From contig JADLCD010000086.1 in NCBI GenBank assembly GCA_020847395.1, positions 1-53,963 of the forward strand: a DNA stretch of 53,963 nucleotides. Reading direction: 5' to 3'. The translations under genes and the position numbers were made by a program. This document shows, one piece after another, positions 1 to 53,963 of the stretch (position 1 is the stretch's first letter; every line of letters begins with the position of its first letter). Source of the stretch: Chitinophagaceae bacterium (lineage in GTDB: Bacteria; Bacteroidota; Bacteroidia; Chitinophagales; Chitinophagaceae). The notes beneath the pieces are model-generated. The model was not told the origin of the DNA and did no database searches. It was given only the letters and a program-made list of their open reading frames with translations.

Positions 1-83
1 AAGAACTATATAAAAGACGATTCTGTATACACACTTTCTCCCGATCCAATCGGGACTCCTTCAACCACTCGGACACGTCTCCG
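1..83 (-). pseudogene. tRNA-Ser-like unit A, cut by window edge
   Basis: Last unit of the array in the direction of reading, truncated by the end of the window. It has GGAGACGTGTCCGAGTGG, the palindrome TCCCGATTGGATCGGGA (plus-strand 39-55), and GAAAGTGTGTATAC. More copies or an intact tRNA gene may lie beyond the edge. Confidence 0.6.
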
Positions 84-87
84 TAAA

Positions 88-171
88 AAAGAACTATATA
101 AAAGACGATTCCGTATACACACTTTCTCCCGCTCGAATCGGGACTCCTTCAACCACTCGGACACGTCTCCG
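88..171 (-). pseudogene. tRNA-Ser-like unit B
   Basis: Same layout as its neighbours: intact GGAGACG, normal D-arm words, a palindrome at 127-143 whose minus-strand form is TCCCGATTCGAGCGGGA, then GAAAGTGTGTATACGG and an AT-rich tail. The palindrome differs from that of units A and C in the loop and carries one mismatch in the stem. The units have therefore diverged rather than being a recent exact copy. The T-arm is missing. Confidence 0.65.
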
Positions 172-175
172 TAAA

Positions 176-268
176 AAGAACTATATAAAAAACGATTCCC
201 GTACACACACTTTCTCCCGATCCAATCGGGACTCCTTCAATCCCGCTATTGCGGGGAACACGTCTCCG
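176..268 (-). pseudogene. tRNA-Ser-like unit C, two arms replaced by palindromes
   Basis: This is the promoter-proximal unit. The acceptor 5' strand GGAGACG is intact. The 8-nt D-arm core CCGAGTGG seen in the other two units is replaced exactly by the 17-nt palindrome TCCCCGCAATAGCGGGA (plus-strand positions 241-257). A second 17-nt palindrome occupies the anticodon position (215-231). There is no T-arm and no encoded CCA. It cannot fold as a normal tRNA. Confidence 0.65.
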
Positions 269-279
269 TAAAAAGACTG

Positions 280-287
280 CAAAAGTA
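280..287 (-). promoter_or_regulatory. Candidate -7 box (TACTTTTG) upstream of the tRNA-like array
   Basis: The minus strand reads TACTTTTG here, matching the Bacteroidota -7 consensus TAnnTTTG. The box ends 11 nt before the first tRNA-like base, about where a tRNA precursor would begin. No clean -33 TTTG is seen upstream, only T-rich sequence. If real, the array is transcribed in the tRNA direction. Confidence 0.45.
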
Positions 288-316
288 ATATTTATGATGA
301 AAAAAGAAAGAAGTAT

Positions 317-1354
317 TTATTTTTCCGTCAACTCCCCTTTCAACGAAATTTCCAGCAATCTTTTTACTTCGGCTACGGGCAATGATTGACCCAGCAGCCA
401 CATGAGCTTGGTAATGGTAGCTTCAAAGGTCATGTCACCGCCGCTGGTTACGCCTATCTCTTTTAAATAAGCGCTGGTTTCGTACCTGCCAAGCTCTACC
501 GAGCCGCCATCGCATTGGGTACGGTCAACTATAATGATGTTTTCTTTGATTTTCTTTTCCAGCAACTGAATAAACCAGGGTGCTGTAATGGTATTGCCAT
601 TGCCGAAGGTTTCCATAACTACCGCTTTCAAACCCGGCGTATTCAGAATGGATTCCACCGCATATTGCGTGATACCGGGAAACATTTTAAGCACAGCTAT
701 ATTTGCGTCTAACTTTGTATTAGTGTAAAATGGTTGTTGCGGATGATCGGTTATATACATTTCTTTATACAATATATCTATGCCCGCTTCTGCCAGCGAA
801 GGATAATTGGGCGAATGAAATGCCTCAAACTTTTCGGTATTGTATTTTTTACTGCGGTTGCCTCTGAAAAGAAAATAATCAAAGTAAATACATACTTCCG
901 GCACTATTGATTTGCCATTTTCTCTTGCGCCGGCAATTTCCATAGTGGTAATAATATTTTCTTTCGCGTCTGTACGAATTTCGCCTATAGGTAACTGTGA
1001 GCCGGTTAATATTACCGGTTTATCAAGGTTCTGCAGCATAAAACTCAGTGCTGATGCGGTGAATGCCATCGTATCTGAACCATGAAGCATAACAAATCCG
1101 GCGTAATCATTATAATTGCGCTCAATAATACCAGCCAGCGCTATCCATATTTCCGGCGACATATTGGAAGAATCAATCGGTGGAGTGAACGCATGCATAT
1201 CAAATTCATAACCCAGCCTGGCAATTTCAGGTATATGATACTTGATTTCCCGGAAACCCATTGGCACCAGCGAGCCGCTGTTGTCGAAAGCCATACCAAT
1301 GGTACCGCCCGTATATATAATTAAAAGCTTTGCCGGAGAAGTGTTACGCGACAT
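317..1354 (-). CDS. ansA: L-asparaginase, type I
   Basis: Hydrolyses L-asparagine to aspartate and ammonia, and is expected to be cytoplasmic. The 345-residue length fits type I enzymes. The first catalytic threonine motif TGGTIG lies at residues 15-20 and the second, HGSDT, at 91-95. Conserved TGSQLP and DAKEN segments follow. There is no signal peptide, which separates it from the periplasmic type II enzyme. Its start overlaps the end of tatD by 11 nt, so the two are probably co-transcribed with tatD first. The downstream side is the tRNA-like array, read in the same direction. Function is confident at family level; substrate preference (Asn versus Gln) cannot be read from the sequence. Confidence 0.93.
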   Translation of the reverse strand: MSRNTSPAKLLIIYTGGTIGMAFDNSGSLVPMGFREIKYHIPEIARLGYEFDMHAFTPPIDSSNMSPEIWIALAGIIERNYNDYAGFVMLHGSDTMAFTASALSFMLQNLDKPVILTGSQLPIGEIRTDAKENIITTMEIAGARENGKSIVPEVCIYFDYFLFRGNRSKKYNTEKFEAFHSPNYPSLAEAGIDILYKEMYITDHPQQPFYTNTKLDANIAVLKMFPGITQYAVESILNTPGLKAVVMETFGNGNTITAPWFIQLLEKKIKENIIIVDRTQCDGGSVELGRYETSAYLKEIGVTSGGDMTFEATITKLMWLLGQSLPVAEVKRLLEISLKGELTEK

Positions 1355-2132
1355 GCTGCTGCTTTTGAAATACTAAATTAGCATTTGCTGTTGTTATTGC
1401 CGCAACCTCTTCAACTGTCATGTTCTTCACTTCTGCCAGGGCTTCTATTATATACTTTAAATATGCACTTTCATTTCTCTTTCCCCTAAAAGGAACCGGC
1501 GTGAGGTAAGGTGAGTCTGTTTCCAATACCAAATGTTCAACGCCTATTTCTTTCAGCGTTTCTTTTAACCCCGATTTTTTATACGTAAGTACGCCGCCAA
1601 TACCAAGATAAAAGCCAAGTTCAATAATTTGTTTTGCTTCGTCAACCGATCCGCCAAAACAATGAAAGATGCCTGTCAGCTTTTCATCTTTATGTTGCTT
1701 CACTACATCAATGCATTGTTTCATAGCTTCTCGTGTATGAATAACTATAGAAAGATTATATTGCTTTGCCCATTCAATCTGCTGCTGAAAGGCTTCGTAT
1801 TGTTGATTGGCAAAAGTTTTATCCCAGTAAAAATCCAAACCAATTTCTCCAATAGCAGCAAACTGTCTTTTTTGTAACCAGCTTTCTACTATGGTTAATT
1901 CTTTTTTATAATCTTCTTTTACTGAACCGGGATGCAGCCCCATCATAGGTATACAAACGCCGGGATAATCAGTTTCCAGTTTCAACATCCTGTCAATAGA
2001 CGCACTATCGATATTGGGCAAATAAAATTGTTTTACGCCTACATCCTGCGCACGGCGTATTACCACTGCTATATCAGCATCAAAATCTTCTGTATATAAA
2101 TGACAGTGTGTATCTATTATGATTGGTGGCAT
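1344..2132 (-). CDS. tatD: TatD-family metal-dependent hydrolase
   Basis: Predicted metal-dependent 3'-5' DNase of the TatD family, 262 residues from the chosen start. Metal-site motifs are visible in order: DTHCHLYTEDF at the N-terminus, GEIGLDFYW, VIHTREA, FHCFGG and ETDSPYL. The frame stays open to 2201, but the extra 23 residues are hydrophobic and are encoded by a low-complexity gap repeat. The ATG giving MPPIIIDTHCH at 2132 is therefore preferred. It lies upstream of, and overlaps, ansA by 11 nt. TatD proteins act in DNA turnover and possibly in RNA and protein quality control. The exact substrate here is unknown. Confidence 0.9.
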   Translation of the reverse strand: MPPIIIDTHCHLYTEDFDADIAVVIRRAQDVGVKQFYLPNIDSASIDRMLKLETDYPGVCIPMMGLHPGSVKEDYKKELTIVESWLQKRQFAAIGEIGLDFYWDKTFANQQYEAFQQQIEWAKQYNLSIVIHTREAMKQCIDVVKQHKDEKLTGIFHCFGGSVDEAKQIIELGFYLGIGGVLTYKKSGLKETLKEIGVEHLVLETDSPYLTPVPFRGKRNESAYLKYIIEALAEVKNMTVEEVAAITTANANLVFQKQQHVA

Positions 2133-2220
2133 AGTGAACAGGCAATAGTGAATAAATAGCAGTAGTAGGTTATAGTGAATAGTAAGCAGTGAATGATTCA
2201 TTGCCTATTCATCTATTCAT
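2133..2220. repeat. Low-complexity gap repeat (GTGAATAG words)
   Basis: The gap between bshA and tatD consists largely of variations on GTGAATAG and CTATTCAT, including ATAGTGAAC, ATAGTGAATAA and ATAGTGAATAG. A short dyad is centred on AATGATTCATT. It resembles the degenerate word-repeats in several other gaps of this window. Some of it could be read as an N-terminal extension of tatD, but that is not credible as protein. Confidence 0.5.
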
Positions 2221-3378
2221 CTATTTACCATTAACCTTACACCCGTTTCTGCAAAAATTATTATACAGGTTTTCGTAAAGCTTTTCATATTGAGGAACTA
2301 CTCTTGTTATGTCAAACTTTTCAGCTTGCTTTTTTGCGTTTTCTCTAAATTGTTGAAAAGTGCTTTCGTCTTTTAAAATATCGATTGCATATTTTGCCAT
2401 CTGGTCTACATCACCAATATTACCCATATACCCATTTACACCGGGGATTATTATTTCGGGCAACCCTCCCACATTGGTGGCAACTACCGGCGCACCGGCA
2501 GCCATAGCTTCAAGCGCAGATAATCCAAAACTTTCGTACTCCGATGGCAGTAAAAACAAATCAGCTATGGCAAATATTTCTTCCATATCCTGTTGCTTAC
2601 CTACAAACCGTACTTCTTCAAATAAATTAAGCTGTCTTGCTAAATCTTCTATTACCGGTCTTTCCGGTCCATCACCTACCAATAAAAGTTTTGAAGGAAG
2701 AACCTCATTCAGCTTTTTGAAAATTTTTACTACATCTTCTATGCGCTTTATCTTTCTGAAATTTGAAGCATGTAAAACTATTCTTTCGTTATTTGGCGCT
2801 ATAACTTTCCGGAAAGCATCAATAGGTTTACGGGCAAAACGGCGAACATCCACAAAGTTGTGAATCACTTCAATGTCTTTCTCTATATTAAAGGTTTTGT
2901 ATGTTTCCTGTTTAAGATTTTCTGACACAGCGGTTATTGCATCGCTCTGATTGATGGAAAACGCTACAACAGGTGCGTAAGTTTTATCCCTGCCTACCAG
3001 TGTAATATCTGTACCGTGTAATGTTGTTATAGTAGGAACATATTTGTTTTCCTTTTCAAGAATTTTCTTTGCCATATAGGCTGAAGACGCATGTGGAATA
3101 GCATAATGCACGTGCAACAAATCAATATTATTATTCTTCACCACATCAACCATCGTACTCGATAGTGCAGATTCATATGGCGGGTAATCAAACAACGGGT
3201 ATGTTGGCACCCTCACTTCATGATAAAGAATATTGGCGCGGAACCCCGTTAGCCGTACAGGTTGCTGGTACGTAATAAAGTGAACGGTATGTTCTTTATC
3301 TGCCAAAGCCTTTCCTAACTCTGTTGCCAGCACGCCACTTCCTCCAAACGTTGGGTAACAAACAATGCCTATATTCAT
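2221..3378 (-). CDS. bshA: N-acetyl-alpha-D-glucosaminyl L-malate synthase
   Basis: First step of bacillithiol synthesis: transfers GlcNAc from UDP-GlcNAc to L-malate. It is a 385-residue GT-B retaining glycosyltransferase of family GT4. The N-terminus MNIGIVCYPTFGGSGVLATE carries the glycine-rich motif typical of BshA. The C-terminal domain has the E-x7-E nucleotide-sugar motif (PSEYESFGLSALEA). The central LHGTDITLVG is characteristic of BshA rather than of general GT4 enzymes. It is a single gene with its own candidate promoter box at 3402-3409. BshB and BshC are not in the window. Bacillithiol replaces glutathione in many Bacteroidota. Confidence 0.93.
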   Translation of the reverse strand: MNIGIVCYPTFGGSGVLATELGKALADKEHTVHFITYQQPVRLTGFRANILYHEVRVPTYPLFDYPPYESALSSTMVDVVKNNNIDLLHVHYAIPHASSAYMAKKILEKENKYVPTITTLHGTDITLVGRDKTYAPVVAFSINQSDAITAVSENLKQETYKTFNIEKDIEVIHNFVDVRRFARKPIDAFRKVIAPNNERIVLHASNFRKIKRIEDVVKIFKKLNEVLPSKLLLVGDGPERPVIEDLARQLNLFEEVRFVGKQQDMEEIFAIADLFLLPSEYESFGLSALEAMAAGAPVVATNVGGLPEIIIPGVNGYMGNIGDVDQMAKYAIDILKDESTFQQFRENAKKQAEKFDITRVVPQYEKLYENLYNNFCRNGCKVNGK

Positions 3379-3401
3379 ACAATGATTTATTTAAAGATGG
3401 G

Positions 3402-3409
3402 CAAAGATA
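3402..3409 (-). promoter_or_regulatory. Candidate promoter -7 box (TATCTTTG) for bshA
   Basis: The minus strand reads TATCTTTG, matching TAnnTTTG. A TTG on the same strand lies 18 nt upstream (plus-strand CAA at 3428-3430), close to the usual -33 position. The box is 23 bp before the bshA start codon. Confidence 0.45.
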
Positions 3410-3512
3410 AATATTAATACCCTGGTGCAACCAGTATACTGTATTAACCTTCTACTAATAGTTTTTAGCTGATTGCGCAACATTCATTAACTTGAATCCT
3501 CAAATAGAACTT

Positions 3513-3905
3513 ATGAGAAAATTCTTCCGGATATTTTTAGTAGTGCTTATCCTTTTCCTGGCAGGGTTTGTTTACATCCGCTATTATTTCCCCCTGGGCT
3601 ATGGCGTTAAATCCGGTGAGTTGAATTACTGTGTAAAAAAAGGATATATATTTAAAACATATGAGGGTAAATTAATCCAATCTGGTATAAGGTCACTTGC
3701 GCCCAATACTATTCAATCTTACGACTTTGAGTTTTCTGTTTCAAATGAAAAAGTGGCAGAAACCCTGATGGCTAATTCGGGAAAAATGTTTGATCTGCAT
3801 TACACAGAATATAATGGCTCACTACCCTGGCGCGGATTCAGCAAATATGTGGTAGATAGCATTGTGGCAATGAAAGATCCCGGGAACGGGAATATTGTGA
3901 GGTGA
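3513..3905 (+). CDS. Small membrane-anchored conserved hypothetical protein
   Basis: About 130 residues from the first ATG; the frame opens earlier only at a TTG (3492). A basic N-terminus (MRKFFR) is followed by one hydrophobic segment of about 20 residues, which should anchor the protein with its C-terminal domain outside the cytoplasm. The remainder contains YGVKSGELNYCVKKGYIFKTYEGKLIQ-type sequence and an SFxF-like beta-rich region. From memory, similar small Bacteroidota proteins are often labelled 6-phosphogluconate dehydrogenase. This one has no Rossmann fold motif and is far too short, so that label should not be used. Function unknown. It converges with the rsmI-like gene across a repeat-filled gap. 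Confidence 0.75.
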   Translation: MRKFFRIFLVVLILFLAGFVYIRYYFPLGYGVKSGELNYCVKKGYIFKTYEGKLIQSGIRSLAPNTIQSYDFEFSVSNEKVAETLMANSGKMFDLHYTEYNGSLPWRGFSKYVVDSIVAMKDPGNGNIVR

Positions 3906-4044
3906 GCTTTGGGCAGTCAGCTATCAGCCGCAGCTATCAGCTTTGGGTAGCCAGCTTTCAGCCATCAGGTACTTCAAGTTTGTTCTCTCACGTTTCGCGT
4001 TTGACTTCTCACGTTTCACCTCTCACCATTCACCATTGCCCGCT
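3906..4044. repeat. Degenerate word-repeat gap (AGCTATCAGC / CACGTTTC words)
   Basis: The gap between two convergent genes is built of two word families. One is repeated GCTATCAGC and GCTTTCAGCC (about 3911-3960). The other is CTCACGTTTCGCGTTT, CTCACGTTTCAC and CACCATTGCCC (about 3985-4040). The same words recur at about 15196-15240, inside ispG at 17812-17925 and at about 27605-27645. No gene or clear terminator with a T-run is seen. Confidence 0.6.
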
Positions 4045-4752
4045 CTACCCGGCGCTTAACAAAAAAATAGCCGGCTTTTTATTGATGTCAATTTTCTCTT
4101 TTTTCCATTCAGCTACCGTTAATGTTTTAATGAATTCTGAAGGAGCTGTAATAGATACGGCCATGCATAACCTTGTGGCAGCATTACAGTTTTTTAATAA
4201 AGCCTCCAGCAACTGGTTATTACGGTAAGGCGTTTCTATAAACATTTGTGTGCAACCGGTTTTCTGCGATTCCGCTTCAAGTGCTTTAATTGCTTTTATT
4301 CTTTGCAAATTATCTATAGGAAGATATCCGCTGAAACGGAAATGTTGTCCGTTCATACCACTTGCCATCAACGCGAGTAGAATTGAGCTTGGACCGACCA
4401 ATGGTTTAATAGTAATATTATTTTTATGTGCTTCATCAACTAATAGCTGTCCGGGGTCAGCAATGCAGGGGCAACCGGCTTCGCTGATAATACCAATATT
4501 TTTTCCGGATTTTAATGCGGCGATAAAAATCGCTTTCACATTATCTTCTGCTTTATGTATGGTATGCCATTCGTAATCATCAATCACTATTTCTCTCCAT
4601 ATGCTTTTTAAAAAACGCCTTGCGGTTCTCTCGTTTTCTACAAAAAAAACCTGGCAATCTTTTACAGCATTAATAATGTATGCGGGAATAGTTTCAAGCG
4701 CCTGCTCTTCTATTACAGATGGTATAAGATATACAACTCCTTTTTTCTGCAT
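4045..4752 (-). CDS. rsmI: RsmI-family SAM-dependent methyltransferase
   Basis: Member of the tetrapyrrole/RsmI methyltransferase family. RsmI 2'-O-methylates C1402 of 16S rRNA. At 235 residues it lacks the C-terminal extension of canonical RsmI of about 280 residues. N-terminal VYLIPSVI and the segment ISEAGCPCIADPG match the SAM-binding core, followed by LVGPSSILLALMASG and FIETPYRNN. Bacteroidota commonly carry a short RsmI-like paralogue beside a longer one, so this may be the paralogue. It starts 1 nt after the EI24-like gene and is probably translationally coupled to it. Family assignment is confident; the exact target nucleotide is not. Confidence 0.85.
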   Translation of the reverse strand: MQKKGVVYLIPSVIEEQALETIPAYIINAVKDCQVFFVENERTARRFLKSIWREIVIDDYEWHTIHKAEDNVKAIFIAALKSGKNIGIISEAGCPCIADPGQLLVDEAHKNNITIKPLVGPSSILLALMASGMNGQHFRFSGYLPIDNLQRIKAIKALEAESQKTGCTQMFIETPYRNNQLLEALLKNCNAATRLCMAVSITAPSEFIKTLTVAEWKKEKIDINKKPAIFLLSAG

Positions 4753-4753
4753 G

Positions 4754-5512
4754 TTATTTATCTTTCTGGTCGTACAAACTAAGTGTTGCCGCTATTACTG
4801 CATAAGCCGGCGCCAGCACCCAGCCTATAATTACAACGGTATGCATAAGGTAAAAAACCAGCCCGTTGCCTATAGCCAACCCTTTGTGCTTACCTATAAA
4901 CTCAATACTTTGGGAGGGAGAAAGCTTTTGCCGCTCACAACTATAATCGAGCATGGAAAACCCATAGTAATAACATTCAACAAATAAGGAAACCATTGGT
5001 GTTACCCAGCCTACAACGGGTATTAGCGAAAGAAGCAAAATAGAAATGGTATACACTGTTTGCCATAATGCATTGCGCAATGCAAGTTTTACTCCCCGCG
5101 CAATATCTTTCATTAATTGTACAAAACTGAAAGGATATTCTTTGCCTTCAATAATGGATTCTGTTTTTTCGCTGAGATAACCGAATACCGGCGAACCTAC
5201 TATCAACCAGATATACTTAAACCAGGAGAAATACATCATCATTAAAATAATCCACAGTATAACACCACTTACCGCGAACAGGAACCTTACAAAACTGCTG
5301 TTCATGCCATCAACCCAGGCTTTCAGGCCTAACTTCATATTTACCACAGCAATAAGATAGTTGGCGCTTTTTCCGAAGAAATACATGCTTACAAAAAAGA
5401 GTATCGCATATATCAATCCCGGAATAATAATCCACTTCCATAATTTATGCCTTCGGATAAACCGATGGGCTTTAACATACGATTGAATAGCTATGATGAT
5501 TTCTTTAAGCAA
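4754..5512 (-). CDS. EI24/CysZ-like multispan membrane protein
   Basis: 252 residues with several hydrophobic segments: about 28-48, 80-105, 150-180 and 215-240. The sequence pattern is that of the EI24 domain family, which includes the sulfate permease CysZ. The N-terminal run RRHKLWKWIIIPGLIY and the central FGYLSEKTE-like segment (here PVFGYLSEKTESII) are typical of this family. It is directly upstream of the rsmI-like gene with a 1-nt gap. No sulfate assimilation genes are nearby, so a role in sulfate uptake is not supported by context. Confidence 0.78.
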   Translation of the reverse strand: MLKEIIIAIQSYVKAHRFIRRHKLWKWIIIPGLIYAILFFVSMYFFGKSANYLIAVVNMKLGLKAWVDGMNSSFVRFLFAVSGVILWIILMMMYFSWFKYIWLIVGSPVFGYLSEKTESIIEGKEYPFSFVQLMKDIARGVKLALRNALWQTVYTISILLLSLIPVVGWVTPMVSLFVECYYYGFSMLDYSCERQKLSPSQSIEFIGKHKGLAIGNGLVFYLMHTVVIIGWVLAPAYAVIAATLSLYDQKDK

Positions 5513-5603
5513 CCGGAAATATTTAAAACGGTTTAATTAACTTGTTAAGATGTACGGACCGACTGTTATTCAAACATAACAAAAAATTTATACTGAACAG
5601 GTT

Positions 5604-6239
5604 ATGGCTTTAAAGAAACTGGATTACGAATTTTACAACCAGGCAAATGTAGTACAGATTGCAAAATCTCTTATCGGTAAAATTCTTGTAACAAAATTTG
5701 ATGGTATTGAAACTTCGGGCAGAATAGTAGAAACAGAAGCATATAATGGCGCAATAGACAGGGCATCGCATGCATGGAATAGCCGCCGCACGGCAAGAAC
5801 GGAAATTATGTTTGGCGATGCGGGCATGGCATATGTATACTTATGTTATGGCATTCATCATTTATTTAATATTGTTACCAATGCAAAAGATACACCGCAT
5901 GCGGTTTTAATAAGAGCGCTTGAACCTATCAACGGAATAGATACCATGCTGAAACGTACGGGCAAAAAGAAACCGGATAGGACGTTAACATCCGGACCGG
6001 GAAATGTTTCAAAAGCATTGGGCATCTTTACAAAACATACCGGCGCTAACCTGCTTGATGATATGATTTTTGTGGCAGATGATGGCTTTAAAGTAAATAA
6101 TAACAATATTGTAGCTACGCCAAGAATTGGTGTTGATTATGCCGGAGAAGATGCATTGCTGCCTTACCGGTTTGTATTGAAGGGGAATATATATGTGAGT
6201 GGCAAAAACACAAACCTCACAGGTTTCAAAAACCTGTGA
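5604..6239 (+). CDS. mpg: DNA-3-methyladenine glycosylase, AAG/MPG type
   Basis: Removes alkylated purines such as 3-methyladenine and hypoxanthine from DNA as the first step of base-excision repair. 211 residues, typical for bacterial MPG. Recognisable motifs are GRIVETEAYNG (catalytic Glu region), SHAWNSRRTARTEIMFG, YVYLCYGIHHLFNIVT and GPGNVSKALGI. It is a monocistronic gene on the plus strand. The last ten or so codons and the TGA stop fall inside a perfect 15-bp inverted repeat (6212-6244). The C-terminal tail NTNLTGFKNL is therefore encoded by the presumed terminator and is probably not part of the fold. Confidence 0.93.
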   Translation: MALKKLDYEFYNQANVVQIAKSLIGKILVTKFDGIETSGRIVETEAYNGAIDRASHAWNSRRTARTEIMFGDAGMAYVYLCYGIHHLFNIVTNAKDTPHAVLIRALEPINGIDTMLKRTGKKKPDRTLTSGPGNVSKALGIFTKHTGANLLDDMIFVADDGFKVNNNNIVATPRIGVDYAGEDALLPYRFVLKGNIYVSGKNTNLTGFKNL

Positions 6240-6244
6240 GGTTT
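6212..6244 (+). terminator. Perfect inverted repeat at the mpg stop, likely terminator
   Basis: The arms AAACCTCACAGGTTT and AAACCTGTGAGGTTT are exact reverse complements of 15 nt separated by CAA, followed by one more T and ACTAC. The mpg stop codon (6237-6239) lies in the right arm. The AACCT/AGGTT stem resembles the hairpin elements at 18911 and 31068. Confidence 0.7.
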
Positions 6245-6294
6245 TACTACGCTATTTATAACAACATTCTAACCTCCTGCTACGCATTATTGTT

Positions 6295-6302
6295 TACTTT
6301 TG
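6295..6302 (+). promoter_or_regulatory. Candidate -7 box (TACTTTTG) for menG
   Basis: TACTTTTG matches TAnnTTTG and ends 6 nt before the chosen ATG of menG at 6309. If used, the transcript would be almost leaderless. No clear -33 element is visible. Confidence 0.4.
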
Positions 6303-6308
6303 CCGCCA

Positions 6309-7052
6309 ATGGCAACATTTAATCATGATAAGGTTGTGCCCTACCAGGAATCCGGAATGACCAAAAAGCAGCAGGTGGCGGATATGTTTAACCGCATTGC
6401 TTTCCGGTACGATTTTATGAACAGGTTTTTGTCGGTAGGTATTGATAAAAGCTGGAGGAGAAAAGCATTGAAAATGCTGGCTAAAGAAAAACCTAAAATT
6501 ATGCTGGATGTAGCCACCGGAACAGGCGATATAGCCATCATGGCATATGAATTGCTTAAACCGGAGAAAATAACAGGCATAGATATTTCAGATAAGATGC
6601 TGGAGATTGGCCGGGAGAAAGTGTTAAAGTTGGGTTTTGAAGGGCAAATTGAGTTACAAAGTGGTGATAGTGAGGCAATAAATTTTTCTGACAATACGTT
6701 TGATGCCGTAACCGTTGCCTTTGGTGTTCGCAATTTTGAGCACCTGGAGCAGGGCTTAAAAGAAATAAACAGGGTATTAAAACCCGGTGGCAAATTAATT
6801 ATACTCGAATTTTCAAAACCTAAAATAGCAGGCATAGCACAACTTTACAATTTGTACATGGAAATGGTAGCACCGCAGGTGGCATCAATGGTATCAAAAA
6901 ATAAAAAAGCATACCAGTACCTTACCGAATCGGTGCAACAGTTTCCCGAGGGAAAAGATTTTGTGAGCATATTAAATAACGTTGGATTCCGAAACACATC
7001 ATGCAAAAAATTAAGCCTGGGTATTTGCAGTATATATTGCGGTATAAAATAG
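6309..7052 (+). CDS. menG: Demethylmenaquinone methyltransferase
   Basis: SAM-dependent C-methyltransferase for the last step of menaquinone synthesis (MenG/UbiE family), about 247 residues. The N-terminal motif VADMFNRIAFRYDFMNRFLS and the SAM-binding LDVATGTGDIA are both characteristic, as is VAFGVRNFE. The ATG at 6309 (MATFNHDKVVPYQES) is preferred; the frame opens only 3 codons earlier, at a TTG. The 3' end overlaps porT by 52 nt. Menaquinone is the usual respiratory quinone in Bacteroidota, so the MenG name is preferred to UbiE. Confidence 0.93.
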   Translation: MATFNHDKVVPYQESGMTKKQQVADMFNRIAFRYDFMNRFLSVGIDKSWRRKALKMLAKEKPKIMLDVATGTGDIAIMAYELLKPEKITGIDISDKMLEIGREKVLKLGFEGQIELQSGDSEAINFSDNTFDAVTVAFGVRNFEHLEQGLKEINRVLKPGGKLIILEFSKPKIAGIAQLYNLYMEMVAPQVASMVSKNKKAYQYLTESVQQFPEGKDFVSILNNVGFRNTSCKKLSLGICSIYCGIK

Positions 7053-7765
7053 TGCTGCAGGTTATTGTATTGTCTTGCTTTGTAAATATTGTAAACGCAC
7101 AATTACGCAACACATATAATCTTGCCGATCACGACAGTAAGAGATATTACTTTGGTATAGTGCTGGGGTACAATACTTCACATTATAATATCTCCCACTC
7201 CAATTATTTTTTAAACCAGGATAGTATACAAGCTGTAAACGGATTGAATAGCGGGCGCATACACCTCGGTATTATGGCTAATCTTCAATTATCTAAAAGA
7301 TGGGATTTGAGGTTTTATCCGCTGAACCTGATATTCAGCGAAAAGAAATTTCAGTACGATCTGAAATATGCAGATATGGGTGATAACAATCTTGTACGCA
7401 CGCAAAAAGTAGAATCAATTGTAATGAGCTGGCCACTGCAGGTGAGATTGAAAAGCGACAGGATCGGAAATTTCAGGGTATATACTTTGGCAGGCGTAAA
7501 GTTTGATTATGATCTTGCTTCTAACTCAGGTACTACCAACTCCGACAATTTAGTAAAGGTGAGTAAAACTGATTTTGGAGTAGAAGCCGGTATCGGTTTC
7601 CAGTTTTTTAATAAGTATGTAATTGTATCGCCGGAAATTAAAATAAGTCGCGGCTTGCGGAATGTGCATGTGGCAGACCCCACATTTAAATACTCAAACG
7701 TTATTGATAAATTAAATTCAAGTATGATTCTTTTCTCGCTTCACTTTGAAGGTGGCGGAAACTGA
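7001..7765 (+). CDS. porT: PorT-family protein of the type IX secretion system
   Basis: Membrane protein needed for type IX secretion (PorT in Porphyromonas gingivalis, SprT in Flavobacterium johnsoniae). 254 residues: a basic N-terminus, hydrophobic core and a cleavage-like ending at VNAQ near residue 34, then a beta-rich region with alternating patterns expected of an outer-membrane barrel. The segment RYYFGIVLGYNTSHYNI is a typical first strand of this family. Position directly after menG, overlapping it by 52 nt, matches the known ubiE-sprT/porT gene order. gldB follows after a further short gap. The ATG at 7001 is used because no later ATG precedes the signal peptide. Confidence 0.85.
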   Translation: MQKIKPGYLQYILRYKIVLQVIVLSCFVNIVNAQLRNTYNLADHDSKRYYFGIVLGYNTSHYNISHSNYFLNQDSIQAVNGLNSGRIHLGIMANLQLSKRWDLRFYPLNLIFSEKKFQYDLKYADMGDNNLVRTQKVESIVMSWPLQVRLKSDRIGNFRVYTLAGVKFDYDLASNSGTTNSDNLVKVSKTDFGVEAGIGFQFFNKYVIVSPEIKISRGLRNVHVADPTFKYSNVIDKLNSSMILFSLHFEGGGN

Positions 7766-7826
7766 TCATAATTTGCCTGTATCCATATTGCAGCAACACA
7801 ACATTTTTGAGATAAGTTTCACCGCT

Positions 7827-8870
7827 ATGCGAAAAACCACAATAACCTTTTTAGCAGCATTTCTTTTTTTTGTTTCCTGTAAAGATGGTAAGCAAACACC
7901 TGGTGTGTCGGGCATTAAAGTAAACCTGCAAATACAACGATTTGAAAAAGATTTTTTTGCGGTTGATACCAATAATATTGCCGCATCATTTCCAGTATTA
8001 CAACAAAAATATCCGGTCTTTTTTGCAGATTTTATTCAGCATATTTTAGGAGTATCTATAGCAGAAGGTGGTAGTAAGGCAGATTCAGCCATTAAATTAT
8101 TTTTGCGTGATTATCGTGTTGTAAAGGATACTTCTGATAAGGTTTTTGCAGATTTCAGCGCAATTGAAAATGAAGTGAAACAAGGTATTCGTTTTGCAAA
8201 ACATTATTTCCCTGAATATAAAGCGCCGGAAAAACTAATTACATTTATTGGCCCGCTCGACGCCATCTTTCAAACGCCAACCGGCAAAACAGGTGATGTA
8301 ATTACGCAGGATGCATTGGCGGTTGGGTTGCAACTTCATCTTGGCAGTGAAGCATCATTGTATCAAAGTCAGTTTGCACAATCATTGTTTCCCAAATATG
8401 TTTCTGCAAAATTTTCTCCGCAGAACATCGCTGTAAATTGTATGAAAAATATAGTGGATGATATTTATCCAACAAACCCCAATAATAAAACCTTACTCGA
8501 TTTTTGTATTGATAAAGGCAAAAGACTTTACCTGCTGGATAAATTTCTTCCCAATACACCTGATACATTAAAAATCGGTTACACAGCAAGCCAGTTAAAT
8601 GGCAGTTATAAAAATGAAGGGTTGATCTGGAGTTTTCTTATCCAGAATAATTTATTATACAACACAGATATACTGCGCATACAGTCGTATATAGATGAAG
8701 GCCCGCAAACACAGGAATTAGGAGAAGGCTCTCCTGGTCAAATTTCCCTATTTGTTGGATGGCAGATCATAAAGAAATATATGGAGAAACATCCTGATAC
8801 TTCTTTAGATGCATTACTTAAGCTTGATGCAAAACAGGTACTCGCTGAATCGAAATACAAACCGAAATAG
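7827..8870 (+). CDS. gldB: GldB-like gliding motility lipoprotein
   Basis: About 347 residues from the ATG giving MRKTTITFLAAFLFFVSCKD. This is a lipoprotein signal with lipobox FVSC and Cys at about residue 18. An upstream in-frame ATG at 7746 would overlap porT and bury the signal, so it is rejected. The body matches GldB-type proteins, with RFEKDFFAVDT near the start, LPNTPDTLKIGYT and GPQTQELGEGSPGQI. GldB is required for gliding in Flavobacterium, and homologues also occur in non-gliding Bacteroidota. Its exact function is unknown. It lies downstream of porT and probably shares its transcript. Confidence 0.85.
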   Translation: MRKTTITFLAAFLFFVSCKDGKQTPGVSGIKVNLQIQRFEKDFFAVDTNNIAASFPVLQQKYPVFFADFIQHILGVSIAEGGSKADSAIKLFLRDYRVVKDTSDKVFADFSAIENEVKQGIRFAKHYFPEYKAPEKLITFIGPLDAIFQTPTGKTGDVITQDALAVGLQLHLGSEASLYQSQFAQSLFPKYVSAKFSPQNIAVNCMKNIVDDIYPTNPNNKTLLDFCIDKGKRLYLLDKFLPNTPDTLKIGYTASQLNGSYKNEGLIWSFLIQNNLLYNTDILRIQSYIDEGPQTQELGEGSPGQISLFVGWQIIKKYMEKHPDTSLDALLKLDAKQVLAESKYKPK

Positions 8871-9009
8871 TGCGAAACAAGCTTTTAACTGGTTTTGTTA
8901 CATCCGCAATTCCTGATTAGGATTACCCCTTTTGATGCATCGGGTGATATTAAACGGTTTGTTACCAACCTGGTAAAAATATATTGCCGTACGAATGAAA
9001 ACCCTTTTA

Positions 9010-10353
9010 TTATCGCAACACCATCTGCCGGTCTTTGTCTAAACGCAGCAATATAAAGATCATCATACTGAATGTTACGAGAGAAAGACCACCATAACTT
9101 ACAAAGGGAAGCGGAATACCAATAACCGGTGCAAGCCCCATCGTCATGCACAAATTGATGGAAATATGAAAAAATAATACCGAGGCTACTCCATAAGCAT
9201 AGCACCTGCTGAAAGTGCTTCGCTGCCTTTCTGCTATGGTTACTATGCGGAACAATAACGCGATATAGATAGAGAGGAAAATCATGCTGCCCACAAAACC
9301 AAAACCTTCGCCAATGGTACAGAAAATAAAATCTGTTCTTTGTTCCGGCACAAATGAATAGCGGGTTTGTGTTCCTTTTAATAATCCTTTGCCTGTTAAA
9401 CCGCCACTGCCAATAGCTATTTTGCTTTGCTTTACATTATAGTCACCGTCATCTTTTTTGGTCTCGGAGTTTTTAGCAATATCTGCTGCTGCGGCAGCAT
9501 CTTTGGGTATATAATCTTTACCCAGTGTATCGTAAATGCGTTTTACCTGGTATGGCTCCAGCACATGATCGAAGATAAAAGGTACTGCAAAGCGCTGAAT
9601 GCCGACGCATACAATCCAGATACCAAGAATACTGAATAAAACAGACTTATATCTTTTGATCTGTCTTCGCATCAGGTATATTGCACATCCTGCTATTACG
9701 GTAAGTATCAGCGCTAATATATTAGGATCTACCAATAACGTTGCTACAACCAGTATGGCAAAAGAGAAACCTATAATAAGAATAATTGCGGGTAATCCCT
9801 CCCTGAACATTACAAGAAAAAAGGAAAAATATACCAACGCTAAACCGGTTTCACTTTGTGCAATGGCCAGTATTGCCGGTGCAATTACTATAGCAGCCGC
9901 AATAAGTTGTGATCTCGTTTTTGTAAAATCTGTTTCTACACGGGATAAATATTTGGCAAGGGCAAGATTAGCAAATACTATACAAAGCTGTATGGGTTGC
10001 AACTGTAGCGCATTGCCGAATTTGATAATTGATTTAGTACCCTTTACATTAGAATGAAAAGGAAATACAAGTAAGAGTAATAAAATACCAAATGCATACC
10101 AAAGGTTTGCGGTTGCGGTAAAAAATTTACTATCTGTTAAAAGCACTGCCGTACCAGCCACAACAGATATTAAAAAGAAAATTGCCTGTTTGCTGTAATC
10201 TGTTTTGAAAGAAAAAAAAGTACGTACAATATCATCGCCTTCCCTGTATGTTGCAGCGAAAATACTCACGATGCCTATACAGCACAATAGTATATATAAC
10301 CATAGCAACAGCCCGTCTATGCCTCTTGATATTTCAGGTTTATTTAAACTCAT
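9010..10353 (-). CDS. rodA: RodA peptidoglycan glycosyltransferase
   Basis: SEDS-family membrane enzyme that polymerises lipid II during cell elongation together with PBP2. 447 residues with about ten hydrophobic segments. The first is LLLWLYILLCCIGIVSIFA. The C-terminal half contains GSGGLTGKG, PEQRTDFIFCTIGEGFGF and the conserved ending PFVSYGGLSLV. The central soluble loop between about residues 260 and 320 is longer than in Escherichia coli. Its ATG overlaps the mrdA stop by 4 nt (ATGA), indicating translational coupling. Last gene of the mreBCD-mrdA-rodA operon; it converges with gldB. Confidence 0.93.
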   Translation of the reverse strand: MSLNKPEISRGIDGLLLWLYILLCCIGIVSIFAATYREGDDIVRTFFSFKTDYSKQAIFFLISVVAGTAVLLTDSKFFTATANLWYAFGILLLLLVFPFHSNVKGTKSIIKFGNALQLQPIQLCIVFANLALAKYLSRVETDFTKTRSQLIAAAIVIAPAILAIAQSETGLALVYFSFFLVMFREGLPAIILIIGFSFAILVVATLLVDPNILALILTVIAGCAIYLMRRQIKRYKSVLFSILGIWIVCVGIQRFAVPFIFDHVLEPYQVKRIYDTLGKDYIPKDAAAAADIAKNSETKKDDGDYNVKQSKIAIGSGGLTGKGLLKGTQTRYSFVPEQRTDFIFCTIGEGFGFVGSMIFLSIYIALLFRIVTIAERQRSTFSRCYAYGVASVLFFHISINLCMTMGLAPVIGIPLPFVSYGGLSLVTFSMMIFILLRLDKDRQMVLR

Positions 10354-12542
10354 GCCATTATCTGCTTTTTAAAATGTTTATCATCAACAAAAAGAAACTC
10401 CTCTTTATAAAACAATATATTTCTGTTGGGGCTATTGTTATGTTTTTTATATGCAACGGGAGCAGAGATTTGTTGTTTAATTATTGCGGTTTGTTTTTGT
10501 TTCTTTTCAACAACAGCTTTTTTATTTGAACTAACTGTATTATTATCCTGCCTTGGATTTTCAACTTTGGCGCTGCGCTGATTCAGGTATTTTTTAATAT
10601 AGCTGCTGTCTTTTCTTAAATTAAAATAATAATATGCCCTTGTTGAATCCGCGATGAATTGTTTCCGCTTCAGGTAAGCAGGCATCAGGTTGGCAGCAGC
10701 AATCCTCTCAACGTCTTTCAGCTTTTCCGGCCTGATGGAATCTGTAAGATATTTTTCAATGAGAAAAGATGCTATGGGCGCAGCCCAGGTAGCGCCGAAG
10801 CCCGCATTTTCTACAGCTACGGCTATAGCAATTTTAGGATTTTCTCTTGGCGCAAAACAAACAAACATAGAATTGTTGGGAAGTTTAATTCTATGCCCAT
10901 CCAGCACCGTATATTTTTCTGCGGTTCCTGTTTTTGCACAAATACTTATACCCGGAATTTTTGCAACACGGGCTGTTCCGCTTTCAACCACATCCTGCAT
11001 ACCGGCGTGGATAGCTTCGTACGCTTCGTCAGGTATATGGGTAAGGGGTTCGTGTTTTATCCTGAAAGGTTTCAATATACTGTCTGCCGGCGTTTCATTA
11101 TCAATTTTCTCCACAAAATGGGGTGTATAATAATACCCTTTATTAGCAATTACACACATGGCATTTGCAAGCTGCACAGGAGTTACCTGCATTTTATCCT
11201 GGCCAATACCCAATGTTACGTTAGTACATGAGTTCCACTGGTTGCGGTATACTTTATTGTAAAGTGTGGTATCTGGTATGCTGCCGGGCAACTCATTGGG
11301 AAGATCAACCCCCAATTTTTCGCCCCATCCAAAAGCATTCATATAATCTTTCCACCTGGTGTATCCGGCTTTTGTATTATGGTCTTTAGGGTTATCAACC
11401 GTCATCCTGTATATCTGCGAAAAATAGGAGTTGCAGGAGTTTGCTAATGCCAACCGGAGGTTAGCAGCATGACCGGGATTATGGTGCTCGCATTTGATTA
11501 CTTTTCCGCAACCATAGTATGCACCGCTACAGGCTACGCCATAACCCGCATTAACCACGCCTAAATCAAGCGCCACCAAACCGCCCACAGGTTTAAACGT
11601 AGAGCCCGGCTCATACAAACCGCGGGTTGCCCGGTTCATTAACGGGGCTGAAACATCAAGCGCCATTTTTGCATAATTCTTTTGGCGGGTGCTGCCTGTA
11701 AGATCATTAGGATCAATAATCGGCCCCGAAACCATCGTAAGTATACCGCCTGTTTTAGGATCTATGGCTACAATGCTTCCCACTTTATTTGCCATTAATT
11801 TTTCGGCTAATTGCTGCAGCTCTATATCAATATATGTACGAAGATTACGCCCGGCTTTTGCAGAAGTATCATATTTACCTCCTTCCCATGAACCTTGTAT
11901 CCTGTTTTTATTATCTTTTATAAGATGTTGCACACCCCGCTGGCCCATGAGTACGCTTTCGTAATATTGCTCTATCCCTGATCTTCCCACATAGTCTCCC
12001 ATCTGGTAAAAATTATTACTGCGCCTGATGATCGTTGTATCAACTTCGCCAATATCTCCTAACAGGTGCGCCCCGGCTTTAAACGGATAAGTGCGTATTG
12101 GCCGCTCAACCAGCGTAAAACCCGGAAAACGCCAGATATTTTCTTCCAGCTTGGCCTGCAAATCAATAGATAGTAATCCTTCAAAAACAGAAGGCCGGTA
12201 ACGCCCGTTTTTCAATATAGCTGTAACAACCCTTGCCTTAAACTCTGCGGTATCAATACTGAGTAAAGAACACAGGTAGCTGGTGTCTACCTGTTTTATT
12301 TCGTAAGGTGTTACTGTTAGATCATAAATAATAGTATTGTTCAGGATTGCTTTGTTGTTGCGATCAAAGATGATACCCCTGCCGGGATAAACCGTTTTTT
12401 TGTAAACGGCATTGCTGAATGCCTGCTCTCCGTATTTGCTGGAAAAAACCTGCAATACAGCAAGGCGCACCACTATAATTAAAAAAGTGGCGGCGAAAAT
12501 GAGGCGAATAACGTTTTGACGCGACTGGTTAAATACAGGCAT
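10350..12542 (-). CDS. mrdA: Penicillin-binding protein 2 (transpeptidase)
   Basis: Class B PBP that cross-links peptidoglycan during elongation. 730 residues: an N-terminal membrane anchor (IRLIFAATFLIIVVRLAVLQ), a PBP dimerisation domain with RGIIFDRNN, then the transpeptidase domain. Active-site motifs are STFK near residue 315, SCN (ANSCNSYFS) near 370 and KTGT near 540. The protein has a basic, low-complexity C-terminal tail of about 80 residues rich in Lys, Gln and Asn, which accounts for its extra length. It sits 3 nt after mreD and overlaps rodA by 4 nt. Confidence 0.94.
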   Translation of the reverse strand: MPVFNQSRQNVIRLIFAATFLIIVVRLAVLQVFSSKYGEQAFSNAVYKKTVYPGRGIIFDRNNKAILNNTIIYDLTVTPYEIKQVDTSYLCSLLSIDTAEFKARVVTAILKNGRYRPSVFEGLLSIDLQAKLEENIWRFPGFTLVERPIRTYPFKAGAHLLGDIGEVDTTIIRRSNNFYQMGDYVGRSGIEQYYESVLMGQRGVQHLIKDNKNRIQGSWEGGKYDTSAKAGRNLRTYIDIELQQLAEKLMANKVGSIVAIDPKTGGILTMVSGPIIDPNDLTGSTRQKNYAKMALDVSAPLMNRATRGLYEPGSTFKPVGGLVALDLGVVNAGYGVACSGAYYGCGKVIKCEHHNPGHAANLRLALANSCNSYFSQIYRMTVDNPKDHNTKAGYTRWKDYMNAFGWGEKLGVDLPNELPGSIPDTTLYNKVYRNQWNSCTNVTLGIGQDKMQVTPVQLANAMCVIANKGYYYTPHFVEKIDNETPADSILKPFRIKHEPLTHIPDEAYEAIHAGMQDVVESGTARVAKIPGISICAKTGTAEKYTVLDGHRIKLPNNSMFVCFAPRENPKIAIAVAVENAGFGATWAAPIASFLIEKYLTDSIRPEKLKDVERIAAANLMPAYLKRKQFIADSTRAYYYFNLRKDSSYIKKYLNQRSAKVENPRQDNNTVSSNKKAVVEKKQKQTAIIKQQISAPVAYKKHNNSPNRNILFYKEEFLFVDDKHFKKQIMA

Positions 12543-12545
12543 ACC

Positions 12546-13076
12546 CTAATTATTTGTCCTGAACTTCTGTTTCCTGTAAAAAAGAACTTCTGTTATTAAA
12601 ATTAATAAGAAACTAACGCCTGTGGTGGCAATTACCTTGCCTAAGAAGTACCAAATATTTCCAAAACTTAACCACTCTAAAAAAACCACCCATCCATTGT
12701 GAATTAAGGAAAGCACCAGTATATACACCAGGTATTGCGGCCATCCCATACTGGAAGGAGCGGGTGATGTATAGTTGAAGCCCGGATCATCTTTTGAAAT
12801 GAGTATGTTAATAAGAAAGGGTCGCAGATATGCGATAGTAACGCATGCGGAGGCATGAAGCCCCGGCGTTTTTGTAAAAAAGTCGAGGCAAAGCCCGTAT
12901 ACAAATCCAAGCAGTGTTAATGAAAGTCTCGGAATTTTATATGGGAGCCAAAGTATATAAATAAAGTACAGATACGGAACTACAAACTGGTGTAATGGCG
13001 GTATTTTATTCAGAATAAATACCTGCACAAAAATCAGTATAAAAAAACGTATAATATTTTTGAGCAATTCACTCAT
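12546..13076 (-). CDS. mreD: Rod shape-determining protein MreD
   Basis: Integral membrane subunit of the elongation complex. 176 residues and about five hydrophobic segments, with a typical Bacteroidota MreD sequence (FVQVFILNKIPP near the N-terminus and LGFVYGLCLDFFTKTPGLHA in the middle). It begins 3 nt after mreC ends and ends 3 nt before mrdA. Assignment rests on length, topology and operon position together. Confidence 0.9.
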   Translation of the reverse strand: MSELLKNIIRFFILIFVQVFILNKIPPLHQFVVPYLYFIYILWLPYKIPRLSLTLLGFVYGLCLDFFTKTPGLHASACVTIAYLRPFLINILISKDDPGFNYTSPAPSSMGWPQYLVYILVLSLIHNGWVVFLEWLSFGNIWYFLGKVIATTGVSFLLILITEVLFYRKQKFRTNN

Positions 13077-13079
13077 CGC

Positions 13080-13928
13080 TTATTCCTGCTTTTGGGTGGC
13101 TTTTTCAATAGCGTCCTGTTCTTCCTTCTGCAAATTTTTTACAGCATACACAAATTGTACATTATAAAAATTGGTTGAAGGTTTAACCGTTAATAAGTAA
13201 AAGTTTGATTCTTTCTGTTCTCCTACTTTCGTTACCACGCCAACCATCTCCCCGGCAGGAAATGTTGAATACCGGCTTGCTACCACACTGTCGCCAATTT
13301 TTACCTGCACGCTTTTAGGAATATTCTTAAAGGTCAGCTCCTGTGCATTTTTTCCATCCCACTCTATACTTCCGGTTTCACCGGTTTTGAGCAGGCTTGC
13401 ACTTATCCGGCTGTTCCTGTGCAGCAGGCTCATCACCGTAGCCATATTTTTGCTCACATTCACAATTGTTCCAACAATACCGGTTGGGCTTACAACCGCC
13501 ATATCCTTACCCAATCCCTGGGCAGTGCCGCGGCTAATGGTAATGTAATTATTTTGAGCTGTTACAGAATTATTAATCACTTTGGCAGGATAGTAAAAAT
13601 ATCTCCTGTGTATTTCCAGCGAATCTACTTTAATGGAATCTACTACCAGTGTGTGAGAAGTGTCGTGAACGAGAAAATCCTGCTTAAGTAAATTTCTGAG
13701 CCGCTGGTTTTCGGCAACCAATTGCTCATTGGTTTTTTTGAGATTGAAATAATACTCAACATTATTATATTGCCTGCTTATTTTTCCTGTTACCTCGCCT
13801 GAAACATTCATGAATGCCGCTTCGTGAAAACGGTTATAGTGAAAGAGCATGTACAATGCAAACACCTGCATTATCACGAAAAACAAAAAATTAAAATATC
13901 GCCTGATGAACAGAAAGACATTACGCAC
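13080..13928 (-). CDS. mreC: Rod shape-determining protein MreC
   Basis: 282 residues: one N-terminal transmembrane helix (about 10-30), a coiled coil at about 55-82 (NLKKTNEQLVAENQRLRNLL), then the periplasmic beta-rich MreC domain with DMAVVSPTGIVGTIVNVS and LLHRNSRISASL. The C-terminal tail is charged. It organises the elongation complex by contacting MreD and PBP2. Separated from mreB by 120 bp and followed directly by mreD. Confidence 0.92.
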   Translation of the reverse strand: MRNVFLFIRRYFNFLFFVIMQVFALYMLFHYNRFHEAAFMNVSGEVTGKISRQYNNVEYYFNLKKTNEQLVAENQRLRNLLKQDFLVHDTSHTLVVDSIKVDSLEIHRRYFYYPAKVINNSVTAQNNYITISRGTAQGLGKDMAVVSPTGIVGTIVNVSKNMATVMSLLHRNSRISASLLKTGETGSIEWDGKNAQELTFKNIPKSVQVKIGDSVVASRYSTFPAGEMVGVVTKVGEQKESNFYLLTVKPSTNFYNVQFVYAVKNLQKEEQDAIEKATQKQE

Positions 13929-14048
13929 ATGAAGTGTTTTTACAAATTCTACTACTAAAATTATTCCACACTATTTGTAAGACATGCCACGAATACACAA
14001 ATAAAATTTATAAATTTCGGGCAAATATTTTGAAATGCGCGGGATCAG

Positions 14049-15074
14049 CTATCGCATTACAAATGGATAGCGCTGATAATTTTTCAATGCAATACCCGTA
14101 CCTCTAACCACACTCTTCAGTGGATCGTCTGCAACATGTACAGGCAATTTTATTTTCTGGCTTAAACGCTTATCTAATCCGCGCAATAAAGCTCCGCCTC
14201 CTGTAATATATATACCTCTGCGGTAAATATCAGATGCAAGCTCAGGTGGTGTTGTTTCCAGTGCTTTTAAAATTGCTTCTTCAATTTTGAAAATGCTTTT
14301 ATCAAGCGCTTCTGCTACTTCCTGGTAGCTAACCATAATTTGTTTTGGAATACCTGTTACCAGGTCGCGGCCGTTTACGGGTAAATCATCCGGTGGAACT
14401 TCCAGATCTTTCATAGCCGCACCAATCTGAATTTTTATTTGTTCAGCCGTTCTCTCACCAATCAATAAACTATGATAGCGGCGTAAAGCCTCCATAATAT
14501 CTGCGGTAAATTCATCGCCCGCAATACGGATGGATTGATCGCAAACAATACCGGCTAAGGCAATAACCGTAATACCGGTTGTGCCACCGCCAATATCTAC
14601 AATCATATTTCCAACAGGCTCTTCCACATCAATGCCTATACCCAGCGCTGCCGCCATCGGCTCATGAAGAAGATATACCTCTTTAGCGCCAGCCTGCTCT
14701 GAGCTGTCTCTAACCGCACGTTTTTCAACCTCTGTAATACTGGATGGTATACAGATCATCATACGCCAGCTTGGTGGAAAAAGCGGTTTTTTGGGGTAGA
14801 TCATTTTGATCAATTCCCGTATCATTAATTCCGCAGCGTTAAAATCGGCTATCACACCATCTTTTAACGGGCGGATAGTACGTATGCTTTCATGCGTTTT
14901 CTCATGCATCATCAACGCTTTCTTACCCACCGCAAGCACATTCTTGGGGTTGTTCCTGTCAAGGGCAATAATAGAAGGCTCGTTAACTACGATCTCCTCA
15001 TTATGAATAATAAGGGTGTTAGCTGTACCGAGATCTATAGCAATTTCCTGTGTAAACCAATTGAAGAGACCCAT
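14049..15074 (-). CDS. mreB: Cell-shape actin homologue MreB
   Basis: ATP-dependent actin-like filament protein that guides lateral wall synthesis. 341 residues. Phosphate-1 motif IDLGTANTLI is at the N-terminus, phosphate-2 IVDIGGGTTGITVIAL is in the middle, and the adenosine motif region ITGGGALLRGLD is near the C-terminus. The N-terminal MGLFNWF forms an amphipathic membrane-binding start. First gene of the shape operon; the 260-bp gap upstream separates it from purD and should hold the operon promoter, though no clear TAnnTTTG was found there. Confidence 0.95.
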   Translation of the reverse strand: MGLFNWFTQEIAIDLGTANTLIIHNEEIVVNEPSIIALDRNNPKNVLAVGKKALMMHEKTHESIRTIRPLKDGVIADFNAAELMIRELIKMIYPKKPLFPPSWRMMICIPSSITEVEKRAVRDSSEQAGAKEVYLLHEPMAAALGIGIDVEEPVGNMIVDIGGGTTGITVIALAGIVCDQSIRIAGDEFTADIMEALRRYHSLLIGERTAEQIKIQIGAAMKDLEVPPDDLPVNGRDLVTGIPKQIMVSYQEVAEALDKSIFKIEEAILKALETTPPELASDIYRRGIYITGGGALLRGLDKRLSQKIKLPVHVADDPLKSVVRGTGIALKNYQRYPFVMR

Positions 15075-15334
15075 AATTGATATTGGAGAATGTTATTCGT
15101 AAATAATGTTTGCAAAGTTGTTGTAAATAATTTGAAATACAACGGCAAAACCTTGATTTTTATTGACTTTGAGAGAAATAATTTTTTTAATGATTATAAC
15201 GGGCTATCGGCTTTCAGCTTTCAGCAGTAGCTTTTAGATTTAGTCTTCAGTGTTTCACCCCCTATGTTTCAGTTCTGCCATCTTCCTGCTACCATCTTTT
15301 ACCCTAAACCCTCTCCCTGCCGCCTTTCACATCA
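15075..15334. other. Gap between purD and mreB with word repeats
   Basis: A gap of 260 bp with no gene. The mreB-proximal half is AT-rich and presumably holds the mreB promoter. From about 15196 it contains the GGCTATCGGCTTTCAGC word repeat, then pyrimidine-rich text (GTTTCACCCCC, CCCTAAACCCTCTCCC). The repeat words match those at 3911-3960 and inside ispG. Confidence 0.5.
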
Positions 15335-16615
15335 CTAATAAAACTCGTAGCCAATATCTTTTCTGAAATGCATGCCGTCAAACTCTATAATTTCCAGGAT
15401 TGACTTCGACTTTTCAACAGCTTTTTGTACGGTGCTGCCAAAAGATGTAACCGCCAATACCCTGCCCCCTGCCGTTACAATACCATCGCCTTGCTGTTTG
15501 GTGCCGGCATGAAATACAATGGTTTCTTCTTCCTGTATTAAATCGAGTCCTTCAATTGGCTTGCCCTTTTCATATTCACCCGGGTAGCCGCCACTAACCG
15601 CCACTACTGTAGCAGCGCTTCTGGGGTCAGTTTCAATTTTTATTTCATTTAATTTTTGTTGTGCGGTTGCTTCAAACAAAGTCACCAGGTCATTCTTCAA
15701 CCTGGGCATAACCACCTCAGTTTCAGGATCTCCCATGCGGCAGTTGTATTCAATTACAAAAGGTTCATCATCCACTTTTATAATACCGATGAAAACGAAG
15801 CCCGCATATTCCAGCTTATCTTTCCTGATACCTTCTATGGTAGGCTCAACTATTTTATCAATGATTTTCTGCATAAAAACCTTATCGGCAAAAGGAACCG
15901 GGCTGATAGCTCCCATTCCGCCGGTATTGAGCCCTTTATCGCCTTCCCCTATCCGTTTATAGTCTTTAGCATCGGGAAGTATTACATAATGATTACCGTC
16001 TGTTAAAACAAAAACGCTCATTTCAATGCCGGAAAGAAAACTTTCTACTACCACCTTTTTACTTGCTTCACCAAATTTTGACTGCTGTATCATCAGCTCA
16101 AATTCTGCCACAGCTTCTATATAATTCTGGCAAATAATTACACCTTTGCCTGCCGCAAGTCCATCTGCTTTTAATACTATCGGCAACGCATGTGATTGCA
16201 GGTAGGCAACCCCTTCTTCATAATTGCTTTCATCAAACTCCCTGTATGCGGCAGAAGGAATATTATGTGTTTGCATGAATGCTTTGGCAAAAGCCTTACT
16301 GCCTTCCAGCAAAGCGCCTTTTTTTGAAGGGCCTATTACAGGAATATGGCTAATTGCTGCATCTTCTTTAAAAAAATCATAAATACCCTTTACCAATGGT
16401 TCTTCCGGCCCAACTACTATCATTTCAACAGCATTATCTACGCAGAACTTTTTAATGGATTCAAAATCCGTAGCAGCAATATTTACATTGGTGCCACAAA
16501 GCGCCGTTCCTGTATTGCCGGGCGCTATAAATAATTTTGTAAGAAGATTGCTCTGGCTCATTTTCCACGCCAGTGCATGCTCTCTTCCACCTGAACCTAA
16601 TAGTAAAATATTCAT
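15335..16615 (-). CDS. purD: Phosphoribosylamine--glycine ligase
   Basis: ATP-grasp enzyme of purine synthesis: joins 5-phosphoribosylamine and glycine to give GAR. 426 residues, the standard length. N-terminal MNILLLGSGGREHALAW and APGNTGT are diagnostic. The ATP-grasp core includes VLKADGLAAGKGV, NTGGMGAISP and EYNCRMGDPETEVV. It is monocistronic, with no other pur genes adjacent. Confidence 0.95.
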   Translation of the reverse strand: MNILLLGSGGREHALAWKMSQSNLLTKLFIAPGNTGTALCGTNVNIAATDFESIKKFCVDNAVEMIVVGPEEPLVKGIYDFFKEDAAISHIPVIGPSKKGALLEGSKAFAKAFMQTHNIPSAAYREFDESNYEEGVAYLQSHALPIVLKADGLAAGKGVIICQNYIEAVAEFELMIQQSKFGEASKKVVVESFLSGIEMSVFVLTDGNHYVILPDAKDYKRIGEGDKGLNTGGMGAISPVPFADKVFMQKIIDKIVEPTIEGIRKDKLEYAGFVFIGIIKVDDEPFVIEYNCRMGDPETEVVMPRLKNDLVTLFEATAQQKLNEIKIETDPRSAATVVAVSGGYPGEYEKGKPIEGLDLIQEEETIVFHAGTKQQGDGIVTAGGRVLAVTSFGSTVQKAVEKSKSILEIIEFDGMHFRKDIGYEFY

Positions 16616-16729
16616 GATATGAGCTATAATAATTTATGCTTGCGAAAATAGAGATATAGCGGTTTTAAAAATGAAATTTTTTATGGATGGGGATTAGAGC
16701 AACTTGCTGTAAGAATAGCAGTACTATCG

Positions 16730-18808
16730 CTAAGGTTCCACCCATGCATCATTTTCTTTCAGCAAATTGATCAGCTCTTCAACTGCTATATCACTGTTCA
16801 CTGCCCGCTTCACTACTTCTTTGCCTTTGTATAAAGTAATTTTTCCCGGTCCGCTGCCCACATAACCAAAATCCGCGTCGGCCATTTCGCCTGGGCCGTT
16901 TACTATACAACCCATAATCGCGATTTTTACACCTTTAAGGTGGTTGGTTACCGCACGTATTTTAGCTGTGGTTTCCTGCAGGTCAAACAATGTTCTTCCG
17001 CAGGAAGGGCAGGAGATATATTCTGTTTTGGAAATGCGTGTACGTGTTGCCTGCAAAATAGAGAACGTAGTATTATTAATAAACTGCTCTGCACTTTTGT
17101 TGTTGATGTAATTTCTGCCGCTGGCATTTAACTGTGAGTAATTACTCAAAAGCAGATCATAACTATCCTGCTTCATACCCAGGCAAATACCATCTCCAAA
17201 TCCATCTAAAAACAATGCGCCTGTTTCCGTAGCAAAATGTATAAGATGTTCATCAGGCGTTTGCCAACTGCTGTCTGTAATGAGTATAGCCGGGTTGTCA
17301 ATATGTTTTTCTTCAAGCAAAGTAAACATGCTGCGAACAAATTGCATCGCGTTTTTGTTGGTGCTGCTCAAACATAATACAACTGTATGATCGTAGTTTA
17401 ACGTATTCAAAGCAGTATCATTAATAGTATTATCAGCAGTACAATCAAGCATTACAAAATTTATTGTCTTGCTTTTTGCGTCCGCTGAAGCGGCGATAAA
17501 ATCTTCCAAAGAAAATATGGGATAATATTTATCCTTATCGTTGTATGATGCCCATTGCGATGCAGGCACAATTACTTTCAGGGTGCCGGGCAAAGCAAAA
17601 GGCAATTCAGCCTTTTCAGTATAAATATAATCGGCTGCCATATCACCAATATTCCATTTATCCAAACCCTCATCATAAGTATAACCCACACGTTGAAGAA
17701 CAGCAGGCGTTATTTCACCGGCTTTGCTTAAATCAGCAATCACCACAGGCACATGGTGGCCGCCTATATTATCAACCAAAAAAGTATCGCGGCGTTTATA
17801 TTCGAAAGGTGAATAGGGAATGGACAATGGGCAATGGGCAATGGGCTGTGGGCTGTGGGCTGTGAGCTGTGGGTTATCGTCTGACGACTCATTGCTGATA
17901 GCTGACGGCTGATAGCTCATAGCCGCTACCCCATACCTCCTCACAATATCCTTACACACCGGTATTTCAAATTCCGGATCTTCGGTTAAAGATACCCGTA
18001 TGGTATCGCCGATGCCGTCTTCGAGCAGTGTGCCAATGCCAATAGCGGATTTTATTCTGCCGTCTTCACCATCACCTGCTTCTGTTACGCCGAGATGCAA
18101 TGGATAGTTCTCATGAAATTCATCTGTCATCTGCCTCACCAGCAACCGGTAGGCCTGCACCATCACCTGCGGATTGCTCGATTTCATGCTCAGGATGATA
18201 TTATGATAGTTCTCATCCCTGGCAATACGCAAAAACTCCATAGCGCTTTCCACCATACCCATTGGCGTATCACCATAGCGGCTCATAATCCTGTCGCTCA
18301 GCGAGCCATGATTGGTGCCGATGCGCATGGCTGTGCCATATTCTTTGCAAATTTTAACAAGCGGGGTAAAACGTTCGCGAATGCGGTCAATCTCTGCATT
18401 ATATTCCGCATCGGTATATTCAATAAATTCAAACTTCTTTTTATCAATATAATTGCCGGGGTTAACGCGTACTTTCTCTATAATTCTCGCGGCAATTTCA
18501 GCAGCATTGGGTGTGAAATGAATATCGGCAATCAGTGGTGTTTTATAGCCTCTTTTATGCAATTCATTTTTTATGTTCAGCAGGTTTTCTGCTTCTTTTT
18601 TGCTGGGGGCTGTAATACGAACCAGCTCTGCACCGGCTTCAATACAGCGGATGCTTTGCTCCACGGTGGCGATGGTGTCCATCGTATCGGTAGTTGTCAT
18701 GGTTTGCACCCGTATGGGATTAAAGTTGCCTATAACCAAATCTCCCACTTTTACTTCCCTGGTTTTTAGCCTTTTATATTCCGTTAATGATTCACAATAC
18801 CATTGCAT
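16730..18808 (-). CDS. ispG: (E)-4-hydroxy-3-methylbut-2-enyl-diphosphate synthase, large form
   Basis: Iron-sulfur enzyme of the MEP isoprenoid pathway that converts MEcPP to HMBPP. 692 residues, the long three-domain form with an extra middle domain, as in Bacteroidota, Chlamydia and plants. The N-terminal TIM barrel has RVQTMTTTDT and VRVNPGNYID. The C-terminal 4Fe-4S domain has CPSCGRTLFD and MGCIVNGPGEM, giving the three cysteine ligands. Between the barrel and the middle domain (about residues 295-332) lies a Ser/Pro/His/Asn-rich stretch. It is encoded by the same short-word repeats that fill gaps elsewhere in the window, and it is in frame. The enzyme is probably active because the insert falls at a linker. 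Confidence 0.92.
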   Translation of the reverse strand: MQWYCESLTEYKRLKTREVKVGDLVIGNFNPIRVQTMTTTDTMDTIATVEQSIRCIEAGAELVRITAPSKKEAENLLNIKNELHKRGYKTPLIADIHFTPNAAEIAARIIEKVRVNPGNYIDKKKFEFIEYTDAEYNAEIDRIRERFTPLVKICKEYGTAMRIGTNHGSLSDRIMSRYGDTPMGMVESAMEFLRIARDENYHNIILSMKSSNPQVMVQAYRLLVRQMTDEFHENYPLHLGVTEAGDGEDGRIKSAIGIGTLLEDGIGDTIRVSLTEDPEFEIPVCKDIVRRYGVAAMSYQPSAISNESSDDNPQLTAHSPQPIAHCPLSIPYSPFEYKRRDTFLVDNIGGHHVPVVIADLSKAGEITPAVLQRVGYTYDEGLDKWNIGDMAADYIYTEKAELPFALPGTLKVIVPASQWASYNDKDKYYPIFSLEDFIAASADAKSKTINFVMLDCTADNTINDTALNTLNYDHTVVLCLSSTNKNAMQFVRSMFTLLEEKHIDNPAILITDSSWQTPDEHLIHFATETGALFLDGFGDGICLGMKQDSYDLLLSNYSQLNASGRNYINNKSAEQFINNTTFSILQATRTRISKTEYISCPSCGRTLFDLQETTAKIRAVTNHLKGVKIAIMGCIVNGPGEMADADFGYVGSGPGKITLYKGKEVVKRAVNSDIAVEELINLLKENDAWVEP
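17812..17925. repeat. Word repeats inserted in frame within ispG
   Basis: The plus strand reads three copies of GGGCAAT or close variants, then three to four of GGGCTGT, then GCTGATAGCTGACGGCTGATAGC. The last word family is the reverse complement of the AGCTATCAGC words in gaps at 3911-3960 and 15196-15240. The stretch is about 114 bp, a multiple of 3, and has no in-frame stop. Confidence 0.7.
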
Positions 18809-18834
18809 ACAATAAGCGTATCAAAATTAAGCAG

Positions 18835-18842
18835 CAAAGGTA
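18835..18842 (-). promoter_or_regulatory. Candidate -7 box (TACCTTTG) for ispG
   Basis: The minus strand reads TACCTTTG, 26 bp before the ispG start. A second match, TAATTTTG, lies closer at 18822-18829. A minus-strand TTTG at 18869-18872 is 26 nt from the first box, wider than usual. Confidence 0.35.
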
Positions 18843-18910
18843 AACAAACTAAATGTGGGTGCATGGTTCAAATTTGTTAGCATTTTTCACTATCCTTGTG
18901 CCGGTTGCAA

Positions 18911-18963
18911 AAACCTATTGGGTTTGCAGCGCAGCAGTTCAACCCGGCAAACCCCATAGGTTT
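18911..18963 (-). repeat. 53-bp hairpin element, copy 1
   Basis: The outer arms are AAACCTATTGGGTTTGC and GCAAACCCCATAGGTTT (17 nt, one mismatch), and the loop contains GCAGCGCAGCA. It has the same length and the same outer and inner words as the element at 31068-31120. It lies in the gap downstream of the lipoprotein gene, between it and ispG, and may act as its terminator. Confidence 0.65.
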
Positions 18964-19015
18964 AACAGCATATTACCCTGCTGTGATCTGTGTCTCACAA
19001 ATCTTTTCCGGAAAC

Positions 19016-19807
19016 TTAATATTCCACATTGTATTCAGCCGCTTCGGGCCTGTTCAGTATATCCGTAAGCGTGGTTATGAAAGTGAGGGTTTTCTTATCG
19101 GCAGATGCCTGCACTTCATTACCGTTATATTTTTTAGCTGGCTTTGGCAGTACAATTACTGTTTTGTAATTCATATCGCCCATCATCATCGTCATTTGCT
19201 GCATCATTTGCATAGAAGAATCCTTTGCCAGTTTATCTGTAATGAGCGCTTTGTTTATTAATGAGTTTGTAATTTTTCCCGGGGCGGCGCTAAAACTGTA
19301 TGCTTCCTGTGTTGGGTTGAGCGCGTCTTTATTTTTTGACAATTCCTGTTCTACCGGGTCTGTTTCAGGATTGTCTTTGTTTTTCATTTTGTCAGAGATA
19401 TTCAATTTATTCAGCACCTTCATATAGTTTGCTTTTAGTTCCGGAAGAACCGATACCTGCTTAAATGGAAAGTGAATAACAACAGACATTTCATTTGCCG
19501 CTTCATCTACTTTAATATGCATGCTGCCATCACGAAACAATTCTTTTTCTTTCGCTGTTAATGCGGTTGAGGTATCTATATAAGGCTTAAAATAAACGGT
19601 TGAATCACTTTTCTCTTTTTGTTTTGTATCATCCTGGTTAGCGCCGCCCATTTGGGCAGCCAACTTCAGCATTTTGCCCATGTCAATGGTTACGGTATAA
19701 TCACCGCTGTTGTTGCTGTTGATTACAATTTTTTCTTCCGTATCAACACAGGAACCAAGCAATATAGTAAAGCCAATAATAGCTATAAGGCAGCATTTTT
19801 TAAACAT
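19016..19807 (-). CDS. Lipoprotein of unknown function
   Basis: 263 residues with a clear lipoprotein signal: MFKKCCLIAIIGFTILLGSC, lipobox LGSC, Cys at residue 20. The mature part begins with a short segment that may form beta strands (EEKIVINSNNSGDYTVTIDMG). It continues with a Lys/Asp-rich middle and a Met-rich stretch (MQMMQQMTMMMGDM) at about residues 198-212. No known catalytic motif is visible. It stands alone, in the same direction as the FAH-like gene upstream, 92 bp apart. Function unknown; the Met cluster could be structural or could bind metal, which is speculation. Confidence 0.8.
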   Translation of the reverse strand: MFKKCCLIAIIGFTILLGSCVDTEEKIVINSNNSGDYTVTIDMGKMLKLAAQMGGANQDDTKQKEKSDSTVYFKPYIDTSTALTAKEKELFRDGSMHIKVDEAANEMSVVIHFPFKQVSVLPELKANYMKVLNKLNISDKMKNKDNPETDPVEQELSKNKDALNPTQEAYSFSAAPGKITNSLINKALITDKLAKDSSMQMMQQMTMMMGDMNYKTVIVLPKPAKKYNGNEVQASADKKTLTFITTLTDILNRPEAAEYNVEY

Positions 19808-19899
19808 AGTGATGTTATTAATTGAAATGCAAGTTGTGATTTTTATATGGAAAATAATTACCGCTTACCATATTATATCCATTTGCTCTTTGCAAAGTT

Positions 19900-20910
19900 T
19901 TACTTTTTTCTCGCCAGTATACTCCAGTGCTCTTCTTCATCTTCCGGCACAATAGTATTTTGTAAAATACCTAATCCATCCACTTCAAGCGCCACCACAT
20001 CTCCGGGCTGCAGCCATTGTTCTGTATAAGAAGGATTATTGCGTTTACCGGTACTATTCAATTCTAAAAAACAACCTGTGCCAACAGTTCCGCTGCCAAT
20101 TATATCTCCGGGAAAAAGATCTACTCCATAGGAAGCGCGTTCAATAATTTCAGCAAAAGTCCATTCCATATCGCTGAGGTTGCCGGCACTCACTTCCACA
20201 TTATTCACGCGGCATTTCATATTAAGATTCCATTGCCTTCCGGTATGATTTTCCTTTGCCGGCACTTCAAACTGTTGCAGTTCATCAAGCGTTACCAACA
20301 CCGGGCCAAGGGCCGTAGCAAAATCTTTTCCTTTAGCAGGGCCGAGCTGTAATTTCATTTCCTCCAGTTGCAGTTTGCGGGCGCTGAAATCGTTCATGAT
20401 CATTAAGCCGGCTATATATTCGTCTGCGTCTTCTGCTTTTATATTTCTGCCATGTTTATTAATAACGATTGCTACTTCCAGTTCAAAATCCAGTTGCTGC
20501 AAATGATCGGGCATGCAACGCACATCGCCTGCGCCCTGCACACTATGGTGATTGGAAAAATAGAAAACAGGAAATTGATCAAATTCCGGCATTATTGATG
20601 CTCCGCGATTTTTTGCTGCCATTTCAACATGCTGGCGAAATGCATAAGCATCTCTCAATGATGTAGGAAATGCAACAGGTGAAAGCAGTTGCGCTTTTTC
20701 ATACGGAAATCCTTTATGCTGTAAAAATCTTTTTGCTTTTATGGCTTCAACAGCATTCTGCACCAGCGGTAAAGCATCTTCCCAATAATTTAAAAACATG
20801 CCTATACTACCGGGTAAGTTAGGATGAACCTCATCCATATTATACAGAAAACCGTCTACGAGCAATGCGAGCTGATCCTGTCCATCGAGGAGATAAGAAA
20901 CTAATTTCAT
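19900..20910 (-). CDS. Fumarylacetoacetate hydrolase family protein
   Basis: About 336 residues from the ATG giving MKLVSYLLDGQ; an upstream in-frame ATG at 20931 adds 7 residues of poor fit. The FAH domain metal site is visible in LDFELEVAIVI (E-x-E) and in MIMNDFSARKLQ. The C-terminal LFPGDIIGSGTVGTG and LQPGDVVALEVDGLG are typical. Family members cleave C-C bonds in acylpyruvates or fumarylacetoacetate. The long N-terminal part resembles the two-domain enzymes linked to tyrosine or aromatic catabolism. No such genes are adjacent, so the substrate remains open. Divergent from the serine hydrolase gene. Confidence 0.87.
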   Translation of the reverse strand: MKLVSYLLDGQDQLALLVDGFLYNMDEVHPNLPGSIGMFLNYWEDALPLVQNAVEAIKAKRFLQHKGFPYEKAQLLSPVAFPTSLRDAYAFRQHVEMAAKNRGASIMPEFDQFPVFYFSNHHSVQGAGDVRCMPDHLQQLDFELEVAIVINKHGRNIKAEDADEYIAGLMIMNDFSARKLQLEEMKLQLGPAKGKDFATALGPVLVTLDELQQFEVPAKENHTGRQWNLNMKCRVNNVEVSAGNLSDMEWTFAEIIERASYGVDLFPGDIIGSGTVGTGCFLELNSTGKRNNPSYTEQWLQPGDVVALEVDGLGILQNTIVPEDEEEHWSILARKK

Positions 20911-21057
20911 GAAAGAAAATTTGGGCTGCAAGATAGCTGAATGAACAAATACGCCAATACACTTTCGCTTAAAAGTAAAAGAAGCGATCTCTGCTTTAGG
21001 TATATCCTTCTTTCAACTTCCTTTTCTGCATATAAAATGCTTTCGTATCTTTTCAGC

Positions 21058-22305
21058 ATGACCAGAAATATATTAATAATAACGCTTCTATTATATTCTA
21101 CCATAATGAATGCTCAAACTAAAAATGATGCCTGGCTGGAGAAACTACTTTACGACAAAGCATCTCCACTTCTTACAAACATTTTAAATAATCCTGATAC
21201 ATTTCACTACCAGCTTATATACACACAAATAAACAGGGATAAAAATAATAAGCCCTCTTTTAAACATTATTACCTGCATGTTGACAGGAATCAATATTTC
21301 AATCCCGCATCAACAGTAAAAATGCCCGTAGCTTTTCTTGCACTTGAAAAGTTTAATAAAATGAATAAGCCGGGCGTAAATAAATTCACCACAATGCTTA
21401 CAGACAGCGCTTATACCGGGCAGACCACAGTAACCGCCGATAGCAGCGCTGAAAATGGTATGCCTTCTGTTTCGCAGTATATCCGTAAAATATTTTTGGT
21501 GAGCGATAATGATGCGTATAACAGGCTGTATGAATTTGTTGGCCAAAAGAATATTAATGAACGCCTGTGGCAAATGGGCTATAAAAACTTTCGTTTAACC
21601 CGCCGTTTTGTAAAAGCTACGCCGGAAGAAAACAGGCATACCAATCCTGTAAGATTTTTGGATGACAAGGGCAATTTATTATACCGCCAGCCGGAAGCAT
21701 ACAGTGATGTGAACTTTGACTTTAGTAAAAAAATACTAATTGGTAATGCGCATTACGACAGGGATGAAAACTTTATTAATGCACCTATGGACTTTACCGC
21801 GCACAATAATGCGCCACTCGAAGATTTGCAGCAGATTATGCAATCCGTATTATTTCATCAATATACTCCGGCTAAAAAACGGTTTTTACTAACGGGAGAT
21901 GATTACGCTTTTTTATTTCAGTATATGTCGGAGCTGCCTTTTGAAAGCACATATCCAAAATATGATACCACAGAATTTTTTGACAGCTATACCAAGTTCT
22001 TTTGGTTTAGAGCAGGTAAGCAAAAAATACCTGAACACATACGGGTATTTAATAAAACAGGCTGGAGCTATGGTTTTTTAACAGATATAGCATACATCGT
22101 AGATTTTAAAAACAATATAGAGTTTATGCTCACCGGGAATATTTATGTAAACAGCGATGGCATATTAAATGATGATAAATATGAGTATGAAGAAACCGGA
22201 TATCCCTTTTTTAAAGAGATTGGGAATATTATATATGATTACGAGTTGCAAAGAGAGCGGAAGTATACACCGAAGCTTGATGAGTTTATGATGAAGTATA
22301 AATAA
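21058..22305 (+). CDS. Serine hydrolase of the class A beta-lactamase fold
   Basis: 415 residues from the ATG giving MTRNILIITLLLYSTIMNAQ, a signal peptide; an earlier in-frame ATG at 20941 adds 39 residues that would hide it. Penicillin-binding-fold motifs appear in order: STVK (about residue 85), SDN in VSDNDAYN (about 149) and KTG in FNKTGWSYG (about 331). The spacing fits a class A-like beta-lactamase or a D-Ala-D-Ala peptidase relative. The substrate may be peptidoglycan or a peptide rather than an antibiotic. It ends 6 bp before the GH9-deacetylase gene, so the two are probably one operon. Confidence 0.85.
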   Translation: MTRNILIITLLLYSTIMNAQTKNDAWLEKLLYDKASPLLTNILNNPDTFHYQLIYTQINRDKNNKPSFKHYYLHVDRNQYFNPASTVKMPVAFLALEKFNKMNKPGVNKFTTMLTDSAYTGQTTVTADSSAENGMPSVSQYIRKIFLVSDNDAYNRLYEFVGQKNINERLWQMGYKNFRLTRRFVKATPEENRHTNPVRFLDDKGNLLYRQPEAYSDVNFDFSKKILIGNAHYDRDENFINAPMDFTAHNNAPLEDLQQIMQSVLFHQYTPAKKRFLLTGDDYAFLFQYMSELPFESTYPKYDTTEFFDSYTKFFWFRAGKQKIPEHIRVFNKTGWSYGFLTDIAYIVDFKNNIEFMLTGNIYVNSDGILNDDKYEYEETGYPFFKEIGNIIYDYELQRERKYTPKLDEFMMKYK

Positions 22306-22311
22306 CTTTAA

Positions 22312-24822
22312 ATGAACAGACTACCTTACTTACTTATTATATTTTCCCTGCTCTTTAATAAATCCTTTGCCCAGGATAGCTGGATACGCATCAACCAACT
22401 CGGCTATAAACCCAATGGCGGGAAAGTTGCTGTATGGTGTACCAAAGGCGAAAAAGTAAACAATAAAAAATGGCAACTGGTTGAAGAAAGTTCAGGCAGG
22501 ATTGCATTTAGTGCAACTACTCTAAAATCAGCCGGTGCATACGGGCCATTTACAGAAACCGTTCGTTTAAATTTTTCAGCTTTTGCAAAACCAGGTAAAT
22601 ATTATTTGAAAGCAGGCAGTGCAAAATCTCCTGTATTTGAAATTGGGGAAGAAGTATATAAAGGCGCTGCCGATTTTTGTTTGCGCTATATGCGCCAGCA
22701 ACGCAGCAGGTTCAATCCAACGCTAAAAGATAGCTGTCATACCAGTGATGGCTACACGCTGTATGGACCTATGCCCGACAGCAGCTTTATTGATGTTGCC
22801 GGCGGCTGGCACGATGCTACAGATTACCTGCAATATGTTACCACTTCTGCTAACGCCACGTATCAATTGCTTGCCGCTTACCGCGATTTTCCGGGAATAT
22901 TTAAAGACGGATATGAAGCAACCGGGCTTGAAGGCGCAAACAGCATTCCCGATGTGTTAGATGAAGCCCGCTGGGGTTTAGACTGGTTATTAAAGATGCA
23001 TCCAAAAGATGACTGGATGTTTAACCAGGTGGGCGACGACAGGGATCATATGGGTTTCAGGTTACCTCAAAAGGAACAATTGTATGGACGCGGTTATGAA
23101 CGCCCTGTATATTTTGTAAGCGGCGAACCGCAGATAAGAGGAAAATTTATGAATACCACCAAAGGCACTGCTTCTACTGCCGGAAAATTCAGCAGCGCAT
23201 TTTCTTTGGGCGCTGATATATACCGGCAAAAAGATGCGGCTTTCTCTTCATTACTATCACAAAAAGCGATATCTGCTTTTGCCTATGGTTTAAAAAAACC
23301 GGGCTATACACAAACGGCTTCTGTTAAAGCGCCCTATATATATGGTGAAGAAAACTGGATGGATGATATGGAGCTGGCAGGAGCAATGCTTAAAGACAAT
23401 AGCAAACTGAATTATGCTTTTAAGCTTGCACAAAAAGAACCCATCACACAATGGTTTATTAATGATACGGCAGCGCATTACCAATGGTATCCTTTCATTA
23501 ATGCGGGGCATTATGAGCTATCAAAAAAAATGAGTGGAAAAGAAAAACAAGCGCTGATTGATTTTTACAAACACGGCATTGAAATCATTTGGAACAGGGC
23601 AAAACAAAATGCATTTTACAGGGGTATTCCCTTTATATGGTGCAGTAATAATTTTACCACCGCGTTTGCTATACAATGTTACTGGTACAGGCAAATGAGC
23701 GGAGACGAAACATACAAAGCGTTTGAGCAGGCAAACTTTGACTGGTTGTTTGGATGCAACCCCTGGGGTACCAGCATGGTATATGGGTTGCCTTCCCGGG
23801 GCGATACACCTGTTGACCCGCACGCTTCTTTATTGAAAATTGGTAAATACCCAACAGACGGCGGGCTGGTAGATGGCCCTGTAAAAGGAAGCATCTTCAA
23901 CAATTTAATCGGTATTACTTTATATGATGCGGATGAATACGCAGAATTTCAAAGCGGACTTGCTGTATATCATGATGATGCTGGCGATTTCAGTACTAAT
24001 GAGCCAACGATGGATGGTACCGCTACATTAATATACCTGCTGGCAGCAAAGGAAGCAGAAGGAAATAAAAAAAAGGTTGCTGCATCAATAGTAAAAACCA
24101 ATCCTTTACAGGCAAACAATAATTTTATATACGACCACGGCGGTATTATACGGGGAAACAGCACCCAGAAAAAAATAGCGTTGGTTTTTACCGGCGATGA
24201 ATTTGCTGATGGTGGCTTTTATATAGCAGATATTTTAAAAAAAGAAAACATTAACGCATCATTTTTCTTAACCGGAAATTTTTACCGTAACCCGGCATTT
24301 AAAAATATCATCCGCACATTAAAATCCAATGGTCATTATCTCGGCCCTCATTCTGATAAGCATTTACTGTATTGCGACTGGACAAAGAGAGACAGCTTGT
24401 TAGTTACTAAAGGAATTTTTACAAATGACCTCAGTCGTAATTATGAAGCCATGTCTTCTTTCGGTATTAAACCAACAGATGCAAAATATTTTATGCCGGC
24501 TTATGAATGGTATAATGATAGTATTGCCTTGTGGACAAATCAATTCAATAAACAACTCATCAATTTTACGCCGGGCACATTAAGCAATGCTGATTATACA
24601 ACACCTGGTATGAAAAATTATCGTTCGGCTGATACCATTTTTCAATCCATACTTGCATACGAGCAAACCCATAAACCAGGATTGAATGGATTTATATTAT
24701 TGCTGCATATAGGCACAGATAGTAAAAGGACAGATAAAATGTATTACCGGCTGCCGGAGTTAATAAGCTATCTGAAAAGAAAACAATATAACATGGTAAC
24801 CATTGAGGAGTTATTGAAGTGA
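22312..24822 (+). CDS. GH9 glycosidase fused to a polysaccharide-deacetylase-like domain
   Basis: 836 residues with signal peptide MNRLPYLLIIFSLLFNKSFA. An N-terminal Ig-like domain (about 22-115) starts with WIRINQLGYKPNG, typical of GH9 enzymes. The GH9 (alpha/alpha)6 catalytic domain follows, with GGWHDATDY at 164-172 (catalytic base Asp) and a STNEPTMDGTA motif near 560 (acid Glu). A second domain from about 610 resembles NodB/CE4 deacetylases, with FTGDEFADGG in place of TFDDG, HSDKH matching HSxxH near 680, and PAYEWYN near 728. The altered first motif makes deacetylase activity uncertain. GH9 members include endoglucanases and exo-glucosaminidases, so an amino-sugar polymer is a plausible substrate. 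Confidence 0.88.
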   Translation: MNRLPYLLIIFSLLFNKSFAQDSWIRINQLGYKPNGGKVAVWCTKGEKVNNKKWQLVEESSGRIAFSATTLKSAGAYGPFTETVRLNFSAFAKPGKYYLKAGSAKSPVFEIGEEVYKGAADFCLRYMRQQRSRFNPTLKDSCHTSDGYTLYGPMPDSSFIDVAGGWHDATDYLQYVTTSANATYQLLAAYRDFPGIFKDGYEATGLEGANSIPDVLDEARWGLDWLLKMHPKDDWMFNQVGDDRDHMGFRLPQKEQLYGRGYERPVYFVSGEPQIRGKFMNTTKGTASTAGKFSSAFSLGADIYRQKDAAFSSLLSQKAISAFAYGLKKPGYTQTASVKAPYIYGEENWMDDMELAGAMLKDNSKLNYAFKLAQKEPITQWFINDTAAHYQWYPFINAGHYELSKKMSGKEKQALIDFYKHGIEIIWNRAKQNAFYRGIPFIWCSNNFTTAFAIQCYWYRQMSGDETYKAFEQANFDWLFGCNPWGTSMVYGLPSRGDTPVDPHASLLKIGKYPTDGGLVDGPVKGSIFNNLIGITLYDADEYAEFQSGLAVYHDDAGDFSTNEPTMDGTATLIYLLAAKEAEGNKKKVAASIVKTNPLQANNNFIYDHGGIIRGNSTQKKIALVFTGDEFADGGFYIADILKKENINASFFLTGNFYRNPAFKNIIRTLKSNGHYLGPHSDKHLLYCDWTKRDSLLVTKGIFTNDLSRNYEAMSSFGIKPTDAKYFMPAYEWYNDSIALWTNQFNKQLINFTPGTLSNADYTTPGMKNYRSADTIFQSILAYEQTHKPGLNGFILLLHIGTDSKRTDKMYYRLPELISYLKRKQYNMVTIEELLK

Positions 24823-24850
24823 TTGAAGGCCGCGGGTAATGGTAAAAGCA

Positions 24851-25780
24851 TTAAGCACTCTTCCTGCTCAAATCTCTGTATGCACCGGGAGTAATACCTT
24901 CCGTTTTTTTAAATAACCGCACAAAATAATTTGGATCACTAAAGCCGCTTTGCCAACTGATTTCCGTAACAGATAAATTTGAATCTGAAAGCAAGTGCTT
25001 GGCAAGCTTTACTCTTTCGCGGTTGATATAGTCAACAGGAGTAATACCAAACTGATCTTTAAAAAGTTTAAAAAAAGCACTCCGGTTCATATGAGCTTTT
25101 ACGCTTAAATCATCAACCAGTATTTTATCGCTGATGTGATTACGGATATAGTCCAGTATAAATTGCAACCTGCCGGCATTTGAATTGCGCTGCGAATCTT
25201 TCGAAATCTGCTGCAGGTACTGGCTTTGTACCAGCCGTATTAAAAGCTCTTTAAGATTAAGATCAGCGTATATATTTTTTACAACGCTCTCACTCCTGCA
25301 CACCCTGATCAGTTTATTTATAAGATCAGAAACATCATTATCATTGTGAAAATGATACTGGTTAAATTGAAGTTTCCAGGCATGTTCATGCTCCCGGGTA
25401 TTATAGTATTCGTTAAGGTAATTGAGGGTATTATGAATATAACCTTTGTCTACAGCCAGCGCTATACACTGTGTGGGGTTATGCTGCTGTGCTTCGGGAA
25501 AATCAATTTTCATGGTTTCGTTGGCAGGTACTATAACCGTTTCTCCCGGAAGATAGTCGAAAGGATCATCGCCCAATAAATGCATAACCTTTTTACCTCT
25601 TACCATACTGGTAATAACAAAATCATTAAAGGTTAAGGGAACAAGATAAGCCTGCTGGTATGATTCAAATACATTCATCTCACAGTTCTCCATATTAAAT
25701 ACCTGCCTGTTTTCTACCAGTGTTTGCAGGTATTTGGGATTGGTGAGATCAATATGCTGTATAGGCTTGCCTTTTGACAT
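24851..25780 (-). CDS. AraC-family transcriptional regulator
   Basis: 309 residues. The last 100 form the AraC/XylS DNA-binding domain, with two helix-turn-helix units around AHMNRSAFFKLFKDQFG and VTEISWQSGFSDPNYFVRLFKK. The N-terminal part is a cupin-like sensor of about 190 residues with unusual sequence (FDYLPGETVIVPANETM). It is transcribed away from the aldehyde dehydrogenase gene across a 136-bp gap. That gap carries repeated ATACAATT sites, so it probably controls that gene and itself. The inducer is not evident; an aldehyde or alcohol is suggested by context. Confidence 0.9.
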   Translation of the reverse strand: MSKGKPIQHIDLTNPKYLQTLVENRQVFNMENCEMNVFESYQQAYLVPLTFNDFVITSMVRGKKVMHLLGDDPFDYLPGETVIVPANETMKIDFPEAQQHNPTQCIALAVDKGYIHNTLNYLNEYYNTREHEHAWKLQFNQYHFHNDNDVSDLINKLIRVCRSESVVKNIYADLNLKELLIRLVQSQYLQQISKDSQRNSNAGRLQFILDYIRNHISDKILVDDLSVKAHMNRSAFFKLFKDQFGITPVDYINRERVKLAKHLLSDSNLSVTEISWQSGFSDPNYFVRLFKKTEGITPGAYRDLSRKSA

Positions 25781-25782
25781 AC

Positions 25783-25850
25783 ATACAATTTACGAAGCCC
25801 GCTTGTTAACAGGTAATTAAAATACAATTGTGCTATTAATAGATACAATT
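25783..25850. promoter_or_regulatory. Three ATACAATT sites, candidate AraC-type operators
   Basis: ATACAATT occurs at 25783-25790, 25822-25829 and 25843-25850. The last two are 21 bp apart, about two helical turns, as expected for direct-repeat half-sites of AraC-type regulators. The first lies almost at the regulator's start codon. Confidence 0.4.
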
Positions 25851-25877
25851 TTTAACTGTATTCAAAATTCTTATATC

Positions 25878-25885
25878 CAAATTTA
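25878..25885 (-). promoter_or_regulatory. Candidate -7 box (TAAATTTG) for the AraC-family gene
   Basis: The minus strand reads TAAATTTG. A minus-strand TTTG (plus-strand 25903-25906) lies 17 nt upstream. The implied 5' leader of about 90 nt contains all three ATACAATT sites. Confidence 0.4.
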
Positions 25886-25916
25886 GGGTATTAATTCACT
25901 AACAAAGATTGCACAT

Positions 25917-27449
25917 ATGAGTACTACAGCAAAAGCTACCGGTAAATCTACGCTTGCGTCCCGCCCGGCATTCAGAGAAAAATACGATCACTTTATTGGA
26001 GGTAAATGGGTAAAACCCGATAGCGGGGAATACTTTGATAATATATCGCCAATTGATGGAAAAGTATTTACCAAAGCCGCCAGGGGTAACGCCAAAGACA
26101 TTGAAAAAGCTATTGATGCGGCTCACAAAGCGTTTGAAACATGGAGTAAAACAGCGGCGGCCTACCGCAGTAACCTGTTACTAAAAATTGCACAAATTGT
26201 AGAAGACAACCTCGAATATCTTGCTATCGTAGAAACAATAGATAATGGTAAAGCCATCCGTGAAACAAGAGCGGCAGATTTGCCCCTGGTGGTTGATCAT
26301 TTCCGCTATTTTGCGGGTGTAATAAGAAGTGAAGAAGGAACTGTAAGTGAACATGATGATAGTACGGTAAGCATTAACCTTCACGAACCGATTGGCGTGG
26401 TTGGGCAAATCATTCCCTGGAATTTTCCTTTATTGATGGCGGCCTGGAAAATAGCACCGGCACTGGCTGCAGGCTGTACCGTAGTAGTTAAACCTGCAGA
26501 ACAAACGCCAACAAGTATTATGTGCCTGTTAGAGTTAATTGAAGAAGTGTTGCCTGCCGGTGTATTAAATGTAGTAACAGGCTTTGGTGTAGAAGCAGGT
26601 AAACCACTGGCTTCATCATCAAGAATAAATAAAGTGGCATTTACCGGAGAAACAACTACAGGCAGGCTGATTATGCAATACGCCTCTGAAAATCTTATAC
26701 CTGTTACAATGGAATTGGGCGGTAAAAGCCCGAATATATTTTTTGAAAGTGTTGGAGATGCAGATGATGAATTTTTTGATAAAGCGGTAGAAGGCGCTGT
26801 ATTATTTGCACTGAACCAGGGAGAAGTTTGTACCTGCCCGTCAAGAATATTGGTGCATGAAAAAATCTACGACAAATTCATGGAAAGGGTAATTCAGCGT
26901 ACCAAAGCCATTAAAATGGGTAACCCGCTCGATGGCACAGTGATGATGGGTGCACAGGCAAGTGAAGATCAATACAATAAAATTTTAAGCTACCTGGATA
27001 TTGGTAAACAGGAGGGCGCACAGGTACTTACCGGCGGAGAAGCATTTCATCAAAACAGCGGACTGGAACATGGCTATTATATTCAGCCAACCATATTTAA
27101 GGGAAACAACAAGATGCGTGTTTTCCAGGAAGAAATTTTTGGACCTGTGGTTTGCGTTACAACTTTTAAAACCACAGAAGAAGCCATAGCAATAGCCAAT
27201 GATACTTTATACGGACTTGGCGCAGGTGTGTGGACAAGAGATGCACATGAGTTATACCAGGTGCCAAGAGCAATACAGGCCGGCCGCGTTTGGGTAAACT
27301 GCTACCATGCTTACCCTGCACATGCGCCATTTGGCGGATATAAAAAATCGGGCTTTGGCAGAGAAACACACAAGATGATGCTCAATCATTATCGCCAGAC
27401 AAAAAACATGTTGATATCATATAACAAAAACAAACTGGGGTTCTTTTAG
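25917..27449 (+). CDS. NAD(P)-dependent aldehyde dehydrogenase
   Basis: 510 residues, the standard length for class I/II ALDH. It oxidises an aldehyde to the acid. Visible motifs are [21 protein letters not shown] (cofactor region), [10 protein letters not shown], the general-base Glu in MELGGKSPN and the catalytic Cys in [11 protein letters not shown]. The sequence is close to the AldB/ExaC acetaldehyde dehydrogenase group. It is flanked by a divergent AraC-family regulator and followed by a DUF779 gene, a pairing known for this ALDH group. Probable role: detoxification or use of short-chain aldehydes. Confidence 0.93.
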
Positions 27450-27478
27450 AAAAACCTGGCATCTGAGAAAACACAATC

Positions 27479-27538
27479 AAAGGGCTGTACCAAACACTGA
27501 TTTCTTAAGAAAGAAAACAGCAGATTGTACAGTCCTTA
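27479..27538 (+). terminator. Long hairpin after the aldehyde dehydrogenase gene
   Basis: AAGGGCTGTAC pairs with GTACAGTCCTT (one mismatch) around an inner TTTCTTAAGAAA palindrome. AATTTTTATG follows. This looks like an intrinsic terminator separating the ALDH gene from the DUF779 gene. Confidence 0.55.
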
Positions 27539-27584
27539 ATTTTTATGTGCTAACAACAATTCTTTATATTCCTATGTGAAAAAG

Positions 27585-27650
27585 TGAAACGATAGATGTG
27601 ATATTTTCACGTTTATCGTTTTCAGGTTTCGCGTTTATTCAACAATAATT
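27585..27650. repeat. Dyad and CACGTTT word repeats before the DUF779 gene
   Basis: AAACGATA and TATCGTTT form 8-nt arms around a loop of about 20 nt, and TTTCACGTTT is followed by TTTCGCGTTTA. The last words also occur in the gap at 3985-4005. The dyad could be a regulatory site for the next gene or just another copy of the gap repeat family. Confidence 0.4.
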
Positions 27651-27662
27651 TAAACAGATATT

Positions 27663-28031
27663 ATGCCTGAGCGGGTACTTGCTACAGATGCAGCGCTGGC
27701 TTTGATAGAAAAGCTTAAGCAACAACATGGAAACCTTATGTTTCACCAGAGTGGCGGCTGTTGCGACGGAAGCCAGCCAATGTGTTTTGCTGAGGGTGAA
27801 TTTAAAATTGGCGGAAGCGATATATTACTCGGTGAAGTTGCGGGTTGCAAATTTTATATGAACAAGGATCAGTTTGAATACTGGAAACACACGCAGCTTA
27901 CCCTTGATGTAACTCCCGGAAGAGGAAGCAGTTTTTCGCTTGAAATTCCGCTGGGGGTAAGATTTATGATTAAGTCGAGAATTTTTACAGAAGCAGAACT
28001 TATAATACTGGAAAAAGAAGCGCAGGCATGA
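27663..28031 (+). CDS. DUF779 family protein
   Basis: 122 residues. The family has no proven biochemical role but is commonly found beside AldB/ExaC-type aldehyde dehydrogenases, as here. Conserved features seen are a SGGCCDGSQPMC segment with three cysteines at about residues 32-42 and a later GRGSSFSLEIP. The cysteines suggest metal or redox chemistry, which is inference. It may assist the dehydrogenase or its substrate handling. Confidence 0.88.
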   Translation: MPERVLATDAALALIEKLKQQHGNLMFHQSGGCCDGSQPMCFAEGEFKIGGSDILLGEVAGCKFYMNKDQFEYWKHTQLTLDVTPGRGSSFSLEIPLGVRFMIKSRIFTEAELIILEKEAQA

Positions 28032-28105
28032 TTATAAGTTTTGACACATCATCAGTTAAGTATAAATTATCAATTTAAAATTGCATCATTGTTTCATTTT
28101 TAAAT

Positions 28106-28113
28106 TACATTTG
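28106..28113 (+). promoter_or_regulatory. Candidate -7 box (TACATTTG) for the His/Cys-rich gene
   Basis: TACATTTG matches TAnnTTTG. A TTG at 28081-28083 lies 22 nt upstream, near the usual -33 spacing. The predicted start is about 10-15 nt before the GTG start at 28130. Confidence 0.45.
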
Positions 28114-28129
28114 ACACTTAATTCTAAAA

Positions 28130-28489
28130 GTGAAACGGCAAAAACAAAAATACCAGTTTTATACAGCGCTTTTTTTGCTGCTGAGTTTTGCCGCTACTCA
28201 ATTGCCTTTTGAGCTTTTCCATTCGCACAATACCGTAAATGCCTGCGCTGAAAAAAACAGTACTGATGGTATTTGTCATCACAAAACACATATTGAAAAG
28301 CAGGAACGGTTTTGCTGGGCATGTACCATACAGGTAGAAAAAACTTTTGATTTACCATCTGGCTTGTTCAACAAAACCCGGGTTTCAGATTATACAGGCA
28401 GTTGTATATATACACTGCAAATACATGCTAACACGCATGCTACATGTTCCCTCCGCGGGCCTCCCTCTTTAGTAGTAACACTTGCTTAG
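28130..28489 (+). CDS. Small exported His/Cys-rich protein upstream of a TonB receptor
   Basis: 119 residues, starting at GTG (no ATG precedes the signal). A basic N-terminus KRQKQK is followed by a hydrophobic stretch (about 10-24), an export signal or anchor. The rest is rich in possible metal ligands: HSH at 31-33, CHHKTH at 49-54, CWAC at 62-65, and Cys 39, 92 and 106. The C-terminal LRGPPS motif (108-113) is of a type seen in small Bacteroidota proteins encoded before TonB-dependent receptors. It ends 43 bp before the receptor frame, so co-expression is likely. Function not established; metal sensing or handling is a working idea. Confidence 0.7.
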   Translation: MKRQKQKYQFYTALFLLLSFAATQLPFELFHSHNTVNACAEKNSTDGICHHKTHIEKQERFCWACTIQVEKTFDLPSGLFNKTRVSDYTGSCIYTLQIHANTHATCSLRGPPSLVVTLA

Positions 28490-28531
28490 TGTTATAAATT
28501 TTTTATTTGCTTATTATTTTTTACCAGGAGG

Positions 28532-31003
28532 TTGCTTGTTTACCGAAAAGGAAAACAATGTCTTTCATTATCTAAATGTATCATTTTGAAATATCGCTAT
28601 ATACAATCGCTTACCGCGTTACTGTTGTTTATTATTCCAACATCAATTTTTGCCGGCATACACGTTCGGGGCATAGATGCTAAAGTTTCTATTTCAGGAA
28701 GAGTAACAGATGCGCTTACCGGCGAACCAATTCAGGGCGCTTCATTATATTTTGCTGATGCAAAAACCGGTGCAGTAACAAATGCAAAAGGAGAATATAT
28801 AATAAGAAGTATTGCGTCAGGCAATTACCTGATTGAAGTTTCCTCCGTAGGATATACCAGTATTACCGAGCATATAGCACTCACAAACGACCTGAAAAAA
28901 GATTTTGCTTTATCTCCCGCTGTTCGTGAAAATGAAGGAATAACCGTAACCGGTGTATCTACTGCCACCAAATTAAAAAGAACGCCTACACCGGTTGATA
29001 TTATCAGCAGGGCTGACCTCGCTCAAACCACATCAACCAATTTAATTGATGCCATCAGTAAAACACCCGGCGTTTCTCAATTAACCACAGGGCCGTCTAT
29101 TTCAAAGCCAATGATACGCGGGTTGGGTTACAATCGTGTGGTTATTTTGAATGATGGTATAAGACAGGAAGGGCAGCAATGGGGAGATGAACACGGAATT
29201 GAAATAGATGAATACAGTGTAAATAAAGTGGAAGTATTGAAAGGCCCTGCTTCGCTTATATATGGCAGTGATGCGATGGCTGGTGTAATCAACATCCTTA
29301 CAAATGTGCCGGTACCTGAAGGAACCATCAAGGGCAATATCATCAGTAATTATCAAAGCAATAATCACCTGCGCGGAGTGGGAGCAAATATTGCCGGTAA
29401 TAAAAACGGTTTTAACTGGAATGTATACGGCTCATATAAAGCCGCGGAAGATTATACAAACAAATATGATGGCCGTGTATTCAATTCAAAATTCAATGAA
29501 AGAAACTTTGGAGGTTATATTGGTTATAACGGCTCGTGGGGATACAGCCATATACTGGTAAGTAGCTTTAATCAAAAACCTGGTTTAATTGAAGGAGACA
29601 GGGATGAAGCCACCGGGAAATTTATTAAATCCGTTAATGTAAACGGCACCGGGGAAACAGCTATTGCAACGGGTAATGATTTTAAAGGAGCAAATCCTGA
29701 AGTTCCTTATCAGCATATTCAACACTTTAAAATTGCTGCAGATAACAGGTTTAATATTGGCAAAGGCAAGTTGGATGTGCATGTTGGCTATCAAAACAAT
29801 AAAAGAAAAGAGTTTGGAAATATACTTGCGCCTGGTACTCCTGATTTATTTTTTGACCTTAATACCATTACCTACAACCTGCAATACCACTTACCTGATA
29901 TGAACAAATGGAAAACGACTATAGGTGTAAATGGTATGCAGCAAAGCAATAAAAACAAAGCAGGAGAAGTATTGATACCTGAATATAATTTGTTTGATGC
30001 CGGCGTATTTGTATACACGCAAAAAAACTTTGACAGGTTTACGCTGAGTGGGGGAGTACGATTTGATAACAGGAATCTTGATTCAAAATCACTTACAGTT
30101 AATGGTGAACCAAAATTTGAAGGGTTTAAAAAATCGTTCAGCAATATATCCGGCAGTGCGGGTATAAGTTATGAAGTGAGCAAAGTGGTTACCCTGAAAT
30201 TTAATGCAGCAAGAGGTTTCAGGTCTCCTGCTATAGCAGAACTTGCCTCTAACGGAACACATGAAGGCACCAACAGGTATGAGTATGGCGATAATAATTT
30301 AAAGTCTGAAACAAGCCTCCAGTTTGATGGCGGCATTGAATTTGATAATGAACATGTTTCTGTTACTGCTACTGGATTTTTAAATAACATTAATAATTTT
30401 ATTTTTTACAGGAAACTTGAAAGCGCGAATGGTGGCGACTCATTGGTGAATGTTGATGGAGAAAAAATTACCGCGTTTAAATTCAGCCAGGCAAAAGCAA
30501 CGCTTTATGGCGCGGAACTGAATATAGATATACACCCGCATCCATTAGACTGGCTGCATTTTGAAAACACGTTTTCTTACGTAAGAGGCATTTTTGATGA
30601 GCCGGTTGAAGGAGTGAGAAATATTCCTTTTATTCCGGCGGCAAGGTTAATCACTCAACTGAGAGGAGAATTTTTGAAAAAAGGAAAAACAATCCGCAGG
30701 CTTGCTTTAAGCGCAGAACTTGATAATACCTTTAGGCAAAATCATGCCTTTACTACCTACACTACAGAAACACCAACAGCAGGTTACACTTTGATGAATG
30801 CAGGCATAAGCGCTGATATTGCCGGTAAGCGCAAAACGCTTTTTACGGTAATCCTTTCAGGAAATAATCTTACAGATGTAGCTTATCAAAATCATTTGAG
30901 CAGGCTAAAGTATACTGATGTAAATAATGTAACCGGAAGAATAGGCGTATTTAATATGGGCAGAAATTTTAGTTTTAAAGTGAATATACCATTGGCGTTT
31001 TAG
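28532..31003 (+). CDS. TonB-dependent outer-membrane receptor
   Basis: Up to 823 residues. After the export signal (LTALLLFIIPTSIFA) comes a carboxypeptidase-regulatory-like domain (ISGRVTDALTGEPIQGASLYF). A plug domain follows with MIRGLGYNRVVILNDGIRQEG and KVEVLKGPASLIYGSDAMAGVINI, then a 22-strand-type barrel ending in FKVNIPLAF. The plug sequence resembles receptors of the ZnuD/CirA type, which together with the His/Cys-rich upstream gene suggests metal uptake. The start codon is unclear. No in-frame ATG precedes the signal; a TTG at 28532 lies right against AGGAGG and another TTG at 28586 fits the signal better. The stop is certain. Confidence 0.88.
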   Translation: MLVYRKGKQCLSLSKCIILKYRYIQSLTALLLFIIPTSIFAGIHVRGIDAKVSISGRVTDALTGEPIQGASLYFADAKTGAVTNAKGEYIIRSIASGNYLIEVSSVGYTSITEHIALTNDLKKDFALSPAVRENEGITVTGVSTATKLKRTPTPVDIISRADLAQTTSTNLIDAISKTPGVSQLTTGPSISKPMIRGLGYNRVVILNDGIRQEGQQWGDEHGIEIDEYSVNKVEVLKGPASLIYGSDAMAGVINILTNVPVPEGTIKGNIISNYQSNNHLRGVGANIAGNKNGFNWNVYGSYKAAEDYTNKYDGRVFNSKFNERNFGGYIGYNGSWGYSHILVSSFNQKPGLIEGDRDEATGKFIKSVNVNGTGETAIATGNDFKGANPEVPYQHIQHFKIAADNRFNIGKGKLDVHVGYQNNKRKEFGNILAPGTPDLFFDLNTITYNLQYHLPDMNKWKTTIGVNGMQQSNKNKAGEVLIPEYNLFDAGVFVYTQKNFDRFTLSGGVRFDNRNLDSKSLTVNGEPKFEGFKKSFSNISGSAGISYEVSKVVTLKFNAARGFRSPAIAELASNGTHEGTNRYEYGDNNLKSETSLQFDGGIEFDNEHVSVTATGFLNNINNFIFYRKLESANGGDSLVNVDGEKITAFKFSQAKATLYGAELNIDIHPHPLDWLHFENTFSYVRGIFDEPVEGVRNIPFIPAARLITQLRGEFLKKGKTIRRLALSAELDNTFRQNHAFTTYTTETPTAGYTLMNAGISADIAGKRKTLFTVILSGNNLTDVAYQNHLSRLKYTDVNNVTGRIGVFNMGRNFSFKVNIPLAF

Positions 31004-31033
31004 ATTTAAATCAGGCAGCAGAATAATGAGCAG

Positions 31034-31062
31034 GGTTCCGAACCTTTGAAAGGTTCGGAACC
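31034..31062 (+). terminator. Perfect hairpin after the TonB receptor gene
   Basis: GGTTCCGAACCTTT and AAAGGTTCGGAACC are exact 14-nt reverse complements around a single G. It lies 31 bp past the receptor stop and directly before the 53-bp element. No long T-run follows, so it may act together with the next hairpin. Confidence 0.55.
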
Positions 31063-31067
31063 TGTTT

Positions 31068-31120
31068 AAACCTATAAGGTTTGCAGCGCTGCAACGCCGC
31101 CCGGCAAACCTTATAGGTTT
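31068..31120 (+). repeat. 53-bp hairpin element, copy 2
   Basis: The outer arms AAACCTATAAGGTTTGC and GCAAACCTTATAGGTTT pair perfectly over 17 nt. The interior holds the palindrome TTGCAGCGCTGCAA and CCCGGC. It is closely related to 18911-18963 and has exactly the same length. It is followed by TTTTGCAAACTG and is a possible terminator for the receptor gene. Confidence 0.7.
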
Positions 31121-31488
31121 TTTGCAAACTGTCCATAGCCTGCTACCCATTTATACCAGTATCCACGTTAGGCGCCTGCTTTTACGCGGGATTTGCAATG
31201 TAGCTGATTAAAGGAAATGCTCCATAACGATATATAGCTCACAGGTCTCCTCAAAGTAAAAGTCAGCGCTCCCGCCTGGCGGGAGATACGATGCCACACC
31301 GGCATGAGGTGAAAAGCCATGAACTAAATGCATTTGATAATTTAAAATGAAATATTAATTTAAAAACTACAGGTCTTATCTACACTTGCCCGGCACCTCA
31401 AATATTAATTGCCGTTTTTTGCAAACAAACAACCTGCATTGGTTTAAATACTTATTTTGCGGAATATTAATCATCAATTTATCCAAGC
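31121..31488. other. Gap before the glycosyltransferase gene
   Basis: A gap of 368 bp without a convincing gene. It contains the mini-palindrome TCCCGCCTGGCGGGA at 31270-31284, of the same TCCCG...CGGGA type as in the tRNA-like array. AT-rich sequence follows up to the glycosyltransferase start. No clear promoter box was found. Confidence 0.5.
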
Positions 31489-32436
31489 ATGAAGATAAGT
31501 GGCTTTAGCATGGTGAGAAACGCCACCAGGCTTTATTACCCGGTTAAAGCATCTGTACAATCTATTCTGCCTTTGGTAGATGAGTTTGTGATAGCCCTGG
31601 GCAATTGCGATGAAGATGATTTTACACTACAGGAAATTGAAAGTATAGGATCAGAGAAAATAAAAATAATTCATACCAAATGGGATACAAAAGCATATCC
31701 TAACGGAACTGAATATGCTCACCAAACCGATATTGCCAAAAATGCATGCAGCGGTGATTGGCTTTTTTATCTTCAAAGTGACGAGGTGATACATGAAGAT
31801 TCGCTGCCAATAATTAAAGAACGGTGCGCATCTTTATTAAATGATACAGATGTGGAGGGGTTGATATTTGATTACCTGCATTTTTGGGGAGATTACAAAC
31901 ATTATATAAAATCTCATGCCTGGTATGCAAAAGAAATCAGGATTATCCGTAACAACCCGGATATTCATTCCTGGAAAGATGCACAATCTTTCAGAAAGAT
32001 ACCAGGCTTTAACAATAAGGATTACGACCAGAAAGAAAATACGTTCAAGTTAAATGTTGCTAATGTTGGTGCGCCGGTTTTTCATTATGGCTGGGTACGT
32101 CCGCCGCAGATGATGCAGAAAAAATATTCATCTTTTGTTTCTGATTATAAGGGAAAAGAAAACGCGCACTTGTTCATGAAATATAAAGTTCCCGAATTTG
32201 ATTATGGAAACCTGGATGCGCTGGCTTTTTTTAAGGAAACACATCCTGCTGTAATGCAATCAATGATTGCTAAGTTTAACTGGCAGGAAAACCTTGATAA
32301 CGCAAAGTATAATAAGAACAGGGTAATTCATAAACACGAAAAATGGAAAAACAGGTTCCTTACTTTTATTGAAGAAAATATATTAGGAGGAGAGAAAATA
32401 TTCACTTTTAAAAATTATAACCTGCTTAAAAAATAA
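31489..32436 (+). CDS. Glycosyltransferase, family 2-like
   Basis: 315 residues beginning MKISGFSMVRNATRLYYPV, a start common to a group of GT-A glycosyltransferases of Bacteroidota. A metal-binding-like motif appears as YLQSDEVIHEDS near residue 100, in the place of DxD. There is no membrane segment. The C-terminal half is Lys- and aromatic-rich. It converges with a second glycosyltransferase gene only 12 bp away. No polysaccharide cluster surrounds them, so the acceptor (lipooligosaccharide, capsule or protein) cannot be inferred. Confidence 0.8.
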   Translation: MKISGFSMVRNATRLYYPVKASVQSILPLVDEFVIALGNCDEDDFTLQEIESIGSEKIKIIHTKWDTKAYPNGTEYAHQTDIAKNACSGDWLFYLQSDEVIHEDSLPIIKERCASLLNDTDVEGLIFDYLHFWGDYKHYIKSHAWYAKEIRIIRNNPDIHSWKDAQSFRKIPGFNNKDYDQKENTFKLNVANVGAPVFHYGWVRPPQMMQKKYSSFVSDYKGKENAHLFMKYKVPEFDYGNLDALAFFKETHPAVMQSMIAKFNWQENLDNAKYNKNRVIHKHEKWKNRFLTFIEENILGGEKIFTFKNYNLLKK

Positions 32437-32448
32437 GCGATACGTACC

Positions 32449-33279
32449 TTATACCTGTTTAATGAATTGCTGCGCAACATGACGCATGGTTATTTTCCAT
32501 TTTTGCTCAAACAATATTAAATTTTTAGCGTCAGAAAATGTTACTGGTTTTTTGCGGGATTTCAGTGTAAGCCTCCCAAAATGGTGTATATATACGCCGG
32601 AAATAATGCTTAGCGGCTGCAGGTCGCCAAACGCCTCATTTCTTTTCCTGCTGCGCATATACAAATCAAAATCGGCATCCTGCATTCTTTCATCCCAATA
32701 TCCAACTTTTTCAAGGCCGGCTCTGTTCATGGCAACTACGGAGCCGGAAAATCCTTCACTCATTTTGTAAGCATATTTTTCGAACATTTTTTCGCAAAAA
32801 GATTTCCAATTCCGGTATCTTAATTTAAACATCAGCCATAATGCAGTTTCGGAACTTCCTATTAACCGGAGTATGGGATATTTTATGCGATTCCATGTTC
32901 TGCCCTGCTTTTTTGTTTCTTTCAGATTATCGCACCTGTCTGGCGATGCGAAGCTCACTACATCATAATTATCCTTTCCAAGTATATTGAGCAAATGAAT
33001 ATCCCAGCCAGGGGAAACGATAATATCATTATTAAAAAACAAAAGGGTATTATAGTTTGCTTTTTTTATTCCCTGGTTCTGGCAATAAGGGTAACTATAG
33101 TTGCCTTCGTTTGCTATAACAACAGCTCCGCTCTCTTCAAAAAATTCTCTGCTGCCATCAGTAGAATTGTTGTCAATTATAATCAGCTCAAACGTGTTGT
33201 GAGTATATTCTTTTAAAGTTTGCAGAAAAATTTTGTTCATTGCTAACTGGTTATGAACAGCGGTAATAATACTCAGCAT
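32449..33279 (-). CDS. Glycosyltransferase family 2 protein
   Basis: 276 residues. The N-terminus MLSIITAVHNQLAMNKIFL and the motif IIIDNNSTDGS (residues about 33-43) are classic GT2. The metal site is FFNNDIIVSPGW, an NND variant of DxD. Later DERMQDADFDLYMRSR carries the ED-like catalytic-base region. It is the last gene before the convergent glycosyltransferase. Target sugar and acceptor unknown. Confidence 0.85.
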   Translation of the reverse strand: MLSIITAVHNQLAMNKIFLQTLKEYTHNTFELIIIDNNSTDGSREFFEESGAVVIANEGNYSYPYCQNQGIKKANYNTLLFFNNDIIVSPGWDIHLLNILGKDNYDVVSFASPDRCDNLKETKKQGRTWNRIKYPILRLIGSSETALWLMFKLRYRNWKSFCEKMFEKYAYKMSEGFSGSVVAMNRAGLEKVGYWDERMQDADFDLYMRSRKRNEAFGDLQPLSIISGVYIHHFGRLTLKSRKKPVTFSDAKNLILFEQKWKITMRHVAQQFIKQV

Positions 33280-33377
33280 GTTGTAGTGGCTTCTGGTGAA
33301 TTAAAAACAGGAGTTACAATTTCCAGTGCAAATTAAGCTGTATTATTATATCTTTTCTATTTAAGCAATTGAATGAG

Positions 33378-35477
33378 CTACTCCACCACAAACTTTTTTG
33401 TAACTACCTGCCCTTCGTTTTGAAGACGTACAAAATACACTCCGCGCTGTACATCGGGTAAAAAGGATTGGGCAACTTCACTCAATACCAGTTTTTTATT
33501 TATAACTGTTTTGCCTGCGGCAGTTACTATACTCAGTTCTGCTTTTACTTTTCTGTCTGAAGAAAGTTTTATACGCAATTGTCCCGGCTTTCCAGGGTTA
33601 GGTATAATTTTTATATCAAAGTATAATTGGCCTGATTTGTCAACAGAAACTATTGGAGAATAAGTAAACCTGCTATCATTGTCCTGCTGTTTTATCCTGT
33701 AATAGTATTTGTTTACAGCAGGCGAAATTTGTTTGTCGGTAAAGTTATAAATATGTGCTTCGGTATTTCCTTTGGCTTTTATGGTGGCTATCTGAACATA
33801 GTCTCCTGCATTATCCGAACGCTCAATATAAAAAGAAGCCACATTAACTTCATTTCCGGTTTCCCATTGCAATTTATTAGCGGTTTCGTTTTTGTCGTAC
33901 CATGCTTTTATATTTTTCCATGTTAATGGCAAAACTCTTGAAGCCACAATATTGAATGTGTCTGCCACACAATTTCTGTCGTCTTTTACAATATAAGTTT
34001 CCGTTCCTTCTACAGTAGGCGTAACCGTTATGGCAGCCGTGGTTTGATCATTTGTCCATAAATAATTGCCAATATATGAAGCCTGTAAATTTACAGGGGA
34101 GCCAACCGCTGTAGTATAAGTAGTATTGCGGTTAACATCCTTCATTATAGTAAACTTGTCCTGCACTATACCGGAAGCATCTATCCATTTAGCATCGAGC
34201 CTGTTGCCTTCTATTTCAAGCATTAATGCACCAGCGATGTCTTTATTTGAATAATACATGGCTTTATGCGGAAAGCCGGGTATTTGACCCGCACCTCCAC
34301 GCTGACCCGCAGAACCGGCCACCATATATAGTGTTCCTGTATTACCTGTGGATGATTTTTTGTAGTATGGGCAGGAGTTAACAGTTGCATCATATTTTCC
34401 GCTTGATGTACTTAATGCATATTGTGATTCATTGTATTCAGATGACAAACCATAATATCCATTTAATAACTTGGTGCGTTCGTATACATGGCTATGGCCG
34501 CACAGCACAAGGTCTACGCCATGGTCTTCTAATATTTTAATAAACCTGGTTCTTACTTCTACAAGATCAGCATCTAAATTGGTAAGATTATCAGAGTCGT
34601 GCGATCCTTTGGTAAAAGGAGGATGATGCCAATAAGCAATTATCCATTCCTTGTTTGCGTTTGCTTCAAGATCATGTATTACCCATTCAGACTGCAGGCT
34701 GGGAACATCATACAATTTTTTCCCATCAGGTCCATATCCGTCAGAGTCAAGCGAAATAAAATGAATATTGCCTATATCAAATGAATAATAGGATTCTGTA
34801 CCCGAAGGATAACCTCCGGCTTCTCCCGCAGCCGGCGTTGTGAATATAGCATAATAAGGATTAGTGTGCATGGTTCTTGCATCAGAAGGAAAATCATAAT
34901 CATGATTTCCAGGCGCGGGGTATAAAGGATTTTGTTTTAAAAATTTGTCTTTGTAATAATTGAAGAATGCTGAACTATATTGCAGGTCAGTGCCATTACC
35001 GTATGCATTATCTCCCAACAATATCCATGCATTCATGTAATTTGTACCAAGATAGTTTATGATACTATTACGCACATTAAGCTGGTTGGTATTATTGCTG
35101 CCGCAATCGCCAAATACACCTATGCGATACAGTAGCTTTTCACCAACATTAGGAAGGGTTTTAAAATAGTTTTCTGTATCTCCCTGCAAAACGCCGGCGG
35201 CAGTTTCAATACTATACCAGTAAAATGTATTTGGAGATAAGCCGGTTATTTTAATATCATGCTCGGTTTTGGGCGAAAGGTTTTCAATTGCATTAATCAA
35301 ACTGCCCGCAGAAGTTCCATATCTTACACGACTTATAGTAGCCGCATCTGTTCGCCAGCGAATATTCATACTGGTACTGGTACCCATTTGCAAATATGGC
35401 CCCCGCAATAAAACCTGGGCATTGGCATGAATAAAAACCAAGCAAAAAAACATCAAAAAAACTGTTACCCTGTTCAT
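33378..35477 (-). CDS. Secreted purple-acid-phosphatase-like protein with T9SS sorting domain
   Basis: About 699 residues from the ATG giving MNRVTVFLMFFCLVFIHANAQ, a signal peptide; the frame opens four codons earlier only at a TTG. An N-terminal fibronectin-like domain (about 25-110) precedes a metallophosphoesterase domain. Its ligands are in GDCGS (about 123), GDNAYG (about 155), GNHDYD (about 193), YWHHPP and GHSHVYER (about 330). The last 80 residues form a type IX secretion C-terminal domain, with KIIPNPGKPGQ and the ending VTKKFVVE. Probable role: cell-surface phosphatase for phosphate scavenging, exported by the system to which porT belongs. Confidence 0.9.
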   Translation of the reverse strand: MNRVTVFLMFFCLVFIHANAQVLLRGPYLQMGTSTSMNIRWRTDAATISRVRYGTSAGSLINAIENLSPKTEHDIKITGLSPNTFYWYSIETAAGVLQGDTENYFKTLPNVGEKLLYRIGVFGDCGSNNTNQLNVRNSIINYLGTNYMNAWILLGDNAYGNGTDLQYSSAFFNYYKDKFLKQNPLYPAPGNHDYDFPSDARTMHTNPYYAIFTTPAAGEAGGYPSGTESYYSFDIGNIHFISLDSDGYGPDGKKLYDVPSLQSEWVIHDLEANANKEWIIAYWHHPPFTKGSHDSDNLTNLDADLVEVRTRFIKILEDHGVDLVLCGHSHVYERTKLLNGYYGLSSEYNESQYALSTSSGKYDATVNSCPYYKKSSTGNTGTLYMVAGSAGQRGGAGQIPGFPHKAMYYSNKDIAGALMLEIEGNRLDAKWIDASGIVQDKFTIMKDVNRNTTYTTAVGSPVNLQASYIGNYLWTNDQTTAAITVTPTVEGTETYIVKDDRNCVADTFNIVASRVLPLTWKNIKAWYDKNETANKLQWETGNEVNVASFYIERSDNAGDYVQIATIKAKGNTEAHIYNFTDKQISPAVNKYYYRIKQQDNDSRFTYSPIVSVDKSGQLYFDIKIIPNPGKPGQLRIKLSSDRKVKAELSIVTAAGKTVINKKLVLSEVAQSFLPDVQRGVYFVRLQNEGQVVTKKFVVE

Positions 35478-35588
35478 AATCAGAAACAAATTGTTTAGTA
35501 ATAAAGCAGGATTTTCAGTAGATGTCAGATGAAAATGTAGATATGCCTAAATTATAAAACTTTCCTCGATTTACCGGTAAATAATTTT

Positions 35589-37448
35589 TTACTTTTTTAG
35601 CCATAAAGGCTCGTCTGTAAGAGATTCTATAAAACTCACCAGTTCTGTTATTTCTTCTTTAGTAAGATTCAATGGCTTATCAGAAAGTGTTTGATTTGGG
35701 TGATATAATCCCATACCATTACCACCGCCCTTATTATAAAATTCCATTACCTCTGTTAAGTTTTGCAATGAACCATTGTGCATATAAGGCGCTGTTTTAG
35801 CTGCGTTACGAACAGTAGGCGTTTTAAAGGCGCCAATATAAAATTGAGAGGGCATAAAGTGGTATCTGCCGCTATCAGCATCTGCAACAGGTTTATCAAA
35901 ATCCGCATTTGTTGTTATCCCTAATGATTCTACTTCTGAAATATTGTATAGCGGCGGAAGCAAACCATTAAATACCGGCGCAAAGTGGCAGGTGCCGCAT
36001 TGCGCTTTACCCATAAATAAATTAAACCCTTTTATTTGTTGAGGAGACATAGCTGTTTCATCTCCATTAATATATTTATCGAAAGCGGAAGTCATAACTG
36101 GTAATGACTTTTCATATGCCGAAATCGCAGCGCCTATATTTCGTATAGAAATGCTTTCTGTAATTTTTTTTTGAGGGAAAGCTTTTGCAAAGAGCTTTCT
36201 GTATTTCCTGTATGCTACCAGTTTTTTTACAATTTGTACTGTATCAGCATTCATTTCATTGGCGGAAGATGTAACAACAAGTACCTGGTTTGTTAATGTA
36301 GGCGCCCGGCCATCCCAAAAATTATTATACTGGTATGCCGTATACAATATAGATGGTGCATTACGCCGTACAACGTGCTGTTCATCAAACGCGATACTTT
36401 TATTTAAACCATCGGTAAAATATTTTTCCGGCTGGTGACAGGTAATACAGCTTCGTTTATTATTGCCCGATAGTTTGCTTTCAAAAAATAATCTTTTACC
36501 AAGTTCAATAAGTGGTTTTGAGGCCGGAATAGCCGTTGTATCAAAAGCAGCAATATTCAAAAACCGGTTGTCGAAAATATGATTGGCTTCGTAATTCAAT
36601 GCAGTAGCTTCATGTGCCTGCCCATGCAATGATTTTATCAGTAGCGCAGTATACTTTTGCAGCGGAAGCATAGCAGCTTTTAAAAATAGCATGCGGTTAA
36701 ACTTATCAAAATCATTATTGGTGGATAGCATGTTTATTGCGTGGTTTAAATAAAAAGTAATACTATCAGCCATCGCTTTATTTGTTTGCAGGTATGGTTT
36801 TATATTTTCTTTAAAGGCAAGCAAAGCGGTAGCCGATTCATGTATACCCGTTTTTAAAAGTGGTGCATCATAGCCTGTAATGTTAAGCGTTGAAATTCGA
36901 ACTAACTCAAGCCGAAAACTTTCCAGGATGCCTGCATCCGTAAATTGCCTGCCGTATAAAAGACTTTCAAATCCTTCTGCGGTAAGAATAATTACATCTG
37001 TATTGGAGCGTAATTCTTTTTTTTGCAGGTATGCTTTTTCATCAAACAACAAATTTTCAATAACCTGGAAACCTACCGGCCATTGAAATTCAAGCGATGG
37101 CTCTTCCACTTCAAAAACGGGCGGCACATTAAACCGGCTTACCGTACTTCCAAAAAAATATTCAACAAAAAATTCAATGCTTTTATATTCGTTTCTGCAT
37201 GCTGCCAGTTTACTCCTGGCTATTTCTACGGAAACACTGTCTTCAGTTATATTATTAATAGCATTTCTCAATGCCTTTGCCGCATTAATAAGCGGAGGTA
37301 TATGAGCCTTGAAATATTTCAATGTATTATCGGCGCCTGTTTCAGTGGTATGGCTATGCACAAAAGCAAATCCTGAAAAGATGAATGATATAATTCCTGC
37401 TATGATCAATTGCTTTCTCAAAAAATTAGTTTTAGGAGTGCCTTGCAT
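35589..37448 (-). CDS. Imelysin-like domain fused to a dihaem cytochrome c peroxidase
   Basis: 619 residues. An N-terminal hydrophobic segment (LIIAGIISFIFSGFAFV) acts as signal or anchor. Residues about 40-270 are helical with PVGFQVIENLLFDE, resembling the GxHxxE-type region of imelysin-like proteins. The C-terminal half is a MauG/CcpA-type domain with two haem c sites, CITCH near residue 336 and CGTCH near 485. It ends with a TPTVRNAAKTAPYMHNGS segment typical of this family. Probable periplasmic peroxidase or redox enzyme. The imelysin part suggests a link to iron or another metal; that link is inferred. Confidence 0.85.
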   Translation of the reverse strand: MQGTPKTNFLRKQLIIAGIISFIFSGFAFVHSHTTETGADNTLKYFKAHIPPLINAAKALRNAINNITEDSVSVEIARSKLAACRNEYKSIEFFVEYFFGSTVSRFNVPPVFEVEEPSLEFQWPVGFQVIENLLFDEKAYLQKKELRSNTDVIILTAEGFESLLYGRQFTDAGILESFRLELVRISTLNITGYDAPLLKTGIHESATALLAFKENIKPYLQTNKAMADSITFYLNHAINMLSTNNDFDKFNRMLFLKAAMLPLQKYTALLIKSLHGQAHEATALNYEANHIFDNRFLNIAAFDTTAIPASKPLIELGKRLFFESKLSGNNKRSCITCHQPEKYFTDGLNKSIAFDEQHVVRRNAPSILYTAYQYNNFWDGRAPTLTNQVLVVTSSANEMNADTVQIVKKLVAYRKYRKLFAKAFPQKKITESISIRNIGAAISAYEKSLPVMTSAFDKYINGDETAMSPQQIKGFNLFMGKAQCGTCHFAPVFNGLLPPLYNISEVESLGITTNADFDKPVADADSGRYHFMPSQFYIGAFKTPTVRNAAKTAPYMHNGSLQNLTEVMEFYNKGGGNGMGLYHPNQTLSDKPLNLTKEEITELVSFIESLTDEPLWLKK

Positions 37449-37503
37449 TAAAAAAACAACACTAAAAGATACAATAAAACCATCAAAAGAAACCCCGGTG
37501 TTG

Positions 37504-37511
37504 TACTTTTG
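37504..37511 (+). promoter_or_regulatory. Candidate -7 box (TACTTTTG) for the enoyl-CoA hydratase gene
   Basis: TACTTTTG matches TAnnTTTG, 54 bp before the ATG. No clear -33 TTTG was found at the expected distance. Confidence 0.35.
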
Positions 37512-37565
37512 CGGTCAGCTAAAAGATAATTAACCTGCTATTAAGCAGGCATAAAAACTGTTGCT

Positions 37566-38342
37566 ATGCAAACATTGTCTCTTTCATTTCAAAGTCAAAT
37601 ACTTATCATCACTATTAATCGCCCGGATAAACTTAATGCACTGAACAAACAGGTAATAGAGGAGTTAAGTGCCGCGATTGATGATGTATATAATAATCCG
37701 GAAATAAAATCCGCTATCATAACGGGCAGCGGCGAAAAAGCATTTGTAGCAGGCGCTGATATCAGTGAGTTTACTGCGCTTGATGCAAGCGCCGGTAAAG
37801 CACTCGCACAAAAAGGGCAGGAAAATGTTTTTGATAAAATAGAAAATTCACCAAAACCTGTTATTGCTGCCGTAAATGGTTTTGCATTAGGCGGAGGCTG
37901 CGAGCTTGCCATGGCCTGCCATTTCAGAATAGCAAGCAATAACGCAAGATTTGGTCAACCCGAGGTAAACCTGGGGTTAATACCCGGCTATGGCGGCACG
38001 CAAAGGCTAACCCAACTTATAGGAAAAGGAAGAGCAATGGAATTAATATTAACAGGCAATATGATTGATGCAAACACGGCACTGCAATATGGTTTGGTTA
38101 ACCATGTAACTACCCCTGAAGAGTTGATAAAAAAGGCTACATCAATACTTGATATTATTAACAGCAAGGCTCCGCTTGCTGTTGCCGGTTCTATAAAAGC
38201 TGTTAATGCTGTTTTTAATGAACAGGTTAACGGTTACCAAACAGAAATAGACACTTTTGCTGAACTTTTTGATACCAAAGATGCTAAAGAAGGCGCAGCC
38301 GCTTTTATGGAAAAACGTAAACCGGTTTTTAAAGGTATTTGA
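37566..38342 (+). CDS. Enoyl-CoA hydratase/isomerase family protein
   Basis: 258 residues, standard for monofunctional crotonases. It hydrates 2-enoyl-CoA in fatty-acid or butyrate-type metabolism. The oxyanion-hole segments are AFVAGADISEF (about 59-69) and NGFALGGGCELAMAC (about 98-112). The two catalytic glutamates are in GGCELA and QPEVNLGLIPGYGGTQ. The sequence is closest in style to crotonase/3-hydroxybutyryl-CoA dehydratase. It is followed by fumC after 57 bp, and the two may be co-transcribed. Confidence 0.92.
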   Translation: MQTLSLSFQSQILIITINRPDKLNALNKQVIEELSAAIDDVYNNPEIKSAIITGSGEKAFVAGADISEFTALDASAGKALAQKGQENVFDKIENSPKPVIAAVNGFALGGGCELAMACHFRIASNNARFGQPEVNLGLIPGYGGTQRLTQLIGKGRAMELILTGNMIDANTALQYGLVNHVTTPEELIKKATSILDIINSKAPLAVAGSIKAVNAVFNEQVNGYQTEIDTFAELFDTKDAKEGAAAFMEKRKPVFKGI

Positions 38343-38399
38343 TTAACCAAACAGCATAGCAATTACATTATCATAACACAATCATTTAAAATAGAATTT

Positions 38400-39800
38400 A
38401 TGGAGTACAGAATAGAAAAAGATACGATGGGAGAAGTTAAGGTTCCCGTTGATGCATATTACGGAGCGCAAACACAACGCAGTGTTGATAATTTTAAAAT
38501 AGCGCAGGATATTAACCGTATGCCGAAAGAAATTATACGTGCATTTGCTTATTTAAAAAAAGCGGCGGCTATCACTAATTTTGAAGCAGGTGTATTGCCA
38601 AAAGAAAAATCTGATTTGATTGGGAAAGTATGTGATGAAATTCTTGCTGGTAAATTAGATAATTATTTTCCCCTGGTAGTTTGGCAAACCGGTAGCGGCA
38701 CGCAAAGCAATATGAATGTTAATGAAGTAGTAGCATACAGAGGGCATGTATTAAATGGCGGTACACTTACAGATAAAGAAAAATTTTTGCACCCCAACGA
38801 TGATGTAAATAAATCACAATCCAGCAACGATACTTTTCCTACAGCAATGCATATAGCGGCGTACAAAATTCTGCTTGAAGTTACCATACCTGGTATAGAA
38901 AAGTTACGCAATACACTTGCCGAAAAGAGTAAGCAATTTATGCATGTGGTAAAAATTGGACGTACACATTTTATGGATGCAACTCCATTAACTGTTGGAC
39001 AGGAATTCAGTGGTTATGTATCACAGCTTGACCATGGCATTAAGGCCATTAAAAATACATTACCCCATTTAAGTGAACTGGCTTTGGGGGGAACTGCTGT
39101 GGGAACCGGCATTAATACGCCGAAAGGTTATGCCGAAAATGTAGCAAAACATATTGCATCACTTACAGGTTTGCCTTTTGTAACAGCAGTCAATAAATTT
39201 GAAGCGCTGGCGGCGCATGATGCTATTGTTGAAACACACGGCGCATTAAAAACAGTAGCAGTCAGCCTTATGAAGATTGCGAACGATATACGCATGCTTT
39301 CATCCGGGCCACGCAGTGGCATTGGCGAAATATTTATACCAGATAATGAACCGGGCTCTTCTATTATGCCTGGCAAAGTAAACCCAACGCAATGCGAAGC
39401 TTTAACCATGATTGCAGCACAGGTATTAGGCAACGATGTAACGATTAATATTGGCGGCGCTACAGGGCATTTTGAACTGAATGTATTTAAGCCCGTAATG
39501 ATATTCAACTTCCTGCATAGTGCAAGATTGATCGGCGACGGCTGCGTGAGCTTTAATGATAAATGTGCCATTGGCATCGAGCCGATAGAGGCTAACATTA
39601 AAAAGCATGTTGATAATTCATTGATGCTTGTAACAGCGCTGAATACAAAAATCGGATATTATAAAGCCGCTGAAATTGCGCAGAAAGCACACAAAGAAGG
39701 AACAACGTTAAAAGAAATGGCAGTTAAGCTTGGCTACGTTACACCGCAGCAATTTGATGAATGGGTTATACCCAAGGATATGGTGGGAGAGTTGAAGTAG
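38400..39800 (+). CDS. fumC: Class II fumarate hydratase
   Basis: Interconverts fumarate and L-malate in the TCA cycle. 466 residues, the typical length. The fumarase/aspartase signature [15 protein letters not shown] lies near residues 317-331. [14 protein letters not shown] and the [22 protein letters not shown] region are also present. The enzyme needs no iron-sulfur cluster. An intrinsic terminator follows at 39883. Confidence 0.95.
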
Positions 39801-39882
39801 AGGTGGGGGGTGCAGGGTAGTAAGAAGTAAGTGGTAAGGAGTAAGTAGTAAGCTGAAACCTGGCAGGGCTAAAAAGCATTAG

Positions 39883-39911
39883 GGCATCTTCCCTTTCGGG
39901 AGATGCCTTTT
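39883..39911 (+). terminator. Terminator after fumC
   Basis: GGCATCTTCCC pairs with GGGAGATGCC (one bulged T) around TTTC, followed by TTTTGCTTT. It sits 83 bp past the fumC stop, after a stretch of GTAAGTAGTAAG word repeats (39815-39852). Confidence 0.75.
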
Positions 39912-40304
39912 GCTTTAAACCAACTACAACATGAGAAAAAAGAAAGTTGAAATATTTTTAGAAGACTGTATTCAAAACTGTACTATCCATTAACGGCAGT
40001 TAAAACGAAAATATTATTTGTAGTACTAAATAATATTTAGGGGTAATATTAATACCGCATTTTTAAAAGAGGAATATGTTGCAACTCTATAGTAATAACA
40101 CGTAACCATTATTTAACGCAAAACGAAATTATCATTTGATAAGCTTCCTTTTTTGAAAGGGTGTAGCCGCAAAAATATCATTTTGAACTACTTAAATTTT
40201 AGTATGTCGCCCTATCGAATATATCCTTTGATTGCAAAAAAAAGCAAAGACTAAATATTCAAATCACTGCGTTTAAGAACCTCGATAGTGAAATTATACC
40301 CTAA

Positions 40305-40460
40305 TCCCTATACCTGCCTTTTGAGGCAGAAACTAAACGTACCCTGGCCATTGAAATATGGCCAATTAATCCCTACCCGTAACTAAAAATGTTGATAGCA
40401 CAATCACAGCCTCTCAACATCAAACAAAAAACCCTCCGTAACAGGAGGGTTCTTTGTTTT
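40305..40460 (+). ncRNA. Candidate structured small RNA ending in a terminator
   Basis: Three stem-loops occur in close order on the plus strand. CTGCC/GGCAG is at 40314-40329. TGGCCAT/ATGGCCA is at 40345-40364. ATGTTGA/TCAACAT is at 40389-40420. A fourth, AACCCTCC/GGAGGGTT with a T-rich tail, is at 40430-40460. The arrangement is that of an intergenic small RNA. No promoter was identified upstream, and the same terminator can serve the minus-strand PDZ gene. Confidence 0.3.
40430..40451. terminator. Bidirectional terminator next to the PDZ gene
   Basis: AACCCTCC and GGAGGGTT are exact 8-nt arms with loop GTAACA. TCTTTGTTTT follows on the plus strand, and TTTTTGTTTG follows on the minus strand. 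It ends 17 bp from the PDZ gene stop. Confidence 0.75.
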
Positions 40461-40468
40461 AGCATTTG

Positions 40469-41512
40469 CTAAAGATCAGTGGTCTTTAATTTCTTAGGTA
40501 TCTTAACATCTATTGTTACCGGCAAGCCATTGCGCAATACTTTAACCGGGTATGCAGCTTTCTCTTTTACATCCAGCATCTTTTGCCTCGCATCGTCTGT
40601 AGATTTAATGTCTGCACCATCTATACTTGTAATGATATCATCTTTCTTAATACCTGATTTAGCAGCGGCAGAAGCATCTTCCAGTTCAATAACCTTCACG
40701 CCATTACCTTCTTCCGTATCCTGTATTTTTATGCCTAACCTGGCACGGTTGTTAAATACTCCCGGCCCGTTAAACTTAAATTCTTTTACCAAATCCTCGT
40801 TGAATTGAGGAGCATTAAAATTAAATGATCTTGTAAACGAGTCTTTGCGCTCCCCGAGTTTGAGCGTTACTTTCTTTTCCTTTTTGTCTCTCAGGTAAGT
40901 TATTTGTATCTCATCATCCGGTTTTTTCTCATTAATGATTGAAGAAAGTGAAGATGGATCTGTAACTGCCGTTTCCCCGATTTTTGTAATGATATCGCCT
41001 TTAAGTAATCCGGCTTTTTCAGCAGGACTATCATCCACAACATTTGTAATCTTAGCACCTTTCTCGTCTTTTTCTGTATATACACCAAGCATTGGTTTCG
41101 AAACGCCTGTCCAACTCATATCGCCATCCTCAAAATTAAAATCAGGCGCAGTAAAAGTTATTGATGGCACAGGAGGAACCGGCGGCATGGGTGGCAATGG
41201 CGGCATTGGGGCTATTGCGGCCAATCCTTCTCCGTCGCCATCAATGGAAATATCAAAATCTATATCATCATCCCGCAGGTTTACGGAAACATCTCCTTTA
41301 TATTCGTTTGCAGGTTTACCGTTAATGGTAACATTATCTCCATCAATTACTATAGTCGTTTTTTCCTCTTTATCACCCCTTTTTTTAATGATGATTTGTT
41401 CCTGCTTTGTTTTTTTATTTTTCTTTTCCTGAGCCTGTAATCCTGTTGTGGCAAACACACAGGCAGCAGCTACAAAAGCGAGTGCTGATCGCTTGTACAT
41501 TGAAGTATTCAT
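40469..41512 (-). CDS. Exported protein with two PDZ domains
   Basis: 347 residues with signal peptide (SALAFVAAACVFATTGLQAQ). A Lys-rich start (KKNKKTKQEQIIIKKRGDKEE) follows, then a proline-rich stretch with PMPPLPPMPP (about 102-117). PDZ domains lie at about 140-220 (MLGVYTEKDEKGAKITNVV, GLLKGDIITKIG) and 255-340 (LGIKIQDTEEGNGVKVIEL, SGIKKDDIITSID). It has no HtrA-type serine protease domain, so it is a binding or adaptor protein rather than a protease. Probably periplasmic. The gene stands alone with a terminator at its end. Confidence 0.87.
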   Translation of the reverse strand: MNTSMYKRSALAFVAAACVFATTGLQAQEKKNKKTKQEQIIIKKRGDKEEKTTIVIDGDNVTINGKPANEYKGDVSVNLRDDDIDFDISIDGDGEGLAAIAPMPPLPPMPPVPPVPSITFTAPDFNFEDGDMSWTGVSKPMLGVYTEKDEKGAKITNVVDDSPAEKAGLLKGDIITKIGETAVTDPSSLSSIINEKKPDDEIQITYLRDKKEKKVTLKLGERKDSFTRSFNFNAPQFNEDLVKEFKFNGPGVFNNRARLGIKIQDTEEGNGVKVIELEDASAAAKSGIKKDDIITSIDGADIKSTDDARQKMLDVKEKAAYPVKVLRNGLPVTIDVKIPKKLKTTDL

Positions 41513-41600
41513 ACAGATTATTTTAATTACGAAAGTTTTAGTAGATCAAAAGTAGAGGAATTTTCTGAAATACGAAACATTTCGGAAATGTTAAATAATT

Positions 41601-42125
41601 TTATTTTTTTGCGAATTGTTCAAGCCCGGCGCTGTACTGTTTTGCATTTTTCAGCACGTACAAATCGACAGCGAAAAATATAAATGCCTGTATAGCCAGC
41701 CCTATGCCTATACCCAGCCACAGTGCTTTGGATGAAATAGTATCAGCCTGCTGCTTATTCATTAAAATGAGTATAATGCCTGCTGCCAGCACTGCCAGTT
41801 CAATACCTAAAAAAAGCTTTACACTGCCCAGCATTTTTTGCATACGCGGAAGCTCTTCATTCCTGAGTTTATCGGGATTCATATCAAACGCATATACATT
41901 GTCAATCCGTTGCTTATCACTTTTGTTATATGGTGCATAGCCCATTACCAGTTGAGCAATACCCAATAATATCAACGGAATAGCCATGCCTTTATAGGCA
42001 TTTGTTTTTACAAAAATCAGGAAAGAAACTGCGGCAATAATGGCCACTGCCCCGGCAATCATTAAAATAAGCCCGGCATTTTTTTCCGATAAAAAATAAT
42101 GTTCGATATCTGTTTTGGTGAGCAT
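41601..42125 (-). CDS. Four-helix membrane protein of unknown function
   Basis: 174 residues with four hydrophobic segments: about 18-40, 45-65, 103-121 and 133-155. A cytoplasmic or loop stretch (NKSDKQRIDNVYAFDMNPDKLRNEELPRM-type) with conserved-looking charged residues separates helices 2 and 3. No motif links it to a known transporter or enzyme. It lies upstream of the PDZ gene in the same direction, 88 bp apart. The gene call rests on length, composition and a continuous frame. Confidence 0.7.
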   Translation of the reverse strand: MLTKTDIEHYFLSEKNAGLILMIAGAVAIIAAVSFLIFVKTNAYKGMAIPLILLGIAQLVMGYAPYNKSDKQRIDNVYAFDMNPDKLRNEELPRMQKMLGSVKLFLGIELAVLAAGIILILMNKQQADTISSKALWLGIGIGLAIQAFIFFAVDLYVLKNAKQYSAGLEQFAKK

Positions 42126-42180
42126 AGTGCAAAAAATTTGGGTAAGTAGTATTAAGCTTATTCAAATGTAACAATTGGTT

Positions 42181-42363
42181 TTAATGTGAGAAAGTAAAAA
42201 GATTTGGCCATTTACGAGTATAATATATCTTTACGAAATAATCGTAGGTCGTTGATGAGATATCGCTACTATTGTTCATTTTAAACGGGTGTGTATGCCA
42301 ACCATTACCGATTACCTCATAAAATTGTCTGTTAGTCTTGCCATAGTTTTCCTGTTTTACCAA
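42181..42363 (-). CDS. Possible 60-residue small protein
   Basis: A short ATG-to-stop frame in the 375-bp gap between the four-helix protein and the outer-membrane protein. It contains GNGWHTHPFKMN and an aromatic-rich C-terminus, and no known motif. A good minus-strand promoter match lies just upstream (42390). It could equally be a remnant of a longer gene or a chance frame. Confidence 0.3.
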   Translation of the reverse strand: MVKQENYGKTNRQFYEVIGNGWHTHPFKMNNSSDISSTTYDYFVKIYYTRKWPNLFTFSH

Positions 42364-42389
42364 TTTGTATTAAGAAATCTTACATTTTA

Positions 42390-42397
42390 CAAATTTA
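42390..42397 (-). promoter_or_regulatory. Candidate promoter -7 box (TAAATTTG) for the 60-residue frame
   Basis: The minus strand reads TAAATTTG. A minus-strand TTTG (plus-strand 42420-42423) lies 22 nt upstream, a good match to the Bacteroidota promoter pattern. Confidence 0.4.
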
Positions 42398-42500
42398 AAA
42401 TCACTACATCTCAAATTAACAAACAAAACAATGCAGGTAAAGTAGAGATAAATACAGTGCCGCTGTAATATTTTTCCATAAATAAATTCATTGCTTATTC

Positions 42501-45284
42501 ATGTATAGATTCTATATAACAGTTTTATTTTGCCTTATCTCAACTGGCTTAATTGCCCAATCCCCGAAAGGAATCATCACCGGTAAACTTACTGACTCAA
42601 CAGGTAAGCAGCCTTTATCTCTTGCCACAGTAGCGGTATTTAATGCAAAGGATACAACACTTATAACCTACCGGTTAAGCGACCCACAGGGCTTTTTTAA
42701 AGTGCCTGGTATTCCACTAAATGATTCCTGCAGAATAATTATTACACATGCAGGTTCAGAAGCCTATCGCAGAAATTTCCTATTGTCAGGCATACAACCG
42801 CAACTGGATTTAGGCACTATTAAACTTAGCCCCGACGCAAGGCTGATGGAAGAAGTTTTGGTGGTGGCAGAACGCCCGCCGGTGATTGTGAGAAAGGATA
42901 CGATTGAATTTAACGCCGAAGCTTTTAAAACATTACCCTCTGCTTTAGTGGAAGATTTGCTGCGCAAATTACCTGGTGTGGAAGTAGATGCGCAGGGAAA
43001 TATTACCGTTAATGGAAGAAAAGTAAATAAGCTTTATGTAGATGGCAAAGAGTTTTTTGGCAGCGACCCGCAAATGGCAACCAAAAACCTGCCGGCAAAT
43101 ATTATTGATAAAATACAGGTTACAGATGATAAGGAACAGATGAATCAAAATCCTGATTTACCCAAAGGCCAGATAGGGCAGGTAATTAATCTTAAACTCA
43201 AGAAAGCAATCAAAAAAGGATGGTTTGGCAAAGCATACGCAGGTGCGGGTACGGATAAACGTTATGAAGCAGGAGGCATATTTAACCTGTTCAGAGATAC
43301 ATTGCAGGTAAGCCTGCTGGGATATACCAATAATATTAACCGGCCGGGATTCGGTATGAATGATATAATGAGCACAGGAGGTTTTAACCGCAGTGGCATA
43401 AACAGTATGATGGTTATGAGTGATGGTGGATTTGCTTTGAATAATATTTCCTTTGGCGGCACAGGCCAGGGTATACAACATTCTACAGGCGCCGGGTTTA
43501 ACATGAACAATCAACTGGGAAAAAAAGTAACGCTGAACCTGCAATACTTTTACGGACAGGTTAAAAGCGATATACACCAGCTAAATAACCGTCAGCAGTT
43601 TTTTAATGATACCAGCATGACTACGCGCAATGAAAACAATGAACATACTACAAATAATGTTCATCGCATAGGCGGGTTTATAAAATGGGAGGTAGATTCA
43701 TTGTCTGCAATAGAGTTCAGACCAACAGTATCTATTAAAACAGCGCATGGACAAAGCAATATACACTATAATACCTATAGCAATTATGAGCCGCTACTGA
43801 ATGAAAGTGATAATGAAGAAAGGAGAAAGAATAATACCACGGAATTTTCTCAATTGATATCTTATAATAAAAAATTTCGCAAAGGGGGAAGAACCTTGTA
43901 TATGTCAGGCACGTTCAGGCTTTCCGGCAATAATGACCATCAGTATAACGATGCGGAAAATATATTTTACACTAACCAGCAACAGGTTTCAACCATGCTG
44001 AACCAGTTGCGTAATCGTAACCTGGGTAATACTTCATTAGATTTTTGGGCAAATTACAATGAACCTGTTTCGAAAAAATTGTCTCTGCAGTTTAACGAGA
44101 GTTTTAATTTTTTTAGAAATAAAGATGAAGTAAAAACTTTTGATGATACCAACAATAGCAATAAGTATAATGAACTTAATGATGCTTTGAGTAATGGTTT
44201 AAACAGGAATGGATGGAGAAGCAATACCAGGGCTGCGCTTAAATATTCGCATAAATCGTTTTCCATATCTCCGGGTATAAATTACCAGTTGCTGAATATT
44301 GATAACAGGTTTCAGAAAAATCCTTCTATAGCACAGCAGTTTAATTATATACTGCCTTCTTTACAGATTAATATCAGCAGCTTAAATATCGGCTATAATG
44401 TAAATGCAAGTGAGCCGCAGGTAGATGATTTGCAGCCCGTGGAGAACAATACCAACCCACTGTTTATAACCAGGGGTAACCCGTTGCTGAAACCATCCAT
44501 CAATCATTCGCTGAATGTGCAAACATATAAATACAACATGAAATCCAATATTAACTACAACCTGTATATCTATGGTGTCATCAGCAATAATGCTATTATA
44601 AGAGAACGCACGGTAGATAAAAATGGCGTGCAATATACAGCGCCTGTTAATGCCAACGGCATATGGGAAATGCAGGGCGGCGGAGGTATAAACAAGCAGT
44701 TTAAATTTAATAAAGACTGGAAATTTTCATTGGGAAGTAGTATGTGGGGAAGATATAACCGCGGACTGATTATCATTAACAGCATCAGAACAAATACTCA
44801 AAATCTGAACCTGAACCCTGGCATTAATGTGTCATTTAACTGGAATGACAAATTTGAATTCAGGCAAAATTATGCAGTAGGCTGGACGCGGAGCCGCTAT
44901 GCTAATGACGCATTGCCGGGGCTTGAAATAACAACACACAATTCGGGCAGTGAGTTAATTATACGCATGCCTAAACATTGGGTATGGGAAACAAGTCTTG
45001 ACTATCGCTATAACCCGCAGGTGGCGGAGGGAATACAAAAAAGTATTTATCGCTGGAACGCGGCGCTTAATTTTCTATTCCTGAAAGATGACAAGGGGCA
45101 ATTAAAATTATCTGCATTCGATCTGCTGAACCAAAATACCAGTATATACAGAACTGTTACGGACAACTACATTAATGATGTGGAAACCACTGTGCTCAAA
45201 CGCTACTTTATGTTAACCTTCACTTATAATATCAGGAACTTTGGTGGCAAGGTAGGAGGCAGGGAAAGGTTGTTTTTGTTTTGA
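42501..45284 (+). CDS. Outer-membrane beta-barrel protein, TonB-receptor-like
   Basis: 927 residues. Signal peptide MYRFYITVLFCLISTGLIAQ is followed by a carboxypeptidase-regulatory-like domain (GIITGKLTDSTGKQPLSLATV). A plug-like region contains ALVEDLLRKLPGVEVDAQGNITVNG-type sequence (about residues 145-170) and YVDGKEFFGSDPQMATKNLP. The remainder is Asn-, Tyr- and Phe-rich and strand-like, ending in Phe (RERLFLF), as expected of an outer-membrane barrel. This is the OMP_b-brl_3 type common in Bacteroidota. No SusD partner is adjacent, so the ligand is unknown. It converges with the helicase gene. Confidence 0.87.
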   Translation: MYRFYITVLFCLISTGLIAQSPKGIITGKLTDSTGKQPLSLATVAVFNAKDTTLITYRLSDPQGFFKVPGIPLNDSCRIIITHAGSEAYRRNFLLSGIQPQLDLGTIKLSPDARLMEEVLVVAERPPVIVRKDTIEFNAEAFKTLPSALVEDLLRKLPGVEVDAQGNITVNGRKVNKLYVDGKEFFGSDPQMATKNLPANIIDKIQVTDDKEQMNQNPDLPKGQIGQVINLKLKKAIKKGWFGKAYAGAGTDKRYEAGGIFNLFRDTLQVSLLGYTNNINRPGFGMNDIMSTGGFNRSGINSMMVMSDGGFALNNISFGGTGQGIQHSTGAGFNMNNQLGKKVTLNLQYFYGQVKSDIHQLNNRQQFFNDTSMTTRNENNEHTTNNVHRIGGFIKWEVDSLSAIEFRPTVSIKTAHGQSNIHYNTYSNYEPLLNESDNEERRKNNTTEFSQLISYNKKFRKGGRTLYMSGTFRLSGNNDHQYNDAENIFYTNQQQVSTMLNQLRNRNLGNTSLDFWANYNEPVSKKLSLQFNESFNFFRNKDEVKTFDDTNNSNKYNELNDALSNGLNRNGWRSNTRAALKYSHKSFSISPGINYQLLNIDNRFQKNPSIAQQFNYILPSLQINISSLNIGYNVNASEPQVDDLQPVENNTNPLFITRGNPLLKPSINHSLNVQTYKYNMKSNINYNLYIYGVISNNAIIRERTVDKNGVQYTAPVNANGIWEMQGGGGINKQFKFNKDWKFSLGSSMWGRYNRGLIIINSIRTNTQNLNLNPGINVSFNWNDKFEFRQNYAVGWTRSRYANDALPGLEITTHNSGSELIIRMPKHWVWETSLDYRYNPQVAEGIQKSIYRWNAALNFLFLKDDKGQLKLSAFDLLNQNTSIYRTVTDNYINDVETTVLKRYFMLTFTYNIRNFGGKVGGRERLFLF

Positions 45285-45289
45285 GAAAA

Positions 45290-45385
45290 GGTGGAGGGTT
45301 TAAGGTATAAGGCCTAGGGAATAAGATGCAAATTGCGGGAAAGGCCTTACTCCCTATATCTTATACCTTCCACCTTATACCTTCT
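45290..45385. terminator. Long imperfect inverted repeat between convergent genes
   Basis: The left side (AAGGTGGAGGGTTTAAGG, TATAAGGCC, TAGGGAATAAG) pairs with the right side (CTTACTCCCTATA, CTTATACCTTCCACCTT). The stem is imperfect and about 35-40 bp long, with GGTATAAGG as a repeated word. It fills the whole gap between two stop codons and probably blocks transcription from both sides. Confidence 0.6.
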
Positions 45386-45388
45386 ACC

Positions 45389-48300
45389 CTAACTAAACAG
45401 GTATTCCACATCCTCCCTTGTAAGGCTCTTAACAAAGGTTGTATCGTCTGATATCAGGTCTTTTGCCAGCGAACGTTTCTTTTCCTGCAATTGCAGAATC
45501 TTATCTTCAATGGTGTCTTTACATATCATGCGGTAAGCAAAAATATTCTTCGTTTGGCCGATACGGTGAGTACGGTCAATAGCCTGCTGTTCAACCGCGG
45601 GGTTCCACCAGGGGTCAACAATATATACATAATCTGCTGCCGTTAAGTTTAAACCCACACCACCCGCTTTTAAGGAAATCAGGAATACTCGGCAGGTATC
45701 ATCATTCTGAAAACGCGTAATTGCTTTTTCCCTGTCGGGGGCAGAAGTGCTTCCATCAAAATATTCAAACGGCACTTCAAGTTCTTTTAATTTTTCTTTA
45801 ATCAGCGCCAGCATACCGAGAAACTGTGAAAAAATCAACGCCTTGTGGTTGCTGATGTTCTCCGTAATCTCCCTGCCAATTTCTTCCAGCTTAATAGAAT
45901 GATTCGGATATTTCTCCTGTTCATTCATGATAGCGGGAGAATCGCATATCTGCCGCAGCTTCATCAATCCCTGTAAAATGGTTAGCTGTGATTTGGCAAT
46001 ACCCTGGTCGTTGATAACGCCAAGTATCTTATCCCTGTAATCATTTCTGAAAGCGTCATAAATTTCGCGCTGCTCATCCTGCATTTCGCAGAAAAGAATT
46101 GTTTCCATTTTTTCAGGCAGGTCGCGGGCAACCTGTTCTTTTGTTCTGCGGAGTATAAAGGGATATAATAATTTTTTGAGGTGGTCTTTCCTGTCCTGTT
46201 CGCCAAACTTATCAATAGGCGTTGCAAATTCATTTCTGAAATATTCTACAGAACCCAGCATACCGGGATTAAGAAAATTCATCTGCGCATAAATATCGAA
46301 AGTGTTGTTCTGCAAGGGTGTACCGCTTAAACATAAACGGTTCTTCGCTTCAAGCAGGCCAGCCGCTTTCGTTACCTTGCTCTGCGGGTTTTTTATTGCC
46401 TGCGACTCATCAAGAACCACATAGTCAAAATGTATTTCCGTCAACAGCTTAATATCACTTCTTAATGTACCATAAGTGGTAATAATAACGTTGGCTCTTT
46501 CAAATGTTTCCTTATCCCTTGCCCTGTCGCCGCCATGATGTATATAATAAGTAAGGTCAGGCGTGAATTTTTTAATTTCATTCTCCCAGTTAAACATCAG
46601 CGTTGTAGGGCAAATTACAATCGCCTTCAGCACGCCATGCGTATCTTTATAAAACTGCATGAATGATAAAGCCTGCACCGTTTTACCCAAACCCATATCA
46701 TCAGCCAGTATACCACCCCAGCCAACTTCGCTTAAATAATTCAGCCAGTGATAACCCGCTACCTGGTATGGACGAAGAATATGCGCCAGCCTGTGCGGCG
46801 GGTCAATTTCTTTAATACGATTAAACCCACGGAGCCTGTTGTATTTTTCTTCCAACTCAATCATTACCTCAGTTTCATCCTTCTCATTGTGGAGTTCATC
46901 AATAACACTCAGGTGATATTTAGATAAACGGAGGGAATTGTTTTTTCCCTCGCCAACACGAAACAGCAGGGAGTATTTCTTCAGCCAGTTTTCCGGTAAA
47001 ATACCAAGTGTGCCATCATTCAGTTGTACAAATTGCTGCTTATTGGCCAAAGCCTTTTTAATTTCGGCTATACTTACATGTTGTTCTCCAAACACAACAT
47101 TTATTTTGGCATCAAACCAATCCATACCACTGCTGATATGAATTTGTGTAGATGGCCGCGCTGTGTTGAAACGGAAATTTCTCAGCACATCAAATCCAAC
47201 AACCGGCACATTCATTTCCTTCATACTATCTACAAAAAGAAAGAACCAGTTGTTCTTTAATACGTCAGCACCTTTAAGCGCCAGTGTAGCACCCGTTTCA
47301 GGGCGAATAAAATTAGAATGAAGGTTCTCCAGCTTTTTGATAAACTGGAGTTCTTTCTCCTTATCACGATGGATCTCTAAAACCTTATCATTTAGAGGAA
47401 TAGTGATAATATTCCTGGCATTGAATTTTGTTTCAAATCCTTTATAAGAAAATACAGGAACGAATAACAGGTAATCTCCTTTTTCCTGCAATAATAATTT
47501 TATTTCAGGATCACCATCTTTAATTTCCTGTACAAGGCTTTTATCGAATTTTACTTTATACTCTTTGGTGAGCGGTATGATCGTTTTTTCGAGGTATTCC
47601 GGCCAGTCTTCCAGGGGGATATTTATTGATTCTTTATTGCTGAATTTTTCTATTTCCACTATATCTTCCTGGCGTGTCCAATTGTAAAGCGTATCGGCAT
47701 ATTTAAAGATCAGGCTGGTTTGCCATTCATTTTCTTTCAGGTTAATTTCTGCGCCATTCACCTGCACGAAGCAAGAAATATCAATTCCCTTTTTTGATGC
47801 TGCTACCTGGAAAAAAGGCGTGATGATTTCTTCTGCCAACTGAACAGGCAGCAGGTTACCAGTAACAAAATTTTTTTTAGCAGGCAGAAAATATACCAGC
47901 GGATTTTGCTTTTGCTCATTAAATATTTTAACCAGCTTGGGATATAAATATTCTGTGATCAAAGATTTTGTTTCTTCAGGAAGCTCATCACCTTCGTGAT
48001 GAATAATGTTTTCCCATATGCCTGAAAACGGTGAGTTGCGGCTCACATATTTATTGATTTCCGTATCCTGCAATTTCCTTACCTGCTGTAATAATTGTTT
48101 GTCCTGTTCAGCAAAGCCATCTGCATTTACAAATTTTGCCAGGTCAATTTTTTCTACTTTCCCTGCAAATGCTGCCCCATCTTCATTCACTTCTCCACTT
48201 ATAGCATCAACCGCAAAATACGGATATGATTTTACCGCCTCATTAAATACAATACCTATCCTGGGCACAAGCTCTGTAATTACCGAAGGCGCTTCAACAG

Positions 48301-49165
48301 TATCAGCTACCGCTACCGGCTCGGGCTCTTTTTCTACCTGCACAGAACGTGGTTTGGTGTTTGCGGCAACCGGCTCTATTCGTTTAATAGAAGCATCAAG
48401 CACACGCAAAAATGGTTTACCATCTTTATAGGTAAATTCAAATTTGCCTTTTAAATCATCATCGAGTGAATAGCCATAGGCTTCAAGTAATTTATTTTTT
48501 TGTTTATCCCAATTGCGGATACTATCAAAATAAAATGTTCCATATGCATTTAATAATTGCAGAAAAACGGTAACCTTATGCACACACAGGGGGTGTTCAT
48601 GCTCATCACATTTGCAGGAAGTATCAAAATTTCTTTCTTCATTTTTTTGTATTACAACGGGAAAGGTATCCCCATCCAACACAAGGCTTGCTTCAACTCT
48701 TTCATTTGCGGCAGATAAAATATTTGCTTTTTGTGAGCGCATAATTTTATCTGCTTCTGTAAAACTATCCGGTGAGCTGAGGAGTTTTATTGTTTTGAGG
48801 TCAATATCTTTCATCTTTATCACCGTATGGCGCTGGTTGTATGCCACATCTTTCTCTCCTAGAATATTTTTATCAAGCAGATCCTGCAACTGGAACAATG
48901 CGGCTGTTTCATGGCGGCAGATATCACCAAGATTATACGGGCAACTGCATCGCACAGAAACCCCTTTGGGATCTTTATATTTCTGGATATATACTTTGTA
49001 AAAAGTTGCGTAACTATCATCTTTAACACGAAAAGTAACGGAGCCCAGCAGTTCATCGTGCTCAATCATTTCTACAAAACCGATTGAGTGAATTTTTTTT
49101 CCGCGGCGTATTACTTCATCCGTGCCATTATTATAAACAAACTTGATCAGGTGTGGTAAAGCCAT
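45389..49165 (-). CDS. SNF2-family helicase with two SWIM zinc motifs
   Basis: 1258 residues. The N-terminus holds two SWIM motifs, both C-x-C-x7-C-x-H: Cys73, 75, 83/His85 and Cys184, 186, 194/His196. A long middle region of about 600 residues is of uncertain fold. The C-terminal Swi2/Snf2 ATPase contains DDMGLGKTVQAL near residue 822, DESQAIKNP near 918, SGTPLQNN, GGVGLNLTAADYV near 1170 and HRIGQ near 1198. It is likely an ATP-dependent DNA translocase acting on protein-DNA complexes. The bacterial role of this family is poorly known. No restriction or defence genes flank it. Confidence 0.92.
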   Translation of the reverse strand: MALPHLIKFVYNNGTDEVIRRGKKIHSIGFVEMIEHDELLGSVTFRVKDDSYATFYKVYIQKYKDPKGVSVRCSCPYNLGDICRHETAALFQLQDLLDKNILGEKDVAYNQRHTVIKMKDIDLKTIKLLSSPDSFTEADKIMRSQKANILSAANERVEASLVLDGDTFPVVIQKNEERNFDTSCKCDEHEHPLCVHKVTVFLQLLNAYGTFYFDSIRNWDKQKNKLLEAYGYSLDDDLKGKFEFTYKDGKPFLRVLDASIKRIEPVAANTKPRSVQVEKEPEPVAVADTVEAPSVITELVPRIGIVFNEAVKSYPYFAVDAISGEVNEDGAAFAGKVEKIDLAKFVNADGFAEQDKQLLQQVRKLQDTEINKYVSRNSPFSGIWENIIHHEGDELPEETKSLITEYLYPKLVKIFNEQKQNPLVYFLPAKKNFVTGNLLPVQLAEEIITPFFQVAASKKGIDISCFVQVNGAEINLKENEWQTSLIFKYADTLYNWTRQEDIVEIEKFSNKESINIPLEDWPEYLEKTIIPLTKEYKVKFDKSLVQEIKDGDPEIKLLLQEKGDYLLFVPVFSYKGFETKFNARNIITIPLNDKVLEIHRDKEKELQFIKKLENLHSNFIRPETGATLALKGADVLKNNWFFLFVDSMKEMNVPVVGFDVLRNFRFNTARPSTQIHISSGMDWFDAKINVVFGEQHVSIAEIKKALANKQQFVQLNDGTLGILPENWLKKYSLLFRVGEGKNNSLRLSKYHLSVIDELHNEKDETEVMIELEEKYNRLRGFNRIKEIDPPHRLAHILRPYQVAGYHWLNYLSEVGWGGILADDMGLGKTVQALSFMQFYKDTHGVLKAIVICPTTLMFNWENEIKKFTPDLTYYIHHGGDRARDKETFERANVIITTYGTLRSDIKLLTEIHFDYVVLDESQAIKNPQSKVTKAAGLLEAKNRLCLSGTPLQNNTFDIYAQMNFLNPGMLGSVEYFRNEFATPIDKFGEQDRKDHLKKLLYPFILRRTKEQVARDLPEKMETILFCEMQDEQREIYDAFRNDYRDKILGVINDQGIAKSQLTILQGLMKLRQICDSPAIMNEQEKYPNHSIKLEEIGREITENISNHKALIFSQFLGMLALIKEKLKELEVPFEYFDGSTSAPDREKAITRFQNDDTCRVFLISLKAGGVGLNLTAADYVYIVDPWWNPAVEQQAIDRTHRIGQTKNIFAYRMICKDTIEDKILQLQEKKRSLAKDLISDDTTFVKSLTREDVEYLFS

Positions 49166-49324
49166 ACTTATTAGACGTTCAGAATATGCCCTTTGTTTCC
49201 GAAAAGGCTAATTGGCGAAATTACGGAAAAAATGACAGTTAGGGAAGGAGAATAGCTTTGGATAAAAGTTTAACAATGGGTTAATGAAGAGAGGCGGGTG
49301 CAGGGTTAACACCCGTTGCATACC

Positions 49325-50569
49325 CTAAGCTTTTTTAAATACAGAAGTTGCCGTATGTCCGCCGAAACCGAATGTATTGTTTACAACATAATTCACAGGC
49401 TTTTGTACTGATTGACCTATAATAATATTCATTCCTTCCGGTATTTTCTCATCCAGCTCTGTTGTATTGATTGTTGCAGGAATAATATCATTTTTAACAG
49501 ATAATACACTGATGATACTTTCAATAGCGCCGGCGCCACCCAGCAAATGCCCTGTCATTGATTTGGTAGCGCTGATAGCTACAGGTAATTGTCCAAAAAC
49601 TATTTTTATTCCCTGCAATTCACCAATATCTCCCAAACCTGTTGAGGTAGCATGCGCATTAACGTAATCAATTTTATCAGGAGAAATTTTTGCATCTCCC
49701 AGGGCTTTACTTATTCCCAATGATGCGCCCAACCCATCCGGAGGTGTTCCGGTTAAATGATAAGCATCCGCAGCCATGCCACCGCCAATTAATTCAGCAT
49801 AAATATTAGCGCCTCTTTTTACGGCATGTTCCCATTCTTCAAGTATAAGCGCGCCACCACCTTCACCAATAACAAAGCCATCGCGGGTTTTATCAAATGG
49901 GCGTGAGGCGGTAAGATAATGCTCATTATTTTTTGACAATGCCTGTGCCGCTCCAAAGCCACCAACAGAAGCATGCGTAATACCTGCTTCTGAACCACCT
50001 GCTACCATAATAGTTGCTTTACCCATGCGTATTGTATCAAAAGCGCTGATAATAGCAGTATTGGAAGATGCGCAGGCAGAAACGGTGCAATAGTTTGGAC
50101 CATGTAGCTTATGACGGATAGATATAACGCCCGCGGCTATATCAACAATCATTTTTGGAATAAAATAAGGATTAAATCTTGGGGTGCCATCACCTTCGTA
50201 AAATTCTTTTACCTGTTCCTCAAAAGTTGCCATACCACCATTACCTGATGCCCATATCACTCCTGCCTCATAGCGTTCTTCATCCGGCATATTTGCAAAA
50301 TCCAATCCTGAATCTTTTATAGCCTGGTCGCTTGCTGCGATTGCGTATTGTGTAAACAGGTCGTATTTTTTGATTTCTTTTTTATCAATATATGTTTCTG
50401 CATTAAAATCCTTTACTTCGCAGGCAAAGCGTGTTTTAAATTTTGACGCGTCGAATTTTGTAATAGGCCCCGCGCCGCTTTTTCCTGAAATTATATTTTG
50501 CCAAAAAGTATTTACTGAATTACCCAGTGGGCTGATAACGCCAAGTCCTGTAATAGCTACTCTTTTCAT
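49325..50569 (-). CDS. fabF: 3-oxoacyl-[acyl-carrier-protein] synthase II
   Basis: Condensing enzyme for fatty-acid elongation. 414 residues. N-terminal MKRVAITGLGVISPLGN is typical. The active-site Cys is in TVSACASSNTA near residue 164. The two His are in NAHATSTG near 305 and MTGHLLGGAGA near 338. The C-terminal NNTFGFGGHTA is also conserved. No acpP or other fab genes are adjacent, so it may be an additional or stand-alone copy. Confidence 0.94.
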   Translation of the reverse strand: MKRVAITGLGVISPLGNSVNTFWQNIISGKSGAGPITKFDASKFKTRFACEVKDFNAETYIDKKEIKKYDLFTQYAIAASDQAIKDSGLDFANMPDEERYEAGVIWASGNGGMATFEEQVKEFYEGDGTPRFNPYFIPKMIVDIAAGVISIRHKLHGPNYCTVSACASSNTAIISAFDTIRMGKATIMVAGGSEAGITHASVGGFGAAQALSKNNEHYLTASRPFDKTRDGFVIGEGGGALILEEWEHAVKRGANIYAELIGGGMAADAYHLTGTPPDGLGASLGISKALGDAKISPDKIDYVNAHATSTGLGDIGELQGIKIVFGQLPVAISATKSMTGHLLGGAGAIESIISVLSVKNDIIPATINTTELDEKIPEGMNIIIGQSVQKPVNYVVNNTFGFGGHTATSVFKKA

Positions 50570-50682
50570 AATATATTTTATGCGGCTGCAATAATATTCC
50601 TAAATAATGTATTCACCAACTTATGCACGACAGTAGTATCAAAAAAAATTTTTAACTTGATCTCTTCATTGAAAATAATTAT

Positions 50683-51228
50683 ATGGAACAAACTGTATTG
50701 GGCATTGGAACAAGACTGCAACACACGCAATTTGGCCCCGGCGTAATAGTGGGCGTAAAATATGCCACTTATATTATTTCGTTTATACATCACGGTATAA
50801 AAGAAATTGATAAAACAGATCAGCATCTTGATGAAATAATTGCGGAGAACGTAACCGCCGAGGTAGAAACGGTTTCAGATACGGAAAAATCTTTGCTGAA
50901 AATTTTGCGTTTATGGGGAGGTATTACAGAAAATGTTCCTTTGGGCGAGCGGTGGATCGGCGGCACCATGGTATTGCAACCTTCTGATCCTTCTTTAAAA
51001 CCCAAAGAAGTGCCGATTGATATTTTCTTTCATAAAATAGTAATGCTGCGCGACAGGATAAGAGTACTTGAGCAACAGATTAATGCGCACAAAAAACTTA
51101 CAGATGAAGATAAAGTAAACCTGCAGCAGTATATTACAATGATATATGGTTCGCTTAATACATTTAATGTATTGTTTAAAAATAAAGAGCAATGGTTTAT
51201 TGGGGAGAAAGGAGGGAAAGAGGATTGA
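50683..51228 (+). CDS. Conserved hypothetical protein, small N-terminal beta domain plus helices
   Basis: 181 residues. The N-terminal 50 residues (TRLQHTQFGPGVIVGVKYATY) resemble small SH3-like or Tudor-like barrels, such as the C-terminal domain of UvrD helicases where the H-x-x-F-G-x-G-x-V pattern occurs. The C-terminal half is helical with a likely coiled coil (VMLRDRIRVLEQQINAHKKL). No signal peptide. The next gene starts 27 bp downstream in the same direction. Function unknown; nucleic-acid binding is a guess from the N-terminal pattern. Confidence 0.75.
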   Translation: MEQTVLGIGTRLQHTQFGPGVIVGVKYATYIISFIHHGIKEIDKTDQHLDEIIAENVTAEVETVSDTEKSLLKILRLWGGITENVPLGERWIGGTMVLQPSDPSLKPKEVPIDIFFHKIVMLRDRIRVLEQQINAHKKLTDEDKVNLQQYITMIYGSLNTFNVLFKNKEQWFIGEKGGKED

Positions 51229-51255
51229 TAAATTGATTAAAATAATGCTGCAATT

Positions 51256-52440
51256 ATGAAACTGTTTTTCTGTTTAACCGTTTGTTTTTTTACGCTACAT
51301 GCAAATGCACAAAATTATAAAGCGGTGCATGAGCAGGCAGTGGTTGTGGATACGCATAACGATATCCTCTCTACCGCAATAGAAAAAAAATTGAAGATTG
51401 ATGAAAATCTTATTGGAAAAACACATTCTGATGTAGCACGTTTTAAAAAAGGAGGCATTGATGTGCAGGTGTTTTCAATTTTTTGTGATGAAACTTTTGG
51501 TAAGGGAACAGCTTTTAAATTTGCCAACCGTGAAATAGATTCATTGTATACTATTGTTGCAAGAAACCCTGGCAGCATGATGATTGTTTCCACTCCCGCT
51601 GAATTAGCACAAGCCCTTGAACAAAAAAAACTGGCTTGTATGATTGGCGTAGAAGGCGGGCATATGATAGAAGACCGGCTGGATTATCTTGATAGTTTAT
51701 TTAAAAGAGGCGCAAGATATCTTACACTCACCTGGAATAACTCAACAGGCTGGGCTACCTCAGCAAAAGATGAAAGCGCCGCACAAAAAGAAGCTAAGCC
51801 ATTACCGCATACCGGGCTGAATGATTTTGGTAAAACCGTTGTAAAAAAAATGAATGATTTGGGCATGATGGTAGACCTTTCGCATGTTGGCGTTCAAACA
51901 TTTTGGGATGCTATACAAGCTACCACAAAACCGGTTATTCTTTCTCACAGCAGCGTATACAAATTATGCCCTGTGCCAAGAAATGTAACAGACGAACAAA
52001 TAAAAGCAGTAGCTAAAAACGGCGGCGTAATTCAGGTTAATTTTTATTCCGGATTTTTAGACAGCAATTATCTTAACAGGAGGAAAGCGCTTTTTGCAAA
52101 GCACCAGGCGGAAATGGATTCTTTAAAAAAACAGGGCAAAGGCGAATATGAAATAGATGACTGGATTGCGCATAAGTATAGAAAAGATATGGAGAAAATT
52201 CGCCCGCCTTTTTCTTCCATTATTGATCATATAGATTATATAGTAAAACTCGTTGGTGTAGATTATGTGGGCATTGGTGCAGATATGGATGGCGTTGAAT
52301 CTTTGCCGCAGGGAATAAATGGCATACAGGATTTCCCGAAAATCACCCGGGCCCTGCTTGCCAAAGGATATTCTGTTGAAGACATTAATAAGATTATGGG
52401 AGGAAATTTTATTCGTGTGTTTAAGGCAAACAGCAATTAG
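51256..52440 (+). CDS. Membrane dipeptidase, peptidase family M19
   Basis: 394 residues with signal peptide MKLFFCLTVCFFTLHANAQ. Zinc ligands of the renal-dipeptidase family are recognisable: DTHND at 32-36 (HxD type), GVEGGHM (bridging Glu), VDLSHVG, LSHSSVYK and GIGADMDGV near the C-terminus. It cleaves dipeptides in the periplasm or at the cell surface, probably including L,D-dipeptides from wall turnover. It follows the conserved hypothetical gene by 27 bp. Confidence 0.92.
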   Translation: MKLFFCLTVCFFTLHANAQNYKAVHEQAVVVDTHNDILSTAIEKKLKIDENLIGKTHSDVARFKKGGIDVQVFSIFCDETFGKGTAFKFANREIDSLYTIVARNPGSMMIVSTPAELAQALEQKKLACMIGVEGGHMIEDRLDYLDSLFKRGARYLTLTWNNSTGWATSAKDESAAQKEAKPLPHTGLNDFGKTVVKKMNDLGMMVDLSHVGVQTFWDAIQATTKPVILSHSSVYKLCPVPRNVTDEQIKAVAKNGGVIQVNFYSGFLDSNYLNRRKALFAKHQAEMDSLKKQGKGEYEIDDWIAHKYRKDMEKIRPPFSSIIDHIDYIVKLVGVDYVGIGADMDGVESLPQGINGIQDFPKITRALLAKGYSVEDINKIMGGNFIRVFKANSN

Positions 52441-52460
52441 CTGATAGCTTTCTTATTACT

Positions 52461-53072
52461 TTATTCTTCATCCCATTCTCCCAACCCTTTTCTTGTCATT
52501 ACCGGTTCATCGCCGGTGCAATCAATAATGGTTGAAGGAATCATGCCTCCTATGCCGCCATCAACAACAATATCAACCAGTTTATTAAAGTTCGCTTCCA
52601 TCAATTCAGGGTCGGTATATTCTTCAACCATTTCGCCCGGCAAGGTTGTACTTAATATAGGATGACCCAATTCTTTTACGATTGTTCTTGCAATGGTATT
52701 ATCAGGCACTCTTATACCTACTGTATTCTTTTTGCTTTTTAAAATTTTCGGCACTTCTTTACTCGAAGGCAGTATAAAAGTGTAAGGGCCGGGCAAATGA
52801 ATTTTTAATAAACGATATAAAGAAGTTGATATACTTTTTGTGTATGTACTCAGGTCGCTGAGATCCTGGCATATGAAAGAGAAATTGGCTTTATCAGGAT
52901 TAATATTTTTTATGCGGGCGATACGCTCAATAGCTTTATGATGAAAAATATCACAACCTAAACCATAAATGGTATCTGTTGGGTAAATGATGATTCCTCC
53001 GGATTCCAAACATTCAACAATGGTTTTTATTTGGCGGGGTTGCGGATCAACAGGATGTATATGTAAAAGCAT
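52461..53072 (-). CDS. Sua5/YciO/YrdC-type L-threonylcarbamoyladenylate synthase
   Basis: About 203 residues from the ATG giving MLLHIHPVDPQPRQI; the frame opens ten codons earlier but the start used matches the usual length. The family makes threonylcarbamoyl-AMP for t6A37 tRNA modification. The signature region GGIIIYPTDTIYGLGCDI and the LPGPYTFILPSS segment are clear. The sequence is closer to YciO than to TsaC, and YciO is less certain to act in t6A synthesis. Ends 20 bp from the convergent dipeptidase gene. Confidence 0.88.
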   Translation of the reverse strand: MLLHIHPVDPQPRQIKTIVECLESGGIIIYPTDTIYGLGCDIFHHKAIERIARIKNINPDKANFSFICQDLSDLSTYTKSISTSLYRLLKIHLPGPYTFILPSSKEVPKILKSKKNTVGIRVPDNTIARTIVKELGHPILSTTLPGEMVEEYTDPELMEANFNKLVDIVVDGGIGGMIPSTIIDCTGDEPVMTRKGLGEWDEE

Positions 53073-53142
53073 GCATTGTTTTTGTAAATGAGTGAATGGC
53101 AATTGTTGTTAGCACAGTTTATTTTTTTCACAGCATATATCG

Positions 53143-53963
53143 TTAATCATTCCAAACCTTTGTGCCTTCACTGCAATTGGCGCAAATGTCAATATTCTTC
53201 CTGCTTTCCATTAACTCACGGCGAAATTGTTTATAATTATCATTATGCCATATTTCTTTAAAAGACTGCATTTGCAAATTGCCAAGCCTGTGCATGGCGT
53301 CTTTATCAAAACAACAAGGCACAACCATACCATCCCATGTAATAACATTTGCGTGCCAAAGTTTCCAGCAATGGTTATTTAATTTATTCTTTACTGCAAA
53401 TGCTCCGGTGCTGTTTTTCCTGTAGCGGCTGTATTTATCAATGGTAGGAATAAGATTATTCGGGTCGTTTTCATAATCATATACCTGCGCGGTTTTAAAC
53501 CATATATCATCTACACCTATTTCTTTTGCCAGTTGTTTTACATCTTCTACCTGGTGTTCATTTGGTTTTACCACAAGAAACTGAAATATAATAAATGGTG
53601 TTTTACTTCTAAGCGCCTTCTTCCATTTTACAATTTTAGTTGCGCCCTCCAGCACTTTATCCAGGTTACCGCCTCGCCTGTATTGCTGGTATACTTCCTG
53701 TGTTGTGCCGTCAATGGAAATAATCAACCTGTCGAGCCCGCTCTCAACTGTTTTTTTCGCATTTGCATCATTAAGATAATGTGCATTGGTTGAGGTTGCT
53801 GTATAAATTTTTTTTTCTGCAGCATAGCGTACCATATCTAAAAAATCAGGATTCAGATATGGCTCTCCCTGGAAATAAAAAATGAGATACAAAAGATCTT
53901 TATGTATATCATCAATAGTTTGCCTGAAGAAATCTTTTTTAAGCATGCCCGTAGGCCGGGAAA
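53143..53963 (-). CDS. Radical SAM/SPASM domain protein, N-terminus outside the window
   Basis: A partial gene: the frame has no stop to the right edge and continues SRPTG upstream of the internal Met at 53946. The CxxxCxxC cluster motif that defines radical SAM enzymes is therefore beyond the edge. Visible parts of the TIM-barrel include YFQGEPYLNPDF, STNAHYLND and LIISIDGTTQEVYQQYR. The C-terminus has SPASM-type cysteines in MVVPCCFDKD and ICANCSEG, for extra iron-sulfur clusters. Possibly a peptide- or cofactor-modifying enzyme; no precursor peptide is visible in the 70 bp downstream. Confidence 0.85.
   Translation of the reverse strand, partial: SRPTGMLKKDFFRQTIDDIHKDLLYLIFYFQGEPYLNPDFLDMVRYAAEKKIYTATSTNAHYLNDANAKKTVESGLDRLIISIDGTTQEVYQQYRRGGNLDKVLEGATKIVKWKKALRSKTPFIIFQFLVVKPNEHQVEDVKQLAKEIGVDDIWFKTAQVYDYENDPNNLIPTIDKYSRYRKNSTGAFAVKNKLNNHCWKLWHANVITWDGMVVPCCFDKDAMHRLGNLQMQSFKEIWHNDNYKQFRRELMESRKNIDICANCSEGTKVWND

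Follow-up and report, generated by a model that had tools for sequence, protein, structure and literature searches.

According to the main text of the paper describing it (PMC13096335), SegB of the T-even phages is a free-standing GIY-YIG homing endonuclease that lies beside tRNA genes of many isotypes and cuts inside tRNA genes; in phage T6 it is needed for the tandem amplification, by homologous recombination, of a 718-bp unit made up of tRNA-Tyr and segB. The string "palindrom" has no occurrence in that main text (PMC13096335). The GIY-YIG genes of Bacteroidota considered here resemble segB in adjoining tRNAs of many isotypes, outside introns and inteins, and their products may cut there as well. 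They differ from SegB in that the loci are chromosomal, the enzymes are small and single-domain, and the nuclease lineages largely track the tRNA isotype. The loci are also flanked, unlike those of SegB, by polarised tRNA halves in which one arm has been replaced by a hairpin. Among solved structures, the best match of the nuclease linked to tRNA-Ser is to the UPF0213-type small GIY-YIG proteins (PDB 1zg2 and 1ywl; E = 5.4e-9).

Two cellular arrangements share part of this anatomy. Integrative elements at tRNA 3' ends produce the order full tRNA, element, 3' tRNA fragment. The nuclease loci have the same order, but the inserted element is one nuclease ORF of ~300 bp, and upstream 5' halves and hairpin swaps are present in addition; no integrase was noticed at the nuclease loci read by eye. 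The tyrT/rtT repeats of Escherichia coli are tandem repeats with a tRNA fragment lying in a tRNA transcription unit, and the arrays at the nuclease loci are likewise tandem repeats with a tRNA fragment; the E. coli fragment differs in being the 3' end of the tRNA, placed downstream of it, with no hairpin swap or nuclease known there. No description of such tRNA-nuclease loci was found in searches of open-licence PubMed Central.

The window, that is, the whole 53,963-nucleotide stretch that was analysed, is the entire contig C87 of a 190-contig draft (source genome, G000); its position 1 is therefore an assembly end. Three tRNA-Ser-like units, each starting with GGAGACG (at 267, 170 and 82), lie on the minus strand next to this end. 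The features, delimited from the sequence, are as follows:

280 to 287, minus strand: promoter-like box TACTTTTG, the only TA..TTTG between 330 and 1 on this strand
171 to 267, minus strand: unit 3, the promoter-proximal tRNA-Ser 5' half, with two hairpins and the T arm lost
241 to 257, minus strand: D-arm hairpin of unit 3, TCCCCGCAATAGCGGGA
215 to 231, minus strand: anticodon-arm hairpin of unit 3, TCCCGATTGGATCGGGA
83 to 170, minus strand: unit 2, a tRNA-Ser 5' half with the anticodon arm swapped and the T arm lost
127 to 143, minus strand: anticodon-arm hairpin of unit 2, TCCCGATTCGAGCGGGA
1 to 82, minus strand: unit 1, truncated by the contig end
39 to 55, minus strand: anticodon-arm hairpin of unit 1, TCCCGATTGGATCGGGA

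The box fits the Bacteroidetes -7 promoter box (consensus TAnnTTTG). A preliminary description of this DNA had recognised tRNA-Ser-like repeats on the minus strand, downstream of one box and without a T arm, and had inferred that the tRNA gene was amplified together with its leader. All of this is borne out: the T arm is absent from all three units, each carries a leader-like spacer, and the units derive from tRNA-Ser(GGA), being a close match to the gene of the same genome. The count of three units also stands, but their lengths, given there as 84-93 bp, are 97, 88 and 82 bp (promoter-proximal first, the 82-bp unit being truncated at the contig end). The tRNA-Ser-like D-arm that it assigned to every unit is intact in units 1 and 2, and unit 3 has TCCCCGCAATAGCGGGA in place of CCGAGTGG.

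GGAGACGTGT and GAAAGTGTGT(A/G)TAC are common to units 1-3. Units 1 and 2 consist, in order, of the 5' half of tRNA-Ser(GGA) (GGAGACGTGTCCGAGTGGTTGAAGGAG), a hairpin, GAAAGTGTGTATAC, and an AT-rich spacer that replaces the T arm; unit 3 is built in the same way (GAAAGTGTGTGTAC) apart from its additional D-arm replacement. The hairpin, of the form TCCCG...CGGGA, takes the place of CACGCCTG, which in tRNA-Ser(GGA) makes up the 5' strand of the anticodon arm and some of its loop; it is TCCCGATTGGATCGGGA in units 1 and 3 and TCCCGATTCGAGCGGGA in unit 2. This replacement had been missed earlier. A tRNA gene "broken and then amplified" was the proposal, and tandem amplification is indeed seen, but the breakage is not random: a defined arm has been swapped for a hairpin. 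The pattern TCCCGN7CGGGA occurs three times in the window, always in the array, as against a mean of 0.00 in 100 shuffles. Judged from the sequence, the array units are disabled copies of tRNA-Ser(GGA) in which a hairpin stands in for an arm, and not merely decayed ones.

ARAGORN found no tRNA in the window; Rfam gave no match in it at the gathering scores, and no tRNA match in positions 1-400 at E up to 1. The lack of any covariance match in the units agrees with the decayed state proposed for them. A SAM-II riboswitch candidate on the plus strand (247-293) scored 19.5 bits, below the gathering score of 44, and was taken as chance. Selection for a tRNA-like RNA fold was rejected, the window's own units having z-scores of -0.16, -0.76 and -1.07 against shuffles. 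So was a new anticodon: the loops in the window can be read as TGG, TCG or TTT, and those of other genomes vary in length and often have no U33.

Leftward extension had been suggested as a check, and the array does resume at the end of contig C147 of the same genome. The putative join of the two contigs rests on a matching repeat and a 6-base overlap judged by eye, and the full copy number of this array falls in the assembly gap. On C147, the putative continuation reads:

26794 downward: fourth unit, preceding the intact tRNA-Ser(GGA)
26608 to 26695: intact tRNA-Ser(GGA), read by ARAGORN; covariance 54.7 bits
26131 to 26226: tail tRNA-Ser copy with TCCCGATTTTATCGGGA as anticodon arm and an intact T arm; 43.3 bits

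A 93-aa GIY-YIG ORF begins ~40 bp past the intact tRNA-Ser(GGA) and is followed by the tail copy. What is seen in the sequence is thus a promoter-like box, tandem hairpin-swapped 5' halves and then, on the next contig, an intact tRNA-Ser, a GIY-YIG ORF and a hairpin-bearing downstream copy. In the assembled sequence, the stretch from the first unit to the intact gene contains no second TA..TTTG box. Since no other promoter-like box was noticed there, the array is probably transcribed as the leader of the intact tRNA-Ser(GGA).

The source genome has 32 tRNA matches, made up of 30 read by ARAGORN, the tail copy and one tRNA-Leu(GAG); one intact tRNA-Ser(GGA) gene was found. Among the 30 distinct tRNAs read with their flanks, three (Met, Leu-TAA and Ser-GGA) have damaged copies nearby, and the same three have a GIY-YIG ORF 39-51 bp downstream, the Met-linked one having been missed by the pattern scan and recognised on reading the locus. 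At L311 (G000:C164:17100-18000), tRNA-Leu(TAA) is accompanied by a GIY-YIG gene, an upstream copy with a D-loop hairpin (CCTGCCTGCCGGTAGGCAGG) and a tail; at L307 (G000:C9:4700-5200), tRNA-Met has a GIY-YIG gene and a tail. L313 (G000:C77:6878-7033) holds the remnant of a Leu-type GIY-YIG gene and a decayed tRNA-Leu-like tail (by eye), with no intact tRNA found adjacent. TCCCG..CGGGA palindromes are also dispersed through this genome, with 46 occurrences (five in the Ser locus) versus 7 in the reversed control. A TCCCGCCTGGGCGGGA type recurs among the 46. Given these dispersed palindromes, it is possible that the hairpins were inserted by an unrelated process.

The ORF on C147 matches PF01541 at 56.7 bits (cut-off 22.6). 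Y4, Y15, R25 and E61, presumably the catalytic residues of GIY-YIG nucleases, are among eight positions that are invariant in 16 chosen tRNA-linked nucleases, the first row being the protein of the source genome. The four proteins that were checked are 80-93 aa long with a single domain. NCBIfam has no family for the Ser-linked nuclease, and its phage matches (18 records) all lie below 60% identity. When 59 small GIY-YIG proteins were placed in a tree (79 columns, many open forks; 68 rows less eight tandem or duplicate ones and a short one), the labels for the adjacent tRNA need 18 changes, compared with a mean of 32.6 when shuffled and none as low in 200 shuffles. The label "none" meant no intact tRNA within 260 bp, and L316, L357, L344, L133 and L347 were labelled by the nearest tRNA at any distance. 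A separate clade is formed by 18 proteins that have no intact tRNA within 260 bp. The Ser-GGA rows do not make up a single clade: 11 of the 15 fall together, and G044 and three others lie elsewhere. From the difference between 18 and 32.6 label changes, the nuclease lineages appear largely, not strictly, to follow the tRNA isotype across genera.

A DNA search of 195 genomes (G000 included) and a pattern scan of an 84,980-species collection brought out the same Ser swap in other Chitinophagaceae, namely G095, G044, G038, Niabella pedocola (L133), Paraflavitalea pollutisoli (L149), a Niastella sp. (L180) and several MAGs. G095 has five units, and G044 has units at the ends of two contigs. The 84,980-species scan returned 95 stretches, many of them chance matches or ordinary tRNA-Ser in which a GAAAGTG-like place occurs a second time; only those with both a tRNA-Ser context and a hairpin were used. 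In Gammaproteobacteria and Pseudomonadales MAGs (L105:3175-3228 and L157:4256-4309), a tRNA-Ser-like gene carries 34 bases in the place expected for the anticodon-arm octamer.

By pattern search, Ser-type hairpin units occur in 14 of 394 genomes of the family and 10 of its 101 genera (reversed control, 0). At the tRNA, nine of these 14 genomes have an open GIY-YIG ORF, G302 has a broken one and G293 one probably cut by the contig end (the last two by eye). The remaining three have no ORF at the locus, and the proposition that the array is always accompanied by a GIY-YIG gene was rejected on these. When 89 of 90 tRNA-Ser(GGA) loci were tabulated, each from a different genome (G002, truncated at a contig end, was left out), copies and a GIY-YIG gene were found together in five, copies only in two, a GIY-YIG gene only in four and neither in 78 (Fisher p = 5.9e-5), with the qualification that one of the five (G024) has a nuclease of another lineage, one of the two (G088) has an ordinary neighbouring tRNA-Ser (by eye), and three of the four have other nuclease types 149-492 bp away.

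The Ser hairpin loops vary among genomes and the TCCCG/CGGGA stem is kept. In an alignment of 18 chosen units from 16 genomes, the five outer pairs are invariant, and the two inner pairs change on both sides in nine cells, with as many in 0 of 500 shuffles; the invariance is limited to these 18 units, since the alignment does not include those of L169 (hairpin CATCCCGGCG..GACGGGA) and L251, which has a different hairpin. Some of the conservation that it shows arises by construction, because both Ser search patterns fix the bases flanking the hairpin; the 394-genome pattern also fixes the outermost T and the final GA, and the hairpin itself was free in the 84,980-species scan. In the G325 row a single base is in error ahead of the D-arm hairpin (GACGTG instead of GACGCG), at a position outside the counted helix. 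D-arm hairpins are also found in G110 (L215), L092 and G252 (L289), and in imperfect form in G325 (L283). A promoter-like box precedes the first unit, once, in 12 of 19 array stretches and lies inside the array in none of the 19; the other seven are continuation pieces or have no visible box.

Similar anatomy is found in Bacteroidota for at least 12 tRNA species. When 17 further relatives were searched with PF01541 and the loci read, versions were seen for Asp, Ala, Val, Pro-GGG, Pro-TGG, Arg-CCG, Arg-ACG, Arg-TCT, Asn and Met. For example, GCA[TCTGC..GCAGA]GGG of tRNA-Val becomes GCA[TCCCG..CGGGA]GGG at L326, and GCA[TCTGA..TCAGA]AGG of tRNA-Arg becomes GCA[TCCCG..CGGGA]AGG at L365. The swapped arm is not always that of the anticodon: it is the D arm in Arg-TCT and Pro-TGG and the T arm in several Asp loci, and in the cases read, where the anticodon arm was spared, another arm was swapped. 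Tandem nuclease ORFs with tRNA copies between them occur at L133, at the Val locus of G004 and at the Asp locus of G095; the Asp locus of G065 has tandem nuclease ORFs with no tRNA copies detected between them. Eight tandem GIY-YIG matches at ~366-bp spacing were seen in another family of the same class (G524:C34:6988-9766).

A profile made from 16 tRNA-linked nucleases finds matches in 73 of 118 genomes from this phylum. Among 28 high-scoring loci, each from a different genome, 21 have an intact tRNA no more than 150 bp away, and damaged copies of that tRNA are present at 17 of these 21; of the rest, three have no tRNA and four have one at 157-319 bp. In G510, a member of another class, the tRNA-Val locus (L383) has two 5' halves upstream of the intact tRNA; the nuclease follows the tRNA at 7 bp, and a 3' copy lies downstream. 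Each of these three copies has a swapped anticodon arm, one of them imperfectly.

The orientation of the copies was analysed at 59 hand-listed loci (31 belonging to the family and to named relatives, 28 taken from the phylum search), of which 55 have an adjacent tRNA within 330 bp and 53 have copies. Copies were taken from crude BLAST chaining, by which short or heavily swapped ones (e.g., the G110 unit) are missed. Counted by locus (53), 5'-only copies lie upstream of the intact tRNA at 25 and 3'-only copies at 0; downstream, 3'-only copies occur at 29 and 5'-only copies at 3. Counted by copy, the upstream set comprises 36 with the 5' end only, 0 with the 3' end only, 6 with neither and 4 with both, and the downstream set 40 with the 3' end only, 5 with the 5' end only, 7 with neither and 14 with both. 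The TCCC..GGGA hairpin is present in 49 of 79 distinct copies and absent from 30, compared with 1.1% of mononucleotide shuffles. The Ser-GGA loci had been selected in part by the hairpin motif itself; with them set aside, the hairpin is present in 34 of 61 copies. A perfect stem of at least 6 occurs in 61 of the 79 versus 9.7% of shuffles. In 87 of 93 comparisons a copy has the same acceptor end as the intact tRNA beside it, a pattern consistent with local duplication or gene conversion. A foreign cargo tRNA was considered and rejected: the acceptor ends mismatch in 6 of 93, only L295 resembles a different allele, and the first L180 unit also differs by eye.

On balance, we favour the reading that the window holds the upstream array of a tRNA-Ser(GGA)-GIY-YIG locus, one of a group of loci in which a free-standing, SegB-like nuclease is specific for a tRNA and recombination driven by it has shaped the surroundings. 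The nuclease would be a free-standing SegB-like endonuclease specific for its own tRNA gene. By analogy with SegB, breaks made at that gene, followed by recombinational repair, may create the flanking tRNA copies and amplify them. Hairpin-swapped copies are proposed to persist because they would escape cutting, recombine less with the intact gene and cease decoding. Counting against such a nuclease locus, the intact tRNA beside the nuclease shows no visible recoding, identical or nearly identical genes being present in nuclease-free relatives.

That the copies are neutral debris seems rather unlikely. Copies made by slippage or unequal crossing-over would lose function and, because they are non-coding, gather the dispersed palindromes, with the GIY-YIG gene a passenger that prefers tRNA ends. 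The 46 palindromes of the source genome (7 in the reversed control) speak for this, as do hairpin-holding tRNA-like relics seen by eye at L196:1501-1520 (G020) and L192:1501-1517 (G065), where no GIY-YIG gene or intact tRNA was detected within ~1.5 kb, the missing ORF in three unit-bearing genomes, and the lack of excess RNA folding in the window's own units. Random accumulation is, however, difficult to reconcile with the recurrence, across many genomes and several isotypes, of swaps in the same arm with the same boundaries, with the locus polarity of 25:0 and 29:3, and with largely isotype-specific nuclease lineages. The inner pairs of the Ser hairpin also covary (0 of 500 shuffles as high), which independent insertions would yield as well.

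The near-zero z-scores of the window's own units, a spacer and 3' part that differ among most genera, and the patchy distribution (14 of 394 genomes) make it quite improbable that the units act as functional RNA, either decoys or leader elements, which once transcribed would bind an enzyme that processes or attacks tRNA and thereby protect or regulate tRNA-Ser. Such a role would find support in the single box before the first unit in 12 of 19 array stretches, with none inside the arrays, in the likeness of the 5' half and hairpin stem among the 18 units (partly due to the construction of the search), and in the predicted folds of units 1 and 2, which pair GGAGACG with CGTCTTT. An assembly artefact at the contig end is hardly credible: the array does lie at two contig ends in a draft of 190 contigs, but a complete array of five units is found inside the 8.4-Mb contig G095:C1, and a unit with tandem nuclease copies lies inside a 2.9-Mb contig of Niabella pedocola.

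A more specific model, which we regard as somewhat doubtful, is that these are home-and-rescue elements. The nuclease would cut one tRNA gene in an arm, and repair from a donor would insert the complete tRNA together with the nuclease gene into the break, leaving the 5' half of the broken gene on the upstream side and the 3' half on the downstream side to serve as homology arms. The swaps would make the halves uncuttable and the carried tRNA would rescue the cell. Each element would then amount to a gene drive living as a parasite of an essential tRNA, and different isotypes would have lineages of their own. The polarity of the copies fits this model; the shared acceptor ends (87 of 93) and an intact tRNA that is not visibly recoded stand against it.

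If the reading as tRNA-specific nuclease loci shaped by nuclease-driven recombination is correct, tRNA-like repeats and small "GIY-YIG family protein" ORFs beside tRNAs in draft genomes are best read together, as one locus, and such loci would explain some of the contig breaks (G000, G044 and G003). Many tRNA genes of Bacteroidota would then bear a dedicated nuclease along with the scars of its activity. These loci would represent a compact, repeatedly arising system in which to study the persistence of a nuclease beside an essential gene that it may cut, possibly a natural counterpart of home-and-rescue gene drives.
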